From the NCBI RefSeq assembly GCF_020687205.1, contig NZ_JAJEQE010000002.1, positions 62,001 through 126,000 on the forward strand: a DNA stretch of 64,000 nucleotides. Reading direction: 5' to 3'. Origin of the DNA: Hominisplanchenecus faecis (lineage in GTDB: Bacteria; Bacillota; Clostridia; Lachnospirales; Lachnospiraceae). A program made the position numbers and the translations under genes. Shown in pieces: positions 1-64,000 of this stretch (positions are counted from its first letter, which is position 1; the number at the start of each line of letters is the position of its first letter). A model generated the notes under the pieces. The model saw only the letters and a list, made by a program, of their open reading frames with translations, was not told the origin of the DNA and did not search any database.

Positions 1-1
1 G

Positions 2-406
2 GGTCTGGATTCCGGTGCGGATGATTATATCACAAAACCGTTTGGAGTTATGGAACTGATCTCCAGAGTAAAGGCGGTGATCCGCAGAAGTGATCGGAGC
101 AAAGGAAGTGCGGGAGAAGTCTTAAAGATCGGAGAGCTGGTTCTGGATGAACAGAAGCATGAGGTTTACGCCCGCGGACAGGCGGTCAGTCTTACGTTCA
201 AAGAGTTTGAACTTTTGTCTTATCTTATGAAAAACCGAGGGCTGGTGCTCTCTCGTGATAAGATCCTTAACACCATATGGAATTATGAGTATGAGGGAGA
301 GAGCCGCACCGTAGACGTACATATTGGTTCCCTGCGACAGAAACTTGGGACATGCGGAGATTTTATAAAGACAATACGCGGAATCGGTTATAAAATAGAG
401 GATTAA
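2..406 (+). CDS. OmpR/PhoB-type response regulator (3' part only)
   Basis: The gene enters from the left edge, so only the last 134 residues are seen. They begin in the end of the receiver domain: the DDYITKPF stretch carries the conserved lysine of the phospho-acceptor pocket. A winged-helix DNA-binding domain follows, with LTFKEFELL, a recognition-helix region around RTVDVHIGSLRQKL and the closing wing TIRGIGYKI, all typical of the OmpR/PhoB family. The histidine kinase gene starts three bases after the stop, so the two form one transcription unit and presumably one phosphorelay. The target genes cannot be read from this window. The family assignment is secure; which member (PhoP, WalR or other) is not decided. 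Confidence 0.93.
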   Translation, partial: GLDSGADDYITKPFGVMELISRVKAVIRRSDRSKGSAGEVLKIGELVLDEQKHEVYARGQAVSLTFKEFELLSYLMKNRGLVLSRDKILNTIWNYEYEGESRTVDVHIGSLRQKLGTCGDFIKTIRGIGYKIED

Positions 407-409
407 GCG

Positions 410-2074
410 ATGAAACAACGGATCTATCGAAACTATTTCTGGGTTGCACTTACAACGATACTGATTGTATCGTTTGTTTTTGTATTTTCTTATAATCGAA
501 CGATTCATGATCAGAAAGAGGAAGGGATGCGGGAAGAGGCAGAATTCATTTCTGCACTTCTGGAAAAGCAAGGAGATGCAGATGTCGATTTTCAGGCGGC
601 AGCCGGAAAGACAGACTTTCGCATCACCCTGATCGCTGAAAATGGTATGGTGTTGTATGACAATAAAGTCAAAGATGTATCGGGCATGGAAAATCATGCA
701 AAACGGCCGGAAATCTTAAAAGCCAGCAAGAACGGTGAAGGTTCCAGCAGCCGTATTTCCAGTACGATCCAGTCGGAGACTTATTATTATGCACGAAAAC
801 TTTCCGACGGCAGATATCTGCGTCTTTCAAGTAAGGGACTGAGTATCTGGAGCGGGTTTGTACAGGTACTTCCGGCACTTACCGGAATCGCACTGTTTGT
901 CATATTTATCACATTTCTGATCGCCCATTTCCTTACCAGAAATATCGTAGAAGCGATCAACGGCATTGATCTGGAAAATCCGATGGAGCATCTTGTATTT
1001 CCGGAGCTTGGCGTTTTGCAGAAACGGCTTGGTTTTCAGAATCGAAAAATCCAGACGCAGATGCAAAATATGAAAGAACAGGAGTATAAATTAACTGCAA
1101 TTACGGAAAATATGAATGAAGGGCTCATTATGCTGGATGCAGACCGCAGGATTCAGTATATGAACCAGAGCTGCCAGGATCTGTTTGAAGTATCCGGAAG
1201 CAAATTTATCGGGCAGACTATTTCCGGATTCTGTGACAGCATTCCGATGCAGGAGGTAGTAGAATCTGCACTGAAAGGAAATGTTCATACTGCCATGCAG
1301 GAACTGGATCATAAAAAAGTTCAGTATTTTGGAAATCCAATCCTGGAAAATCAAAAAATTCAGGGAATTATCATTCTGGTCCTGGATATTACTGAACGGG
1401 AGCGGACAGAGCGGATGCGAAAAGAATTTTCGGCAAATGTTTCACATGAACTGAAGACACCGCTGACTTCCATCTCTGGTTTTGCTGAGCTGATGGAGAA
1501 TCATCTGGTTGCACCAGAAGATGTGCCGGAGTTTGCCGCCAAAATACACAGGGAATCCGAGAGACTGCTGACGCTTGTAAATGATATTATCAAAGTCAGT
1601 CAGCTGGATGACAAGGAAGTATATTATGGAAAAGAGAATATAGATCTGCTGTCTTTTGCAAAAGAGGTCTGTGACCGCCTGGAACCGATGGCACAGAGCC
1701 GGAACGTTACGGTTGAACTTTCCGGAGATGCTGTTTTGTATCTCGCGTCCAGGCAGCTGATGAATGATCTGTTTTATAATCTGATCGAAAATGGAATCAA
1801 ATACAACAAGCCAAACGGAAAACTGTGGGTTACGGTCAGCGAAAAGAAAGGACATCCGTGTATCAGTGTGAAGGATACCGGGATCGGTGTGCCGATGAAA
1901 TATCAGAGCCGGATTTTTGAACGGTTTTTCCGTGTGGATAAAAGTCATTCAAAACAGACGGGCGGAACAGGTCTTGGACTGTCCATTGTCAAACATGTGG
2001 TGGAATATTATGGCGGTTACATTGAAATCCACAGCAAAATGGAAGAAGGAACAGAAATCGTTGTACATCTGTAA
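410..2074 (+). CDS. PhoR-like membrane sensor histidine kinase
   Basis: A 554-residue sensor kinase, partner of the regulator just upstream. Visible order: membrane segment at about residues 10-29, an extracytoplasmic region of about 125 residues, a second membrane segment at about 155-173, a PAS-like domain at about 225-330, a dimerisation domain with phospho-acceptor H346 in SHELKTPLTS, and an ATPase domain with N box (LIENGIKYN, about 457), D box (DTGIGVP) and G box (GGTGLGLS). PAS plus this layout resembles PhoR/WalK kinases. The signal sensed is unknown. The start ATG lies right after the regulator stop. A lipoprotein gene begins a few bases after the stop and may belong to the same operon. 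Confidence 0.95.
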   Translation: MKQRIYRNYFWVALTTILIVSFVFVFSYNRTIHDQKEEGMREEAEFISALLEKQGDADVDFQAAAGKTDFRITLIAENGMVLYDNKVKDVSGMENHAKRPEILKASKNGEGSSSRISSTIQSETYYYARKLSDGRYLRLSSKGLSIWSGFVQVLPALTGIALFVIFITFLIAHFLTRNIVEAINGIDLENPMEHLVFPELGVLQKRLGFQNRKIQTQMQNMKEQEYKLTAITENMNEGLIMLDADRRIQYMNQSCQDLFEVSGSKFIGQTISGFCDSIPMQEVVESALKGNVHTAMQELDHKKVQYFGNPILENQKIQGIIILVLDITERERTERMRKEFSANVSHELKTPLTSISGFAELMENHLVAPEDVPEFAAKIHRESERLLTLVNDIIKVSQLDDKEVYYGKENIDLLSFAKEVCDRLEPMAQSRNVTVELSGDAVLYLASRQLMNDLFYNLIENGIKYNKPNGKLWVTVSEKKGHPCISVKDTGIGVPMKYQSRIFERFFRVDKSHSKQTGGTGLGLSIVKHVVEYYGGYIEIHSKMEEGTEIVVHL

Positions 2075-2102
2075 ATGAATGAAAGGATATTCAAAGGTAA
2101 AT

Positions 2103-2984
2103 ATGAAGAAAAGAATCAGTATCATCATGTTGCTTACAATCTCCGTGTTGATGACAGGATGTGAAGAGCTGCATAAAAAGCCGCTTGCTTATATTGAAAC
2201 AAATGCAGATGATCGACAGAGTGAAACGTCTGAAACAGAAACAAAAAAGAAAAAAGAGACAGAGCCGGAAACGGAAGCCGTGGAAGTGGTCGAGCAGGGC
2301 AGCTTGGAAACAGAACGTCCGGAAACGGAGACAGAATCTGAAACGGAAGAGGATAAAACAGAGGATGCCGCTCCGGAAGGAGAACTTCCTGTTCTGGAAA
2401 AAACAGACAAGACTTCAGAAGAAATTGAGATGGAAAATATTCTCCAGAATCCGGAACTTCCGACCGGGTGTGAATCTGTGGCACTGACAATGGTTCTCAA
2501 ATATCTCGGATTTGATTTGGAGAAAACAACCATAGCAGATGATTATCTTGTTTTTGCAGACCGGAATTTTGCGATGGGTTATATTGGAAATCCACATACG
2601 GAAGACGGGGCAGGTATTTTTGCACCGGGACTTGTCAAGACTGCAAATAATTTCCTGGAAGCACAGGAAAGTGAAAAAAGAGGCTTTGATATTTCAGATA
2701 CTGACTTTGAAGATCTTTATAATTATGTGGCGGCAGGGATACCGATCATAATCTGGAATACCATGTATCTGGAGAAACCGGTTCCGACGGATGAAGTATG
2801 CGAGTTTGAGGGAAAAACCTATCGCTGGTTCCGCAACGAACACTGTATGGTGATGTGTGGTTTTGATAAAGAAAACGGTACGGTTCTGATTCAGGATCCG
2901 CTGGACGGACTGGTAGAACGCGATGCAGAAACATTTGCAAAATATTACGAGGAACTCGGAAAAAATGCAATGATCATTCACTAA
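2103..2984 (+). CDS. Lipoprotein with a C39-like cysteine peptidase domain
   Basis: A secreted lipoprotein of 293 residues from the chosen ATG. An in-frame ATG at 2079 would add eight residues ahead of the signal peptide. The signal peptide ends in the lipobox LMTGC with C20 as lipid site. A linker of about 80 residues very rich in Glu and Thr follows, probably crossing the cell wall. The C-terminal half looks like the peptidase C39_2 family: C123 in LPTGCESV, H247 in NEHCMVM and D265 in IQDPLDG sit in the expected order for a papain-like triad. The substrate is unknown, and some members may bind rather than cut peptides. It follows the histidine kinase closely, so it may be co-expressed with that system. 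Confidence 0.85.
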   Translation: MKKRISIIMLLTISVLMTGCEELHKKPLAYIETNADDRQSETSETETKKKKETEPETEAVEVVEQGSLETERPETETESETEEDKTEDAAPEGELPVLEKTDKTSEEIEMENILQNPELPTGCESVALTMVLKYLGFDLEKTTIADDYLVFADRNFAMGYIGNPHTEDGAGIFAPGLVKTANNFLEAQESEKRGFDISDTDFEDLYNYVAAGIPIIIWNTMYLEKPVPTDEVCEFEGKTYRWFRNEHCMVMCGFDKENGTVLIQDPLDGLVERDAETFAKYYEELGKNAMIIH

Positions 2985-3039
2985 GGGATTGCATACTCTT
3001 ACTTTTTTTGGTATGCTTATTCCAAGGAGGATGTGGCTT

Positions 3040-3777
3040 ATGGGAGAAAAGTATGAGTATTTGAAAAAAGTATTAGATGACAGCCATTATACCGTGGCAT
3101 TGTGTGGTTCCGGCATTCTCGCAGAGACGGGATGCAGGACTTTCCAAAACCAGGATTATGCTTATGAGATTGAGCAGAAGTACGGAAGATCACCGGAAGA
3201 TATTTTCGCAAGTGCCTATTACATGACAAGACCGGATTCCTTTTTTGAATTTTACAGGGCAGAAGTTCTCAAAAAGGACTGGAAGCCTTCCGAATCCTGT
3301 TATGCACTGAAAAAACTGGAAGATGCAGGAAAGATCCAGTGTATTTTAAGCGATAATATTTTTGATCTGGAGAAACGTGCAGGATGCAGCAATGTGCTCA
3401 GTTTGCGAGGGAGCATCTATCAGAACCGCTGTCCGAAATGCGGACAGGAATATCCGATGGAATATATCCGGGATTCCAAAAAGACACCGCGATGCCGGAA
3501 CTGTAATAATGTGGTACGTCCCGGTGTGACTCTTTACGGAGAACAGCTGGACAGCCATCTGACTTCACTGGCAGCGACAGAAGTCGAAAAAGCAGAAGTG
3601 CTTCTTTTGCTCGGAACAAAATTATCTTCGGATGTGTACTCAAATTATGTTAAATTTTTTGAAGGTGAGCAGATCGTTGTGATCCATGAAAAGGAACACT
3701 ACACGGACTGCAAAGCAGACATGGTGATCTACGATCAGCCGGGAAAGGTACTTTCCAATCTGGGATATGATTTTTGA
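3040..3777 (+). CDS. Degenerate SIR2-family (sirtuin-like) protein
   Basis: A protein of 245 residues with the overall plan of bacterial sirtuins: an NAD-loop region (GSG at 23-25 where GAG is usual), a small zinc module with C131, C134, C152 and C155, and a C-terminal LGTKL segment matching the usual GTSL. Key catalytic positions differ. The usual ELHGS motif reads SLRGS, so the catalytic His is R123; the usual TQNID region reads LSDNIF; and the PDFR segment is not recognisable. Deacetylase activity is therefore doubtful, while NAD or peptide binding may remain. The ATG at 3040 is chosen because AAGGAGG (3024-3030) is nine bases away; the ATG at 3031 touches the Shine-Dalgarno site. Confidence 0.82.
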   Translation: MGEKYEYLKKVLDDSHYTVALCGSGILAETGCRTFQNQDYAYEIEQKYGRSPEDIFASAYYMTRPDSFFEFYRAEVLKKDWKPSESCYALKKLEDAGKIQCILSDNIFDLEKRAGCSNVLSLRGSIYQNRCPKCGQEYPMEYIRDSKKTPRCRNCNNVVRPGVTLYGEQLDSHLTSLAATEVEKAEVLLLLGTKLSSDVYSNYVKFFEGEQIVVIHEKEHYTDCKADMVIYDQPGKVLSNLGYDF

Positions 3778-3840
3778 GCCGGCAGATGCCAAAAGCAGTC
3801 CGTCCAAACCGGATGTGCGGCACAGAAAAACAAAAGAAAC

Positions 3841-3866
3841 GACATTTGCCGGGAGACGGCAATGTC
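3841..3866 (+). other. Intergenic hairpin upstream of the CBS gene
   Basis: GACATT plus GCC (3841-3850, one bulged T) can pair with GGC plus AATGTC (3858-3866). There is no T run after it, so it is more likely an RNA processing or stability element than a terminator. The rest of the 114-base gap shows nothing clear. Confidence 0.35.
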
Positions 3867-3891
3867 AGAAAAGCGGAGATAAAAGTAAACT

Positions 3892-4317
3892 ATGAATGTA
3901 TTGTTTTCTTTGACACCAAAAAGTGAAGTAGCGTATCTGTATGATGATTACTCTCTTCGTCAGGCACTTGAAAAGATGGAACACTACCGTTACAGTGCAG
4001 TACCCGTGATTGACCGCAATGGCTGTTATGTGGGAACGCTGACGGAAGGAGATCTGCTCTGGTATATCAAAGACCATAAGATTGTGGATCTTCATATGAC
4101 AGAAGAGATCCCCCTTTCGCAGGTGGAACGCAGATGGTACAATGAACCGGTCAATATCGACTGTGAGATCGAAGATCTGATCTTAACTTCCATGAATCAG
4201 AACTTTGTCCCGGTGATCGACGATAAAAAGATCTTTATCGGTATCATCCGCAGAAAGGATATCATAGAGTACTGTTATAACTGCTATAAAAATGTAGCAG
4301 GAAACGAAAAAAACTAA
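3892..4317 (+). CDS. Protein of two CBS domains
   Basis: A 141-residue protein made almost only of a tandem CBS pair (about residues 5-62 and 75-130), with SAVPVIDRNG and NFVPVIDDKK as the two characteristic strands. Free-standing CBS pairs usually bind adenine nucleotides such as AMP or ATP and regulate partners. No catalytic domain is present and no partner is obvious here, since the neighbours are a sirtuin-like gene and ilvN. The SD is a modest GGAG. A promoter for ilvN follows the stop, so this gene probably ends its own short transcript. Confidence 0.88.
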   Translation: MNVLFSLTPKSEVAYLYDDYSLRQALEKMEHYRYSAVPVIDRNGCYVGTLTEGDLLWYIKDHKIVDLHMTEEIPLSQVERRWYNEPVNIDCEIEDLILTSMNQNFVPVIDDKKIFIGIIRRKDIIEYCYNCYKNVAGNEKN

Positions 4318-4368
4318 AATATTATGGAAGTAAAAGGATTTATCGTTATATTTTAGTGACGCTTTACA

Positions 4369-4397
4369 TTGACAAAGTAAATATTTGTTGGTAAAAT
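4369..4397 (+). promoter_or_regulatory. Sigma-A-type promoter for ilvN
   Basis: TTGACA at 4369-4374, a 17-base spacer, and TAAAAT at 4392-4397. It lies 53 bases before the ilvN start codon. The leader is too short for a T-box or attenuator. Confidence 0.75.
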
Positions 4398-4450
4398 ACA
4401 ATAAGCCTCAAGAGAACAGAGGCAGTTTTGAAAGAAGGCAGGAAATCCCA

Positions 4451-4948
4451 ATGAAGAAAAGAGTATTATCCTTATTGGTTGACAATACCTCCGGTGTACT
4501 GAGTCGAGTAGCAGGGCTGTTCAGCCGCCGTGGTTACAATATCGACAGTCTGACCGTTGGCGAGACAGCGGATCCGAGATACTCACGTATGACTGTTGTC
4601 GTAAACGGTGATCAGCAGATTTTGGATCAGATCACAAAGCAGCTGGCAAAGCTGGTTGATGTTGTTGATATCAAACAGCTGGCAGAAGGCGAAAGCGTGA
4701 CAAGAGAACTGGTGCTTGTAAAAGTAAGAGTTGGCCGTGAAAACAGGCAGGATGTAATGTCCATTGCAAATATTTTCCGTGCCAAAATTATTGACGTGGG
4801 AGTTGATTCTCTAATCATTGAACTTACCGGTACAGAGTCCAAGATTGAAGCATTTTTCAAACTTCTTGGCGATTACGAGATATTAGAGCTGGCAAGGACA
4901 GGCATGACAGGTTTATCAAGAGGAGCGGAGGATGTCCGTTACCTGTAA
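4451..4948 (+). CDS. ilvN: Acetolactate synthase small (regulatory) subunit
   Basis: The regulatory subunit of acetohydroxyacid synthase, which activates the catalytic subunit and carries valine feedback control in valine, leucine and isoleucine synthesis. The 165 residues show an N-terminal ACT domain (LSLLVDNTSGVLSRVAGLF, then RRGYNIDSLTVG) and the C-terminal IlvN domain, the normal length for this family. The start at 4451 fits the conserved MKKRVLSLL opening; an upstream in-frame ATG at 4385 lies over the promoter region. The catalytic subunit gene (ilvB) is not next to it, which is unusual but seen in some clostridia, so it must lie elsewhere. ilvC follows after 63 bases. Confidence 0.95.
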   Translation: MKKRVLSLLVDNTSGVLSRVAGLFSRRGYNIDSLTVGETADPRYSRMTVVVNGDQQILDQITKQLAKLVDVVDIKQLAEGESVTRELVLVKVRVGRENRQDVMSIANIFRAKIIDVGVDSLIIELTGTESKIEAFFKLLGDYEILELARTGMTGLSRGAEDVRYL

Positions 4949-6031
<1,083 letters not shown>

Positions 6032-6081
6032 TCGTTTATCGTGAGAAATGATTTAAGGTTTCAATTTATATTTGGCAAGAT

Positions 6082-6113
6082 AAAAGCAGATTCCGTTCTG
6101 GAGTCTGCTTTTT
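6082..6113 (+). terminator. Rho-independent terminator after ilvC
   Basis: AAAAGCAGA-TCC pairs with GGA-TCTGCTTTT around a five-base loop and runs into TTTTTC. It closes the ilvN-ilvC unit. The remaining 160 bases before the YitT gene show no further clear element. Confidence 0.8.
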
Positions 6114-6273
6114 CCCGTTTTCAGGTGATGTCCATGTTTTGTGTGTCCTACATTTTTTTCGGCGTCATCCTGATATTGCGTTACTGCTATGATGCGGCGG
6201 CTTGCACTGCATTGCCGGAAAGGGTAGAATAAGAACAGATTATCCGGAAAAACTAAGGAAAAGGAGAAGGTGC

Positions 6274-7137
6274 ATGAATAAGAAATTGGGGTATCAGATT
6301 TTGGAATTGTGCGGTATTTTGCTTGGAAATGCGATCCTGGCATTTGGAATTGCAGCTTTTGTATTGCCGCACGGCATGATCACCGGAGGAGCGACTGGTC
6401 TTGGACTTGTTACGAGCAGAGTATTCGGGGTGGATCTCTCGGTGTCAGTAGCTGTTTATAACATTATTTTGTTTGCGGTCGGGGCGTTTGTACTCGGCAA
6501 AAAATTTGCACTGACGACCATCGTGAGTACTATTGTGTATCCAATGTTCCTTTCTTTTTTTACACAACAGCAGTGGATTGCAACGATGACAAATGACATT
6601 TTGCTTTCAGCTATCTATGCCGGCATTATGGTCGGTCTTGGTGTCGGTATCGTCATCCGGTTCGGAGCATCGACCGGAGGGCTGGATATCCCGCCGCTGA
6701 TCCTGAATAAAAAATTGGGGATTCCGGTGGCGGTTTCTATGTATCTTTTCGATTTCACAGTGCTTCTGTTACAGGTTGTTATATCGACAAAAGAACAGGT
6801 TCTGTACGGAATCCTGATCGTAATCTTAAGTTCCATTGTACTCGGATATGTCTCTTTGGCAGGACAGAAAAAAGTACAGGTTATGATCATATCCAGGCAT
6901 TATCAGGAAATTCGCGATATGCTTCTTCAAAAACTGGATCTTGGTGCCACAATGTATCATATCGAGACTGGCTACCTGCAAAAAGATGAGATGGCAGTCT
7001 GTTGTGTGATCTCATCCAGAAAGCTGCATACTGTGACCGATATGGTGCAGGAAGTCGATAAAAAAGCATTTCTTTCCGTAACGCAGATCAATGAAGTGCG
7101 TGGAAGAGGCTTTACACTGGATCGAAAATATATATAA
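6274..7137 (+). CDS. YitT family membrane protein (DUF161 + DUF2179)
   Basis: A 287-residue integral membrane protein. About five or six hydrophobic helices fill residues 10-200, with the family signature of glycine-rich turns (HGMITGGATGLGL, GASTGGLDIPPLILNKKLG). A soluble C-terminal DUF2179 domain starts after LAGQKKVQVMIIS. The biochemical role of the family is not established; transport or sensing is often assumed. The ATG at 6274 has AAGGAGAAGG ahead of it and fits the family start; the frame is open upstream to 6202. It stands alone between the ilvC terminator and the leuA promoter. Confidence 0.88.
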   Translation: MNKKLGYQILELCGILLGNAILAFGIAAFVLPHGMITGGATGLGLVTSRVFGVDLSVSVAVYNIILFAVGAFVLGKKFALTTIVSTIVYPMFLSFFTQQQWIATMTNDILLSAIYAGIMVGLGVGIVIRFGASTGGLDIPPLILNKKLGIPVAVSMYLFDFTVLLLQVVISTKEQVLYGILIVILSSIVLGYVSLAGQKKVQVMIISRHYQEIRDMLLQKLDLGATMYHIETGYLQKDEMAVCCVISSRKLHTVTDMVQEVDKKAFLSVTQINEVRGRGFTLDRKYI

Positions 7138-7140
7138 ACC

Positions 7141-7169
7141 TTGACAAGTCTGGTCGAAAATGGTAATAT
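7141..7169 (+). promoter_or_regulatory. Strong promoter of the leuA T-box transcript
   Basis: A consensus TTGACA at 7141-7146, a 17-base spacer and TAATAT at 7164-7169. It starts three bases after the YitT stop and drives the leader described next. Confidence 0.85.
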
Positions 7170-7174
7170 TTATT

Positions 7175-7470
7175 CATTGATAGGAAAAGCGTTGATGAGG
7201 AATAGTACATTTTGACCAGAATACAGAAAGCTGTCGGGTGATGCGAGACAGTGGAAGGAAAGAATGGAACTGACCTTGGAGCAGCTGCCTGAAATCAAAG
7301 GAGAGTAGGAGCAGACGGAAGTCCACCGTTACAGGGACAGGATATAAGATGCAAATCCGTATCCGGTGAGAGTATGAATGAATTCATAAAATAGAGTGGT
7401 ACCGCGGAAGACTTGACCTTTCGTCTCTATGATAGCAGATATGTTATAGTGAGACGTAAGGTTTTTTTAT
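7175..7470 (+). ncRNA. T-box leader, leucine specific
   Basis: A tRNA-sensing leader that allows leuA to be read through when uncharged tRNA-Leu is bound. The T-box core AGAGTGGTACCGCGG is at 7393-7407; its TGGT (7397-7400) pairs with the ACCA end of tRNA. In stem I the specifier loop reads GAA-CTG-ACC before TTGGAGC, which puts the leucine codon CTG at 7270-7272. The terminator arm is ACCTT-CGTCTC (7416-7427) with GAGACG-AAGG (7451-7461) and seven Ts. The specifier agrees with the gene controlled, which makes the call strong. The exact 5' end is an estimate from the promoter. Confidence 0.92.
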
Positions 7471-7530
7471 GTTCTTCAAACGATGCCTGCCGGATAAATT
7501 AAAGACAAAAAGAAAAGGAGATCTGTTAAA

Positions 7531-9198
7531 ATGATGAAAAATGTAAGTAAATATCAGAGACAGTATTTTATGCCGCCAGTAGAATGCAATGACTGGGTGA
7601 AAAAGACTTATGTAGATAAGGCACCAATCTGGTGCAGCGTCGATCTGCGTGATGGAAACCAGGCACTGATCGTACCGATGAGTCTGGAACAGAAGGTAGA
7701 ATTCTTTAAACTGCTTGTAAAGATTGGTTTTAAAGAAATCGAAGTCGGTTTCCCGGCCGCTTCCGAGACAGAGTATAATTTCCTGAGAACACTGATCGAT
7801 CAGAACCTGATTCCGGATGATGTGACCATTCAGGTACTGACACAGGCAAGAGAGCATATTATCCGCAAGACTTTTGAAGCAGTGAAAGGTGCTCCGAGAG
7901 CGATTGTACATGTATACAATTCTACCTCTGTGGCACAGAGAGAACAGGTATTTAAAAAATCCAAAGAAGAGATCCTGAAGATTGCCGTAGACGGTGCAAA
8001 ACTTCTGAAAAAGCTGGCTGATGAGACAGAAGGAAATTTTGCATTTGAGTACAGTCCGGAGAGCTTTACCGGAACAGAACCGGAATATGCACTGGAAGTA
8101 TGCAACGCAGTTCTGGATGTATGGCAGCCGACCGCAGATAACAAATGCATCATCAACCTGCCAAGTACCGTACAGAATGCAATGCCGCACGTTTACGCAA
8201 GCCAGATTGAATATATGAGCAAAAACATGAAATATCGTGAGAATGTGCTGATCTCTCTGCATCCGCATAATGACCGTGGATGTGGTATCAGTGATGCAGA
8301 AATGGGACTTCTGGCAGGTGCTGATCGTATTGAAGGCACTCTGTTCGGAAATGGCGAGCGTACCGGAAATGTGGATATTGTGACGCTGGCACTGAATATG
8401 TATTCTCAGGGTGTAGATCCGCAGCTTGACTTCCGTGATATGCCGGCAATTTCTGCAGCATATGAAGAATATACAGGCATGCATATTGATATGAGAAGTC
8501 CGTACGGCGGAAGCCTTGTATTTGCAGCATTCTCTGGTTCCCATCAGGATGCAATCGCAAAAGGTATGCATTACCGTGAGGAGCATGACTGCCCGACCTG
8601 GACCGTTCCGTATCTGCCGATTGATCCGACCGATATCGGAAGAAGATATGAGGCAGACGTGATCCGTATCAACAGCCAGTCCGGAAAAGGCGGCGTAGGC
8701 TATATTCTGGAGCAGAACTTTGGACTGAACCTTCCGGCAAAAATGCGTGAGGCAATGGGATATGCTGCAAAAGACAGCTCAGACCATCAGCATAAAGAAT
8801 TGCAGCCTCAGGAAATTTTCAATCTGTTTAAAGAAAAATTTGAAGATATCACAACGCCGTTCAATATCAGCGAAGTACACTTCAAACAGCATAATGGCAT
8901 TATTGCAGAGGTGACTGTAGAATGTGAAGGCAAGAGCGTGGTTGCGATCGCAGCAGGAAATGGCCGTCTGAATGCAGTAAGCAACGCACTGAAGAATCAG
9001 TTCCGTCTGGAATATGATCTGACAACTTATCAGGAGCATGCACTGGAACAGAGTTCCAGATCCAAAGCGATCGCCTATGTTGGTATCCGCAGCAAAGACG
9101 GAGAACATTACTGGGGTGCCGGCGTGGATCAGGATATCATCCGTGCTTCCATCAATGCACTGCTGACTGCAATCAACAACATGGTAAATGCAAAATGA
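7531..9198 (+). CDS. leuA: 2-isopropylmalate synthase (type 2, long form)
   Basis: Catalyses the first committed step of leucine synthesis, joining acetyl-CoA to 2-ketoisovalerate. The 555-residue length and the opening KYQRQYFMPPVE match the LeuA type 2 group (yeast and actinobacterial style) rather than the E. coli type. The catalytic barrel has DLRDGNQAL near the N-terminus and the metal-binding HPHNDRGCG near residue 245. The C-terminal part is the LeuA regulatory domain that usually binds leucine. Two ATGs in a row (7531, 7534) follow AAAAGGAGATC; either may be used. No leuB, leuC or leuD follows, so the rest of the pathway lies elsewhere. Confidence 0.96.
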   Translation: MMKNVSKYQRQYFMPPVECNDWVKKTYVDKAPIWCSVDLRDGNQALIVPMSLEQKVEFFKLLVKIGFKEIEVGFPAASETEYNFLRTLIDQNLIPDDVTIQVLTQAREHIIRKTFEAVKGAPRAIVHVYNSTSVAQREQVFKKSKEEILKIAVDGAKLLKKLADETEGNFAFEYSPESFTGTEPEYALEVCNAVLDVWQPTADNKCIINLPSTVQNAMPHVYASQIEYMSKNMKYRENVLISLHPHNDRGCGISDAEMGLLAGADRIEGTLFGNGERTGNVDIVTLALNMYSQGVDPQLDFRDMPAISAAYEEYTGMHIDMRSPYGGSLVFAAFSGSHQDAIAKGMHYREEHDCPTWTVPYLPIDPTDIGRRYEADVIRINSQSGKGGVGYILEQNFGLNLPAKMREAMGYAAKDSSDHQHKELQPQEIFNLFKEKFEDITTPFNISEVHFKQHNGIIAEVTVECEGKSVVAIAAGNGRLNAVSNALKNQFRLEYDLTTYQEHALEQSSRSKAIAYVGIRSKDGEHYWGAGVDQDIIRASINALLTAINNMVNAK

Positions 9199-9200
9199 GA

Positions 9201-9227
9201 TTTGTCACAGAGCATTTCTGTGACAAA
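9201..9227 (+). terminator. Hairpin after leuA
   Basis: A perfect 11-bp inverted repeat (TTTGTCACAGA / TCTGTGACAAA) with a five-base loop, two bases after the leuA stop. No T run follows, so it may act as 3' end protection together with the next hairpin at 9240-9263 (CCTG-AATC / GATT-CAGG), which is followed by TCTTGTTTG. Confidence 0.6.
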
Positions 9228-9301
9228 GATATGGAAAGGCCTGTAATCTATATGGATTGCAGGTCTTGTTTGTGATTTGACTGGAATTTTCTATAAAATG
9301 C

Positions 9302-9332
9302 TTGACATTCAAGCAGCTTTATACCTTACAAT
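9302..9332 (+). promoter_or_regulatory. MerR-type promoter with 19-bp spacer
   Basis: TTGACA at 9302-9307 and TACAAT at 9327-9332 are separated by 19 bases, the over-long spacing typical of promoters that MerR-family activators remodel. The spacer contains the small palindrome AAGC-A-GCTT (9311-9319) where such a regulator would bind. It sits 51 bases before the MerR-type gene itself, which suggests autoregulation. The assignment is an inference from spacing and position. Confidence 0.6.
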
Positions 9333-9383
9333 CCCACTATAAAGTACTTGCCTGATGCAAAGTACAAAGAGAGGAGAGGTTTT

Positions 9384-10232
9384 ATGAGCAATATCAAAGA
9401 AGCAGAAGAACAGACCGGTATCAGTCGTGCAAATATCCGGTACTACGAAAAGATGGGCCTGCTGCAGCCAAAGCGAAATGAGAAGAATGGATATCGTGAA
9501 TATAGGCCGGAAGATATAAAGCGGATTCTTCAGATTAAGATTTTACGGAAGCTGGATGTTCCGATTGAGGAGATTAAAGATACCTTTGATCGTCCTGAAA
9601 TGTTTGGTAAGGTGATCCAAAAGCAGAAGGAAAGATTGGAAAAGCAGAGAGCGGAGCTGACGGATGCGATTGATTTCTGCGAAGAGATTAAAGAGGAAAA
9701 TCTCGGAGAGTTTGATCCACAGTACTATTTGAAGAAAATGGATGAAAAGGAAAAGAAAGGTGCCGTTTTTGCGGATTTGCTGAATGATTTCAAAAAAGTA
9801 TCGAAAGCAGAAGCAGAGGCACGCTTCTCTTTCAGGCCGGATACCATGTGCATGAATCCGGAAGAATTTGAAGAAGCATTATTGCAGTATGCCTCTGAAA
9901 AAGGAATGAAGATTGTGATAACAAAAAAAGGAATGTATCCGGAATTTACGTTGGATGGAATTCCCTATACTGCTTACCGGCACTTTTCACGTTTTGGTGC
10001 GATAATAGAATGTGAGACAACAAATGCAAAAACAGCAGAACATGAAATGTCGCCGAAGCGTTATCACATGTTTAAATGGCTGCATCGGATGGAACTGCCG
10101 ACGTTTCTTCTGATCTTGATACTGGTATTATTTGTACGCAGCGTTGAGGGATTCGTTTTGGCAATGATTTTTTATGCTATCTGTGGAATTGTGGCATATT
10201 CCAGATATTTTGATTATACGAGAAATTCCTGA
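9384..10232 (+). CDS. MerR family regulator with C-terminal membrane segments
   Basis: A 282-residue regulator. The first 70 residues form a MerR winged helix (TGISRANIRYYEKMGLL, then NGYREYRPEDI), followed by a dimerisation coil to about residue 105. The middle has no cysteine metal site and no recognised ligand domain. The last 45 residues hold two hydrophobic helices (about 238-254 and 256-273), so the protein is probably tied to the inner membrane, which is rare for MerR proteins. The ATG at 9384 has GAGGAGAGG at a good distance. Its own promoter has the 19-bp MerR spacing. The inducer and any other targets are unknown. Confidence 0.85.
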   Translation: MSNIKEAEEQTGISRANIRYYEKMGLLQPKRNEKNGYREYRPEDIKRILQIKILRKLDVPIEEIKDTFDRPEMFGKVIQKQKERLEKQRAELTDAIDFCEEIKEENLGEFDPQYYLKKMDEKEKKGAVFADLLNDFKKVSKAEAEARFSFRPDTMCMNPEEFEEALLQYASEKGMKIVITKKGMYPEFTLDGIPYTAYRHFSRFGAIIECETTNAKTAEHEMSPKRYHMFKWLHRMELPTFLLILILVLFVRSVEGFVLAMIFYAICGIVAYSRYFDYTRNS

Positions 10233-10244
10233 GAACAATCCGTA

Positions 10245-10282
10245 GGCATCATAGTTGGGGACTTTTGACACCCACATCATAA
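10245..10282. repeat. 38-bp intergenic repeat, copy 1
   Basis: This block is 37/38 identical to 31971-32008. Each copy begins and ends with the same heptamer CATCATA (here 10247-10253 and 10275-10281), enclosing a core with GTTGGGG and CCCA. It lies between the MerR gene and the galM promoter. Its origin is unknown. Confidence 0.75.
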
Positions 10283-10290
10283 TTATAAAA

Positions 10291-10320
10291 TTGACAAAAA
10301 ATATAACTCCCTATTATAAT
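10291..10320 (+). promoter_or_regulatory. galM promoter
   Basis: TTGACA at 10291-10296, an 18-base spacer and the consensus TATAAT at 10315-10320, with an A/T-rich stretch upstream. It gives a leader of roughly 75 bases before galM. Confidence 0.8.
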
Positions 10321-10403
10321 GGAGACATCTATCGTGCATTGCAATTTAAAACGGGTAATGTTATACTGAAAACGATAAATTTTCACAGGAGGATTTTGGA
10401 GCA

Positions 10404-11459
10404 ATGGGTATTAAAGTAAGCGAATTTGGAAAAACTTCAAAAGGTAAGATTGCACATATCTATACACTGGTAAATGGAAAAGGTATGGCACTGGAAGTGA
10501 CCGATTATGGTGCAACCATGGTGTCAATCCTTGCTCCGGATGCAAAGGGCAGAAGCAAAGATGTACTGCTTGGATATGATGATGTGCAGGATTATGAGCA
10601 GGGAACCTGTTATTTTGGTGCAATCATCGGAAGAAACGGAAACCGGACAAAAGATGCACAGGTCGTGATTGACGGACATGTGTATCAGATGGAAAAAAAC
10701 GAAGGCGAAAACAATCTTCACAGCGGAAGTGAAGGTTACAGCAATATCATCTGGGATGCGTCCGTAGACGAGGATGGCAACAGTGTAAGTTTCCATCATG
10801 TCGGTGCAGACGGTGAACAGGGACTGCCGGGTACGTTTGATATCACCGTTACTTATACACTGACCATGGAAAACGAAGTGAAGATTCACTACGAAGGAAC
10901 TTCTGATAAAGATACGATTGCCAATATGACTAATCACGGATATTACAATCTGGCAGGACATGCAGCAGGAAAGATCGAAGATCACATTTTATGGCTGGAT
11001 GCAGATGCATTCACACCGGTAGGACAGGGCATGATCCCAACTGGAGAGATCCTTCCGGTTGAGGGAACACCGATGGATTTTCGTGCTGCAAAGAGCATCG
11101 GAGCAGATATTGAGGCAGATTATGAGCAGCTGAAGATTGCCGGCGGATATGACCACAACTATGTACTGAACAACAGCAACGGAACACTCCGTAAGATTGC
11201 GGAAGTAACCGAACCGGAAAGCGGAAGACGTATGGAAGTCTTTTCCGATGCAGTTGGCGTTCAGTTCTATGCAGGTAATTTTGTTGAGAGTATTCCAAAG
11301 GGAAAAGAAGGTGTCGTTTATCAGAAACGCTCCGGTCTCTGCCTTGAAACACAAGGATTCCCGGATGCAACACATCACGAGACGTTTCCGTCTACCGTAC
11401 TGCGTGCCGGTGCAAAATACGAAACGACAACCATTTACTATTTTTCAGCAGTAAAATAA
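10404..11459 (+). CDS. galM: Aldose 1-epimerase (mutarotase)
   Basis: Interconverts the alpha and beta anomers of glucose or galactose, a support step for sugar use. The 351 residues are the usual length. The fold markers are LEVTDYGATMVSI near the start, NRTKDAQ near residue 77, the catalytic histidine in TNHGYYNLAGH, and the catalytic glutamate in LCLETQGFPDATHH. The protein has no signal peptide and acts in the cytoplasm. No other galactose gene is adjacent, so it appears to be a single-gene unit under its own promoter. AGGAGG at 10387-10392 serves the ATG. Confidence 0.95.
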   Translation: MGIKVSEFGKTSKGKIAHIYTLVNGKGMALEVTDYGATMVSILAPDAKGRSKDVLLGYDDVQDYEQGTCYFGAIIGRNGNRTKDAQVVIDGHVYQMEKNEGENNLHSGSEGYSNIIWDASVDEDGNSVSFHHVGADGEQGLPGTFDITVTYTLTMENEVKIHYEGTSDKDTIANMTNHGYYNLAGHAAGKIEDHILWLDADAFTPVGQGMIPTGEILPVEGTPMDFRAAKSIGADIEADYEQLKIAGGYDHNYVLNNSNGTLRKIAEVTEPESGRRMEVFSDAVGVQFYAGNFVESIPKGKEGVVYQKRSGLCLETQGFPDATHHETFPSTVLRAGAKYETTTIYYFSAVK

Positions 11460-11540
11460 AAAATCAGGTATTTTATACAAGGACAGGAATATATTTAAAA
11501 AACAGGTAATGGTTCTGAAAAGTAAAAGGAGTGTCCGCAG

Positions 11541-12974
11541 GTGAAAAGGATTGCAAAAAGACAGTTTTTCTTACTTGGATGTGCATCATTGGCTGCAATG
11601 CTCCTGTCCTTGTATGATCGTTATGGGATTGTTTTGACAAGCAGCAGTCGGAGTTTTCTGGCAGAACAGAGTCAGCTTCAGGAACAGGTGCTGAGAGAAA
11701 ACCAGGAAAAAGGCGGAAACCGCAGCACAGGGCAGAGCGGAAAAGAAAGCAAAACAATGGCGGAAAACAAAGCGGGAGCGGAGACAGAAACTGCAGAAAA
11801 GGATGAAAGAATGGCATCAGATGCAAATCCGGACATCCGTGTCCTGCTGTGCAGTGACAATTATGCGAGTGAATACCATGACCGGATCACGATTACGGCA
11901 GATGTGCCGTTTCGGGTGAGCGGACAGGGCACAGAACGGCACTGCCAGGCCGGTGAGCAGGTTGAGCTCACGATGCAAAGCAATGAATTTTTGCAGGGCG
12001 ATCTGGTCTTTACAATGGAAGAAGACGGTGTATTTCAGCTTCCGTATCTGAAACGTGCCGCAGAGTGTCCCTCTTACGAAGGGAGTCTTCATGTGGAGAA
12101 AAGAGAGGAAGGTCTGATCCTGATCAATACGCTTCCGCTGGAAACTTATCTGTGCTATGTGGTTCCAAGTGAAATGCCCTCTTCCTATCCGATCGAGGCG
12201 TTAAAAGCCCAGGCAGTCTGTGCCAGATGTTATGCTATGCTTCAGATGGAGAACAGTCGCTGCGAGGAATTTGGTGCAGATCTGGATGACAGCGTTTCTT
12301 ATCAGGTGTATAATAATATTGGAAAGACGGATGCTGCCGTGCAGGCAGTGCAACAGACTGCCGGGATGGTGATAAAAGAAGACGGGCAGATTGAAAATAC
12401 GCTGTATTATTCAACGTCCTGCGGACTTCGCATGGAGGAGGAAGCTTCCAACGAGGCCGTTTTCTGTGCAGCGATGTCCGGCAGCAGAGCATCCGATGCG
12501 GAGCGTGAAGAATCCTGGTATCGCTGGAATACACTTTTTTCGACAGAGGAACTAAATGCCGCTGCCGAAACGTTTTATCCGGGACAGATCGGGCAGATTT
12601 TAAGCTTAAACGTTTTGAAGCGACTTGAAAATGGAAGGGCAGAAGTGCTGCAGGTCACAGGGACACTTGGGACGGTAGCAATCGAAGGAGAGTATGCGAT
12701 CCGCCAGTTTCTGCGGCCCGGTGATCAGGCTGTGATCTTACAGGATGGAAACACGGCACCAAGTCTTGGACTTCTTCCGAGTGCGTTCTTTTATATTACC
12801 CCACAGTATCAGGGTGGCGTGCTGTCCGGTTTTCTGCTGAATGGAGGGGGATATGGGCACGGGGATGGCATGAGTCAGAATGGTGCAAAACACCTGGCGG
12901 AAGAGGGATGGAGCTGTCAGGAAATTTTGAAGTATTACTATGGAGACGGAGTGGAGATCATATGCGATACGTGA
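11541..12974 (+). CDS. spoIID: SpoIID-like spore peptidoglycan lytic enzyme
   Basis: A lytic transglycosylase of the SpoIID/LytB family, needed in engulfment of the forespore in spore formers. The 477 residues are longer than the Bacillus protein (about 340) because a polar, Glu/Lys-rich linker of about 80 residues follows the N-terminal membrane anchor (about residues 8-28). The SpoIID domain includes PLETYLCYVVPSEMPSSYP, whose glutamate in SEMPSS matches the catalytic residue known for the family, then ALKAQAVCARCYA. The C-terminus has GGGYGHGDGMSQNGA, the family end motif. It starts with GTG after AAAGGAGTG. The YihY gene begins inside its last codons, so the two are translationally coupled. 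Confidence 0.9.
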   Translation: MKRIAKRQFFLLGCASLAAMLLSLYDRYGIVLTSSSRSFLAEQSQLQEQVLRENQEKGGNRSTGQSGKESKTMAENKAGAETETAEKDERMASDANPDIRVLLCSDNYASEYHDRITITADVPFRVSGQGTERHCQAGEQVELTMQSNEFLQGDLVFTMEEDGVFQLPYLKRAAECPSYEGSLHVEKREEGLILINTLPLETYLCYVVPSEMPSSYPIEALKAQAVCARCYAMLQMENSRCEEFGADLDDSVSYQVYNNIGKTDAAVQAVQQTAGMVIKEDGQIENTLYYSTSCGLRMEEEASNEAVFCAAMSGSRASDAEREESWYRWNTLFSTEELNAAAETFYPGQIGQILSLNVLKRLENGRAEVLQVTGTLGTVAIEGEYAIRQFLRPGDQAVILQDGNTAPSLGLLPSAFFYITPQYQGGVLSGFLLNGGGYGHGDGMSQNGAKHLAEEGWSCQEILKYYYGDGVEIICDT

Positions 12975-13813
12975 TACAGCTGGTTCGCTGGCTGCTGAGA
13001 TTTATGGATAAAAGTTCAGAGGACAGAGTGGATGCCTATTCGGCACAGTCTGCTTTTTTTATCATTATGGGATTTATTCCCTTTGTGATGTTGCTGCTTA
13101 TTTTGCTCCAGTACACGCCGATGACAAAAGAAGACGTTATGACCTTGTTGAAGGTGATCTTTCCGGAAGGTTTCCATGCGTACCTGGAAACGTTAGTCGG
13201 ATCTGTGTATACAAAATCCACCGCATTGCTCTCTGGAACGGTGATCACAGCAGTCTGGGCGTGCAGCAAGGCCATGATGTCTGTATCCAAAGGACTGAAT
13301 AAGATTTATGACACAAAGATCCGGAAAAATTATTTTCTGGCAAGATTCCGGGCAGCTCTTTATATTATTTTGCTGCTGATATCGCTGATTCTGGCGATGG
13401 GGCTGTTTGTGTTCGGCAATCTGCTGCATGATTATCTTCTGCATTATCTGCCGTGGCTGCGAGCCGTATCCTGGCTGATCATCAGTGCCCGGACGATTGG
13501 AACGATCCTTTTGCTGTGCATGATCTTCTGTGCGATGTATGCGTGGCTTCCGTATAAGAGACAGGATTTCTTTTCTCAGCTTCCGGGAGCAGTGGCCACT
13601 TCTTTTGCCTGGTCGGTGTTTTCCTATGGCTTTTCGGTCTATATCGAATATTCCAAAGGGATGTCAGCAATCTATGGAAGTCTGACAACGGTCGTGATGG
13701 TCATGCTGTGGCTGTATTTCTGTATGTGGCTGCTGTTTATGGGGGCAGAGATCAACTGCTATCTGGAGCAGCCAGAAAAGTTTTCAAAAGATGCAATCGA
13801 AAAAGGGTTGTAA
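12962..13813 (+). CDS. YihY/BrkB family membrane protein
   Basis: A 283-residue integral membrane protein with about six hydrophobic helices. It belongs to the YihY (UPF0761, once called ribonuclease BN) group, shown by the N-terminal SAFFIIMGFIPF, the ALLSGTVITAVWACSKAM region and the C-terminal YGSLTTVVMVMLWLYFCMWLLFMGAEIN stretch. The function is not established; the old RNase BN label is an error known in the literature. The ATG at 12962 overlaps the end of spoIID by 13 bases, with GGAG just before it. The next element is the pheS promoter. Confidence 0.87.
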   Translation: MRYVIQLVRWLLRFMDKSSEDRVDAYSAQSAFFIIMGFIPFVMLLLILLQYTPMTKEDVMTLLKVIFPEGFHAYLETLVGSVYTKSTALLSGTVITAVWACSKAMMSVSKGLNKIYDTKIRKNYFLARFRAALYIILLLISLILAMGLFVFGNLLHDYLLHYLPWLRAVSWLIISARTIGTILLLCMIFCAMYAWLPYKRQDFFSQLPGAVATSFAWSVFSYGFSVYIEYSKGMSAIYGSLTTVVMVMLWLYFCMWLLFMGAEINCYLEQPEKFSKDAIEKGL

Positions 13814-13835
13814 TTTTAAAAATTGATGTTATAAT
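13808..13835 (+). promoter_or_regulatory. Promoter of the pheST T-box transcript
   Basis: TTGTAA at 13808-13813, a 16-base spacer and TATAAT at 13830-13835. The -35 box overlaps the stop codon region of the YihY gene. Confidence 0.65.
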
Positions 13836-13841
13836 GATTTT

Positions 13842-14092
13842 GATTGAAATGCGAAAGGCTTTGAAAGTGCAAAGTAGTTTCCTGTTTCCCGACAGAGAGG
13901 GAGGATCATCGGCTGAAAATCTTCCACGGTACAGACAGAGAGATGAATTTCACACTGGAGCTGCGTTCCTGAAGACAGTAGGGAGCGACGTACTTGTGCG
14001 TTAAACAACATTGAGTGTCTGTCAAATGACAGAAATCAGGGTGGTACCACGGAAAGATCGCTTCGTCCCTATTTTGGGATGGAGCTTTTTTA
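13842..14092 (+). ncRNA. T-box leader, phenylalanine specific
   Basis: A tRNA-sensing leader for the Phe-tRNA synthetase operon. The T-box core AGGGTGGTACCACGG is at 14038-14052. In stem I the specifier loop holds TTC (13949-13951) in the same setting as the leucine codon of the other leader in this window: codon, then AC-x-x-T, then GGAGC. The terminator is GCTTCGTCCC (14060-14069) with GGGATGGAGC (14076-14085) and six Ts. Uncharged tRNA-Phe should favour the antiterminator and so raise pheST expression. The 5' limit is an estimate. Confidence 0.92.
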
Positions 14093-14117
14093 TTTTAATT
14101 TACAAGGAGAATGAGAC

Positions 14118-15155
14118 ATGAAAGACAAACTGCAGGCAATCCGGGAGGAAGCACTGAAACAGATACGCGAGTCAAACAGACTTGATAAACTGAATGAGGT
14201 AAGGGTTTCTTTTCTTGGAAAGAAGGGTGAACTGACTGCTGTATTAAAAGGAATGAAAAATGTAGATCCAAAAGAGCGTCCGTTCGTTGGTCAGATGGTT
14301 AATGAAACGAGAGAAGCGATTGAGGAGTTTTTAGAAGAGACAAAGAAAAAACTGGAAGAAAAAGCACGCGAAGAAAAGATGAAACAGGAAGTCATTGATG
14401 TGACACTTCCGGCAAAGAAGATCAACGTTGGCCATCGTCATCCGAATACAATCGCTCTGGAAGAGGTAGAGCGTATCTTTGTCGGTATGGGATATGAAGT
14501 CGTAGAAGGACCGGAGATCGAGTATGATTTGTACAACTTCGAAAAACTGAACATTCCGGCAAACCATCCGGCAAAAGATGAGCAGGATACATTCTATATC
14601 AATAAAGATATCGTGCTTCGTACCCAGACTTCTCCGGTACAGGCCCGCATTATGGAACAGGGCAAACTGCCGATCCGTATGATCGCACCGGGACGAGTAT
14701 TCCGTTCTGACGAAGTGGATGCAACCCATTCCCCGTCCTTCCATCAGATCGAAGGTCTGGTTGTAGATAAAAATATTACATTTGCAGACCTGAAAGGTAC
14801 TCTGGAAGAGTTCGCAAAACAGCTGTTCGGACCGGAGACAAAGACGAAATTCCGTCCGCATCATTTCCCATTCACAGAGCCGAGTGCGGAAGTTGACGTA
14901 AGCTGCTTCAAATGCGGCGGCAGCGGTGAGATTGAAGGTCATTCCTGCCGTTTCTGTAAAGGTTCCGGCTGGATCGAAATCCTTGGCTGCGGTATGGTTC
15001 ATCCGCATGTATTTGAGATGTGCGGCATTGATCCGGAAGAATATACCGGATTTGCTTTTGGTGTAGGTCTGGAGCGTATTGCACTTCTGAAATATGAAAT
15101 CGATGATATGCGTGAATTATATAAGAACGATATCCGCTTCCTGAAGCAGTTCTAA
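14118..15155 (+). CDS. pheS: Phenylalanine-tRNA ligase alpha subunit
   Basis: The catalytic subunit of the alpha2beta2 synthetase that charges tRNA-Phe. The 345 residues start with a coiled-coil tRNA-binding arm (about 1-90), followed by the class II core: motif 2 is RMIAPGRVFRSDEVDATHSPSFHQIEG and motif 3 is FAFGVGLERIALLKY. A small cysteine module sits inside the core, C263-x2-C266 and C277-x2-C280 with Gly-rich turns, probably a zinc site; it is known from a subset of bacterial PheS. The gene follows the Phe T-box and is 55 bases from pheT. Confidence 0.97.
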   Translation: MKDKLQAIREEALKQIRESNRLDKLNEVRVSFLGKKGELTAVLKGMKNVDPKERPFVGQMVNETREAIEEFLEETKKKLEEKAREEKMKQEVIDVTLPAKKINVGHRHPNTIALEEVERIFVGMGYEVVEGPEIEYDLYNFEKLNIPANHPAKDEQDTFYINKDIVLRTQTSPVQARIMEQGKLPIRMIAPGRVFRSDEVDATHSPSFHQIEGLVVDKNITFADLKGTLEEFAKQLFGPETKTKFRPHHFPFTEPSAEVDVSCFKCGGSGEIEGHSCRFCKGSGWIEILGCGMVHPHVFEMCGIDPEEYTGFAFGVGLERIALLKYEIDDMRELYKNDIRFLKQF

Positions 15156-15210
15156 AAATGCGGATGCGAAACAGAAAATCAACGGAAAGTACAGGAAAGG
15201 AAATATAACC

Positions 15211-17628
15211 ATGAATACATCATTATCTTGGATTAAAGCATATGTTCCAGAGCTGGATGTTACGGCACAGCAGTACACAGATGCCATGACATTATCCGGA
15301 ACAAAAGTAGAAGGATTTGAGCGACTGGATGCAGATCTGGACAAGATCGTCATCGGTCAGATCGATAAAATTGAAAAACATCCGGATGCAGACAAACTGA
15401 TCATCTGTCAGGTCGATATCGGCGAGAAGACGATCCAGATCGTAACCGGTGCTCCGAATGTAAAAGAAGGAGACAAGGTTCCGGTTGTTTTAGATGGCGG
15501 ACGCGTTGCAGGCGGACATGACGGCAAAAAAACACCGGGCGGTATCAAGATCAAAAAAGGAAAACTTCGCGGCATTGAGTCAGATGGTATGATGTGCTCC
15601 ATTGAAGAACTTGGTTCTACCAGAGATATGTATCCGGAAGCACCGGAATACGGCATTTATATCTTCCCGGAAGATGCAGTGGTAGGCGAAAGTGCCATCA
15701 AAGCACTGGGACTGGATGACGTTGTATTTGAATACGAGATCACATCCAACCGTGTAGACTGCTACAGCGTGATCGGTATTGCAAGAGAAGTGGCAGCAAC
15801 TTTCGGAAAAAAATTTGTGCCTCCTGTTGTAAAAAAGACCGGAAATGATGAAGATGCAAACGATTATGTGACCGTTGAAGTGGCAGACAAAGATCTCTGC
15901 CCAAGATACTGTGCACGTGTCGTAAAAAATATCAAGATCGCTCCGTCACCGAAATGGATGCAGAGAAGACTGGCATCAAACGGAATCCGTCCGATCAACA
16001 ACATTGTCGATATCACAAACTATGTAATGGAAGAATACGGCCAGCCGATGCATGCCTATGATTATGATACCCTTGCAGGTCATAAGATCGTGGTCCGCAG
16101 AGCCGAAAACGGCGAAAAATTTACCACACTGGACGGTCAGGAACGTACGATGGATGATTCTGTTCTGATGATCTGTGACGGTGAGAAAGCTGTTGGCATT
16201 GCCGGCATCATGGGCGGTGAGAATTCCATGATCACTGACAATGTAAAGACGATGATGTTTGAGGCTGCATGTTTTGATGGCACCAACATCCGCCTTTCTG
16301 CAAAGAAAATCGGTCTTAGAACCGATGCTTCCGGCAAGTTCGAAAAAGGTCTGGATCCGAACAATGCACAGGCAGCGATCAATCGTGCATGCCAGCTGAT
16401 CGAAGAACTGGGTGCCGGTGAAGTAGTCGGTGGCATGGCAGATGTATACTCCAAACGCAAAGAGCCAGTTCGCGTGAAATTTGAGCCGGAACGCATCAAT
16501 GCACTGCTTGGAACCAATCTGTCCAGCGAACAGATGTTGGATTATCTTGCAAATGTAGAACTTGCCTATGACGAAGAGAGCAATGAAATTATTGCACCGA
16601 CCTTCCGTCATGACATTTTCCGCACCGCAGATATCGCAGAAGAAGTGGCACGTTTCTATGGATATGATAATATCCCGACGACGCTGCCAAAAGGAGAAGC
16701 TACTACAGGTAAACTTCAGTTCCATCACAGAGTAGAAAATGTTGCAAAAGATATCGCAGAATTCTGCGGATTCTCCCAGGGCATGAATTATTCCTTCGAA
16801 AGCCCGAAGGTATTCGACAAACTGCTGATCCCCGAAGATTCTGTACTGCGTCAGGCCATCAGGATCTCCAACCCGCTCGGCGATGATTTCAGCATCATGA
16901 GAACGACTTCCTTAAATGGTATGCTCTCTTCTCTTGGCTATAACTACAGCCACAGAAACAAAGACGTTCGTCTCTATGAACTGGCAAACATTTATCTGCC
17001 GAAAGCACTGCCGCTTACCGAGCTTCCGGATGAGCGTATGCAGTTCACGCTTGGTATGTACGGCAGCGGAGATTTCTTTGTCATGAAAGGTGTCGTAGAA
17101 GAGTTCCTGGAAAAAGCAGGCATGCATAAGATTCCGCAGTACGATCCGAACGCAGGACAGCCATCTTTACATCCGGGCAGACAGGCAAACATCCTCTACG
17201 ACGGAGAAGTGATTGGATTCCTGGGCGAAGTTCATCCACAGGTTCTGGATAATTACGGAATCGGTGAAAAGGCATATGTTGCCGTTCTGGACATGCCGAA
17301 GATCGTGGAAAAAGCTTCCTTCGACCGCAAATACGAAGGTATTCCGAAATTCCCGGCTGTGACACGTGACCTCAGTATGGTGGTTCCGAAACATGTACTT
17401 GCCGGTGAAATCGAAGAGATGATCGTTCAGCGTGGAGGCAAACATCTGGAAAGCTTCAAACTGTTTGATATTTATGAAGGAACTCAGATCAAAGAAGGCT
17501 ATAAATCTATGGCTTATTCTGTGGTATTCCGTGCAAAAGACAAGACCATGGAAGAAGCAGAGATCACTACGGTGATGAAGAAGATCCTCAATGGGCTGGA
17601 AAGCATGGGTATCGAACTTCGTCAGTAA
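15211..17628 (+). CDS. pheT: Phenylalanine-tRNA ligase beta subunit
   Basis: Partner of PheS in tRNA-Phe charging; it carries editing of mischarged Tyr-tRNA and tRNA binding. The 805 residues are the full bacterial form: N-terminal domain, EMAP-type tRNA-binding domain (about 40-150, with HPDADKLIICQVD), B3/B4 editing domain, B5 domain (about 400-475), a class II-like core without a catalytic site, and the C-terminal anticodon-binding FDX-ACB domain (about 710-805, with FPAVTRDLSMVVP). AAAGGAAAT precedes the ATG. It is co-transcribed with pheS under the T-box. Confidence 0.97.
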   Translation: MNTSLSWIKAYVPELDVTAQQYTDAMTLSGTKVEGFERLDADLDKIVIGQIDKIEKHPDADKLIICQVDIGEKTIQIVTGAPNVKEGDKVPVVLDGGRVAGGHDGKKTPGGIKIKKGKLRGIESDGMMCSIEELGSTRDMYPEAPEYGIYIFPEDAVVGESAIKALGLDDVVFEYEITSNRVDCYSVIGIAREVAATFGKKFVPPVVKKTGNDEDANDYVTVEVADKDLCPRYCARVVKNIKIAPSPKWMQRRLASNGIRPINNIVDITNYVMEEYGQPMHAYDYDTLAGHKIVVRRAENGEKFTTLDGQERTMDDSVLMICDGEKAVGIAGIMGGENSMITDNVKTMMFEAACFDGTNIRLSAKKIGLRTDASGKFEKGLDPNNAQAAINRACQLIEELGAGEVVGGMADVYSKRKEPVRVKFEPERINALLGTNLSSEQMLDYLANVELAYDEESNEIIAPTFRHDIFRTADIAEEVARFYGYDNIPTTLPKGEATTGKLQFHHRVENVAKDIAEFCGFSQGMNYSFESPKVFDKLLIPEDSVLRQAIRISNPLGDDFSIMRTTSLNGMLSSLGYNYSHRNKDVRLYELANIYLPKALPLTELPDERMQFTLGMYGSGDFFVMKGVVEEFLEKAGMHKIPQYDPNAGQPSLHPGRQANILYDGEVIGFLGEVHPQVLDNYGIGEKAYVAVLDMPKIVEKASFDRKYEGIPKFPAVTRDLSMVVPKHVLAGEIEEMIVQRGGKHLESFKLFDIYEGTQIKEGYKSMAYSVVFRAKDKTMEEAEITTVMKKILNGLESMGIELRQ

Positions 17629-17643
17629 TCTGGAGAATAACAC

Positions 17644-18258
17644 ATGAAAATGTATATCATACGTCATGGTCAGACCCCCTGGAATGCACATAAGTGCCTC
17701 CAGGGGCGTTCTGACGTTGATTTAAATGAAAATGGGATCTATCTGGCAGAGTTGACCGGAAAGGCACTTCGTGATGTAACGTTTGACATGGCTTTTACCA
17801 GTCCACTGATCCGTGCAAAACACACGGCACAGTGTATCCTTGCCGGAAGAGAGGTCCCGATCATAGAGGATGAGCGTCTGATCGAGATCAGCTTTGGAAT
17901 CTATGAGGGCTGCTGTTATGCAGAAGAAAACCGGCAGGTGCCGCAGCAGTGGATTGAAAACTTCTTCCATGCCCCGCAGGATTATGTGGCAGCACCGGGC
18001 GGGGAAAGTCTGGATGATGTGGAAAAGCGTACCCGGGATTTTATGGAAGATATCTGCAGTCGAAAAGAACTTCAAGATAAGACGATCCTCGTGTCGACGC
18101 ATGGCTGTGCACTTCGCGGACTGCTCAACAGCATAAGAGAAAGCAACCGGGAAGATTACTGGCATGGCGGCGTATCAAAAAACTGTGCCGTGTCGATTGT
18201 AACCTGTAACAGAGGCGAGAAGCCGGTTTTAGTTGAAGAAAATCATATTTATTATTAA
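17644..18258 (+). CDS. Histidine phosphatase family protein (phosphoglycerate mutase-like)
   Basis: A cytoplasmic phosphatase or mutase of 204 residues. The phospho-accepting motif IRHGQTPWN is at the N-terminus, with R and Q in place for the catalytic pocket. A second conserved part is [16 protein letters not shown], and the second catalytic histidine is in [12 protein letters not shown]. The substrate cannot be read from sequence: broad-specificity phosphatase, GpmB-like or alpha-ribazole phosphatase are all possible, and no cobalamin genes are near. The ATG lies 15 bases after pheT, so it likely belongs to the same operon. queA follows after 11 bases. Confidence 0.88.
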
Positions 18259-18269
18259 GGAGTATATAT

Positions 18270-19295
18270 ATGAAAACATCGGATTTTTATTTTGATCTGC
18301 CGCAGGAACTGATCGCACAGGATCCACTGGAAGACCGTTCCTCTTCCAGACTGCTGGTACTTGACAGAGAAAGCGGAAAGACGCAGCATCGCGTTTTCCG
18401 TGATATCATTGAATATCTGAACCCGGGAGATTGTCTGGTAGTCAACAATACGAAAGTAATCCCGGCAAGACTCTATGGAAGCAAGATCGGAACGGATGCA
18501 AAGATTGAAGTACTGCTTCTAAAAAGAAGAGAGAATAATGTCTGGGAGACGCTGGTAAAACCGGGGAAGAAATGTCGTGTCGGTGCAAGAATCAGTTTTG
18601 GCGAAGGGCTGCTGATCGGTGAGGTGATCGATGTGGTTGACGAAGGAAACCGTCTGATCCGTTTTGAGTATGAGGGGATTTTTGAGGAAATCCTGGATAA
18701 ACTGGGACAGATGCCGCTGCCGCCGTACATCCATCACCAGCTCAAGGACAAAAACCGTTATCAGACGGTGTATGCAAAGCACGATGGATCTGCCGCAGCA
18801 CCGACAGCCGGACTGCATTTTACACCAGAACTGTTGGAAGAAATCAAAAAGAAAGGCGTTCACATTGCACATGTGACTTTACATGTCGGACTTGGAACCT
18901 TTCGTCCGGTCAAAGTAGAAGATGTGACAGATCATCACATGCACTCGGAGTTTTACATTGTGGAGCCGGAGCAGGCGGAGCTGATCAACCGTGTGAAAAA
19001 AGAAGGCGGGAAGATTGTGGCAGTCGGAACGACAAGCTGCCGTACGCTGGAGTCGGCAACCGATGAAAACGGTATTTTAAAAGCAGGAAGCGGATGGACG
19101 GACATCTTTATTTATCCTGGTTATCCGTTTAAAATGATCGACCGTCTGATCACAAACTTCCACCTGCCGGAGTCCACACTGATGATGCTGGTTTCCGCAC
19201 TGGCCGGAAAAGATAAGATCATGGCTGCTTATGAGGAAGCAGTAAAAGAGCGTTATCGTTTCTTCTCCTTTGGGGATGCGATGTTTATTATGTAG
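18270..19295 (+). CDS. queA: tRNA preQ1(34) S-adenosylmethionine ribosyltransferase-isomerase
   Basis: Transfers and rearranges the ribose of SAM onto preQ1 at tRNA position 34, giving epoxyqueuosine. The 341-residue length and the opening [18 protein letters not shown] are diagnostic. Other conserved parts are [14 protein letters not shown], the [14 protein letters not shown] loop and [23 protein letters not shown] sits at a good distance from the ATG. No other queuosine gene (tgt, queC-F) is adjacent. The 39-base gap to the convergent pdaA gene holds a small weak hairpin (GATGCC/GGCATT near 19303-19315), which may serve both ends. Confidence 0.97.
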
Positions 19296-19334
19296 TGCTT
19301 AAGATGCCCCGGCATTCTTCTGTGCACCTCTGAT

Positions 19335-20153
19335 CTACAGTTTGTCAGCAAGTTCAGATAACGGAGCGAAATGATACCCCATTTCTTCCCATTTTGTCAG
19401 AAGTTCATCGAGAATGGCTGCATTCGTAGAAGAGGTGCTGTGAAGCAAAACTACGGCTCCCGGATGGATGCGGCTTAAAAGTTTGGAAAAAGCCTGCTCT
19501 TTTGTTGGCTGCTCATCTTGAATCCAGTCCACGTAGGCGAGACTCCAGAAGAAGGTTTTGTAGCCAAGTTCTTTTGCCATTTCAAGGTTGGAGGTGCTGT
19601 ATTTTCCCTGAGGTGGGCGGTAGTAGTGAGCCATTTCGCTTCCGGTGATCGACTGAAAAAGTGTGTTCACGTCATTCAACTCTTTTTCAAAAGCTTCCTT
19701 TGTGGAGATTTTAGACATATCCGGATGATGATAAGTGTGGTTGCCGACGATGTGACCTTCCGCTACCATGCGTTTGGTAAGTTCCGGACTGGTTTCCAGA
19801 AAATTTCCGACGACAAAGAAAGTGCCAACCGCCTGATGGTTTTTCAGGGCATCCAGAATAGCAGGCAGATTGCCATTTTCATATCCGGCATCAAAGGTGA
19901 GGTAAATGACTTTTTCATCTGTTTCATCTGCGTAGGCTGCCTGATATTTTGCAAGCTCAGAAGGCGTGGCGTTGCCGACAGGCCGCACACCTTCTTCCTG
20001 AAAACTGAGTCCCCAGTTGCCTTCTGAAGAAGATGAGGCAGGAAGTACCGTGGTCGGCTGTGAAAACAGATAATGGATCCCGGATCCGGAAAAGTAGGCG
20101 GCTGTCAGAAGCAAGAGTGTGACAGCTGCTTTTTTGAACGGAAAAACAGACAT
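19335..20153 (-). CDS. pdaA: Polysaccharide deacetylase, PdaA type (spore cortex)
   Basis: Probably the N-acetylmuramic acid deacetylase that helps form muramic-delta-lactam in the spore cortex. The 272 residues have an N-terminal membrane segment (about 8-24) and a CE4 domain: LTFDAGYENG as motif 1 (PdaA proteins also vary from the usual TFDDGP here), GNHTYHHPDM as the metal-binding HxxxH motif, YRPPQGKYS as motif 3 and an HPGAVVLLHS C-terminal motif. Overall layout and wording match Bacillus PdaA closely. The start at 20153 is chosen because it opens directly on the signal segment and has AGGGG seven bases upstream; the frame is open to 20222. That SD lies in the arm of a long hairpin. Confidence 0.88.
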   Translation of the reverse strand: MSVFPFKKAAVTLLLLTAAYFSGSGIHYLFSQPTTVLPASSSSEGNWGLSFQEEGVRPVGNATPSELAKYQAAYADETDEKVIYLTFDAGYENGNLPAILDALKNHQAVGTFFVVGNFLETSPELTKRMVAEGHIVGNHTYHHPDMSKISTKEAFEKELNDVNTLFQSITGSEMAHYYRPPQGKYSTSNLEMAKELGYKTFFWSLAYVDWIQDEQPTKEQAFSKLLSRIHPGAVVLLHSTSSTNAAILDELLTKWEEMGYHFAPLSELADKL

Positions 20154-20219
20154 AAAAAATCCCCTGGTATGAAATTGGTTATTTATATGAAAAAACAACC
20201 AGAGATATACCAGGGGATT
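20154..20219 (-). promoter_or_regulatory. Long hairpin covering the pdaA ribosome site
   Basis: A perfect 13-bp inverted repeat, AATCCCCTGGTAT (20158-20170) against its complement at 20207-20219, with an inner five-bp repeat TGGTT/AACCA (20176-20180, 20197-20201). On the minus strand the 3' arm is followed by six Ts (20159-20154) and then at once by the pdaA ATG. It can serve as a terminator for the DUF3783 gene. It also contains the AGGGG Shine-Dalgarno site of pdaA, so it would block pdaA translation on read-through transcripts. Confidence 0.75.
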
Positions 20220-20236
20220 CATTTTAACTGCTGTAT

Positions 20237-20830
20237 TTACAGCGGCAGAATTTTCCCGTCTGCGGTTACGAGAACCGTACTGTTTTCATCGATATGATCT
20301 GCATAGAGCTGCTCATCTTCTGCCATCAGGCAGAATTCTTCGGATTCCTGCTCATAACGCAGGTAAACATGATCCATTGCAATCACCCCATCCGGTCGTC
20401 CTTCACATCCAAAATCCGACTCTTCGATACGTGTGACGATTGCTCTTCTTGCATGCATCCGTGCATGTTCTTTTGCAATCTCCTGATAGAGTGCGAAAAA
20501 TGTCCAGTCTGCATTGGTATCGGTCACGATCGCCTTCAGGTCGATGGAAGGAATGCCGGCTTTTTTCAAATAAGAAAACAGCACATCCATCCGCACACCA
20601 GAAAAATGATCCATCACCAGCACAGATTGTGGAATTTTTGAAAAAGGGACATCGGAAGTGCTTTTTTCGAAGCCTGTACGGCCGGTGAGATAGCCGATCT
20701 TCTGAGCAGTAGATGCGGCATCCAGAATACGAAACTGGATACCGAGCTGAACGAAGATGGATTTGATCTTCGGCAGGTATTTGGGCTTCTTTGGGTAATA
20801 TAATAAAACGGTTTCCTGTACAGGGTTCAT
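20237..20830 (-). CDS. DUF3783 domain protein
   Basis: A 197-residue cytoplasmic protein of unknown function. The N-terminal part (about 1-125) carries the DUF3783 pattern, with a VLVMDHFSGVRMDVLFSYL helix and a later KAIVTDTNADWTFFALYQEI stretch that matches the conserved Asn-Trp-Thr segment of that family. The C-terminal 70 residues are acidic and contain several strands (MAEDEQLYADHID, VLVTADGKILPL) with no recognised motif. The gene has its own promoter and a clean GGAG site. A hairpin lies between it and pdaA downstream. No function is proposed. Confidence 0.7.
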   Translation of the reverse strand: MNPVQETVLLYYPKKPKYLPKIKSIFVQLGIQFRILDAASTAQKIGYLTGRTGFEKSTSDVPFSKIPQSVLVMDHFSGVRMDVLFSYLKKAGIPSIDLKAIVTDTNADWTFFALYQEIAKEHARMHARRAIVTRIEESDFGCEGRPDGVIAMDHVYLRYEQESEEFCLMAEDEQLYADHIDENSTVLVTADGKILPL

Positions 20831-20878
20831 AGATCTACTCCTTGTTTGGTTGATTTTTGTTGAATATTCTTGAAATTT

Positions 20879-20907
20879 ATAGTACTCTTAACAGGAGCAG
20901 ATGTCAA
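20879..20907 (-). promoter_or_regulatory. Minus-strand promoter for the DUF3783 gene
   Basis: On the minus strand TTGACA (20907-20902), a 17-base spacer and TACTAT (20884-20879). It overlaps the region that must hold the divergent promoter of the cysteine-cluster gene at 20925, so the two may interfere. Confidence 0.55.
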
Positions 20908-20924
20908 TATGAGGAGGGAGAAAG

Positions 20925-21584
20925 GTGAAACGTAATATCGATATAAAAGAAATTTCAGACGGAAAGCTGTATGGGCCAAATGATATGGTAAAAGCAGACT
21001 GCAGGGGATGTGAGGGATGTTCTGCCTGCTGTCATGGGATGGGCACTTCGATCGTGCTGACACCGCTTGATATTTACCGGCTTGAAAAGGAGCTGAACGC
21101 TTCTTTTGGAGAACTGATGACAAAAGGTGTGGAACTGAATCTGGCGGACGGTGTAATCTTGCCGAACCTGGCCATGCGTGGTGAAAAGGAAGCCTGTGCT
21201 TTTTTGAATGATTCCGGGCGATGCACGATCCATGGGGCAAGACCGGATATCTGTCGTCTCTTTCCGCTTGGCAGAATCTATGAGGAAAAAGGATTTCGCT
21301 ATTTTCTGCAAGTCTACGAGTGTGAAAAGAAAGACCGGCTCAAGGTGAAGGTGAAAAAATGGATCGATATTCCAGATCCTGCACGCCATGATAAATTTAT
21401 TTCTGACTGGCATGCTTATCTGAAAAAGCAGGAGGAGATTCTGGAAAACGATTCGTCGGATGAAAGCAGAAAAGCGGTATCCATGGGAATTTTGAATACG
21501 TTTTATGTGCGAAACTATGACAGGACAAGGGATTTCTATGAACAGTTTTACGAAAGATTAGAGGAGACGGAAGCAGTATTATGA
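20925..21584 (+). CDS. YkgJ-type cysteine cluster protein
   Basis: A 219-residue protein with the CxxCxxCC-type cluster of the YkgJ/UPF0153 family: the N-terminal CRGCEGCSACCHGMG, then CAFLNDSGRCTIHGARPDICRLFPLG. Such clusters probably bind zinc or an iron-sulfur centre, and the role is not known. The C-terminal half (about 130-219) is charged and helical. The start is GTG with a strong GAGGAGGGAG site, and the MKRN opening fits. Its TGA stop overlaps the ATG of the dihydrouridine synthase gene by four bases (ATGA), so the two are coupled. Confidence 0.85.
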   Translation: MKRNIDIKEISDGKLYGPNDMVKADCRGCEGCSACCHGMGTSIVLTPLDIYRLEKELNASFGELMTKGVELNLADGVILPNLAMRGEKEACAFLNDSGRCTIHGARPDICRLFPLGRIYEEKGFRYFLQVYECEKKDRLKVKVKKWIDIPDPARHDKFISDWHAYLKKQEEILENDSSDESRKAVSMGILNTFYVRNYDRTRDFYEQFYERLEETEAVL

Positions 21585-22552
21585 GATATTATCTTGCACC
21601 GCTTGAGGGGATCACGGGATATATTTTCCGCAATGCACATACCAGGCTTTTTACACCGGCCGATAAATATTTTTCTCCGTTTCTGGTTCCGAAACCAAAC
21701 AGCGGAAAACAGTTCAGTGCAAAAGAAAAGGCCGATATCCTTCCCGAGCATAATCAGAACATCCATCTTGTCCCACAGATCATGACAAACAAAGCAGCAG
21801 ATTTTATTGCCATGACAAAGGCTCTGGAAGAATATGGTTATCAGGAAGTCAATTTAAATCTGGGTTGTCCGTCCAGAACGGTTGTCACCAAAGGCAGAGG
21901 AGCCGGGTTTCTTTCAGATCCTGAGACACTGCAATTTTTTTTTGATGAAGTTTTTCGGGAAATAAAGATCAAAATTTCAGTGAAAACGAGGATCGGTCTG
22001 GAACATGCAGAGGAATTTCAGGATCTGCTTTCGGTATACAATCAGTTCCCGTTTGAAGAACTGATCATACATCCACGTGTACAGTGCATGTATTATAATG
22101 GAACGCCGGATATGGAAACGTTTGCATATGCCTGCCAAAACAGCAAAAACAGTCTCTGTTACAATGGAGATCTGTTCCGAAAAGCGGATTTTGAAAGATT
22201 CAGGGAGCAGTATCCAAAAGTTCCGGCAGTAATGTTTGGACGCGGAGTGCTTGCCAATCCGGAACTGATCGGTGAAATAAAAGGCAAAAATGCCATGGAC
22301 AAGATGAGGTTTCGTGTATTCCATGACTGCATTTTTGAAGCATATCGGGAAGCATTTCAGGATGATAAAAATGCCATGTTTAAAATGAAAGAATTCTGGT
22401 ACTATGCGGCAGATATGTTTACCGCTTCTTCGAAATATGCAAAGAAGATCAAAAAGACGAAGAGTGTCTCGACGTACGAGGAAACGGTGGCACAGCTGTT
22501 TGATGAACAGGAGCTGATCGCGGGGGCGGGATTCTCAAAAAAGACAGAGTGA
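21581..22552 (+). CDS. tRNA-dihydrouridine synthase family protein
   Basis: A flavin enzyme of 323 residues that reduces uridines in tRNA. The N-terminal APLEGITGYIFRN binds FMN, the catalytic cysteine is in LNLGCPSRTVVTKGRGAG, KTRIGLE and the lysine-histidine stretch LIIHPR are in place, and GRGVLANPEL ends the barrel. It is closer to the general COG0042 group than to a clearly typed DusA, DusB or DusC, so no letter is given. Translation is coupled to the preceding cysteine-cluster gene, and the CNNM gene follows after ten bases. Confidence 0.9.
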   Translation: MRYYLAPLEGITGYIFRNAHTRLFTPADKYFSPFLVPKPNSGKQFSAKEKADILPEHNQNIHLVPQIMTNKAADFIAMTKALEEYGYQEVNLNLGCPSRTVVTKGRGAGFLSDPETLQFFFDEVFREIKIKISVKTRIGLEHAEEFQDLLSVYNQFPFEELIIHPRVQCMYYNGTPDMETFAYACQNSKNSLCYNGDLFRKADFERFREQYPKVPAVMFGRGVLANPELIGEIKGKNAMDKMRFRVFHDCIFEAYREAFQDDKNAMFKMKEFWYYAADMFTASSKYAKKIKKTKSVSTYEETVAQLFDEQELIAGAGFSKKTE

Positions 22553-22562
22553 GGGAGCATTT

Positions 22563-23933
22563 ATGATTGCAGACAGTCCTTTGATAGGAAAAATAATTTT
22601 GATCCTGGTTCTGATCGCCATTGATGCGTTCTGTTCCTGTGCGGAGATCGCAGTGATCTCACTGGATGCATCGGAACTGGAGAAAATGGCGGAAGAAAAA
22701 AACAAAAAAGCAGAAAGACTTTTGAAATTTTTAAGACAGCCGGCGAAATTTCTGACCATGATCCAGGCGGTGATCACACTGTGCGGATTTCTGATCAGTG
22801 CTTTTACGGCAGATCTGCTTGCACTGTGGATGACCGGTCTTGTGATGGAGCAGTTTGTACACCTGGTTTCGGCAAAAGTCTGGCATAATATCTTTCTGGT
22901 GCTGATCACGTTTTTGCTTTCCTATGTGGTGCTGGTCTTTGGTATCCTGCTGCCAAAGCGTCTTGCGGCAAAGCGGGGGCAGAAGCTGGCATTTCGGATG
23001 AGCGGGCTTCTGGAAGTGTTCTGGATCGTTTTTTCGCCGTTTACGGCTCTTTTAAATGCGACTACAAATCTTCTGTTACGTCTTTTCGGGATCGATCCAA
23101 ATGCGGAGGCGGTGGAAGTCAGCGAGGAAGAGATACGGAAAATGGCAGATGCCGGAAGCAAAAAAGGTGTGATCGATCTGGAGGAAAATGAGATCATCCA
23201 AAATCTGTTTGAATTTGATGACATGGCAGTGGATGAGTTTGCCACGCATCGGACAGACATCACGCTTCTGTGGACGGATGAGACGCTGCAACAGTGGGAG
23301 GAGACCATTCACGACAGCCGCCACACCGTTTATCCGGTCTGCGAAGAGACAGTTGATCATGTGGTCGGCGTATTGAATATTAAGGATTTCTTCCGGTTCC
23401 GCGGGCGGACAAAGGATTTCATTATGAAGCATGCCGTGAAACCGGCTCAGTTTATCCCGAAATCGGTAAAAGCAGATGTTCTGTTCCGGCGGATGAAAGT
23501 CTCACATAACCATTTTGCGGTGGTTCTGGATGAGTACGGCGGCATGGTCGGTATTGTCACGATGAACGATCTGTTAGAGCAGCTGGTCGGAGATCTGGAA
23601 GATGATTTGGCAGAGCTTGCCGAAGAACCGAAAATCTCCCGGATTTCAAAGGATACCTGGAAAATTGACGGCGGTGTAGATCTGGAAGATGCTGCGGAGG
23701 CACTGGAAGTGGAACTTCCGGTGGAGGATTATGATACCTTTGGCGGTTTTGTCTTTGGCATATACGGAACGATCCCATCCGATGGAACACAGTTTGAGGT
23801 CGATGCATGCGGACTGCATATCAAGATTCTTTCCATCAAAGAACATCGTCTGGAGTCGGCACTCGTCTGTAAAACGACAGGTTCAGAAAATGCGGCAGAA
23901 CAAGAAAGAAGTGAAAAAAATGAAGATAAGTGA
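22563..23933 (+). CDS. CNNM/CorC-type membrane protein (hemolysin-related)
   Basis: A 456-residue protein with three parts: an N-terminal CNNM (DUF21) membrane domain with about four helices (to residue 170), a CBS pair (about 215-340, with HTVYPVCEETVDHVVGVLNIKDF and FAVVLDEYGGMVGIVTMNDLLEQLVG) and a C-terminal CorC_HlyC domain (about 355-440). Relatives take part in Mg2+ or other divalent cation export; the hemolysin name is historical. Its last 14 bases overlap the DUF2284 gene in another frame. Confidence 0.92.
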   Translation: MIADSPLIGKIILILVLIAIDAFCSCAEIAVISLDASELEKMAEEKNKKAERLLKFLRQPAKFLTMIQAVITLCGFLISAFTADLLALWMTGLVMEQFVHLVSAKVWHNIFLVLITFLLSYVVLVFGILLPKRLAAKRGQKLAFRMSGLLEVFWIVFSPFTALLNATTNLLLRLFGIDPNAEAVEVSEEEIRKMADAGSKKGVIDLEENEIIQNLFEFDDMAVDEFATHRTDITLLWTDETLQQWEETIHDSRHTVYPVCEETVDHVVGVLNIKDFFRFRGRTKDFIMKHAVKPAQFIPKSVKADVLFRRMKVSHNHFAVVLDEYGGMVGIVTMNDLLEQLVGDLEDDLAELAEEPKISRISKDTWKIDGGVDLEDAAEALEVELPVEDYDTFGGFVFGIYGTIPSDGTQFEVDACGLHIKILSIKEHRLESALVCKTTGSENAAEQERSEKNEDK

Positions 23934-24486
23934 AGCGGATCTGTTTGAAAAGATCGAAGCATTTCTTGCAGATTATCCAATTTGTCAGTATGGATTTCTG
24001 AAAAGTGAGGATATTCTGTTCTCGGATAAAGTGCGGTATATCTGCGAAAAGGAGTGTCCAAGGTATGGAAAGTCCTGGTCCTGCCCGCCGGCTGTGGGAG
24101 AGGTTGCGGACTGTAAAAAACACTGCATTTCTTATCAGTATGCACTGGTGTTTACGACGCTCTCGGAAGTGGAAGATATTGACGATATGGAAGAGACGCT
24201 TGCAACCAGGCCGGAGCATGAAGAGGTTGTCCACGCGATCTGTCAGGAACTGGAGCAGTTATCCGAAGCATACTTTGCTCTTTCTTCCGAATCCTGTGCA
24301 ATCTGCAGCCAGTGTGCATACCCTGAAAGTTGCCGCCATCCGGAACATATGATCCCATGTATTGAGAGTCAGGGGATTTTAGTGACGGATGTGGCAGAAA
24401 AATGCGGCATCGAATATTTTTATGACCGTCATACCGTTACCTGGTACGGCATTATTTTTTTTCATCATGATCAAAAGAGCTGCTGA
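23920..24486 (+). CDS. DUF2284 cysteine-rich metal-binding protein
   Basis: A 188-residue protein with the DUF2284 pattern of cysteine groups: CEKECPRYGKSWSCPP near residue 40, a middle CKKHC, and CAICSQCAYPESCRHPEHMIPC in the second half. These are predicted to hold a metal or iron-sulfur centre; the function is not known. The ATG at 23920 overlaps the CNNM gene by 14 bases, so it is translated from the same message. The longer upstream reading frame would be CNNM sequence read in the wrong frame. Confidence 0.85.
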   Translation: MKISEADLFEKIEAFLADYPICQYGFLKSEDILFSDKVRYICEKECPRYGKSWSCPPAVGEVADCKKHCISYQYALVFTTLSEVEDIDDMEETLATRPEHEEVVHAICQELEQLSEAYFALSSESCAICSQCAYPESCRHPEHMIPCIESQGILVTDVAEKCGIEYFYDRHTVTWYGIIFFHHDQKSC

Positions 24487-24598
24487 TTTCCAAAAAGGAT
24501 CGTAAAACAGATCAGCAGGAGAAACTAAGAAAGCAAAGGGCAGGTATTTTTTGGAAACGCATCACATAAACTGCATAATAAAAGGTGATGACAGCGGT

Positions 24599-24874
24599 AT
24601 GAGTTCGAAAAAGAAAGCGATCCGGCAGCGTATTTTAGAATCTGCCCAGATACCGGAGGATCTCTCCAGAGGAGCCGTTCTTCTTCAGATAACCGGAAGA
24701 GAAGAGGTATACATAGAGAATTTCAGGGGGATTTTAGAATATACAGACTGCGGTATTTTGATCCTCGGGAAGCAGGGAAGGATTTTGATCGAAGGCAGAT
24801 ACCTTCAGATTCCGTTTTATACCTCAGAAGAGATGAAAATTACCGGACAGATCGACCAGATCCGCTATTTATAA
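24599..24874 (+). CDS. yqfC: Sporulation protein YqfC
   Basis: A 91-residue member of the YabP/YqfC family, made in the mother cell of spore formers; its exact job is not known. The conserved parts are IPEDLSRGAVLLQITGREEVYIENFRGIL read in two blocks, then GKQGRILIEG and the closing GQIDQIRYL. The ATG at 24599 is preferred over the TTG at 24551 because the protein then lines up with Bacillus YqfC (93 residues) and AAAGGTGAT precedes it. yqfD follows after 12 bases, the standard order. Confidence 0.88.
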   Translation: MSSKKKAIRQRILESAQIPEDLSRGAVLLQITGREEVYIENFRGILEYTDCGILILGKQGRILIEGRYLQIPFYTSEEMKITGQIDQIRYL

Positions 24875-24886
24875 GGAGGCAAAAGC

Positions 24887-26122
24887 TTGGTTTTGAAGCT
24901 TCTTTTATACCGAAAAGGGATGCTGAGGATAAGCGTAACAGGTGAAAGTTATGACCGTTTTTTAAATCTCTGTGCAAATCATGGAATTGCACTGTGGAAT
25001 CTGGAGTATCATGGAAATGCCTATGAGATGGATATTTCGGTTCAGGGATTTCGCATGCTGCGTCCGCTTGTGAAAAAAAGCAGAACCAGAGTGAGGATCA
25101 TACGGCGGCAGGGACTGCCGTTTTTTTTATATCGCTGCCGGAAGAAAAAGATGCTGTTTGCCGGATTGCTGTGCGGTATCCTGCTTCTGTATTTCATGTC
25201 CTGCTTTTTGTGGCGGATCGATATTGAGGGAAATCAGCAGATTACAAGAGGACAGATCTGTCGCTATCTGGAAACCGTGCATATTGAAAACGGCACTCGT
25301 ATTTCCGTGATCGACTGCAAAGAACTGGCGGCGATGCTGCGAAAACAGTTTGATGCTTTTACCTGGGTTTCCGTAAAACAGGAAGGAACCAGACTGCTGA
25401 TCCAGGTAAAAGAGAGCACAGATCCTGAGGCAAATGTGGAAAATAATGAAAAAAAAGAAACAGAAGGAACAAATTCTGCAAATCTGCCCACGGATCTGAT
25501 CGCAGATAAAAACGGTGTCATAACATCCATGATCACAAGAAAAGGAGTACCAATGGTGTCAGTCGGTGACACGGTGAAAAAGGGTGACTTGCTTGTGAAA
25601 GGAGAGCTGGAGATCCTGGATGATTCCGGGGAAGTATCCGGTTATCAGTACTGTGCTTCGGATGCAGATATTTTTCTTAAAACTTCTTATGAATATCGGG
25701 AAAAGATAAGATTAAAGAGAAAAGAGAAGCATTACAGCGGAAAAGAGAAACAAAAGATCGGACTTCGAGTCGGAAAATGGCAGATGTATCTGCCGGGTGC
25801 CGGCAAAAAAATGCAGACGTTTGATACGGTGACAGAGATGCATCCACTATGCATTTTTCAGAACTTTTATCTTCCGGTTTCTTTTGAAAAGCAGCAGTTT
25901 TTCGAGTATACATACGAAACGGTGACATTGACAGAAGAAGAAGCATCTGCCATGGCTGAAAAAGATCTGTATGATTTTCTGAATAAAATTCAGGAAAAAG
26001 GGGTTCAAATATTTGAAAATAATGTTAAAATAGAGTTTGATACAAACTATTGCATCGCAAAAGGGTCTGTTATTTTGATAGAGAAGGCCGGAAAAAGTGT
26101 AGAAAGGATAACAACGGAATGA
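24887..26122 (+). CDS. yqfD: Sporulation protein YqfD
   Basis: A 411-residue sporulation membrane protein, paired with YqfC in nearly all spore formers. The N-terminal region has GESYDRFLNLCANHGIALWN. A single membrane segment lies at about residues 85-107, followed by a POTRA-like part with the signature IDIEGNQQITRGQI. The C-terminal region carries VSVGDTVKKGDLLVKGELEI and ends with a conserved strand-rich domain. The start is TTG with AAGGAGG seven bases upstream, overlapping the yqfC stop. The stop TGA overlaps the phoH ATG, so it is coupled to phoH. Confidence 0.92.
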   Translation: MVLKLLLYRKGMLRISVTGESYDRFLNLCANHGIALWNLEYHGNAYEMDISVQGFRMLRPLVKKSRTRVRIIRRQGLPFFLYRCRKKKMLFAGLLCGILLLYFMSCFLWRIDIEGNQQITRGQICRYLETVHIENGTRISVIDCKELAAMLRKQFDAFTWVSVKQEGTRLLIQVKESTDPEANVENNEKKETEGTNSANLPTDLIADKNGVITSMITRKGVPMVSVGDTVKKGDLLVKGELEILDDSGEVSGYQYCASDADIFLKTSYEYREKIRLKRKEKHYSGKEKQKIGLRVGKWQMYLPGAGKKMQTFDTVTEMHPLCIFQNFYLPVSFEKQQFFEYTYETVTLTEEEASAMAEKDLYDFLNKIQEKGVQIFENNVKIEFDTNYCIAKGSVILIEKAGKSVERITTE

Positions 26123-27150
26123 GTATTGTAGAAGCAAGTATTTCTGTTCCGGCGGAGCATGAAACAAATGTTTTCGGACAATTTGACCAGCATATAAAAA
26201 AGATGGAGCGGGCACTGAATATCACCGTTGTGAACCGTGATGGCGTTTTAAAGATCATCGGCGGGGAGACGGCAGTGAACAAAGCCAGGAAGATTTTTGA
26301 ACAGCTGATCGAACTGTCAAAGCATGGAAATATTATTCAGGAACAGAATGTTGACTATGCGATCGCACTTTCTTATGAGGATAAAGAAGAAGCACTTTCT
26401 GCGATCGACCAGGATACGATCTGCCATACGATCAACGGAAAGCCGATTAAACCAAAGACGCTTGGACAGAAGCAGTATGTTGATGCAATCCGCAAAAAGA
26501 TGATTGTTTTCGGGATCGGTCCTGCCGGAACCGGAAAGACTTATCTGGCCATGGCGATGGCGATCCAGGCATTTAAAAACGATGAGGTCGGCAGGATCAT
26601 TCTGACCAGGCCCGCGATCGAGGCAGGAGAAAAGCTTGGATTTCTGCCGGGGGATCTGCAAAGCAAGATCGATCCGTATCTGCGTCCGCTCTATGATGCA
26701 CTGTATCAGATCATGGGACCGGAAAGTTTTGCCAAAAACATGGAAAAAGGATTGATTGAAGTAGCACCGCTTGCCTATATGCGGGGAAGGACTCTGGACA
26801 ATGCCTTTATCATTCTGGATGAGGCACAGAATACGACGCCGGCACAGATGAAAATGTTCTTAACAAGAATCGGTTTTGGCTCAAAAGTTATCATCACTGG
26901 TGACAAAACGCAGAAAGACCTTCCATCTAGTGCCGCTTCCGGACTGGATGTAGCCATGAAAGTCCTGAAAAAAGTAGATGGGATTTCGTTCTGTGAACTG
27001 ACCAGCAAAGACGTTGTACGTCATCCGCTGGTGCAGAAGATTGTGCAGGCCTATGAGGAATACGAAAAGAAAGCTGTACAGAAAAAGACAGACAGAACGG
27101 TGAAGAGCAAAACGAAGACTTCGACGGGTACAACAAGGAGAAAATCATGA
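26119..27150 (+). CDS. phoH: PhoH family ATPase
   Basis: A cytoplasmic ATPase of 343 residues linked to RNA metabolism by its partner ybeY. An N-terminal KH-like region (about 1-75) is followed by the PhoH domain: Walker A GPAGTGKTYLAMA near residue 136, RPAIEAGEKLGFLPGD, and Walker B AFIILDEAQN, then ITGDKTQKDL and VVRHPLVQ. A Lys/Thr-rich tail ends the protein. The ATG at 26119 overlaps the yqfD stop by four bases, and the stop overlaps the ybeY ATG in the same way. Confidence 0.95.
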   Translation: MSIVEASISVPAEHETNVFGQFDQHIKKMERALNITVVNRDGVLKIIGGETAVNKARKIFEQLIELSKHGNIIQEQNVDYAIALSYEDKEEALSAIDQDTICHTINGKPIKPKTLGQKQYVDAIRKKMIVFGIGPAGTGKTYLAMAMAIQAFKNDEVGRIILTRPAIEAGEKLGFLPGDLQSKIDPYLRPLYDALYQIMGPESFAKNMEKGLIEVAPLAYMRGRTLDNAFIILDEAQNTTPAQMKMFLTRIGFGSKVIITGDKTQKDLPSSAASGLDVAMKVLKKVDGISFCELTSKDVVRHPLVQKIVQAYEEYEKKAVQKKTDRTVKSKTKTSTGTTRRKS

Positions 27151-27644
27151 CACTGAATTTTGAGAGCGAGTACGAAAAAGAGCTGCCGTTTGATGCCAGG
27201 GAAGTGGCGGAAAAGGTATTTACATTTACGATGGATTATCTTGGCTGTCCTTATGAGGCAGAAGTAAGCCTTCTGCTGACCGATGATGAGACCATCCACC
27301 AGATCAACAAAGAACAGCGTGATATTGACCGTGCCACTGATGTGCTGTCTTTTCCGATGGCAGACTATGTCACAGAAGGTGATTTTGCATTTCTGGAGGA
27401 GGAAGGGGCAGACTGTTTTCATCCGGAAACGGGAGAACTATTGCTTGGCGATATCGTGATATCCGGTGACAAGGTGTTGCAGCAGGCAGAAAGCTACGGC
27501 CATTCTCCGCTTAGGGAGTATGCTTTTTTGATCGTACACAGTCTTCTGCATCTGGTCGGATACGATCATATGGAAGAGCAGGAAGCAAAACGTATGGAAA
27601 AGAAACAGGCAGATGTCCTGGAATCCATGGGAATTACAAGATAG
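27147..27644 (+). CDS. ybeY: rRNA maturation endoribonuclease YbeY
   Basis: A 165-residue zinc-dependent endoribonuclease that acts in 16S rRNA 3'-end maturation and ribosome quality control. The zinc motif HSLLHLVGYDH (three histidines) lies near residue 132, and the substrate-side segment RATDVLSFPM is conserved. It starts within the end of phoH. The DUF3048 lipoprotein gene begins 12 bases later with its own AGGGGGAA site and is probably on the same transcript. Confidence 0.96.
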   Translation: MTLNFESEYEKELPFDAREVAEKVFTFTMDYLGCPYEAEVSLLLTDDETIHQINKEQRDIDRATDVLSFPMADYVTEGDFAFLEEEGADCFHPETGELLLGDIVISGDKVLQQAESYGHSPLREYAFLIVHSLLHLVGYDHMEEQEAKRMEKKQADVLESMGITR

Positions 27645-27656
27645 GGGGAAGAAAGA

Positions 27657-28784
27657 ATGAAAAAGAAATTAGCAGTTCTGGCGACTGTACTGATGGCAAG
27701 TGCCGTACTTGGAGGCTGTGCACAGAAAGCACCAGAAACCGAGACACGGACACAGACGCAGACGGAAACGCAGACTGAGACGGAAACCGAAACGGTTGCA
27801 ACCGAAGCAGGAACGTTTGATCAGGGAGAGGCACTGCCGAAAGGAAAAGTACGCAGCTACCTGACCGGAAAGATCGTTGATAAAAAGATCGGTCGGAAAA
27901 GACCGTATGCGATCATGCTCAATAACATTTACGGTGCCATTCCGCAGGCCGGTATCGAACGTGCCGATGTGGTATACGAAGCTCCGGTAGAAGGTGCGAT
28001 CACAAGACTGATGGGTATTTTTGAAGACTACGACGGGATGGAGAAGATTGGTTCTGTTCGAAGCTGCCGTGAGTATTATGTGCATTTTGCAAAAGAATTT
28101 GATGCATTGTATGTACATTACGGACAGGCTGTTTATGCGTGTGAGATTCTGAACAGCAACATTGACAACATCAGCGGACTTTCTTCTCAGGAGGGATTTG
28201 GACAGCTTTATGGATATGCCGGAGAAGAGACGTTTTACCGCACGGATGACAGACCGTCTCCGCACAACTGTTATACCAGTGCCGACCGTCTGATCGAAGC
28301 GACAAAAAAACTGTGTTACAGCCGAGAGTATGATAAGGATTACGATGGTCATTATCAGTTTGCGGGCGACGATCAGACCGTCACCTTTACAGATCCGGCA
28401 ACCCATATTGAACCGGGATATGAAGTAAATGAACCGTGGTTTGACTATAATGCAGATGAAGGTGTATACTATCGTTATCAGTATGGCGACGCACAGATCG
28501 ATCAGCTGACCGGAGATCAGCTGAAATACGATAATGTCATTTTCCAGCTTTGCGAATGTTATCCGCTGGATGATCACGGATACCTTGCCATTGAGGCAGA
28601 AAAAGGCGGTACCGCGTATGTCTTCACAAAGGGAACTTACGAAAAATGTACCTGGACCAAGGATGATATTGAGAGTCCGGCACGTTATTTTGATGAAGAT
28701 GGAAATGAGATCACCATCAATCAGGGAAAGACCTGGGTATGTGTTGTTTATGATACAAAAGAAGACCAGATCGTGATCGAATAA
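27657..28784 (+). CDS. DUF3048 lipoprotein (YerB-like)
   Basis: A 375-residue surface lipoprotein with the lipobox VLGGC near residue 21. A low-complexity linker of about 25 residues made nearly only of Glu, Thr and Gln follows. The rest is the DUF3048 pair known from Bacillus YerB, with YAIMLNNIYGAIPQAGIERADVV, a SVRSCREYYVHFA segment and a C-terminal domain ending in GKTWVCVVYD. The family's function is unknown; a cell-wall role is plausible from its location. It follows ybeY closely. The 79 bases to the next gene show no clear terminator. Confidence 0.88.
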   Translation: MKKKLAVLATVLMASAVLGGCAQKAPETETRTQTQTETQTETETETVATEAGTFDQGEALPKGKVRSYLTGKIVDKKIGRKRPYAIMLNNIYGAIPQAGIERADVVYEAPVEGAITRLMGIFEDYDGMEKIGSVRSCREYYVHFAKEFDALYVHYGQAVYACEILNSNIDNISGLSSQEGFGQLYGYAGEETFYRTDDRPSPHNCYTSADRLIEATKKLCYSREYDKDYDGHYQFAGDDQTVTFTDPATHIEPGYEVNEPWFDYNADEGVYYRYQYGDAQIDQLTGDQLKYDNVIFQLCECYPLDDHGYLAIEAEKGGTAYVFTKGTYEKCTWTKDDIESPARYFDEDGNEITINQGKTWVCVVYDTKEDQIVIE

Positions 28785-28863
28785 AAAAATACAGAAAATA
28801 TACCCCGTCGCAGGTGCGTCTGCCTGGTTCGCTGCCCGCGGGAACAAAGAGGTATGATAAAAT

Positions 28864-30519
28864 ATGAGTAAAAAGAGTTCAAGCAAAACAAATTTTCTGG
28901 CACAGGGGACGATTCTTGTAATCGCCTCCTTTGTCGCAAAAGCAATCGGTATGATCTACCGTATTCCGCTCACTCACATTTTGGGGGATGACGGAAACGG
29001 TTATTATTCTACCGCAAATGAGATTTATACTATTATCCTGATGATTTCTTCTTTCAGCCTTCCGCTTGCTGTATCCAGGCTGGTAGCAGAGCGGGAGTAT
29101 GCAGGAGAAGTGAAAAATTCCTACAGGGTTCTGATCTGTTCCCTGCGTTTTGCGGCCGTGACAGGCGGTATTCTTTCCATTCTGACTTTCCTGCTTGGCG
29201 GTGTGATCACCAAGTATGTGATGGGGGTGGAGCTTGCAAGCTATGCACTTCGTGTCCTTGCACCGGCGATCTTTCTTTTTGCACTGACCGGTGTACTGCG
29301 TGGTTTTTTCCAGGGACATGGTACAATGGTCCCGACAGCGATATCACAGATCATTGAGCAGGTCATCAATGCAATTATTTCCGTAGCCGGTGCTTATGTG
29401 ATGCTGCAGTACGGCCTGAAGCTTGGTGAGAAAAAAGGCGATGCGGAGCTTGGAACCGCACTTGCAGCAGCAGGAGGTACATTTGGAACGGTCGCCAGCG
29501 TCGGTGTGGCACTGCTGTTTATGATAGTGATCTATCTTGGCTATCGTAACGGTTTCAAACGCCGCATGAAAAAGGACAAAACAAGAAGAAGAGAATCTGA
29601 CCGTGCCATTTACCGTGCGATTACTTACACTATTCTTCCAATCGTGCTCAGTACGCTGGTATATAATATCAGCACGATCATCGACCAGGGCGTGTTCAAC
29701 CACATTCTGGCAGGCATGGGATTTACCCAGAAACAGTACGCAACCGTCTGGGGCATCTACAGCGGTAAATTCCGCGTGTTGATGAACGTCCCGCTGTCGA
29801 TCGCATCCTGTCTGGCACCTTCGGTTGTACCGGCTCTGACAGAGGCGATGGCGAACAATGATTTACGGGAAGCCGGACTTCGGACCCGCGATACGATCCG
29901 CTATACCATGGTATTTACAATCCCGTGTGCAGTCGGTATGGCGGCACTGGCAAGACCAATCATGATGATGCTCTACGGAAACAACGACAGTCTGGCCCTT
30001 GCGGCAGGCATTATGCAAAGCGGAGCACTTCTGACCGTCCTTCTGGCACTGTCTACGCTTACCACCGGTATTTTACAGGGACTTGGTGAGATGCAGGCAC
30101 CGCTTGTGCATGCAGCGACAGCCGTGGCGATCCATCTTGGATTTTTAGTTCTGTTTGTTGTAAAGTTTAAATGGAACATTTATGGAGTAGTCTATGCAAA
30201 CATTATTTTCGGACTGATCATCTGTCTGCTCAATGCACGTTCCATCCGCAAAAAACTGCACTATCGCCAGGAGATTAAAAAGACCTTCCTGGTTCCGGTG
30301 ATCGCGGCCGGTGTGATGGGCATTGCCGCATATCTGGTACACAGAGTGTTCAATCTGTTTGCCGGAAATACGATCTCAACGATCCTGGCGGTATGCGTGG
30401 GAGCTGTTGTCTATGGTATCTGTCTTGTAAAACTTGGCGGTATCCTGGAGCGTGAGATCCGCAGACTTCCAAAAGGTGATCTGCTGGCAGATCTTCTGAT
30501 TCGGCTGAATATACTGTAA
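28864..30519 (+). CDS. SpoVB/MurJ-like polysaccharide flippase
   Basis: A 551-residue membrane protein of the MATE/MOP flippase superfamily with about 14 hydrophobic helices. The opening ASFVAKAIGMIYRIPLTHILGDDGNGYYSTA is typical of the SpoVB/YtgP group, which moves lipid-linked peptidoglycan or related precursors across the membrane. SpoVB is needed for spore cortex; other members act in vegetative growth. Which of the two this is cannot be decided from sequence alone. A bidirectional terminator follows. Confidence 0.88.
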   Translation: MSKKSSSKTNFLAQGTILVIASFVAKAIGMIYRIPLTHILGDDGNGYYSTANEIYTIILMISSFSLPLAVSRLVAEREYAGEVKNSYRVLICSLRFAAVTGGILSILTFLLGGVITKYVMGVELASYALRVLAPAIFLFALTGVLRGFFQGHGTMVPTAISQIIEQVINAIISVAGAYVMLQYGLKLGEKKGDAELGTALAAAGGTFGTVASVGVALLFMIVIYLGYRNGFKRRMKKDKTRRRESDRAIYRAITYTILPIVLSTLVYNISTIIDQGVFNHILAGMGFTQKQYATVWGIYSGKFRVLMNVPLSIASCLAPSVVPALTEAMANNDLREAGLRTRDTIRYTMVFTIPCAVGMAALARPIMMMLYGNNDSLALAAGIMQSGALLTVLLALSTLTTGILQGLGEMQAPLVHAATAVAIHLGFLVLFVVKFKWNIYGVVYANIIFGLIICLLNARSIRKKLHYRQEIKKTFLVPVIAAGVMGIAAYLVHRVFNLFAGNTISTILAVCVGAVVYGICLVKLGGILEREIRRLPKGDLLADLLIRLNIL

Positions 30520-30536
30520 TAGCAGTCATGTGTAAA

Positions 30537-30570
30537 AACAGGCCGTGAGCTTTGATGTTCACGACCTGTT
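30537..30570. terminator. Bidirectional terminator
   Basis: AACAGG-CGTGA (30537-30548) pairs with TCACG-CCTGTT (30559-30570). There is a T run after it on the plus strand and an A run before it (30534-30538) that serves the minus strand. It closes both the flippase gene and the convergent minus-strand gene. Confidence 0.75.
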
Positions 30571-30572
30571 TT

Positions 30573-30953
30573 CTAACTGCTGTAATTTTCCAGAAAATCA
30601 TAAAGTTCTTTTTCGGTCCGGATATATTTTCCGTTTTTGATTTCTGTTTTCAGAGCGTCCGGCAGGCTGCTTAAGCGGATGCTGGTGTTTTCGTACAACG
30701 TTTCTTTATCATCCAGATAAATTGAGACGCAGCCCTGTTCTTCTGTAAGATAATATTGATATACCGGATGCGGATTCCCGGCATTTGCCGGAGCAGAGCG
30801 TATGGTTTCACTTTCATGATCAGCAGATTCTTCGGCGGAAGGCGGATTTCCGGTGATATAGTGATAGCTTAAATTGTAGGCGGTGCAAATCAGAAGAAGT
30901 AAGAGAAATGCTGCCGCAAAATAAATAGGCCGATGTTTCATGATCTTTTTCAT
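30573..30953 (-). CDS. Small membrane-anchored protein, BofC C-terminal-like
   Basis: A 126-residue protein with one N-terminal membrane segment (about 10-27), a Ser/Glu-rich linker and a compact C-terminal domain of about 60 residues. That domain (YYLTEEQGCVSIYLD, then TLYENTSIRLSSLP and a closing ELYDFLENYSS) resembles the C-terminal domain of BofC, a forespore protein that restrains SpoIVB in Bacillus. The N-terminal BofC domain is absent, so a BofC role is not claimed. The AAAGGAGATG site precedes the ATG. It stands alone, convergent with the flippase gene. Confidence 0.65.
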   Translation of the reverse strand: MKKIMKHRPIYFAAAFLLLLLICTAYNLSYHYITGNPPSAEESADHESETIRSAPANAGNPHPVYQYYLTEEQGCVSIYLDDKETLYENTSIRLSSLPDALKTEIKNGKYIRTEKELYDFLENYSS

Positions 30954-31093
30954 CTCCTTTTTTTCAGTATTTCCGCTTTTTCCTGTTTTATCCGGGCAAT
31001 TGACCTCTGGACGTACCTGACAAAATGGTGTAAGATAGCATGGAAAATGATCTGCAGACGAGCAGCAGATGGATGATACTTCAGGAGGAAAAC

Positions 31094-31945
31094 ATGAACA
31101 GCAGTATCAGAGAAATATTAAAAGATAAAAAGCGAATTGTGATAAAGATTGGTTCTTCGTCCCTGACTCACCCGGAGACAGGGGCGTTGAACCTTACGAA
31201 ACTGGAAGTTCTGGTGCGTGAGATCAGTGATCTCCATAATATGGGCAAAGATGTGATTGTGGTATCATCGGGGGCGATTGCGGTCGGAAGAAGAGCTGCA
31301 GGTCTCGGACACCGACCAAGTGAGACAAAAGAAAAACAGGCATGTGCTGCAATCGGACAGGCCAGACTGATGATGATCTATCAGAAGCTTTTTTCGGAAT
31401 ACAATCAGCTGGCAGCACAGATCCTGATGACCAAACGTACCGTTATGGACAATCTGAGTCGTTTTAATGCACTGAATACCTTTCAGGAACTGTTAAAATT
31501 AGGGGCGATTCCGATTGTAAATGAAAACGATACGGTTTCCACGTATGAGATGCAGTTTGGTGATAATGATACGCTTTCTGCGATCGTAGCGGCATTGATT
31601 GATGCAGATCTGCTGCTCCTGCTGTCGGATATTGACGGTCTGTTTACGGATGATCCGAACAGCAATCCAAATGCGGAATTAATCCATGTAGTAGAAAAAC
31701 TGGATGACCATTTGCTGAAAATGGGAAAGAGCACATCTACAAGCGATGTCGGCACCGGCGGTATGGCATCGAAATTGACAGCGGCAAAGCTCGCTTCCGC
31801 AGCAGGCACGGATATGGTCATTGCAAATGGAGAAGATTTCCGAAATATCCATCGTGTGATCGAAGGACAGGACTGCGGTACCCTTTTTCTTTCTCACAAA
31901 AAAGATGAGTTTTATCTGATGGATTATCTGGAAAAAATGTTATAA
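31094..31945 (+). CDS. proB: Glutamate 5-kinase, short form
   Basis: Phosphorylates glutamate in the first step of proline synthesis. The 283 residues cover only the amino acid kinase domain: KRIVIKIGSSSLTHPETG, VIVVSSGAIAVG, PIVNENDTVS and the GTGGMASKLTAAKLA loop. The C-terminal PUA domain of longer enzymes (about 367 residues in E. coli) is missing, as in many clostridia. The ATG at 31094 follows CAGGAGGAAAAC. proA lies 858 bases downstream, with two unrelated genes and a repeat between. Confidence 0.95.
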   Translation: MNSSIREILKDKKRIVIKIGSSSLTHPETGALNLTKLEVLVREISDLHNMGKDVIVVSSGAIAVGRRAAGLGHRPSETKEKQACAAIGQARLMMIYQKLFSEYNQLAAQILMTKRTVMDNLSRFNALNTFQELLKLGAIPIVNENDTVSTYEMQFGDNDTLSAIVAALIDADLLLLLSDIDGLFTDDPNSNPNAELIHVVEKLDDHLLKMGKSTSTSDVGTGGMASKLTAAKLASAAGTDMVIANGEDFRNIHRVIEGQDCGTLFLSHKKDEFYLMDYLEKML

Positions 31946-31970
31946 TGCCGGGAATGTGCAAGTTGACTCT

Positions 31971-32008
31971 GGCATCATAGTTGGGGACTTTTGATACCCA
32001 CATCATAA
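31971..32008. repeat. 38-bp intergenic repeat, copy 2
   Basis: Identical to 10245-10282 except for one C/T change. It lies 18 bases before the start codon of the DUF896 gene and just ahead of its AAGGAGA site, so it is probably part of that leader. The flanks differ from copy 1. Confidence 0.75.
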
Positions 32009-32026
32009 AATAAGGAGAAATATAGT

Positions 32027-32248
32027 ATGATAACGGATGAAAAATTAGCAAGAATCAATGAACTTGCCAGAAAAGCAAAAGCAGAAGGACTGACAAGTGC
32101 CGAGACAAAAGAACGCGATGTGCTGAGAAGAGAATATATTGAAGCAGTCCGGGCAAACCTTCGCGGACAGCTGAACAATATTAATATTCAGGAACTGGAT
32201 GGAAGCATTACAAATCTTGGTGAAAAATATGGAAAAAAAGGACATTAG
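32027..32248 (+). CDS. DUF896 (YnzC-like) small protein
   Basis: A 73-residue helical protein of the DUF896/UPF0291 family: DEKLARINELARKAKAEGLTSAE, then KERDVLRREYIEAVRANLRGQ, a two-helix pattern. In Bacillus, YnzC belongs to the SOS-linked yneA operon, but its job is not known. AAGGAGAAATATAGT precedes the ATG. The stop lies inside the next gene (overlap of 20 bases), so both are translated from one message. Confidence 0.9.
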   Translation: MITDEKLARINELARKAKAEGLTSAETKERDVLRREYIEAVRANLRGQLNNINIQELDGSITNLGEKYGKKGH

Positions 32249-32786
32249 AAAACAGGTTTTTGCACAGCGGGCAAAAACAAGTGAAGCATTTGTGCAGCAG
32301 CAGAGTTCTCTGATTGCCGGGAAGATTTTTGCACTGCCGCAGTTTCAGGATGCTTCCTGTATTTATGTGTATATGGATTACAACAAAGAAGCATCAACCA
32401 GACCGATCATTGAAGAAGCATGGAGGCTTGGAAAAAAAGTGGCAGCACCAAAAGTTTTCGGTGAGGATATGCGATATTTTTACATTCATTCTTATGATGA
32501 TGTGGCTCCGGGATATTTTAATATACCGGAACCGGATGAGACGAGAAATCTGAAAGAAGCGGCAGATGAGACGGCACTGCTTCTGGTGCCGGGTGTGGCA
32601 TTTGATAAAGATCGCCACCGCTGCGGATATGGAAAAGGATTTTATGACCGCTATTTAAGCAGACATACACAGCATGCTACCGTTGCCATGGCACTGGATT
32701 TTCAGATCGTAGAAGCGGTTCCGTCAGATGTGTATGATATCTGCCCGCAGATGCTGATCACACCAACGATGATTTATGGAAAATAA
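32229..32786 (+). CDS. 5-formyltetrahydrofolate cyclo-ligase
   Basis: Converts 5-formyl-THF to 5,10-methenyl-THF with ATP, recycling a folate that inhibits other enzymes. The 185 residues are standard length. Conserved parts are the N-terminal [12 protein letters not shown], an [20 protein letters not shown] stretch, [27 protein letters not shown] (ATP site) read in parts, and the VPSDVYD region. The ATG at 32229 overlaps the DUF896 gene. proA follows after 16 bases with AAGGAGG. Confidence 0.93.
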
Positions 32787-32802
32787 AAAGGAGGATTTGT
32801 CA

Positions 32803-34050
32803 ATGAAGCGAACACTGGACGAGATTGGAATGTATGCGATGGCTGCGAAGCCGCATATGCAGTTGCTTGGGACAACAAAAAAGAATCAGGCACTGGAAGC
32901 AGTTGCAAATGCATTGAATGAGAAAGCAGATTATCTGATCGCAGAAAATGAAAAAGATATGCAGGCCGGAAAAGAAGCCGGGATGCATCAGGGACTTCTG
33001 GACCGTCTGCTGCTGACCAAAGACCGCATTGCCCAGATGGCAGAAGGACTGGTACAGATCGCAGGGCTGGAAGACCCGATCGGGGAAGTGCTTTCTATGA
33101 AAAAACGCCCGAACGGACTGCTGATCGGTCAGAAACGGGTTCCGCTTGGCGTGGTTGGCATTATTTACGAATCCAGACCGAATGTGACGGCAGATGCCTT
33201 CGGACTCTGCTTTAAAACAGGAAATGTGGTCGTGTTGAAAGGCGGAAGCGATGCGATGCATTCCAACATTGCCATTGTAAAAGTAATCCGTGAAGCTTTA
33301 AGAGCGTGCAAAGTGGATGAGGATGCGATCCAGCTGATCGAGGATACCGACCGTGCCGTCACAACGGCATTGATGAAGCGGAAAGATTTTCTGGATGTTC
33401 TGATCCCAAGAGGCGGTGCGGGACTGATCCGTGCCGTTGTGGAGAACAGTACCGTTCCGGTGATCGAGACCGGAACAGGGAACTGCCATATTTATGTCGA
33501 TGAAAGTGCAGATCTTGACATGGCCGTCAATATCATTTTCAATGCAAAGACACAGCGGATCGGGGTCTGCAATGCCTGTGAATCACTGGTGGTACATGAA
33601 AAAGTGGAAAAAGCACTGATGCCGCTGTTAAAGGCAAAACTGGATGAAAAATCAGTTGAGATCCGTGGCGATGAACAGGTACAGGAAAGCGTTTCCGGCA
33701 TCGTTCCGGCTGTGGAGAGTGACTGGGGAAAAGAATATCTCGATTATATCCTCTCCGTTAAGACCGTTTCTTCCATCGACGAAGCAATCGCACATATCAA
33801 CCGCTATAACACCGGACATTCCGAGGCGATCATCACAAGAGATTATGCAAATGCTCAGAAATTTCTTGAAGAAGTGGATGCAGCAGCTGTCTATGTCAAT
33901 GCCTCCACAAGATTTACCGATGGCTTTGAATTTGGCTTTGGGGCTGAGATCGGGATCAGTACACAGAAACTCCATGCAAGAGGACCGATGGGGCTTACGG
34001 CACTGACGACCACGAAGTACATTATCTATGGAAACGGTCAGGTGCGTTAA
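32803..34050 (+). CDS. proA: Glutamate-5-semialdehyde dehydrogenase
   Basis: Reduces glutamyl 5-phosphate to the semialdehyde in proline synthesis, the step after ProB. The 415 residues have the ALDH-like fold of the ProA family: [31 protein letters not shown], the catalytic cysteine in [16 protein letters not shown], and the C-terminal [18 protein letters not shown]. The ATG at 32803 has AAGGAGG eight bases upstream; a longer start at 32776 would lie in the previous gene. Downstream is a 415-base stretch without large genes. Confidence 0.96.
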
Positions 34051-34109
34051 AAGATAACGGGAATAGATAATGCCAATACCTGGAAGCAAGAGCGGAGGAA
34101 TAGAAAGAT

Positions 34110-34205
34110 ATGTTAGGAAAATTAGGTATATTTTTCCTTGCCATTGGATTGGCAAAAATCGCATGGTATCTTATCTGGAAAGACAGAAAATATACTGAGC
34201 AGTAA
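34110..34205 (+). CDS. Predicted 31-residue membrane microprotein
   Basis: A tiny open frame: MLGKLGIFFLAIGLAKIAWY, then LIWKDRKYTEQ. It forms one hydrophobic helix of about 19 residues with a charged C-terminus, the classic layout of single-span bacterial microproteins. GGAGG at 34094-34098 lies 11 bases before the ATG, and the stop is followed by a strong hairpin at 34227. It follows proA by 59 bases and may share its transcript. No family is recognised. Confidence 0.55.
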   Translation: MLGKLGIFFLAIGLAKIAWYLIWKDRKYTEQ

Positions 34206-34226
34206 TCAGATAAAAGTAAAGCATGA

Positions 34227-34269
34227 TATAACAAACGGGCATCTGTTTAACAGATGTTCGTTTGTTATA
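34227..34269 (+). terminator. Long hairpin after the proA region
   Basis: TATAACAAACG (34227-34237) and CATCTG (34240-34245) pair with CAGATG (34251-34256) and CGTTTGTTATA (34259-34269). The two mismatched bases (GG against TT) can form G-U pairs only in the plus-strand RNA, giving a 19-bp stem with a five-base loop. There is no T run, so it may protect the 3' end rather than terminate. Confidence 0.6.
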
Positions 34270-34284
34270 CGCTGAGAAAACGGG

Positions 34285-34386
34285 ATGGCACTTTTGGTTT
34301 CCATGGGATTTATGTTTCTGCTGATCATGGTCGCTTTGTATATTGTTCTGATTTTTCCGCTATTTAGGATTATGAGAAGAGTATAG
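34285..34386 (+). CDS. Possible 33-residue hydrophobic ORF
   Basis: An open frame of 33 codons encoding a nearly fully hydrophobic peptide (MALLVSMGFMFLLIMVALYI, then VLIFPLFRIMRRV) with a positive C-terminus. It has no good Shine-Dalgarno site (only GAGAAAACGGG). It could be a microprotein, a remnant or chance; its composition is far from random, but evidence for translation is weak. Confidence 0.3.
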   Translation: MALLVSMGFMFLLIMVALYIVLIFPLFRIMRRV

Positions 34387-34398
34387 CAGACCTTTCCG

Positions 34399-34427
34399 TT
34401 GCTTTTTGCAATATCGTATGTTATATT
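34399..34427 (+). promoter_or_regulatory. Promoter for miaB
   Basis: TTGCTT at 34399-34404, a 17-base spacer and TATATT at 34422-34427, 38 bases before the miaB start codon. It probably drives the miaB to miaA gene group. Confidence 0.55.
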
Positions 34428-34465
34428 AGAAAAAGTTATTGCAATTATAGAAGGGAAGAAAATTA

Positions 34466-35929
34466 GTGACAAACAACGAAGAATTCGAAAAGATATTAGA
34501 GAACATTGATGAAAACGGTCCTGCACCAGCGGAAGAACCGGAGAGACAGTATTATTTCATAAAAAAAGCACGTGCACTTGTAAAAAAAATGTCGGAAGAA
34601 CTTGGAAGACCATTAATCTCGAGTGTCACAACCTTTGGCTGTCAGATGAATGCGAGGGACAGTGAAAAGCTGATCGGTATTCTAGAGAAGATCGGTTATG
34701 TAATGACAGAAGACGAACATGCAGATTTTGTGATCTACAATACCTGTACGGTCCGTGAGAATGCAAATCAGCGAGTTTACGGACGACTCGGAGCTTTAAA
34801 CAGTATGAAAAAGAAAAATCCGCATATGCTGATCGGTCTGTGCGGCTGTATGATGCAGGAGCCGGAAGTTGTAGAAAAACTGAAAAAGAGCTACCGTTTC
34901 GTGGATCTGATTTTTGGAACACACAATATTTTTAAGTTTGCAGAGCTGATCTACACCAGACTGATCTCTGAACGTATGGTGATCGATATCTGGAAAGATA
35001 CCACGCAGATTGTAGAGGAGCTTCCGGTGGAGCGAAAATATCCGTTCAAATCCGGTGTCAATATTATGTTTGGCTGCAACAATTTCTGCAGTTACTGTAT
35101 CGTTCCATATGTCAGAGGACGTGAGAGAAGCCGTGAGCCGAAGGATATCATTCGTGAGATTGAAAAACTGGTTGCAGATGGCGTTGTGGAAGTGATGCTT
35201 CTTGGACAGAATGTCAATTCTTACGGCAAAAATCTGGAGCAGCCGATGACTTTTGCAGCTCTTTTAAGAGAAGCAGAAAAGGTAGAAGGCCTGAAGCGGA
35301 TCCGTTTTATGACCTCTCATCCAAAGGATCTGTCGGATGAACTGATTGAGGTTATGAAAGAATCAAAGAAAATCTGTCCGCATTTTCATCTGCCGCTGCA
35401 GTCCGGCAGCAGTGCTATTTTAAAGAAAATGAACCGCCATTATACAAAAGAACGTTATCTGGAACTGGTTCGAAAACTTCGGGCGGCACTTCCGGATATT
35501 TCTCTGACAACGGATATTATTGTCGGCTTTCCGGGTGAAACAGAAGAAGATTTTCTGGAGACGATGGAAGTGGTAAAAGAAGTGCAGTATGACAGTGCGT
35601 TTACCTTTATCTATTCCAAGCGTACCGGAACCCCGGCAGCTGTTATGGAAAATCAGATCCCGGATGATGTAGTGAAAGACCGTTTTGACCGTCTGCTTGC
35701 AGAAGTACAGGAAATTTCGAGAGAACGCTGTGCAAGATTTGAAGGACAGACGATGGATGTTCTGGTGGAAGATGTCAATGACCATGATCCGTCCCTTGTC
35801 ACCGGAAGACTGACCAACAACCTGCTGGTACATTTTAAGGGTACAGAAGACTTGATCGGAAAAATCGTCGATGTGCATCTGGATGAGTGCCGCGGATTTT
35901 ATTATATGGGAACGATGATTTCAAAATAA
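34466..35929 (+). CDS. miaB: tRNA-2-methylthio-N6-dimethylallyladenosine synthase
   Basis: A radical-SAM methylthiotransferase that completes ms2i6A at tRNA position 37, acting after MiaA. The 487 residues include a 60-residue N-terminal extension, the UPF0004 domain with three cysteines (FGCQMNARD, NTCTVRENA, GLCGCMMQ), the radical-SAM cluster CNNFCSYCIVPYVRGRERSR, and a C-terminal TRAM domain (about 415-487). It starts with GTG after AAGGGAAG. miaA is 7.5 kb downstream in the same direction, with mutS and mutL between. Confidence 0.95.
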   Translation: MTNNEEFEKILENIDENGPAPAEEPERQYYFIKKARALVKKMSEELGRPLISSVTTFGCQMNARDSEKLIGILEKIGYVMTEDEHADFVIYNTCTVRENANQRVYGRLGALNSMKKKNPHMLIGLCGCMMQEPEVVEKLKKSYRFVDLIFGTHNIFKFAELIYTRLISERMVIDIWKDTTQIVEELPVERKYPFKSGVNIMFGCNNFCSYCIVPYVRGRERSREPKDIIREIEKLVADGVVEVMLLGQNVNSYGKNLEQPMTFAALLREAEKVEGLKRIRFMTSHPKDLSDELIEVMKESKKICPHFHLPLQSGSSAILKKMNRHYTKERYLELVRKLRAALPDISLTTDIIVGFPGETEEDFLETMEVVKEVQYDSAFTFIYSKRTGTPAAVMENQIPDDVVKDRFDRLLAEVQEISRERCARFEGQTMDVLVEDVNDHDPSLVTGRLTNNLLVHFKGTEDLIGKIVDVHLDECRGFYYMGTMISK

Positions 35930-36025
35930 AGCCAAAAGAAACAGATCGAAGAAAACAGGCGTATTTTGCTTTTTCAGTCAGAAAAGGCGGGGTACGTCTG
36001 TATTCATGAACATAAGGAGAGGTTT

Positions 36026-37081
36026 ATGCAGCAGGAGACACCAAAGCCGCACAAACGGCGTGTAAGATATAAAGGAAAATATCCGAAAAAATTTGAAGAA
36101 AAGTACAAAGAGTTGAACCCGGAAAAATATCAGGATACGGTTGAACATGTGATCCGAAAAGGGAATACACCGGCAGGTATGCACATTTCCATTATGGTGA
36201 AGGAAATCCTGGATTTTCTGAAAATCCAGCCGGGAGAAACCGGATTTGATGCCACGCTTGGATACGGCGGCCATACAAAGGCAATGATGGAATGTCTTCA
36301 TGGAGAAGGCCATATGTATGCTACGGATGTGGATCCGGAAGAGTCGGCAAAGACAAAAAAGCGTCTGGAAGAACAGGGATTTGGGGAAGGGATTCTGACC
36401 ATAAAGCTTCAGAATTTCTGTACGATCGATGAGATTGCAAAAGAAGCGGGAGGATTTGATTTTATTTTGGCGGATCTTGGTGTATCTTCCATGCAGATCG
36501 ACAATCCGAAACGGGGATTTTCTTTCCGTGCGGACGGACCTTTGGATCTTAGACTGAATCAGCAAAAAGGAATCAGTGCGGCAGAAAGACTGGATCAGAT
36601 CAGCAGAGAGGAACTTGCCGGGATGTTATATGAAAATTCGGATGAACCGTACTGCGAAGAGATCGCAAAAGCGATCACAGATGAGATCCGCAAAGGGAAT
36701 CGCATCGATAGCACAACAAAACTGCGGACTGTTATCGAAAATACGCTGGATTTTCTTCCGGAAAAAGAGAAAAAAGATACGATCCGAAAGACCTGCCAGC
36801 GTGTGTTCCAGGCACTTCGCATTGATGTCAACCAGGAATTTGAAGTTCTGTATGAATTTATGGAAAAACTGCCGGATGCCTTAAAGTCGGGCGGACGTGT
36901 GGCAATCCTGACGTTCCATTCCGGGGAGGACAAACTGGTCAAAAAAGCACTGAAGGCCGGATACAAAGCAGGTATTTATTCGGACTATGCCAAAGATGTG
37001 ATACGTCCGTCCATGCAGGAGTGTGCACAGAATGGCAGAGCCAGGTCAACGAAAATGCGTTGGGCGGTAAAAGCAGAGTAA
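36026..37081 (+). CDS. rsmH: RsmH-family 16S rRNA (cytosine-N4) methyltransferase, possibly a paralogue
   Basis: A SAM-dependent methyltransferase of 351 residues related to RsmH, which methylates C1402 of 16S rRNA. The SAM motif is FDATLGYGGHTKAM, followed by ILADLGVSSMQID, RGFSFRADGPLDLR, an inserted helical domain, VFQALRIDVNQE and ILTFHSGEDKLVKKAL. Some usually fixed bases of the motifs differ (DLGVSSPQLD and FHSLEDR are the norm), a basic N-terminal extension of about 45 residues is present, and the gene is not in a mraZ-ftsL cluster. It may be a second RsmH-type enzyme rather than the main one. The ATG at 36026 follows AAGGAGAGG. Confidence 0.85.
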   Translation: MQQETPKPHKRRVRYKGKYPKKFEEKYKELNPEKYQDTVEHVIRKGNTPAGMHISIMVKEILDFLKIQPGETGFDATLGYGGHTKAMMECLHGEGHMYATDVDPEESAKTKKRLEEQGFGEGILTIKLQNFCTIDEIAKEAGGFDFILADLGVSSMQIDNPKRGFSFRADGPLDLRLNQQKGISAAERLDQISREELAGMLYENSDEPYCEEIAKAITDEIRKGNRIDSTTKLRTVIENTLDFLPEKEKKDTIRKTCQRVFQALRIDVNQEFEVLYEFMEKLPDALKSGGRVAILTFHSGEDKLVKKALKAGYKAGIYSDYAKDVIRPSMQECAQNGRARSTKMRWAVKAE

Positions 37082-37153
37082 GAACAGAGGTACAAGCATG
37101 TTTTGTGCAGAACAGGCACAAACAATAGAAATGAGATGAAAGAGGTCTGACCG

Positions 37154-39871
37154 TTGAGTACAACAGCAAAAAATAATAAAAAAAATTCCGTAACGCCGAT
37201 GATGGCAAAATATCTGGAGACAAAGGAACAGTACAAGGACTGTATTCTTTTTTATCGCCTGGGTGATTTCTATGAAATGTTTTTTGACGATGCCCTGACG
37301 GCATCCAAAGCACTGGAGATCACACTGACAGGAAAAGACTGCGGACTTGAAGAGCGTGCTCCGATGTGCGGCATTCCTTATCATGCTGCAGATACATATC
37401 TGAATCGTCTGGTGGCAAAAGGATATAAGGTTGCAATCTGTGAACAGGTAGAAGATCCAAAGCAGGCGAAGGGACTGGTTAAGCGGGAAGTTATCCGCAT
37501 TGTCACGCCGGGAACGAATCTGGATACCAACGCCATGGATGAGACAAAGCACAATTATCTGATGGCGATCGTGTGCATGGCGGATCGTTTTGGCGTCTCC
37601 ATTGCCGATATTTCCACCGGTGATTATCTGGTGACGGAAGTGGATGGATGCAGAAAACTGTTAGATGAGATCACAAAGTTTGCACCGACCGAGATCATCT
37701 GCAACGATTCCTTTTTTGTCAGCGGTGTGGATGTAGAAGATCTGAAAAACCGTCTTGGAATTGCCGTCAATGCCCTGGAAAACTGGTATTTTGGTGATGA
37801 ACGCTGTAAGAAGACACTGCTGGACCACTTTCATGTCTCCAGCCTGGCAGGACTCGGACTTGGTGAGCTGAACTGCGGGATCATCGCAGCCGGTGCACTG
37901 CTTCAGTATCTGATGGAAACACAGAAAACAGCGATCGCAAACCTGACTTCGTTAAATACTTATTTTGCCGGAAAATACATGGTGATCGACAGCTCGACCA
38001 GAAGAAATCTGGAGCTTTGCGAAACTTTACGTGAAAAGCAGAAAAGAGGTTCCCTTCTGTGGGTTCTCGATAAGACAAAGACTGCGATGGGGGCAAGACT
38101 TCTGCGTTCCTTTATTGAGCAGCCGCTGATCGACAAGGAAGAAATATCAAACAGACTGGAAGCCGTCGGAGAATTAAAAGACAATGCGATCTGCAGGGAA
38201 GAACTGCGAGAATATCTTTCTCCGGTCTATGACCTCGAGCGTCTGATCAGTAAGATCAGCTACAAGACTGCAAATCCAAGAGATCTGATCGCATTCGGCA
38301 CATCTTTGTCCATGCTGCCGCATATCAAATACATTTTATCTACGATGAAATCTCCGCTTCTTGTGGAAGTATGTGAGCAGATGGATGAACTTCAGGATGT
38401 GTGTGATCTGATCGACCGGGCAATTATGGAGGAGCCGCCGATCCAGATTAAAGACGGCGGTATTATCAAAGAAGGCTATAACGAAGAAATCGACCGTCTG
38501 CGTGCCGCAAAGACAGAAGGCAAGACCTGGCTGGCACAGCTGGAAGCCAAAGAACGTGAAAATACCGGCATCAAAAACCTGAAGATTAAATACAACAAGG
38601 TGTTTGGCTATTATCTGGAAGTGACAAACTCTTTTAAAGATATGGTTCCGGATTACTATACAAGAAAACAGACACTCACAAATGCTGAACGTTATATCAC
38701 GCCGGAATTAAAAGAGCTGGAGGACATCATTCTCGGAGCGGAGGACAAGCTCTTTTCTTTGGAATACAATCTGTTTTCCGATGTAAGGGAACAGATCGCA
38801 AAAGAGGTAGAACGCATTCAGAAGACCGCAAAAGCAGTAGCGGCGATCGATGTCTTCGCTTCTTTGGCACTGGTTGCGGAACGTAATAACTATGTCTGCC
38901 CGAAAATGAATGAAAAAGGCGTGATCGATATCAAGAACGGCCGTCATCCGGTAGTTGAACAGATGATCGAAAACGATATGTTCATTGCAAACGATACTTA
39001 CCTTGACAACAGCAAAAATCGTATTTCCATCATTACCGGTCCAAACATGGCAGGTAAATCAACATACATGCGTCAGAGTGCTCTGATTGTTTTGATGGCT
39101 CAGATCGGTAGCTTTGTTCCGACATCTTCTGCGAAGATCGGCATTGTGGACCGTATTTTTACAAGGGTCGGAGCTTCCGATGACCTGGCAAGCGGACAAA
39201 GCACTTTTATGGTGGAAATGACAGAGGTTGCCAATATTCTTCGAAATGCAACTTCGAACAGTCTTCTGATCCTGGATGAGATCGGACGCGGAACGAGCAC
39301 TTTTGACGGGCTTTCGATTGCCTGGGCGGTGGTTGAGCATATCGCAAATACAAGACTTCTCGGGGCAAAAACGCTTTTCGCAACGCATTACCATGAACTG
39401 ACCGAATTGCAGGGCAAATTATCGGGTGTGAATAATTACTGCATTGCTGTAAAAGAAAAGGGCGATGATATTGTATTTCTTCGGAAGATTGTAAAAGGCG
39501 GTGCGGATAAGAGTTATGGTATCCAGGTCGCAAAACTTGCCGGTGTTCCGGATTCCGTGATCGAACGTGCCAAAGAGTTGGTAGAAGAATTAAGTGATGC
39601 GGATATCACAGAGCGTGCAAAAGAGATTGAGGCAGCAGGCAGTGCACCGCAGGCAAAAACAGCGACAAAAGTCCGCAACCGTCCCAAAACCTACGATCAG
39701 GTTGATATGGGGCAGATGGCACTGTTTGACACTGCAAAAGATGAGGATATTTTAAAAGAATTAAGTGAGATGGAGATTGCTTCCATGACACCGCTGGAAG
39801 CGTTAAATACATTGAACCGTCTGCAGAGCAAACTGAAAAACCGTTGGAGTGTAACAGGCGTACAGGGATGA
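37154..39871 (+). CDS. mutS: DNA mismatch repair protein MutS
   Basis: Recognises mispairs and small loops and starts repair with MutL. The 905 residues have the whole MutS1 plan: the mismatch-binding N-terminus with the FYRLGDFYEMFFDDA motif (Phe and Glu that contact the mismatch), connector, lever and clamp domains, and the ATPase with Walker A TGPNMAGKSTYMRQ near residue 629, LILDEIGRGTSTFDG and the FATHYHEL switch. The TTG start follows AGAGG, and MSTTAKNNKKN is the expected open end. mutL begins four bases after the stop. Confidence 0.97.
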   Translation: MSTTAKNNKKNSVTPMMAKYLETKEQYKDCILFYRLGDFYEMFFDDALTASKALEITLTGKDCGLEERAPMCGIPYHAADTYLNRLVAKGYKVAICEQVEDPKQAKGLVKREVIRIVTPGTNLDTNAMDETKHNYLMAIVCMADRFGVSIADISTGDYLVTEVDGCRKLLDEITKFAPTEIICNDSFFVSGVDVEDLKNRLGIAVNALENWYFGDERCKKTLLDHFHVSSLAGLGLGELNCGIIAAGALLQYLMETQKTAIANLTSLNTYFAGKYMVIDSSTRRNLELCETLREKQKRGSLLWVLDKTKTAMGARLLRSFIEQPLIDKEEISNRLEAVGELKDNAICREELREYLSPVYDLERLISKISYKTANPRDLIAFGTSLSMLPHIKYILSTMKSPLLVEVCEQMDELQDVCDLIDRAIMEEPPIQIKDGGIIKEGYNEEIDRLRAAKTEGKTWLAQLEAKERENTGIKNLKIKYNKVFGYYLEVTNSFKDMVPDYYTRKQTLTNAERYITPELKELEDIILGAEDKLFSLEYNLFSDVREQIAKEVERIQKTAKAVAAIDVFASLALVAERNNYVCPKMNEKGVIDIKNGRHPVVEQMIENDMFIANDTYLDNSKNRISIITGPNMAGKSTYMRQSALIVLMAQIGSFVPTSSAKIGIVDRIFTRVGASDDLASGQSTFMVEMTEVANILRNATSNSLLILDEIGRGTSTFDGLSIAWAVVEHIANTRLLGAKTLFATHYHELTELQGKLSGVNNYCIAVKEKGDDIVFLRKIVKGGADKSYGIQVAKLAGVPDSVIERAKELVEELSDADITERAKEIEAAGSAPQAKTATKVRNRPKTYDQVDMGQMALFDTAKDEDILKELSEMEIASMTPLEALNTLNRLQSKLKNRWSVTGVQG

Positions 39872-39875
39872 TAGT

Positions 39876-41924
39876 ATGAAGAATATTGCAGTATTAGATG
39901 AAAGTACCATTGATAAAATTGCAGCAGGAGAGGTAATCGAGCGACCTTCTTCTGTGGTCAAAGAGCTGGTAGAAAATGCCATCGATGCCGGAGCGACTGC
40001 TGTGACGGCTGAAATCAAAGACGGCGGGATCTCACTGATCCGGATCACCGATAACGGCGAGGGCATTGCAAAGGATCAGATTTCAACCGCTTTTCTGCGT
40101 CATGCGACCAGCAAGATCACGAAAGTGGAGGATCTGCTTTCTGTATCTTCGCTGGGATTTCGCGGTGAGGCGTTATCGAGCATTGCCGCAGTCTGCCAGG
40201 TGGAAGTGATCACCAAGACGGTTGGTACACTGCTTGGGACCAGATACCGTATTGAGGGCGGACAGGAGATTTTAACAGAAGAGATTGGAGCACCGGATGG
40301 AACGACCTTTCTGGTCAATAACATTTTTTATAATACACCGGCAAGAAAAAAGTTTTTAAAATCTGCGATGACAGAGGCTGGATACATCAGCGAACTGATG
40401 GAACGCATGGCTCTTTCGCATCCGGAAATTGCGTTCAAATTTATTAACAACCGACAGACCAGGCTGCACACATCAGGCAATCATAACCTGAAGGATATTA
40501 TTTATGGTATTTATGGAAGGGATATTGCGGCCAATCTGCTTCCGGTAAAAGCAGAAGGAGCATTTGGCAGGCTGGAGGGATTTGTCGGAAAGCCGGTGAT
40601 CTCCAGAGGCAACCGCAATTTTGAAAACTATTTTGTTAATGGAAGATATGTAAAAAGCAAGATCATCACAAAGGCGATCGAGGATGCCTATAAGACATTT
40701 ATGATGCAGCATAAATATCCGTTTACGGCACTGCACTTTACGATACCGGGGGATCTTCTGGATGTCAATGTTCATCCGACCAAACTGGAACTGCGTTTTT
40801 CCAATCAGGAAGAAATCTACCAGATCGTATATGATACTGTACGGCAGGCACTCTCATCCAGAGAACTGATCCCGGATGTTGGTGTGGAGAGGGAGCCGAA
40901 AAAGGCAGAACTGCCAAAATATAAGAAGCCGGCACAGGTTCCGGAGCCATTTCAGATCCCAAAGGCAAAACCACAGTCCTCTTTTACGGCACATGTGATA
41001 CGGGAGAGTGCACCTTCGTACGGAAATCTGCATACAGCCACATCTGATCCGGCTGTTGTACATGCTTCCAAGCAGATGGCAGTTTCTATGCAGAATCCAG
41101 TTTCTACGCAGGATCAGACAAAGGCAGAGCTGCCAAAAACAGAAAAAGTTCCACGTCCGCTTCCGCAGATGTTCCAGAAACAAAATACAGAGCCGGCATC
41201 AAAGAGCGTACCAGAAACCGAAAAAGGAGAAGTGTCTGAAACAGCAGAAAAACCAGAGAAACCGTTCGAACAGGAAATCACCAGAGAGATTCAGAAAGCA
41301 GAACAGATGGAGCTTTTTGATGATAAGCTTTTATCACAGCAGAATGTGAAGCAGCATACGGTTATCGGACAAGTGTTCGATACTTACTGGATCGTGCAGT
41401 TTCAGGATAAGATGTATCTGATCGACCAGCATGCGGCTCACGAAAAGGTTTTATATGAGCAGACGATGAAACGATTAAAAGATCATACGTTTACGTCGCA
41501 GCGGATCAGTCCTCCGGTCATTCTGACGCTGAGTCTCAAAGAGGAGGAAGCTTTAAAAATGCACATGGATGTTTTTGAAAAGCTTGGCTTTGAGATAGAA
41601 CCGTTCGGCGGCATGGAATATGCCCTCAGTGCAATTCCGGACAATCTGTTCGGCATTACGGAGCGTTCTCTGTTTCTGGAGATTTTAGATGACCTGGTAG
41701 ACCAGTCGGTCAGGGGCACGCCGCAGAGTGTTTTGGAAAAGGTGGCTTCCATGTCCTGCAAGGCAGCAGTCAAGGGAAATCATCGTATGAGTACAAAAGA
41801 AGCACATGCTCTGATTGATGAGCTGCTGACACTGGATAATCCATACAACTGCCCACATGGGCGGCCGACGATCATTTCCATGTCGAAATACGAGCTGGAG
41901 AAGAAATTTAAGAGAATTGTATAA
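39876..41924 (+). CDS. mutL: DNA mismatch repair endonuclease MutL
   Basis: Links MutS to strand incision. The 682 residues start with a GHKL ATPase (ENAIDAGAT, ITDNGEGI, GFRGEALSS), pass through a long Pro/Glu/Lys-rich linker (about 335-480) and end in a dimerisation domain that carries DQHAAHEKVLYE. This matches the DQHA-x2-E-x4-E endonuclease motif, and CPHGRP follows near the end, so this MutL should nick DNA itself, as in bacteria without MutH. The miaA gene follows after 19 bases. Confidence 0.97.
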   Translation: MKNIAVLDESTIDKIAAGEVIERPSSVVKELVENAIDAGATAVTAEIKDGGISLIRITDNGEGIAKDQISTAFLRHATSKITKVEDLLSVSSLGFRGEALSSIAAVCQVEVITKTVGTLLGTRYRIEGGQEILTEEIGAPDGTTFLVNNIFYNTPARKKFLKSAMTEAGYISELMERMALSHPEIAFKFINNRQTRLHTSGNHNLKDIIYGIYGRDIAANLLPVKAEGAFGRLEGFVGKPVISRGNRNFENYFVNGRYVKSKIITKAIEDAYKTFMMQHKYPFTALHFTIPGDLLDVNVHPTKLELRFSNQEEIYQIVYDTVRQALSSRELIPDVGVEREPKKAELPKYKKPAQVPEPFQIPKAKPQSSFTAHVIRESAPSYGNLHTATSDPAVVHASKQMAVSMQNPVSTQDQTKAELPKTEKVPRPLPQMFQKQNTEPASKSVPETEKGEVSETAEKPEKPFEQEITREIQKAEQMELFDDKLLSQQNVKQHTVIGQVFDTYWIVQFQDKMYLIDQHAAHEKVLYEQTMKRLKDHTFTSQRISPPVILTLSLKEEEALKMHMDVFEKLGFEIEPFGGMEYALSAIPDNLFGITERSLFLEILDDLVDQSVRGTPQSVLEKVASMSCKAAVKGNHRMSTKEAHALIDELLTLDNPYNCPHGRPTIISMSKYELEKKFKRIV

Positions 41925-41943
41925 AAACGGGGGGAGTTATATT

Positions 41944-42897
41944 ATGACAAAGGAACCACTGATCATTCTGACCGGACCGACGGCGGTCGGGAAAACGGCA
42001 CTTTCTCTGTCTCTTGCAGAGCGTGTGAACGGGGAGATCATCTCAGCAGATTCCATGCAGGTTTACCGCGGCATGGATATTGGTTCAGCAAAAATCATGC
42101 CGGAAGAACAAAAAGGAATTCCTCATCATCTGATCGATGTGTTAGATCCGGATGAGGAATTTCATGTTGTCCGGTTTGTACAGATGGCAAAAGAAGCGAT
42201 GGAAGATATCCGGAGCAGGGGAAAAGTACCGATCCTCACAGGGGGGACTGGATTTTACATACAGGCCATGCTTTATGATATTGATTTTACGGAAAGCGGA
42301 GAGGACGATTCTTACCGAAGAGAATTGGAGACTTACGCAAAAGAGCAGGGGGCAGAAAAGTTGCATGAGAAATTAAAGGAAGTCGATCCCATTTCCGCCG
42401 AGAAGATCCATGCAAATAATGTTAAGCGTGTGATCCGTGCACTGGAATATTATAAACAGACCGGGGAGCCAATCTCCAGGCACAATGAGCAGGAACGGCA
42501 GAAGGAATCTCCTTATGCCTTTGCCTATTTTGTATTGAATGACAAACGGGATCGTCTTTACCAGCGTATTGATGAGCGCATTGATGAGATGCTTTTAGAA
42601 GGTCTGGTGGCGGAAGTAGAAAAGCTGAAGGAAAAGGGGTGCCACCGCGGTATGGTTTCGATGCAGGGACTTGGCTATAAAGAGATCCTGGAGTATCTGG
42701 ACGGAGAATGTACCCTTGAGGAAGCAGTTTATAAATTAAAGCGAGATACGAGACATTTTGCCAAGCGTCAGATCACCTGGTTTAAGCGGGAACGCGATGT
42801 GATCTGGGTTGACAAAGATGCTTTTGAATATGATGAAGAAAAAATTCTGCAGTATATGCTTGCAGTTTTACAGGAGAGACATGTATGGAATCATTAA
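41944..42897 (+). CDS. miaA: tRNA dimethylallyltransferase
   Basis: Adds the isopentenyl group to A37 of tRNAs that read U-starting codons; MiaB then methylthiolates the product. The 317 residues show the P-loop TGPTAVGKTALS, SADSMQVYRGMDIG, PHHLIDVLDPDEEF, LTGGTGFYIQAMLYDI and QITWFKRERDVIW. The ATG at 41944 follows GGGGGGAG; the longer reading frame upstream is mutL sequence. The next gene starts within its last codons (overlap of 13 bases). Confidence 0.96.
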   Translation: MTKEPLIILTGPTAVGKTALSLSLAERVNGEIISADSMQVYRGMDIGSAKIMPEEQKGIPHHLIDVLDPDEEFHVVRFVQMAKEAMEDIRSRGKVPILTGGTGFYIQAMLYDIDFTESGEDDSYRRELETYAKEQGAEKLHEKLKEVDPISAEKIHANNVKRVIRALEYYKQTGEPISRHNEQERQKESPYAFAYFVLNDKRDRLYQRIDERIDEMLLEGLVAEVEKLKEKGCHRGMVSMQGLGYKEILEYLDGECTLEEAVYKLKRDTRHFAKRQITWFKRERDVIWVDKDAFEYDEEKILQYMLAVLQERHVWNH

Positions 42898-44174
42898 AAA
42901 ATATGTACGAAGAATTTGGCATCTGTGATGCGATTTATGAGTTTGGACAGAAAACGGAGGAAAAATTAAAGGCACGTTTTGATGCGATCGATAAAAATGC
43001 GGAGTACAATCAGTTGAAAGTACTGCATGCCATGCAGAAAAACCGTGTCTGTGCAGAACATTTTTCCGGAAGTACCGGATATGGCTACAACGATGACGGA
43101 AGGGATACGCTGGAAAAGGTATATGCGGATACATTCCACACGGAAGATGCACTGGTAAGACCGCAGATCACATGCGGAACCCATGCGATCGCTCTGGCAC
43201 TGTTCTCTAATTTAAGACCGGGAGATGAACTTTTATCGATCGCCGGGAAGCCGTATGATACGCTCGAAGAAGTGATCGGTATCCGCCCATCGAGAGGCTC
43301 TCTTGCCGAATATGGAGTCTCTTACGCACAGGTGGATTTAAAGGAGGATGGTTCTTTTGATTTTGACGGGATCAGAAATGCAATCAATGAACGAACGAAA
43401 GTGGTGACGATCCAGCGTTCGAAAGGCTATCAGACCAGACCGACGCTTTCGGTTGCAAAAATCGGGGAGGCGGTTGCTTTTGTAAAAAATATAAGAGAAA
43501 ATATCATATGTATGGTTGACAACTGTTACGGTGAATTTACGGAGCTGAGTGAGCCAACGGATGTCGGTGTGGATATGATGGCCGGCTCTCTGATAAAGAA
43601 TCCGGGCGGCGGACTGGCACCGGTCGGCGGTTATATCGTCGGAAAGAAAGAATGTGTGGAGAATGCAGCCTGCCGTCTGACGTCTCCGGGACTTGCCAAA
43701 GAGGTCGGAGCCTCCCTTGGTATTTTAAATTCTTTTTATCAGGGATTTTTTCTGGCACCGACCGTTACAGCCGGAGCTTTAAAGGGTGCCATTTTTGCAG
43801 CAAACATTTACGAAGCATGTGGATTTCCGGTAGTCCCGAATGGTTCTGAAAGCCGTCATGATATCATTCAGGCTGTGGAGCTTGGAACAGCAGAAGGTGT
43901 GATCGCATTCTGCCGCGGTATTCAGGCAGCAGCACCGGTAGACAGCTACGTGACACCGGAGCCGTGGGCAATGCCGGGCTATGACAGTGATGTGATCATG
44001 GCAGCGGGAGCTTTTGTTCAGGGATCTTCCATTGAGCTGAGTGCAGACGGACCGATCAAACCGCCGTATGCCGTGTATTTCCAGGGCGGACTTACCTGGC
44101 AGCATGCAAAACTTGGCATTTTGATGTCTCTTCAGAAACTTTATGATGCCGATTTGGTGAGACTGCCTCTTTAA
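42885..44174 (+). CDS. PLP-dependent methionine gamma-lyase-like (aluminium resistance) protein
   Basis: A fold-type I pyridoxal-phosphate protein of 429 residues in the Met_gamma_lyase family (aluminium resistance protein). The PLP lysine is probably in the GSLIKNPGGGLAPVGGYIVG segment. QITCGTHAIALALFSNLRPGDEL and VDNCYGEFTELSEP contact the cofactor in relatives. The true reaction is not established; both names come from old annotation. It overlaps miaA by 13 bases and so is coupled to the tRNA and repair operon. Confidence 0.87.
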   Translation: MESLKNMYEEFGICDAIYEFGQKTEEKLKARFDAIDKNAEYNQLKVLHAMQKNRVCAEHFSGSTGYGYNDDGRDTLEKVYADTFHTEDALVRPQITCGTHAIALALFSNLRPGDELLSIAGKPYDTLEEVIGIRPSRGSLAEYGVSYAQVDLKEDGSFDFDGIRNAINERTKVVTIQRSKGYQTRPTLSVAKIGEAVAFVKNIRENIICMVDNCYGEFTELSEPTDVGVDMMAGSLIKNPGGGLAPVGGYIVGKKECVENAACRLTSPGLAKEVGASLGILNSFYQGFFLAPTVTAGALKGAIFAANIYEACGFPVVPNGSESRHDIIQAVELGTAEGVIAFCRGIQAAAPVDSYVTPEPWAMPGYDSDVIMAAGAFVQGSSIELSADGPIKPPYAVYFQGGLTWQHAKLGILMSLQKLYDADLVRLPL

Positions 44175-44202
44175 AAGGAATATGATGACAGGGAGAAAAC
44201 AG

Positions 44203-45435
44203 ATGAAACGAATTATAGTCGCAGGCGGAGGGGCAGCAGGATTTATGAGTGCTTTTCATGCAAAACGGCCGGATACAGAAGTGACCGTTCTAGAGGCACA
44301 GGAAAAACCGGGGAAAAAGCTTCTGGCAACCGGAAGCGGAAAATGCAACCTGACTTATGCATCCAGAGAACCGGTGCTTTCCTATCGGGGAACAGGGCAG
44401 GATTTTACAGAAGCTGCCTTGCAAACGTTTGATCAGGAACGGACCGTGCAGTTTTTTGAAGAACTTGGCATGTTGATGCATGAAAAAAACGGCGGAGTTT
44501 ATCCCTATACGGATCAGGCACAGACGGTGCAGACGCTTTTTTTGGATGTATTGCGTGAGCGTGGTGTGAAAATAAAAACACGGGAACGCATTATTGATAT
44601 TCTGCCACAAAAAAAGGGAGGTTTTTTTGTGAAAACAGAAGGATGGCAATACGAGGCAGATGTTGTGATTCTTGCCTGCGGATCAAAGGCAGCACAGACA
44701 CTTGGCGGGTGTGAGGACGGCTATCATCTGGCAGAAAAACTTGGCCATCCGGTTACGGAGATCGTTCCGGCACTGGTTCCGTTAAAGACAAAAGAAGCTG
44801 CTTTCCATGCACTTGCCGGACTTCGAAGCCCGGCGAAAGTAACGCTTTTTCTTGATGGAAAAAAGGCGGCTGAATCGGAAGGAGAACTGCAGTGGACATC
44901 GTATGGAATTTCCGGGATTGTGGTTTTTCAGGTCAGCCGTTTTGCAGCACTTGGGCTTTTAGAAAAGAAAAACGTGCAGATTTCTCTCAATCTGCTTCCG
45001 CAGGTGAACAGACAGCATCTTCTTGCAATATACCAAAAACAGACAAATAAAAAGGCAGAGCATCTTCTGTCCGGGATCTTTCCACAGAAACTGGCCGCTC
45101 TGCTGCTGAAACAGACTGGATATAAAGCAGGTGAAATTTTGCAGGAAGAATCATTTCTTGAGATTCTTTCTCTGGTATCTGATCTGCGTCTTACAGTAAC
45201 CGGTACACGTTCGTTTGAGTATGCACAGGTCTGTGCCGGTGGTATTGACACTGCTTTTGTAAATGCAAAGACCATGGAATCGAAAAAGGTGCCGGGACTT
45301 TATTTTGCCGGGGAGATTCTGGATGTAGATGGTGCCTGCGGCGGCTATAATCTGCAATGGGCCTGGAGCAGCGGTTACCTGGCAGGATATTATGCAGCAA
45401 ACGATCAGAAAGGACAGGTAGAACAGAATGCTTAG
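44203..45435 (+). CDS. HI0933/BaiN-like flavoprotein
   Basis: An NAD(P)/FAD-dependent oxidoreductase of 410 residues. The N-terminal FAD site is IIVAGGGAAGFMSAFHA, then EAQEKPGKKLLATGSGKCNL, and the C-terminal FAD motif is GLYFAGEILDVDGACGGYNLQWAWSSG. The substrate of this COG2081 group is generally unknown; BaiN of bile-acid metabolism is one studied member, but nothing else here points to bile acids. The ATG at 44203 is chosen because AGGGAGA lies about seven bases upstream, rather than the ATGs at 44182 and 44185. The next flavoprotein gene overlaps by eight bases. Confidence 0.88.
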   Translation: MKRIIVAGGGAAGFMSAFHAKRPDTEVTVLEAQEKPGKKLLATGSGKCNLTYASREPVLSYRGTGQDFTEAALQTFDQERTVQFFEELGMLMHEKNGGVYPYTDQAQTVQTLFLDVLRERGVKIKTRERIIDILPQKKGGFFVKTEGWQYEADVVILACGSKAAQTLGGCEDGYHLAEKLGHPVTEIVPALVPLKTKEAAFHALAGLRSPAKVTLFLDGKKAAESEGELQWTSYGISGIVVFQVSRFAALGLLEKKNVQISLNLLPQVNRQHLLAIYQKQTNKKAEHLLSGIFPQKLAALLLKQTGYKAGEILQEESFLEILSLVSDLRLTVTGTRSFEYAQVCAGGIDTAFVNAKTMESKKVPGLYFAGEILDVDGACGGYNLQWAWSSGYLAGYYAANDQKGQVEQNA

Positions 45436-47017
45436 AATTTCACAGATAAAGAGAAACGCGGAAAAAGGAGAACAGGGACTGAAACGTGCCGCAGCAAAAG
45501 AACTTCGCATCCGGGAGGAAGAAATTCAGAATCTTCGGATCTGCAAACGTTCTCTGGATGCGAGAAAGAAACCGGAACTGTATTATGTCTATACGGTAGA
45601 TGTGGAAGTAAATGACGAAGAAAAAATACTGCGAAGATGTAAAAGCAACAAAGTTACCAGAGCAAAAGAAGTCATCTACGCCCCAGAGCAGAGCGGCACA
45701 ATTCCATTCAAACATCGTCCGGTTGTGATCGGCATGGGGCCTGCGGGGCTTTTCTGTGCACTTTCTCTTGCAAGAACCGGTTTTGCACCGATTCTTTTAG
45801 AGAGAGGCATGGATGTCGACCGCAGACAGGAGATGGTTGAAACATTCTGGCAAACAGGGCAACTGGATGAACGAAGCAATATCCAGTTCGGAGAAGGCGG
45901 AGCCGGCACTTTTTCGGATGGAAAACTGAATACAGCCGTAAAAGATGCCACCGGAAGAAATACGTTTGTATTGAAAACCTTTGTGGAATTCGGTGCACCG
46001 GAAGAAATCCTGTGGCTGAACAAACCACACATCGGAACCGATCTTCTCAGGGAAGTCATTAAAAATATCAGAAAAGAGATCCTGCGTCTTGGAGGAGACG
46101 TGCGTTTTGAAGCACAGGTCACCGATTTTGAAATCCAGAAAGGACAACTTCGGGCACTGATCATCAATGGAGCGGAACGGCTGGAATGTGAGGCGGCCGT
46201 CCTGGCAATCGGTCACAGTGCGAGAGACACGTTTGCACTGCTGAAAAAAAGACAGTTTTCTATGTCACCGAAAGCTTTTGCGGTCGGTGTCCGCATGGAA
46301 CATCCGCAGCATCTGATCGATCAGTCCCAGTACGGAAAAGAGCGGGGAACGCTTCCGGCAGCAGATTACAAGCTGACCTGTCAGCTTCCGAACGGACGAG
46401 GTGTATACTCTTTTTGTATGTGTCCTGGCGGATATGTCGTAAATGCTTCTTCCGAGGAAGGAAAACTTGCCGTTAATGGTATGAGTTATCACAGTCGAAA
46501 CGGTGACAATGCGAACAGTGCCATTGTTGTTACGGTGACACCGAAAGATTTCCCGGGAGATGATGTGCTTGCCGGCGTAGAATTTCAGAGAAAACTGGAA
46601 GCGGCGGCATATGAAGCCGGAGATGGGAAGATCCCTGTGCAGCTGTATCATGATTTCTGCAAAAAGCAGGTCAGTGAATCACTTGGAGAAACCACGCCTT
46701 CCATGAAAGGAGCATGGACATTCGGAAATGTAAGAGACTGTTTTCCAAAAGAGATCGGAGATTCAATCGAGCAGGCAGTCAAAGTCTTTGGAAGAAAGAT
46801 CAGAGGCTTTGACAGAGGAGACGCGATTTTATCCGCAGTAGAGAGCAGAACGTCTTCACCTGTGCGGATCGAGCGGGAAAAAGAGACGCTGGAGAGCAGT
46901 ATTTCCGGTATTTATCCATGCGGGGAAGGAGCAGGATATGCCGGCGGGATTACTTCCGCAGCCATGGATGGACTGAAGGTTGCGGAAGCTATTTTAAAAA
47001 AATTTAAGATTAAATAG
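45428..47017 (+). CDS. COG2509-type FAD-dependent dehydrogenase
   Basis: A 529-residue flavoprotein. It has an N-terminal domain of about 90 residues typical of this family (LRIREEEIQNLRICKRSLDAR), the FAD-binding VVIGMGPAGLFCALSLARTGF, the conserved FGEGGAGTFSDGKLNT, and a C-terminal CGEGAGYAGGITSAAMDG that closes the FAD pocket. Its electron acceptor and substrate are not known. It overlaps the HI0933-like gene by eight bases. The stop lies in a hairpin (47012-47038). Confidence 0.88.
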   Translation: MLRISQIKRNAEKGEQGLKRAAAKELRIREEEIQNLRICKRSLDARKKPELYYVYTVDVEVNDEEKILRRCKSNKVTRAKEVIYAPEQSGTIPFKHRPVVIGMGPAGLFCALSLARTGFAPILLERGMDVDRRQEMVETFWQTGQLDERSNIQFGEGGAGTFSDGKLNTAVKDATGRNTFVLKTFVEFGAPEEILWLNKPHIGTDLLREVIKNIRKEILRLGGDVRFEAQVTDFEIQKGQLRALIINGAERLECEAAVLAIGHSARDTFALLKKRQFSMSPKAFAVGVRMEHPQHLIDQSQYGKERGTLPAADYKLTCQLPNGRGVYSFCMCPGGYVVNASSEEGKLAVNGMSYHSRNGDNANSAIVVTVTPKDFPGDDVLAGVEFQRKLEAAAYEAGDGKIPVQLYHDFCKKQVSESLGETTPSMKGAWTFGNVRDCFPKEIGDSIEQAVKVFGRKIRGFDRGDAILSAVESRTSSPVRIEREKETLESSISGIYPCGEGAGYAGGITSAAMDGLKVAEAILKKFKIK

Positions 47018-47048
47018 TGTGTACACTTCGCACTATTTATGATACAAT
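47012..47048 (+). promoter_or_regulatory. Hairpin and likely radC promoter
   Basis: AAATAGTG (47012-47019) pairs with CACTATTT (47031-47038), spanning the stop of the preceding gene. A TGTACA (47020-47025), a 17-base spacer and TACAAT (47043-47048) form a moderate promoter that starts in its loop. The order suggests a terminator and promoter sharing the same bases. Confidence 0.4.
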
Positions 47049-47115
47049 AGCCTATCGGAAGAAAATGGATACTGCAATACGGGTATCAGGGGAACAAGAG
47101 AGCCGGTTGTATTTT

Positions 47116-47814
47116 ATGAAAGAAAACAACTGTAAAATGACAGAATTGCCGGCAGATGAATTGCCATATGAAAAATGCATAAACAAAGGTGCGGAAGTGC
47201 TAAGTGATGCAGAGCTTCTCGCCGTTATTTTGCGTACAGGATCAAAGGGGATCAATGCATTGGAACTTTCCAGAAAAATATTGGATGCAGGAGCACCAAG
47301 AAATGGACTTCTTGGCCTGTATCATATGACAATTCCGCAGTTATGCCAGATACGCGGTATCGGAGAAGTAAAAGCAGTACAGCTCAAATGTATTGCGGAG
47401 CTTTCCAGAAGGATTGCCGGTCAATCCGCCTGGAGTGCCCTGAACTTCAAAGATGCTGCCAGCATTGCAGATTATTTTATGGAGGAGATGCGTCATCTGG
47501 AGCAGGAGCAGATGATTCTTCTGATGCTTGACACAAAATGCCGTCTTCTTGCGAGGCAATCCATATCCAAGGGCAGTGTAAACTGTTCTGTCATTACGCC
47601 GCGTGAGATTTTTTTGCTGGCCCTGCAGCATCATGCGGTTTTTATTATACTTCTGCACAATCATCCAAGTGGAGATCCGACTCCGAGTGAAGAGGACAAA
47701 AGCCTTACAAAAAGGATTTCACTTGGCGGTGAGCTGGTCGGGATACGTCTTCTGGATCATATTATTGTGGGAGATCGGTGTTATGCCAGTTTCAGGGAAA
47801 TGAAAATCCTTTGA
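47116..47814 (+). CDS. radC: RadC family JAB-domain protein
   Basis: A 232-residue protein with an N-terminal helix-hairpin-helix region (LCQIRGIGEVKAVQLKCI) and a JAB1/MPN-type metalloprotease-like domain with the metal motif HNHPSGDPTPSEED. The old DNA repair name is not supported by later work in E. coli; the true role is open. The start MKENNCKMTELP fits other family members, while the upstream open frame (from GTG 47017) covers the hairpin and promoter. It sits directly before mreB, a position kept in many Firmicutes. Confidence 0.92.
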   Translation: MKENNCKMTELPADELPYEKCINKGAEVLSDAELLAVILRTGSKGINALELSRKILDAGAPRNGLLGLYHMTIPQLCQIRGIGEVKAVQLKCIAELSRRIAGQSAWSALNFKDAASIADYFMEEMRHLEQEQMILLMLDTKCRLLARQSISKGSVNCSVITPREIFLLALQHHAVFIILLHNHPSGDPTPSEEDKSLTKRISLGGELVGIRLLDHIIVGDRCYASFREMKIL

Positions 47815-47832
47815 GATAAGGAGTTTGAGTAC

Positions 47833-48852
47833 ATGTTGTTTCGAAAAAAATGCGGGATCGATCTTGGAAGTGACACGATAAAGATCGCCGATAAAAAAAA
47901 CAAAAAAGTGGTCTGTGAAAAAAATATGATCGCGGTGCGGGATAAAACCTATGTGATCGCAGTCGGCCAGCGTGCATACGAAATGTACGAAAAGACGCCC
48001 CTCTGCGTAACAGCGGACAGTCCGATGGTTGACGGAGCGATCGCAGACGGCGGGAATCTCGGCTTTATTCTGGCACGGTTATTAAAGCGTTTTTCGAGTG
48101 TTTTTACAAAAAGGCCGGATATTCTGGTGACGGTTCCGATGGAGCTGTCGGAGATTGAGATGCGTGCTTTTTATAAAGTACTGACCGGACTGAAAGTAAG
48201 AAGGATCGCTCTTGTGGAAAAAGGAGTTGCAGATGCGGTCGGCATCGGTATGCCGGTTCTTGCCCAGACGGGAAGTATGGTGGTCAACATCGGAGCTTCC
48301 ACAACCGGGATTTCTGTGATCTCAGATGGAAAAGTGATCATCGGAAGACAGTATCCGTATGGCGGAAATGCAATGGATCAGGCAGTCATCACGATGGTAC
48401 GCCGCGAGCATAATCTTGCAATCGGCAAAAAGACGGCAGAGAAGCTCCGTGTTGCTATGGGGTATCTTATGAACGGGGAAGCAAAGAGCAGCGAAGTTTA
48501 CGGTATCCACACGATCAGCGGAGTCCCAAGTTCTGCCAGGATACCGTCCGAAGATATCAGCAAGGCGATAACCGATACGGCCGATGCAATTGCCGATGCC
48601 GTGAAGATGACACTGCAGAGGACACCGCCTCAGCTGCTTGAAAATATACAGCAGAATGGTATTTATCTGGCGGGAGGTGTGTCACTGACACCGAATATTG
48701 CCAGCTATATACAGGAAAAGGTAACATTTCCGGTTTATAATGTTCCAGATCCTGTCTATAACACGATGAATGGTCTTGTGGAGATTATGAATGACAAAGA
48801 ACTGAAAAAGCTGACATTTTCTTTGAAGGATTATGTCGGCAATCTGATATAA
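47833..48852 (+). CDS. mreB: Rod shape-determining protein MreB (divergent)
   Basis: An actin-like protein of 339 residues that guides sidewall growth. The phosphate 1 region is GIDLGSDTIKI, the phosphate 2 region is VNIGASTTGISVIS (152-164) and the adenosine region is IYLAGGVSLTPNIASYI. The phosphate 2 motif departs from the usual DIGGGTTE, with N152 for Asp and S156 for Gly, so nucleotide hydrolysis may be changed. mreC and mreD follow, which supports the identity. It follows radC by 18 bases. The downstream genes mrdA, minCDE and rodA are in the same direction with tiny gaps. Confidence 0.93.
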   Translation: MLFRKKCGIDLGSDTIKIADKKNKKVVCEKNMIAVRDKTYVIAVGQRAYEMYEKTPLCVTADSPMVDGAIADGGNLGFILARLLKRFSSVFTKRPDILVTVPMELSEIEMRAFYKVLTGLKVRRIALVEKGVADAVGIGMPVLAQTGSMVVNIGASTTGISVISDGKVIIGRQYPYGGNAMDQAVITMVRREHNLAIGKKTAEKLRVAMGYLMNGEAKSSEVYGIHTISGVPSSARIPSEDISKAITDTADAIADAVKMTLQRTPPQLLENIQQNGIYLAGGVSLTPNIASYIQEKVTFPVYNVPDPVYNTMNGLVEIMNDKELKKLTFSLKDYVGNLI

Positions 48853-48865
48853 AAGAGGAAATGCA

Positions 48866-49819
48866 ATGAAAAAAAAGATGAATGATTCAGGAAAAAGCAA
48901 ACTGGTACTCACAATTCTGACAGCGGTATGTGTCGTTTTGATCATTCTGTCTTTTACGACAGATGCAGTATCCGGGCCACTTCATTATGTCACAGGAGTG
49001 ATCACGCCGATCCAGAGTGGAATGAACGCAATCGGCACATGGATCTCGGACAAGGGAGAATACCTGTTCCATACAACAGATCTGCGAAGTGAAAATGCCG
49101 GACTGCAGAAAAAAGTGGACGAGCTGACCGCAGAAAACAGTGATCTGCTGCAGAATCAGGATGAGTATGAAAGATTAAAAGATCTGCTGGATCTGAAAGA
49201 TGAATACAGCAACTATCCGACGATCGCCGCACGCATTATCGCAAAAGATTCCGGAAACTGGTTCAATGTATTTACGATCAACAAAGGATCGAAAGACGGG
49301 ATTCAGGAAGATATGAATGTCATTGCAGACGGAGGTCTTGTCGGGATTGTAACTTCGGTAGGATCAAACTGGGCGACTGTTCGTTCAATCATAGACGATT
49401 ACAGCAACGTCAGTGCCGAGATCAGCTCCACTTCCGACAACTGCATCATTGCCGGTAATTTGAAACTGATCGATGAAGGAAAGATCAGCCTTGTGAAGCT
49501 GACGGATGCGGATAATAAGGTGACAGTCGGTGACAAAGTGGTGACATCAGAAATCAGTAACCGCTTCCTTCCGGGGATTCTGATCGGTTATGTCAGCGAG
49601 ATCGGGATGGATTCCAATAACCTGACAAAATCAGGAAGCATTACACCGGTTGTTGATTTCAGACATCTGCACGAAGTGCTGGTCATTACACAGCTGAAAA
49701 ATACCGATGAGGCACAGAAAGATATCCAGTCTCAGGCACAGAGTGAGACAGAGATGATTCTGGAAACAGAAACCGGAAAACAGACAGAAAGCAGTAAGCA
49801 GGCAGGAGGAGAACAGTGA
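48866..49819 (+). CDS. mreC: Rod shape-determining protein MreC
   Basis: A bitopic membrane protein of 317 residues that activates the elongation PBP. It has a membrane segment at about residues 11-29, a coiled coil (about 70-105, with LRSENAGLQKKVDELTAENSD read in two parts), and the twin beta-barrel MreC domain (WFNVFTINKGSKDGI, then VIADGGLVGIV). The C-terminal 40 residues are Gln/Glu/Thr/Ser-rich. Its last four bases overlap the start of mreD. Confidence 0.94.
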   Translation: MKKKMNDSGKSKLVLTILTAVCVVLIILSFTTDAVSGPLHYVTGVITPIQSGMNAIGTWISDKGEYLFHTTDLRSENAGLQKKVDELTAENSDLLQNQDEYERLKDLLDLKDEYSNYPTIAARIIAKDSGNWFNVFTINKGSKDGIQEDMNVIADGGLVGIVTSVGSNWATVRSIIDDYSNVSAEISSTSDNCIIAGNLKLIDEGKISLVKLTDADNKVTVGDKVVTSEISNRFLPGILIGYVSEIGMDSNNLTKSGSITPVVDFRHLHEVLVITQLKNTDEAQKDIQSQAQSETEMILETETGKQTESSKQAGGEQ

Positions 49820-50334
49820 AACGCAGAGTCATAATGATTATTTTGATCTTACTGACATTTGTTCTGCAGACGACATTGATGCAGACATTTGCCATTGCAT
49901 CCGTCTCCCCGAATCTTCCGATCATCCTGACGGTTTCTTTTGCACTGATGCGTGGAAAACGCGAGGGGATGTTTGTGGGTGCATTTTTTGGTATCCTGAT
50001 GGATATTTTTTACGGACCGGTGCTGGGATTTCATATGCTCCTCTTCACCTATGTCGGATACTTCAACGGTTTCTGTTATCGCATTTTTTATGATGATGAT
50101 ATCAAGATGCCGGTACTTCTGATCGCATTCAGCGATCTGGTCTATGATTTGGTGGTTTATCTTTTTCAGTTTTTCTTTCGCGGAAGGATCAGCCTGTTCT
50201 TCTATCTGAGAAGGATCATTATACCGGAAGTGATCTATACTGCACTGATCACGCTGGTTGTATACCGCCTGCTTCTGGCATTGAACCATAAACTTGAAAA
50301 GGCAGAACAAAGGAGTGTAGGTAGCTTTGTTTAA
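49816..50334 (+). CDS. mreD: Rod shape-determining protein MreD
   Basis: A 172-residue integral membrane protein with about five helices and few charged residues. The segment LIIL-like opening, then GKREGMFVGAFFGILMDIFYGPVLGF in parts, is the standard MreD pattern. It overlaps mreC by four bases and the mrdA TTG start by eight. The function is as a partner of MreC and RodA/PBP2 in cell elongation. Confidence 0.9.
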   Translation: MKRRVIMIILILLTFVLQTTLMQTFAIASVSPNLPIILTVSFALMRGKREGMFVGAFFGILMDIFYGPVLGFHMLLFTYVGYFNGFCYRIFYDDDIKMPVLLIAFSDLVYDLVVYLFQFFFRGRISLFFYLRRIIIPEVIYTALITLVVYRLLLALNHKLEKAEQRSVGSFV

Positions 50335-53290
50335 TTATGTTAAAAATTCACTGTCCAAACTGATAAAGTCCAGACTGATCGTTCTGGTTGTCCTGTTTGC
50401 ATTGCTTGCAGGCATACTGATCCAGCGTCTGTATACCATGCAGATCATCAACGGTGAAAAGTATCTGACGGATTTTACCATGCAGATCAAAAAAGAAACA
50501 ACACTGAAAAGTACGCGGGGCAATATTTATGACCGCGACGGAAATGCGGTTGCATACAACAAGCTCGCATATAATGTCACCTATGAAGATGTAGGCAGCT
50601 ATGATACGACAAGAGAGAGAAACCTTGCGATGAACGGCAGCCTGTATCAGATCATGAAAGTGATCGAAGATGGCGGTGACCAGGTTTATACCAACTATGC
50701 GATCGACATTGGAAGTGACGGCCAGTATGAGTTTACAAGGGAAGGCTTTAATCTTCTGCGTTTCCGGGCAGATATTTTCGGATACGCAGATACGGAAGAT
50801 CTGAAAACCGATGAGAGAAACTGTACGGCAGAAGAGATGATGCAGACACTTTCTACGAAAAAATGGTACGGAATCGACCTTTCCGTTTACACGGAAGAAG
50901 AGCTGCAGGAGTACGGCCTTCCATCCAGTTTTACAAAAGAAGAGCAGTTAAAGCTGACTGCACTGCGAAGTGCGGTTGCACAGAACAGCTATCAGAAGTA
51001 TGTGACGACTACGATCGCAAAAGATATTTCTAAAGATACGGTTGCTGTTATTATGGAAAACAAAGACCGCTATCCGGGCGTGGATGTGGAAGAAGATTCT
51101 ATCCGGGTTTATGAGGACGGTCTTTATATGGCACCACTGATCGGTTATACCGGTCAGGTTTCCGCAGAAGAACTGGAAGAACTTAATGGTGAAAACGGAA
51201 ACGGTCAGTACAGCAGCAGTGATATCGTCGGAAAGTCCGGACTCGAGAAATATTTTGAAAAAGAGCTTCGCGGACAGAACGGAACAAAAACGGTTTATGT
51301 GGATAACCTTGGAAAAGTATTGAAAGAAGATTCTGAAGTTGCACCGCAGGCCGGAAATGATATCCATCTTACCATTGACCGCAATCTTCAGATTGCAGTA
51401 TATAAGATTCTGGAGCAGTATATTGCCGGAATTGTATACAATAAGATTTTTGATGCCGAGAAATTTGATAAAGACAGTATTTCATCAGAGGATGATATCC
51501 TGATCCCGATCTATGATGTGTATTACAGCCTTTTTGAGAATAATGTGCTGGATGCAGATCATCTGGCTTCTGACGATGCAAGCGATAATGAAAAACGTAT
51601 CTACAGTGAATTTCAGAGTCGGGAAGAAGAGATTTTCTCTGAAATACGGGGTCAGATGACATCCTCTTCAGCAACGGCATATCAGGATCTTTCCGAGGAG
51701 ATGCAGGTATATGAAAGCTTTATTGTGGACGATGTTCTGATCGAAGGAACAGAAGTCCTTGATAAAGACAAGATCGATACCAATGACGAGATGTGGACAA
51801 AATGGAGCAATGACGGATCCGTCAGTCTGAATGAGTTTTTAAGTTATGCGATCTCCAAGAACTGGATCGATATCACAAAAGTAAACAGCGATACTACATA
51901 CCTTGACACCAGTGAAATCACAGCTGCACTTGCTGATTATGTGACGGACTATCTTTCAAAGAGTGATGCATTCAGCCGCCAGGTATATAAATATATGATA
52001 CAGAATTATCAGATCAGCGGAAAGGATATCTGTCTGCTACTGTTTGATCAGGGTATTCTGAAGATGAATGAGGAAGATTACAGTGCTCTGGAAAACGGAG
52101 CAGTTTCGGCTTATGATTTTATCATGGCGAAGATTTATTCTCTTGAGATCACACCGGCAATGCTTGCACTGGAGCCGTGTACCGGTTCAGCCGTGATCAC
52201 CGATCCGGACAACGGCGATGTTCTGGCATGTGTTACATATCCGGGCTATGATAACAATCGTCTGGCAAACAATATGGATGATGATTATTTCTATAAACTG
52301 AACAGCGACAAATCTTCTCCGTTCTATAATAAAGCAACGCAGGAAGTGACAGCACCTGGTTCTACGTTTAAAATTGTGGCGGCAACTGCAGGTGTGATGG
52401 AAGGTGTTGTAGGCGCTTATGATACGATCAACTGTACCGGAAAGTTCCAGCTGATCCCTCCGGATGTAAACTGCTGGATCTATTCAGAAAGATATAAGAG
52501 CGGATCTCATGGTCCTCTGACTTTGTCACAGGCGATCAAGGAATCCTGTAACTTTTATTTCAATACAGTCGGTTATATGCTTGGAAAGACCTCGGATTTT
52601 ACCAATCTTACACCGGAGACCGATGCGGATGGAAATGTTGTACAGTCTTCCACTTATAATGACGCACAGGCGATCAGTACACTTACCAAGTATGCTGCAA
52701 TGTATGGTTTTGATGCCAATACGGGCATTGAAATAGATGAGACAGCACCGCATGTTTCCACTGCGGATGGTGCCAGAACTGCAATGGGACAGGCAGGCAA
52801 TACCTTTACGACCAGCCAGCTTTCACGTTATGCGGCAACGATCGCAAACAATGGAACCTGTTATGATCTGACTTTGCTTGACCGTATCACAGACAGCGAT
52901 AATAATACGCTGGAAGAGCCGGAGCCGGTTGTGCACAGCACTGTGGATCTTTCGTCGGATCTCTGGGATGTGATTCATTCCGGTATGAATGGAGTTTATC
53001 AGAGTAACGCCGCATTTACGGACATAAAGAGTTCTTTCAATATGGCCGGAAAGACAGGTACTGCACAGGAGAATCAGGACAAACCAAACCATGCACTCTT
53101 TATCGGCTATGCACCGTATGATACACCGGAAATTGCCATGGCAGTGCGTATTACAAACGGCTATTCTTCCACGAACGCGGCGTCCGTTGCAAAAGATATT
53201 GTAAGTTATTACTTTAAACTGAAAGATGAAAGCGATATTATTACAAATACTGCAGCAAATGTAAATGTAAGTAACAGTTTTGCGGACTAA
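50327..53290 (+). CDS. mrdA: Penicillin-binding protein 2 (elongation D,D-transpeptidase) with large insert
   Basis: The class B PBP that crosslinks peptidoglycan in sidewall growth with RodA. It has a membrane anchor (about 17-36), an N-terminal pedestal domain and a C-terminal transpeptidase with S679 in APGSTFKIV, S740-C-N in KESCNF and K909-TG in AGKTGTAQ. The 987 residues are much longer than the 600-720 of usual PBP2. The extra length is an acidic, helix-rich block of about 250 residues between HLTIDRNLQ (about 346) and the SAVITDPDNGDVLA strand (about 622) that opens the transpeptidase fold. The TTG start has AAAGGAG upstream and opens at once on MFNYVKNS. Confidence 0.94.
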   Translation: MFNYVKNSLSKLIKSRLIVLVVLFALLAGILIQRLYTMQIINGEKYLTDFTMQIKKETTLKSTRGNIYDRDGNAVAYNKLAYNVTYEDVGSYDTTRERNLAMNGSLYQIMKVIEDGGDQVYTNYAIDIGSDGQYEFTREGFNLLRFRADIFGYADTEDLKTDERNCTAEEMMQTLSTKKWYGIDLSVYTEEELQEYGLPSSFTKEEQLKLTALRSAVAQNSYQKYVTTTIAKDISKDTVAVIMENKDRYPGVDVEEDSIRVYEDGLYMAPLIGYTGQVSAEELEELNGENGNGQYSSSDIVGKSGLEKYFEKELRGQNGTKTVYVDNLGKVLKEDSEVAPQAGNDIHLTIDRNLQIAVYKILEQYIAGIVYNKIFDAEKFDKDSISSEDDILIPIYDVYYSLFENNVLDADHLASDDASDNEKRIYSEFQSREEEIFSEIRGQMTSSSATAYQDLSEEMQVYESFIVDDVLIEGTEVLDKDKIDTNDEMWTKWSNDGSVSLNEFLSYAISKNWIDITKVNSDTTYLDTSEITAALADYVTDYLSKSDAFSRQVYKYMIQNYQISGKDICLLLFDQGILKMNEEDYSALENGAVSAYDFIMAKIYSLEITPAMLALEPCTGSAVITDPDNGDVLACVTYPGYDNNRLANNMDDDYFYKLNSDKSSPFYNKATQEVTAPGSTFKIVAATAGVMEGVVGAYDTINCTGKFQLIPPDVNCWIYSERYKSGSHGPLTLSQAIKESCNFYFNTVGYMLGKTSDFTNLTPETDADGNVVQSSTYNDAQAISTLTKYAAMYGFDANTGIEIDETAPHVSTADGARTAMGQAGNTFTTSQLSRYAATIANNGTCYDLTLLDRITDSDNNTLEEPEPVVHSTVDLSSDLWDVIHSGMNGVYQSNAAFTDIKSSFNMAGKTGTAQENQDKPNHALFIGYAPYDTPEIAMAVRITNGYSSTNAASVAKDIVSYYFKLKDESDIITNTAANVNVSNSFAD

Positions 53291-53310
53291 CAGTCTGGGG
53301 AGGCGAGCGT

Positions 53311-54003
53311 ATGAACCGTAAATCCGTGATCATTAAGAGTAATAAATACGGCCTGACCGTTATCCTGGATGACAAGATGCCGTTTCAGGAACTCCTTCTT
53401 GACATTGCGGATAAATTTCAGGAATCTGCCAATTTTTTCAGAAATGCAAAAATGGCTGTGACATTCCGTGGAAGAGTACTGAACCGGGAAGAAGAACGGC
53501 AGGTGATCGAGACGATCGTAGATCACTGCGGCATCCATATCCTCTGTGTGGTGGATGAGGACGCCGTCAGTCAGGAGCATTACCGCAGGATTTTAAATGC
53601 GGCACTGGAAGAGCAGGAAAAAGTGGATGGCCTGTTTTATCGAGGGACTCTTTCAAATGGCGAAGTCCTGGAAACAGAGACAAGTGTGGTGATTCTTGGA
53701 GATGTACATTCTGGTGCCAAAGTTGTGTCAAAAAGCAACATTGTCATACTCGGATCCTGTCGTGGCAGCGTTTACGCGGGAGCGACGGGGGATCGCAACT
53801 GTTTTATTGCCGCCTTTGTGATGAAACCGGTTCAGATCCGTATTGCCGACAAAGCTGCACGCAGTGCAATCACCAAATATTCGGATCAGACAGAATACAA
53901 GCCGGAACCGAAAATTGCTTATATAAAAGAAAATCATATCCATGTGGAACCTATGAGCCAAGATACATGGGATGCCGTTTATGGGTCAGCAGAAGAAATC
54001 TAA
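53311..54003 (+). CDS. minC: Septum site-determining protein MinC
   Basis: Inhibits FtsZ assembly away from mid-cell. The 230 residues have an N-terminal FtsZ-inhibiting domain (1-100, ILDDKMPFQELLLDI) and a C-terminal beta-helix domain with VVILGDVHSGAKVVSKSNIVILGSCRGSVYAGATGD read in parts, and FIAAFVMKPVQIRIAD, which dimerises and binds MinD. It lies 20 bases after mrdA behind GGGGAGG. minD follows after 137 bases, a gap with nothing recognised. Confidence 0.94.
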   Translation: MNRKSVIIKSNKYGLTVILDDKMPFQELLLDIADKFQESANFFRNAKMAVTFRGRVLNREEERQVIETIVDHCGIHILCVVDEDAVSQEHYRRILNAALEEQEKVDGLFYRGTLSNGEVLETETSVVILGDVHSGAKVVSKSNIVILGSCRGSVYAGATGDRNCFIAAFVMKPVQIRIADKAARSAITKYSDQTEYKPEPKIAYIKENHIHVEPMSQDTWDAVYGSAEEI

Positions 54004-54140
54004 AAATAACTGTGAAGACACAAAGCAGTTCACAATGTACACAGGACAAACGGCCAAAACGCCGGAACAGATCATTTTCGTTGAAAAGGCTGTGGGACAA
54101 TCACAAGTTCGACTTGAAAAGATTTATGGAGGAATGTGTA

Positions 54141-54941
54141 ATGAGTGAGATTATTGTGGTAACTTCCGGAAAAGGCGGTGTCGGAAAAACAACGGTGACT
54201 GCGAATCTCGGAGCAGGGCTGTCTATGCTCGGCGGACGAGTCGTTCTGATCGATACAGACATTGGCCTTCGCAATCTGGATGTTGTTATGGGACTGGAAA
54301 ACCGGATTGTTTACAATCTGGTTGATGTGATCGAAGGAAACTGCAGGCTGAAGCAGGCGTTGATTCGGGATAAAAACAATCCCAGTCTGTTTCTTCTGCC
54401 GGCTGCTCAGACAAGAGATAAATCCGCGGTGACTCCGCAGCAAATGAAGAAGCTTACGGATGATCTTCAGGAAAAGTTTGATTTTATCCTTTTAGACTGT
54501 CCGGCTGGGATCGAGCAGGGATTTTTCAATGCGATCGCAGGTGCAAAAAGGGCGATCGTAGTGACTACGCCGGAAGTTTCCGCTATCCGTGATGCAGACA
54601 GGATCATAGGTCTTCTGGAAGCAAATGAGATCGATCGCATTGATCTTATTATCAATCGGCTGCGGATGGGCATGGTAAAGCGTGGTGATATGATGTCTGT
54701 AGAAGATGTTGTCGAGATTCTTTCCGTAAATCTTCTCGGGGCGATTCCGGATGATGACAGCGTAGTGATCGCGACTAATCAGGGCGAAGCACTTGCTGCA
54801 TCGGAAAGTCTGGCCGGACAGGCATTTTCCAATATTTGTCGCCGGATATATGGTGAAGCGGTTCCACTTATGGATTTTGAACAGAGGGATGGATTCTGGA
54901 GACATCTTGGCGAGCTGCTGAAAAGAGGAAGAAGGGAGTAA
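54141..54941 (+). CDS. minD: Septum site-determining ATPase MinD
   Basis: A membrane-bound deviant-Walker ATPase of 266 residues that recruits MinC and responds to MinE. The P-loop VTSGKGGVGKTTVTANLG is at the N-terminus, then LIDTDIGLRNLDVVMGLE, ILLDCPAG and VVTTPEVSAIRDADRIIG. The C-terminus (about 250-266, FWRHLGELLKRGRRE) is an amphipathic membrane anchor. The ATG at 54141 follows TGGAGG; the longer reading frame upstream is not family-like. minE follows by six bases. Confidence 0.97.
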   Translation: MSEIIVVTSGKGGVGKTTVTANLGAGLSMLGGRVVLIDTDIGLRNLDVVMGLENRIVYNLVDVIEGNCRLKQALIRDKNNPSLFLLPAAQTRDKSAVTPQQMKKLTDDLQEKFDFILLDCPAGIEQGFFNAIAGAKRAIVVTTPEVSAIRDADRIIGLLEANEIDRIDLIINRLRMGMVKRGDMMSVEDVVEILSVNLLGAIPDDDSVVIATNQGEALAASESLAGQAFSNICRRIYGEAVPLMDFEQRDGFWRHLGELLKRGRRE

Positions 54942-54947
54942 GTTAGA

Positions 54948-55199
54948 TTGAAACGATTTCTTTTCTGTTTTCCACAGAGATCTGCTGTACTTGCCAGACA
55001 GAGGATGGCTTCCATTCTTTATATGGATCGCCTGGACTGCCCGGAAGATACGGTAAAATATCTGAAACGTGACATAAGAAAAGTGATCGAAAAGTACCTG
55101 AATATTGAAAATGCGGATGTCAGTATCCGCATGGATATCAAAAGAGAAGTAAAGCAAGGGGTTAAAGATGTTAAGACAATACAAATTGAAAGATTATAA
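54948..55199 (+). CDS. minE: Cell division topological factor MinE
   Basis: Stimulates the MinD ATPase and limits MinC-MinD to the poles. The 83 residues have the N-terminal amphipathic and MinD-binding part (FPQRSAVLARQRMASILYMDR) and the C-terminal topological domain (LKRDIRKVIEKYLNIENADVSI). The TTG start follows GAAGGGAG, and an ATG is not available at that end. The last 32 bases overlap the start of rodA, which is unusual. Confidence 0.87.
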   Translation: MKRFLFCFPQRSAVLARQRMASILYMDRLDCPEDTVKYLKRDIRKVIEKYLNIENADVSIRMDIKREVKQGVKDVKTIQIERL

Positions 55200-56271
55200 A
55201 TTCAGACTGGTTCTTTGGGTTTTGATCCTGTCAGTAATCGGTATCATGGTGATCGGCAGTGCGAATGGCAGTTATCAAATGAAACAGATGATCGGTATGG
55301 GCGTCGGAATTGTTTTTATGATCATGGTGTCTTTGATGGATTATTTGTGGATCAGCAATTTTTACTGGATCTACTATATTGGCGGTCTGGTGCTTCTGAT
55401 CGCAGTACGTTTCTTCGGAACAGAGGTAAACGGTGCAAAGCGTTGGATTGACTTTGGCGGTTTTAGCTTTCAGCCATCTGATATCATGAAGATTGTGGTA
55501 ATCATCTTTTTTACTCGTTTTTTCATGAAGCATGAAGAGGATCTCAATAAACCGCAGACTATTTTAAAAGCTGTCGGACTGGTGGCGATCCCATGGTTCC
55601 TTATTTATAAACAGCCGGATTTGTCTACCAGTATCGTTGTGCTTCTGATTTTCTGCACAATATATTTTATTGCAGGCTTGAGTTCTAAAATAATCGGTGG
55701 TATGATACTGATATGCATACCGCTTGTAGTCATCGGAGCGATGCTTGTGACACAGCCGGATCAGAAAATTCTGAAGGGGTATCAGCACGATCGAATTATG
55801 GGGTGGCTTCAGCCTGAAAAATATCCTGACATTTCTTATCAGCAGACAAACTCTAAAATTGCAATTGGTTCCGGCCAGCTTTATGGCAAAGGGCTGAACA
55901 ACAGTGATGTCAATTCTGTAAAAAACGGTAATTTTATCGCAGAACCGCAGACAGACTTTATTTTTGCAGTTGCAGGAGAAGAGCTTGGATTTTTAGGCTG
56001 CTGTCTGATCGTTGCACTGGAATTTCTGATCGCACTGGAGTGTATTATGGTCGGGAAAAATGCAAGGGATGTTTCCGGGACGCTGATATGCTGCGGCATG
56101 GCGGCTTTGATTGCATTTCAGAGTTTTATCAATATATGCGTTGCGACTGGCCTGATGCCGAACACCGGACTGCCGCTGCCATTTGTAAGTTACGGACTAA
56201 CATCATTGATCAGTCTTTACATTGGGATTGGCATGGTTCTGAATATAGGACTGCAGGTACGAAAATATTAA
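55168..56271 (+). CDS. rodA: Rod shape-determining SEDS protein RodA
   Basis: A peptidoglycan glycosyltransferase of the SEDS family that works with the elongation PBP of the same operon. The 367 residues hold about nine or ten membrane helices. Signature segments are AKRWIDFGGFSFQPSDIMKI, QPDLSTSIVVL and GLMPNTGLPLPFVSYGLTSLI near the end. The ATG at 55168 starts within minE in another frame. mgsA follows after 30 bases. The presence of mreBCD and mrdA in the same operon favours RodA over FtsW. Confidence 0.94.
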   Translation: MLRQYKLKDYKFRLVLWVLILSVIGIMVIGSANGSYQMKQMIGMGVGIVFMIMVSLMDYLWISNFYWIYYIGGLVLLIAVRFFGTEVNGAKRWIDFGGFSFQPSDIMKIVVIIFFTRFFMKHEEDLNKPQTILKAVGLVAIPWFLIYKQPDLSTSIVVLLIFCTIYFIAGLSSKIIGGMILICIPLVVIGAMLVTQPDQKILKGYQHDRIMGWLQPEKYPDISYQQTNSKIAIGSGQLYGKGLNNSDVNSVKNGNFIAEPQTDFIFAVAGEELGFLGCCLIVALEFLIALECIMVGKNARDVSGTLICCGMAALIAFQSFINICVATGLMPNTGLPLPFVSYGLTSLISLYIGIGMVLNIGLQVRKY

Positions 56272-56301
56272 AATGGAGAAGATACAAAGGAGGGCTGATT
56301 T

Positions 56302-56697
56302 ATGAATATAGGACTTATTGCACATGATTCCAAAAAGAAGCTGATGCAGAATTTCTGCATTGCCTACAGAGGAATATTATGTAAAAATGAATTATATGCA
56401 ACAGGAACGACAGGAAGACTTGTGGAGGAGGTTACCAATTTGAACGTCCACAAATTTCTTGCCGGACATCTGGGAGGAGAACACCAGATGGGAGCCCAGA
56501 TTGAGAATAATCAGATTGACCTTATGATTTTTCTGAGAAACCCGATGGGAGCAAAACCACATGAGCCGGATACGAAGAATATCTTTCGACTCTGTGACAT
56601 GCATAATATCCCACTTGCCACCAATCTGGCAACAGCAGAACTGCTGATAAAATCCCTCGACCGAGGAGATCTTGAATGGCGGGAGATGTACAAATAA
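56302..56697 (+). CDS. mgsA: Methylglyoxal synthase-like protein
   Basis: A 131-residue protein of the MgsA family, which turns dihydroxyacetone phosphate into methylglyoxal. Family parts seen are IGLIAHDSKKKLM, ATGTTGRLVEEV, GHLGGEHQMG, KPHEPDTKN and IPLATNLATAELLI. With E. coli numbering (offset 11), H98 and D101 are kept as H87 and D90, but the catalytic base D71 is E60 and D91 is N80. Activity may be reduced or altered. The GGAGG site is good. It is translated with rodA upstream and overlaps the carboxypeptidase gene. Confidence 0.85.
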   Translation: MNIGLIAHDSKKKLMQNFCIAYRGILCKNELYATGTTGRLVEEVTNLNVHKFLAGHLGGEHQMGAQIENNQIDLMIFLRNPMGAKPHEPDTKNIFRLCDMHNIPLATNLATAELLIKSLDRGDLEWREMYK

Positions 56698-57761
56698 TGG
56701 AATCAACAGGAAAAAATACAAGACGGGAACGCAATCGTCGCACACCGGTACAGCCGCCGAAAAAAGAACATAAGATCAGCCTGATGAAGGTTGGCATTTC
56801 ATTTCTTATCGTGATAGCACTTGTTCTCGGCTCCGTTTCCGTAGTAACAGTGATCAAAAACAGAGAGATTCACCTTTCCAATCTTTACGACAAAAGCAAT
56901 GCGGTTTTTGGTATAGAGAAAGTTCAGTTCAATGCCAACAGAGCGGCTGCTTTTTCTGAAAATCTGTGTGTATCGGATGGAACAGAAGACGATTCTTCCT
57001 TAAATCTTACCTCAGGAGCAGCTGGTTCTTTTGATCTGGCATCCGGGGAAGTAGACTATGCACAGAATATTTTTAACAAGATGTATCCGGCAAGTATCAC
57101 AAAAGTCATGACGGCTCTTGTGACTTTGAAAAACTGCAGCCTGGATGAAACCGTAACAGTTGGAGAGGAATGTCAGGATATTGAAAGCGGATCCTCCGTC
57201 TGTATGATCGAGCCGGGAGATCAGCTTACCGTTGAGCAGCTTTTATACGGTCTGCTTTTGAATTCCGGAAACGATGCTGCCATGTCTTTAGCTGTCTATG
57301 TCGGCGGTACCGTTGACAATTTTGTCAATATGATGAACGAAGAGGCGGCATCTCTTGGAGCGACCGGGACACATTTTGCCAATCCGCATGGTCTTCATGA
57401 CGAAAATCATTATACAACGGCATATGATATTTATTTGATGTTTCAGGAAGCATTAAAGTATGATGCCTTTCAGGAAATTATCGGTTCATCTGAATACTAT
57501 AGTATCTTTATCCGCGATAATGACAAGTATGGTATCATGTGGCAGTCAACGAACTATTATCACATCGGAGAGGCAACTCCGCCTCAGGATGTAGAGGTGA
57601 TCGGCGGTAAGACAGGTACTACGGATGAGGCCGGAAGCTGCCTCTGTCTGCTCGCAAAAGATAAATATGGGGATTCTCATGTCTCAATTATCCTCAATGC
57701 AGGTGATAAAGAAACATTATATGCCGAAATGAATAAATTATTGTCTAAAATTAACAATTAA
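56676..57761 (+). CDS. D-alanyl-D-alanine carboxypeptidase (S11, DacF-like)
   Basis: A low-molecular-weight PBP of up to 361 residues that trims D-Ala from peptidoglycan stem peptides. The S11 motifs are YPASITKVMTAL (SxxK), LNSGNDAAMSLA (SxN) and VIGGKTGTTDEAGSCL (KTG). A membrane segment (about 40-59) follows a basic N-terminus; no C-terminal anchor is seen. Two starts are possible: ATG 56676 (GAGGAG eight bases upstream, inside mgsA) or ATG 56697, which touches the mgsA stop. The protein is likely bitopic rather than secreted. Confidence 0.87.
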   Translation: MAGDVQIMESTGKNTRRERNRRTPVQPPKKEHKISLMKVGISFLIVIALVLGSVSVVTVIKNREIHLSNLYDKSNAVFGIEKVQFNANRAAAFSENLCVSDGTEDDSSLNLTSGAAGSFDLASGEVDYAQNIFNKMYPASITKVMTALVTLKNCSLDETVTVGEECQDIESGSSVCMIEPGDQLTVEQLLYGLLLNSGNDAAMSLAVYVGGTVDNFVNMMNEEAASLGATGTHFANPHGLHDENHYTTAYDIYLMFQEALKYDAFQEIIGSSEYYSIFIRDNDKYGIMWQSTNYYHIGEATPPQDVEVIGGKTGTTDEAGSCLCLLAKDKYGDSHVSIILNAGDKETLYAEMNKLLSKINN

Positions 57762-57764
57762 AGG

Positions 57765-57793
57765 TTGTAATTTTTCTAAATATACACTATAAT
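57765..57793 (+). promoter_or_regulatory. Promoter for the P-loop gene at 57838
   Basis: TTGTAA at 57765-57770, a 17-base spacer and TATAAT at 57788-57793. A second TATAAT-like element follows ten bases later. The leader is about 40 bases and ends with TAAAGGAGGAG. Confidence 0.7.
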
Positions 57794-57837
57794 CAACATA
57801 TAATATTTAGGTCGCCGGACTAAAGGAGGAGATTATA

Positions 57838-58257
57838 ATGATACAGATCATTGCAGGCAAAAAGGGTAAAGGAAAAACAAAACATCTGTTGGACAAAGTA
57901 AATGCAGAAGTAAAAGAAGTGCACGGAAATATTGTTTATCTCGATAAGAGTTCTAAACATATGTACGAGCTGAACAACAAAGTTCGTCTGGTCGATACTT
58001 CAGAATTTGGTTTGTCAAGCAGTGATGGATTTATCGGATTTATCTGTGGCATTATTTCACAGGATCACGATCTGGAGCAGATGTATCTGGACAGCTTTCT
58101 GAAAATTGCCAAACTGGAAGATGCAGATATCACAGAGACCATCGATAAATTGGATGAGCTGGGCGAGAAATATAATATAACTTTTGTTTTAAGTATTTCT
58201 CTGGATGCAGATGATCTTCCGGGAAATGCAAAATCAAAAGTCATTGTATCTTTATAA
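57838..58257 (+). CDS. Small P-loop protein of unknown function
   Basis: A 139-residue protein that opens directly on a Walker A motif, IIAGKKGKGKTKHLLDKVN (G-x4-GKT). A DNA- or protein-binding domain is not visible. Between residues 25 and 139 there are alternating strands (NIVYLDK, FVLSISLDADDLP) and helices, compatible with a minimal P-loop NTPase core. Walker B may be the acidic end of FVLSISLDAD. Homologues are often labelled PilT-like in databases, but the length and lack of pilus genes argue against that. Its own promoter and terminator make it a single-gene unit. Confidence 0.72.
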   Translation: MIQIIAGKKGKGKTKHLLDKVNAEVKEVHGNIVYLDKSSKHMYELNNKVRLVDTSEFGLSSSDGFIGFICGIISQDHDLEQMYLDSFLKIAKLEDADITETIDKLDELGEKYNITFVLSISLDADDLPGNAKSKVIVSL

Positions 58258-58301
58258 GTGAAAAGCTTTGATTTTCTATGGATGCAGCAAGCAATCTTTG
58301 C

Positions 58302-58330
58302 AGGCAGGACGGTTTTCCGTCCTGCCTTTC
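58302..58330 (+). terminator. Terminator after the P-loop gene
   Basis: AGGCAGGACGG and CCGTCCTGCCT form an 11-bp perfect stem with a TTTT loop, followed by TTC. It ends the 57838 gene and lies upstream (convergent) of the minus-strand DUF378 gene. Confidence 0.85.
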
Positions 58331-58375
58331 TAATTCAGAGGAAAGGGCTCTGTAAAATATTTACACTGAAAATCT

Positions 58376-58591
58376 TTATCTGGCATCATCAACCTGGCAG
58401 ATGCGTCCGTAAGTACTGATCAGATACAATCCTGACAGACCGACCAGTGTATAAATGATCCTGGAGAGCCAGCTCATGTCTCCAAAGAGGAAAGCGACCA
58501 GGTCAAAGCGGAAAATGCCGATCAGTCCCCAGTTGATCGCTCCGATAATAGAAAGTGTAAGACAAGTATAGTCCAGTCCTTTTACATTCAT
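58376..58591 (-). CDS. DUF378 membrane protein
   Basis: A 71-residue membrane protein with two hydrophobic helices (about 8-26 and 44-62) around a short loop. INWGLIGIFRFDLVAFLFG is the family core. The function is unknown, and the gene often stands alone. AAAGGAG precedes the ATG on the minus strand. It is divergent from the HlyD-like gene, with a 15-bp palindrome between them. Confidence 0.85.
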   Translation of the reverse strand: MNVKGLDYTCLTLSIIGAINWGLIGIFRFDLVAFLFGDMSWLSRIIYTLVGLSGLYLISTYGRICQVDDAR

Positions 58592-58651
58592 ATATTTTAA
58601 CTCCTTTCATCGTTTATCTCTATTTTTTCCTGAAATTAAATATTTATTCCA

Positions 58652-58680
58652 TTGTTTCTGAAACAAGAACGTGGTAGAAT
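58652..58680 (+). promoter_or_regulatory. Promoter with a palindromic operator before the HlyD-like gene
   Basis: TTGTTTC-T-GAAACAA (58652-58666) is a perfect 15-base palindrome. Its left half supplies a -35 box (TTGTTT), and TAGAAT at 58675-58680 follows after 17 bases. A repressor or activator dimer may bind there. Such a site lies between two divergent genes, but no regulator gene is adjacent. Confidence 0.5.
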
Positions 58681-58732
58681 GATATCTGTTCAAAAATTTC
58701 TCAGCTAAGATGAAAATAAGGAGGCGTATTGG

Positions 58733-60244
58733 TTGATTGCAAAAAAGAATAGTAAGAAGATTGTAAAGTATAAAAAATATATTGGCATAAATATTGGTAC
58801 ACTGCTGTTTGGAATTGTATTTGTTTATATGATGGTCTGTATCGTCATGTATCTGACTTCGACGCACATTGCACCATATGAAGTAAAAAAAGGCAGTCTG
58901 TCCGGAAATTATAAATATACAGCACTCGCACTGAAATCAGAAACCGTTGTAGAAGCACCGGAATCCGGAGCTGTTACTTACTATGCAAGAGAAGGAACAG
59001 AAATCGGTAAAAATGGTGTGATCTGTTCTATCAACGAAAACGGAACAACAAGAACAGAACGGACATCGGCATCATCACAGACTACAGAGTCAGCATCGCT
59101 CACAGAAAGTACGGAATTGTCTGAAAGTACAACAGAAAGTTCCGCTGAGACAGAAACAACGATTGAAAGTACAGATGAGAAAGAGGATGCATTGCAAACT
59201 ACAGATACTTCCGAAAGCGGAACACTATCTGCCGCAGATGCAAAAAAACTGTGTGCTGCGGCTGCCGGATATGCGTCTGCTTTTTCAGGTCAGAACTTTC
59301 AGAAAGCATATGATATGAAGGCGGATGTAGAAAGTGCCGTTTTAGATCTCTATACAGAAGATGTTTACGGAAATGCAGACGAAGGCAGTCTGTTCAATGT
59401 ATGTCGAACGGATGGACCTGGTATTGTGGTTTATTCGGTGGATGGCTTTGAAGATGTAAAAGCGGAAGATGTGACAACTGATATGTTTTCTATGAAGGCA
59501 TATCACAAAGAAAATCTTCGTCTGAACGGAACAGCCAAAAGTGGAGATCCGTTATATAAACTGGTGACAGAGGATAACTGGTCTCTGATTCTGCCAATTG
59601 ACAATAAAATTGTTTCCGAACTGACGGATCAGAGCTCTGTTACGATCCGTTTTCTGAAAGATGGTACAACGGCAGATGCTACAGTGTCGGTTGTTCAGAA
59701 CAAGAATACCTATTTTGCAAAGCTGGATATGGATCATTCTGTTGTGCGTTTTGCATCGGATCGCTTTCTGGATATTGAATTACTTTTAAATAAGAAGAGT
59801 GGATTGAAGATACCAAAAACTGCAATCGAACAGCGGAATTTCTATATTATTCCGCAGGAATATGTGATTTCCAATAACGATGACAGCAATGAGGTTACAG
59901 TTCTGGTGGAAACCTATACAAACAGTGGAAAATCAGAACAAAAATATAAAACAACAACGGTTTACGAAAAAGTGGATGATAACTACTATGTGGATATCAA
60001 TGAATTTTCAGAGGGCGATTATATCGTTCGGAAGAATTCCAGCAACAAGTATCGAATCGAAGAGATTGCATCCCTTCAGGGAGTCTATAATATCAACAAA
60101 GGTTATGCTGTTTTCCGTGAAGTGACTGTGATCGCAGAGAACGAGGAATACTGTATTGTGGCAGATGACGATACGTTTGGACTGGCACAGTACGATCATA
60201 TTGCACTGGATGCGGATACGGTTTCCGACGATCAGCTGTTATGA
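58733..60244 (+). CDS. HlyD-like membrane protein with Ser/Thr/Glu-rich insert
   Basis: A 503-residue protein with one membrane segment (about 20-43) and an external part. A biotinyl/lipoyl-like strand set follows (VVEAPESGAVTYYAREGTEI), then, where HlyD adaptors have a coiled-coil hairpin, there is a 60-residue Ser/Thr/Glu-rich stretch and a helix. The second half of the barrel is at about 260-350. The C-terminus has a further strand-rich domain. Transport adaptor function is not certain because no ABC or other pump genes are adjacent. The TTG start has AAGGAGG eight bases before it. The gene precedes yggS and sepF. Confidence 0.78.
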   Translation: MIAKKNSKKIVKYKKYIGINIGTLLFGIVFVYMMVCIVMYLTSTHIAPYEVKKGSLSGNYKYTALALKSETVVEAPESGAVTYYAREGTEIGKNGVICSINENGTTRTERTSASSQTTESASLTESTELSESTTESSAETETTIESTDEKEDALQTTDTSESGTLSAADAKKLCAAAAGYASAFSGQNFQKAYDMKADVESAVLDLYTEDVYGNADEGSLFNVCRTDGPGIVVYSVDGFEDVKAEDVTTDMFSMKAYHKENLRLNGTAKSGDPLYKLVTEDNWSLILPIDNKIVSELTDQSSVTIRFLKDGTTADATVSVVQNKNTYFAKLDMDHSVVRFASDRFLDIELLLNKKSGLKIPKTAIEQRNFYIIPQEYVISNNDDSNEVTVLVETYTNSGKSEQKYKTTTVYEKVDDNYYVDINEFSEGDYIVRKNSSNKYRIEEIASLQGVYNINKGYAVFREVTVIAENEEYCIVADDDTFGLAQYDHIALDADTVSDDQLL

Positions 60245-60284
60245 TCCTGTTTACAGAGAAAAAGATAGTGGAGGTATAAGAAAC

Positions 60285-60977
60285 ATGATAAAAGAAAATT
60301 TGCAGGAAGTAGAGAGACGTATCTGTGAAGCTTGTAAGAGAAGCGGAAGAGACCGCAGTGAGGTACAGTTGATCGCCGTCAGCAAAACAAAACCGGTGTC
60401 GATGATCGAAGAGGCCTATGCGGAAGGAATTCGCAGATTTGGAGAAAACAAGCCGCAGGAGCTGCGTGACAAATACGAAGAAATGGAAAAAGATATCAAA
60501 TGGCATATGATCGGTCATTTACAGAGAAATAAAGTAAAATATGTGGTAGGGCGTGCAGCTCTGATTCATTCCGTGGATTCTGTCCGACTGGCAGAGGCGA
60601 TAGACCAGGAAGCGGAGAAAAAAGGAATTGTGATGCCGGTTCTGGTGGAAGTAAATGTTGCATCAGAAGAGAGTAAGTTTGGTGTTCGTGTAGAAGAATG
60701 TGCAGATTTCATCGAAAACATTGCCAAAATGGAGCATATTTCTGTAGAAGGACTGATGACGATTGCACCTTTTGTAGAAAACGCCGAGGATAATCGCAAA
60801 TATTTTGCAAAATTAAGAGAATTATCAGTTGACATATCAGCCAAAAACATAGATAATGTTAATATGCGTGATCTCAGTATGGGTATGACCGGAGATTATG
60901 AGGTTGCAATCGAGGAAGGTGCTACCATGGTTCGAGTCGGAACAGGTATCTTCGGAGAACGCAATTACAATTTGTGA
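60285..60977 (+). CDS. yggS: YggS family PLP homeostasis protein
   Basis: A 230-residue PLP-binding protein that keeps free pyridoxal phosphate in balance and affects amino acid pools. The PLP lysine is in LIAVSKTKP; GENKPQELRDKY, WHMIGHLQRNK, EVNVASEESKFG and LSMGMTGDYEVAIEEGATMVRVGTGIFG read in parts follow the family pattern. The ATG at 60285 has GGAGG upstream; the longer frame is the HlyD gene in another frame. yggS and sepF are neighbours in most Firmicutes. Confidence 0.95.
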   Translation: MIKENLQEVERRICEACKRSGRDRSEVQLIAVSKTKPVSMIEEAYAEGIRRFGENKPQELRDKYEEMEKDIKWHMIGHLQRNKVKYVVGRAALIHSVDSVRLAEAIDQEAEKKGIVMPVLVEVNVASEESKFGVRVEECADFIENIAKMEHISVEGLMTIAPFVENAEDNRKYFAKLRELSVDISAKNIDNVNMRDLSMGMTGDYEVAIEEGATMVRVGTGIFGERNYNL

Positions 60978-60999
60978 TAAAAGCAGATAGGAGAACAAA

Positions 61000-61611
61000 A
61001 TGGGAGTATTAGATAGATTCTTAAATGCCATGAAACTGAATGACAATGATGGATTTGATGACGATGACTTTCTGGATGACGAAATGGATGATTTCGAAGA
61101 AGAAGCTCCAAAAAAGAGATTCTTCAAAAAGCAGAATGAAGAAGACGATTTAGGTGATCTGGATATGGATGAGAAAGTGCCTTCCGGAAAAGAAAAGAGC
61201 AAGGCAAAATCTTTCCAGAAATCCGGAAGCACTTCTTCTCCTCGTCCGTACAGTACATCATCTGCAAAGACCAGCAACTCCGGTAAGATTTCTCAGATGC
61301 GTACGACAAAAAAATCCGTTGCCGGAATGGAAGTATGTGTAATCAAACCGCGTTCTATGGAAGACACAAGAGAGATTACCGATACACTGCTTGCAAATTG
61401 CACAGTTGTACTGAATATGGAAGGTCTTGATGTTGATATTGCACAGAGAATCATTGATTTTTCATCTGGTTCCTGCTATGCAATCGACGGTAATCTTCAG
61501 AAAGTCAGCAATTTTATTTTTATCATTACGCCATCCGGTGTGGAAGTTTCCGGAGATTTTCAGGAAATTTTGAATGGTGTTGATATGCCGTCTCTTGGAA
61601 ACAAGTTTTAG
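61000..61611 (+). CDS. sepF: Cell division protein SepF
   Basis: An FtsZ-bundling and membrane-binding division protein of 203 residues. It has the N-terminal amphipathic helix (MGVLDRFLNAMKL), a long acidic, low-complexity linker (about 15-100) and the C-terminal SepF core (MEVCVIKPRSMEDTREI, LDVDIAQRIIDFSSGSCYAI, IFIITPSGVEVSG). AGGAGAAC precedes the ATG. ylmH follows after ten bases. The family is typical of Gram-positive division clusters. Confidence 0.96.
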   Translation: MGVLDRFLNAMKLNDNDGFDDDDFLDDEMDDFEEEAPKKRFFKKQNEEDDLGDLDMDEKVPSGKEKSKAKSFQKSGSTSSPRPYSTSSAKTSNSGKISQMRTTKKSVAGMEVCVIKPRSMEDTREITDTLLANCTVVLNMEGLDVDIAQRIIDFSSGSCYAIDGNLQKVSNFIFIITPSGVEVSGDFQEILNGVDMPSLGNKF

Positions 61612-61621
61612 GAGAAAGTAA

Positions 61622-62416
61622 ATGGATAAGATGGAGGAACGCACAAGGCAGCGTATCCTGGATCTGGCAAATCTGGCAGATCGAAGAGGAATCATCACTT
61701 ACACAGATTTTATGAATCTGAATGAATTAAATATTTTTCACAGCACGGTCGGAAAGATTCCATTTGTTCGATGGAAACTTTTCGGCGGTTATGCAAAAGC
61801 AGAGCGTCAGTTGGCAGCGTTTATCCCTGATGCTCTTTATTTTCGTTATGATTTTTCGCAAAAGGGCGATTCGGATGAAGATGCTATACCATTTCCAATC
61901 GTATGTCTTCAGATCAGACCCCTGAATCTGAAATTTGCAGAGAAACTTTCACACAGAGATTATCTTGGAGCCATCTTGAATCTGGGCATAGACCGTTCGG
62001 TTACCGGTGATATCCTGATTGACGAGGAATGTGCCTATCTTTTCTGTATGCAGAAAATAGCAGATTTTCTGTGTGATAACCTGACACGGATCCGGCATAC
62101 AACAGTTTTATGTCAGGTGTTTGAGGGAGAAAGAAAAGAAATCCCGCTGCGTACGGAAAAAATAGAAGGAACGGTTGCTTCTGTACGTCTGGATACTCTG
62201 CTTGCCCTGGCATGGAAAACTTCCAGAAGCAGTCTGGTCGGAATGATTGAAGATGGCCGCGTTTTTGTAAATGGAAAATGCATTACTTCAAATGGATATC
62301 ATGTAAAAGAGAATGATCTGATATCAGCCAGAGGTATGGGAAGATTTGTATACGAAGGCATGCTTTCACAGACCAAAAAGGGACGTTACCTTGTAAAACT
62401 TGAAAAATATGTTTAA
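61622..62416 (+). CDS. YlmH family S4-domain RNA-binding protein
   Basis: A 264-residue protein with the YlmH N-terminal fold (about 1-180: RILDLANLADRRGIITYTDFMNLNE, and LGIDRSVTGDILIDEE) and a C-terminal S4 RNA-binding domain (about 188-250: LDTLLALAWKTSRSSLVGMIEDGRVFVNGK read in parts). The family is found in the sepF cluster of Gram-positive bacteria; Bacillus work links it to ribosome rescue. The gap of 68 bases to aroB shows no clear terminator. Confidence 0.9.
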   Translation: MDKMEERTRQRILDLANLADRRGIITYTDFMNLNELNIFHSTVGKIPFVRWKLFGGYAKAERQLAAFIPDALYFRYDFSQKGDSDEDAIPFPIVCLQIRPLNLKFAEKLSHRDYLGAILNLGIDRSVTGDILIDEECAYLFCMQKIADFLCDNLTRIRHTTVLCQVFEGERKEIPLRTEKIEGTVASVRLDTLLALAWKTSRSSLVGMIEDGRVFVNGKCITSNGYHVKENDLISARGMGRFVYEGMLSQTKKGRYLVKLEKYV

Positions 62417-62483
62417 ACAGCTCAGCGATTCTGGAAAATCGGATTCCGCATGTATTCGATGAATGGAACAGGAGGTAAAAACA

Positions 62484-63599
62484 ATGGATACTACAAAATA
62501 CCGCACACAGATACCGGTTAAAAAAGATGGGATTTTTGCCTATGAAATTTATCTTGAAAAAGATTTTGGGATGCTTGCAGAGCGTTTGAAGGTTTGTAAG
62601 CCGGAAAACCGAAGGTTATGTATTGTTACCGATTCTACCGTGGATCAATATTACGGAGATCAGGTAGAAGAAATTCTTGCATCTTGTGCAAAGGAAGTTA
62701 CCCGCTTTGTTTTTCGGGCAGGAGAAGAAAACAAAAATCTCAATACTGTGCAGGATTTGTATGAGCATCTGATCCTGCATCATTTTGAACGAAAAGATAT
62801 GCTGGTTGCTCTTGGAGGAGGCGTTGTTGGGGATCTGGCCGGTTTCACTGCAGCGACTTATCTTCGAGGCGTTGATTTTGTTCAAATTCCGACAACACTG
62901 CTCTCACAGGTGGACAGCAGCATTGGCGGTAAGACAGGCGTGGACTTTAACTGTTATAAAAATATGGTCGGAGCCTTTCATCAGCCAAAACTGGTGTATA
63001 TGAATCTGTCTGCCCTGAAGACGCTGACAGACGAACAGTTTGCCTGTGGCATGGGAGAAATCTTAAAACATGGACTGATCAAAGATCAGGGATATTATGA
63101 GTGGACGATCTGTCACAGACAGGAAATAATGGAACGCAGTTTGGAAGTTCTGGAAGAAATGATCTCCAGAAGCTGTGAGATCAAACGTGATGTAGTAGAG
63201 AAAGATCCGACAGAAAAGGGAGATCGTGCACTTTTGAATTTTGGACATACACTTGGACATGCCATTGAAAAGTTAAAAAACTTCTCTTTGATGCATGGAC
63301 AATGTGTAGCACTTGGAAGTCTGGCGGCTTCCTATCTTTCCATGAGGCGTGGACAGATAACAGAAGCAGAGCTGACTGCAATCAAAGAAGCGAATATCGC
63401 TTTTGGTCTTCCGGTATCTGTTGAAGGAGTGACACCGGAAGAGGTTGTGGCAACAACACGTTCTGATAAAAAAATGGAAGCCGGAAAAGTAAAATTTATT
63501 TTGTTAAACAGTATTGGAGATGCCTGTATTGACAGAAGTGTTACCGATCAGGAGATGGAAGATGCGGTAAAATATCTTGAAAATATCACGCTTCTGTAA
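62484..63599 (+). CDS. aroB: 3-dehydroquinate synthase
   Basis: Second step of the shikimate pathway, closing the DAHP ring with NAD+ and a metal ion. The 371 residues contain MLVALGGGVVGDLAGFTAATYLRGV and IPTTLLSQVDSSIGGKTGVDF read in parts, KNMVGAFHQPKLV, and the metal-binding LNFGHTLGHAIEK. The ATG at 62484 is chosen because AGGAGG at 62470-62475 would overlap the ATG at 62463. It sits where divIVA often sits in the sepF-ylmH-lspA gene order. lspA follows after 18 bases. Confidence 0.96.
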   Translation: MDTTKYRTQIPVKKDGIFAYEIYLEKDFGMLAERLKVCKPENRRLCIVTDSTVDQYYGDQVEEILASCAKEVTRFVFRAGEENKNLNTVQDLYEHLILHHFERKDMLVALGGGVVGDLAGFTAATYLRGVDFVQIPTTLLSQVDSSIGGKTGVDFNCYKNMVGAFHQPKLVYMNLSALKTLTDEQFACGMGEILKHGLIKDQGYYEWTICHRQEIMERSLEVLEEMISRSCEIKRDVVEKDPTEKGDRALLNFGHTLGHAIEKLKNFSLMHGQCVALGSLAASYLSMRRGQITEAELTAIKEANIAFGLPVSVEGVTPEEVVATTRSDKKMEAGKVKFILLNSIGDACIDRSVTDQEMEDAVKYLENITLL

Positions 63600-63617
63600 C
63601 AGAGAAAGGTTAAGATT

Positions 63618-64000
63618 ATGAAAAAAGGATATCGGACTATTGTTGCAGTTGTCTCGCTGTTTCTGCTTGTTCTTATAGACCAGGTCACAAAATTTGCTGC
63701 GGTAAAATGTTTAAAAGGAAAAGAAGCATTTTCGCTGATTCCGGGTGTTTTTGAACTGCAGTATCTTGAAAACAGAGGAGCGGCTTTTGGAGCACTGCAA
63801 AATCAGAGATGGTTCTTTATACTGATTGTTATTTTTGTGCTCGCAGTACTTTTATGGTGCTTCATCCGTTTTCCGAAGGAAGCACATTACCGTCCGCTTG
63901 CAGTGCTGGCTGTTTTTATTGCGGCAGGTGCGATCGGAAATATGATCGACCGGTTGCTTAACGGCTATGTCATTGATTTTCTGTATTTTTCGTTGATTGA
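63618..64000 (+). CDS. lspA: Lipoprotein signal peptidase II (5' part)
   Basis: Cuts signal peptides of lipoproteins such as the two in this window. The first 127 residues are seen before the right edge: a membrane helix, then IDQVTKFAA, the family motif LENRGAAFG, and the catalytic aspartate regions GNMIDRLLNGYVIDFLYFS. The protein is therefore nearly complete. AGAAAGG lies before the ATG. It follows aroB by 18 bases and is probably in the same operon as sepF and ylmH. Confidence 0.95.
   Translation, partial: MKKGYRTIVAVVSLFLLVLIDQVTKFAAVKCLKGKEAFSLIPGVFELQYLENRGAAFGALQNQRWFFILIVIFVLAVLLWCFIRFPKEAHYRPLAVLAVFIAAGAIGNMIDRLLNGYVIDFLYFSLI

Follow-up and report, generated by a model that had tools for sequence, protein, structure and literature searches.

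Bacterial MITEs are short, multicopy sequences that carry terminal inverted repeats and a target duplication of fixed length, and that lie mostly between genes; their interiors usually drift. The element described here is like them in all of these respects except the drift, but its body is conserved across genera with compensatory changes, and its parent insertion sequence was not found in the loci examined. The pneumococcal BOX and RUP repeats, small hairpin-rich intergenic sequences that are thought to be mobilized in trans, resemble it by description only; ends, targets and hosts differ.

The third system for comparison is Clostridiales-1 RNA (Rfam accession RF01699), which is catalogued as an sRNA and whose entire model is covered by the full copies described here; these copies add inverted repeats and target duplications. 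A table in Weinberg et al. (2010; PMC2864571) rates the Clostridiales-1 motif as probably RNA and not cis-regulatory, and the available part of this original description contains no mention of mobility. Titles and abstract openings of the literature on Clostridiales-1/RF01699 and on MITE or REP sequences in Lachnospiraceae and Butyrivibrio likewise do not describe the family as mobile. MITEs are a known kind of element and RF01699 is a known family; uniting the two appears to be new within the literature searched. A 38-bp repeat in Hominisplanchenecus faecis very probably forms the right terminus of a MITE-like mobile element that is non-autonomous and has the Clostridiales-1 RNA family as its body.

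The two copies in the window

The window (the whole stretch of 64 000 nucleotides that was analysed) contains two 38-mers, at 10245–10282 and 31971–32008 (both + strand), which differ at a single base (C versus T), exactly as the original prediction had claimed. Their 35-mer core occurs twice in the window and gave no match with up to three mismatches in 100 dinucleotide shuffles. The limits of the 38-mer are not those of an element: its final ATAA is target site and lies outside, copy 1 shares 46 bp (10233–10278) with other copies and copy 2 is 61 bp long (31944–32004). The 38-mer does not stand as a unit of its own; a larger structured element has it as its right end.

Copy 1 (10233–10278, + strand) is a left-truncated element that retains 14 bases of the final hairpin arm of the body and the whole right end, which is the same as in 194-bp copies (for example L008 and L009). 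It starts directly after the stop codon (10230–10232) of a gene for a MerR-family regulator (9348–10232, + strand; Pfam PF13411) and is followed by the aldose 1-epimerase gene galM (10404–11459, + strand; PF01263). Its right flank, ATAATTA (10279–10285, + strand), occupies the expected place of a target duplication whose left partner has been lost, and fits the target consensus ATNNNAT (see below) in part.

Copy 2 (31944–32004, + strand) is a short element in which a left-end remnant, AATGCCGGG, is joined to the whole right end; the ends are as in full copies and the body is deleted. It lies between a proB-like amino-acid-kinase gene (31040–31945, + strand; PF00696) and a DUF896 gene (32027–32248, + strand; PF05979). 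The last two bases of the proB-like TAA stop codon (31943–31945) are the first two of copy 2. The flanks ATGTTAT (31937–31943, + strand) and ATAAAAT (32005–32011, + strand) each fit ATNNNAT but are equal at only four of seven bases, the three central ones being mismatched. As the left end of copy 1 is lost and the flanks of copy 2 agree no further, neither copy taken alone displays a target duplication.

Both window copies are deletion remnants. No match to RF01699 at the gathering score was found within the window, so both copies fall below this cut-off, since they retain little beyond the tail, which the model omits. The stubs fold no better than shuffled sequence (z of 0.88 and −0.38) and are most likely without any function of their own. 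As regards the window, the outcome is modest: two inert-looking stubs. Two T-box leaders in the window, at 7183–7431 and 13852–14073 (+ strand), score above the Rfam gathering threshold.

Genomic copies and architecture of the element

Searched across the genome (3 266 661 bases in 104 contigs) with up to three mismatches allowed, the 35-mer core gave 26 dispersed matches, 14 and 12 on the two strands respectively; the reversed pattern gave none. As the flanks of these copies show, GGATTGTGGGAGTGCAACGCACGGAACAATCCGTAGG and more hairpins usually stand before the 35-mer, out to a left end, TATGATGCCAGGGTCAAAAG. The left end alone has 56 matches in the genome with up to two mismatches. Full copies in this genome are mostly 182–245 bp long and deleted forms 36–75 bp.

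Terminal inverted repeats of 17 bp, GATRYYRGGGTCAAAAG, were seen as end pairs in this and other genomes. They are imperfect: the left end reads GATRCCAGGGTCAAAAG and the right end, on the reverse strand, GATGTTGGGGTCAAAAG, or GATGTGGGTGTCAAAAG in the subfamily of the window. A full copy runs from GATRCCAGGGTCAAAAG through three hairpins closed by a GATRCC/GGYATC stem to a tail hairpin, the outer arm of which is the right inverted repeat CTTTTGACCCCAACATC. Truncation is frequent, leaving only the right end in some copies (L001–L003) and only the left end in others (L048 and L051). Several contigs of the draft genome terminate inside element copies, which is what a repeat that interrupts assembly would be expected to cause, so that the element also matters for assembly.

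Four copies (L006, L018, L031 and L044) contain, at varied internal positions, an optional hairpin module some 50 bp long that ends in CGACCGAAGCGGAGCGTAGA or a close variant; it is perhaps a second, nested repeat. The similar sequence CGACCGGAGCGAAGCGTAGA occurs in an element copy from another genus (L319).

Relationship to Clostridiales-1 RNA

The element body matches an Rfam family that has until now been listed solely as a small RNA. All eight loci tested matched RF01699 over its whole 166-position model with 79–151 bits, and this genome contains 70 matches at E ≤ 0.001, 40 of them above the cut-off of 48 bits; none was found in 14 control genomes. The Clostridiales-1 model ends at the GGCATC stem. 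The 38-mer starts with this stem and runs on into the tail, so that the model omits the right-end tail and with it most of the 38-mer.

The fold of the body was analysed with RNAalifold using 23 of 33 non-redundant full copies (L073, L123, L090, L217, L266, L273, L294, L298, L312 and L319 were left out by hand). The 23 diverse copies gave 33 base pairs, 18 of which show two-sided changes. The covariation score, for a structure derived from the same sequences as were scored, was 0.352, versus 0.151 when shuffled and 0.065–0.095 when slid; the slid control is the better guide, as relatedness of the copies inflates scores against shuffles. Two-sided cells numbered 90 versus 28.9 in shuffles, and none of 500 shuffles reached either the score or this count. 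The covariation is confined to the inner helices; the end-to-end helix of nine pairs is nearly fixed in sequence and has no two-sided change. One full copy (L284; −83.9 kcal/mol, z of −10.3) folds into a junction of three hairpins, which GATACA/TGTATC closes; the tail hairpin comes next, and the right inverted repeat is one of its arms.

Inner covariation combined with near-invariant ends fits DNA ends that are recognized by a transposase around a body selected for structure. The interior fold may be kept by action as RNA, by a single-stranded DNA stage in movement or by repair between hairpin arms. The result is a testable puzzle: the DNA ends are nearly fixed while the interior maintains its pairs through compensatory change, as though its fold were under selection across genera.

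The strongest competing explanation holds that Clostridiales-1 is a genuine sRNA gene, regulatory or housekeeping, which has multiplied, with the 38-mer as its conserved 3′ tail and mobility as an incidental trait. The strong structure of the body and its covariation across genera speak for such a gene, as does the published rating of the motif as probably RNA and not cis-regulatory (Weinberg et al., 2010; PMC2864571). However, 70 matches in one genome, 7-bp target duplications, frequently truncated copies and two orthologous loci that are both empty in a congener speak against it, and we regard it as rather unlikely. A putative sRNA role may nevertheless apply to some copies. Reassigning the Rfam family to a mobile element would keep its copies from being taken for dozens of separate sRNA genes in gut Firmicutes.

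In RF01699 copies from other species (L098, L099, L100 and L103) the body is kept and the terminal stems are quite different, for example GTGATATA/TATATCAC; such differing stems around a kept body suggest that ends may have been swapped in evolution. In one of these copies (L100) the last hairpin is duplicated in a short tandem.

Target duplications

Direct repeats flanking the element were assessed in two sets of end pairs. The 23 pairs from this genome, which include one overlapping double (L093) and one pair with weak ends (L122), agree in their flanks at a frequency of 0.714 for a length of 7 bases, versus 0.492 (sd 0.033) with shuffled partners, and a comparable excess is absent at lengths of 3–6 and 8–11. 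A second set of 78 pairs, nearly all from other genomes (80 short pairs less two too close to a contig end; a few overlap), gave 0.780 at 7 bases versus 0.551 (sd 0.014), again without comparable excess at 4, 5, 6 or 8. The target consensus ATNNNAT, which starts at 0.73% of window positions, fits 47 of the 71 duplications that match at 6 or 7 bases; these 71 come from 147 pairs, some of which were admitted because they have a duplication, so that only the 23-pair and 78-pair sets are tests. Against this, no matching duplication accompanies half of the loosely paired ends. Eight forms of 34–37 bp have duplications that match at 6 or 7 bases.

Two loci (L382 and L383, the latter from a single-contig genome) each show neighbouring tandem insertions of the element with one copy of the 7-bp target between them. 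In L383 it is as if one element had been inserted beside the other at the duplicated target.

Terminal inverted repeats, a 7-bp duplication of fixed length and many dispersed copies, present at some orthologous sites and missing from others (see below), bear out the view in the original prediction of a mobile, MITE-derived unit. The REP-like unit that it named beside this is a poorer fit. A REP or BIME palindrome moved by a RAYT (Y1) transposase would be short, mostly intergenic and hairpin-forming, as the element is, and 36-bp palindromic forms do exist; full copies, however, have target duplications of fixed length, which HUH/Y1 transposition is not known to make, and on this ground we rejected this origin as very unlikely. 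Spread through a reverse-transcribed RNA copy, with the body as template and the window stubs as 5′-truncated products, would suit the structured body and the several right-end-only copies (L001–L003). It was likewise rejected as having very little probability: left-end-only copies (L048 and L051) occur too, and DNA transposition is indicated by the near-invariant inverted ends and the fixed length of the duplications.

Proposed mobilization and search for an autonomous partner

For the MITE-like element, a transposase supplied in trans would bind the 17-bp ends, cut the target with a 7-base stagger and insert the element, mostly between genes. Subsequent decay of copies would be through deletion, either internal or from one side. 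A deletion that joined the two GGGTCAAAA repeats, one in the left end and one in the tail, would leave the 36-bp hairpins; other deletions would give rise to right-end stubs, for example copies 1 and 2 of the window. This mobilizing enzyme is inferred, as no copy of the element with a transposase gene was found in the loci examined; for a MITE, a related autonomous element with matching ends is usual but not indispensable.

The search for such a copy covered several kinds of locus. A transposase gene between such ends was absent within 4.5–5 kb from every locus examined; 148 loci screened for paired ends 400–5000 bp apart gave no transposase-bearing partner, and a screen of all loci for looser ends with a matching 7-mer, up to 4.5 kb apart, gave no autonomous one. 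The inner flanks of 149 exact ends comprised 51 ends paired with a duplication, 48 loosely paired without one, 27 at contig ends, four with a body motif and 19 others. Two genomes assembled as single large contigs had no autonomous partner among the places listed, and nine matching stretches in viral contigs included none with a second end. A few long end pairs were considered as candidate autonomous elements and rejected, being separate short elements or lacking a duplication.

A broader possibility, which we put forward tentatively and consider somewhat doubtful, is that what is called Clostridiales-1 ‘RNA’ acts as a selfish element widespread in Lachnospiraceae. Its conserved fold, whether of RNA or of single-stranded DNA, would itself be required for movement or for insertions to be tolerated, and the element would be moved by a putative transposase at 7-bp ATNNNAT targets. 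If true, this would make it a structure-dependent MITE with no known parent.

Orthologous sites and gene context

Both insertion sites are conserved as gene junctions in a congener (G001). Its proB-like/DUF896 junction has a short gap with no element, and its MerR–galM junction, with 180 bp between the aligned coding parts, has no end-like sequence in the gap. The window copies are therefore either gains in this lineage or losses in the congener. Upstream of DUF896 the element was present in none of 11 relatives examined, eight of which still have the proB homologue adjacent (the comparison used 12 of 26 retrieved loci), and this wider absence favours gain.

The same sites bear on a shared operator or selected cis-element before galM and DUF896, the last of the readings in the original prediction, which we rejected as very improbable: both window copies do lie upstream of a same-strand gene, but the sequence is missing from both congener loci and the 26 genomic copies lie before or after unrelated genes, on either strand, in no fixed relation to them. 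Of the 26, 11 have a same-strand gene as their nearest neighbour to the right, 14 an opposite-strand gene and one no called gene, as counted with mechanical ORFs; seven of the copies overlap an ORF of at least 100 amino acids on one strand.

Distribution

The repeat pair is not isolated, as further copies occur both in this genome and in relatives. The 35-mer core was found in one of 61 genomes searched, this one only, so that its exact form is a lineage-specific variant. At the level of the class, matches to RF01699 occur in 15 of 391 genomes and exceed the cut-off in 12; class-wide copy numbers are lower bounds, as up to seven candidates were scored per genome. Within the same family, 48 of 299 genomes carry the right end GATGTTGGGGTCAAAAG exactly, and none of those listed has a reversed-control match.

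A scan of named genomes gave at least 118 stretches with a match. Most of the 80 listed among these are titled Lachnospiraceae or belong to genera that we take to be placed there, for example Coprococcus comes, Mediterraneibacter, Butyrivibrio, Lachnospira, Eisenbergiella and Oliverpabstia intestinalis, which suggests that the window, too, comes from Lachnospiraceae. Nine short faecal phage contigs carry partial matches, and a plasmid of Butyrivibrio fibrisolvens has three places that match one full copy.
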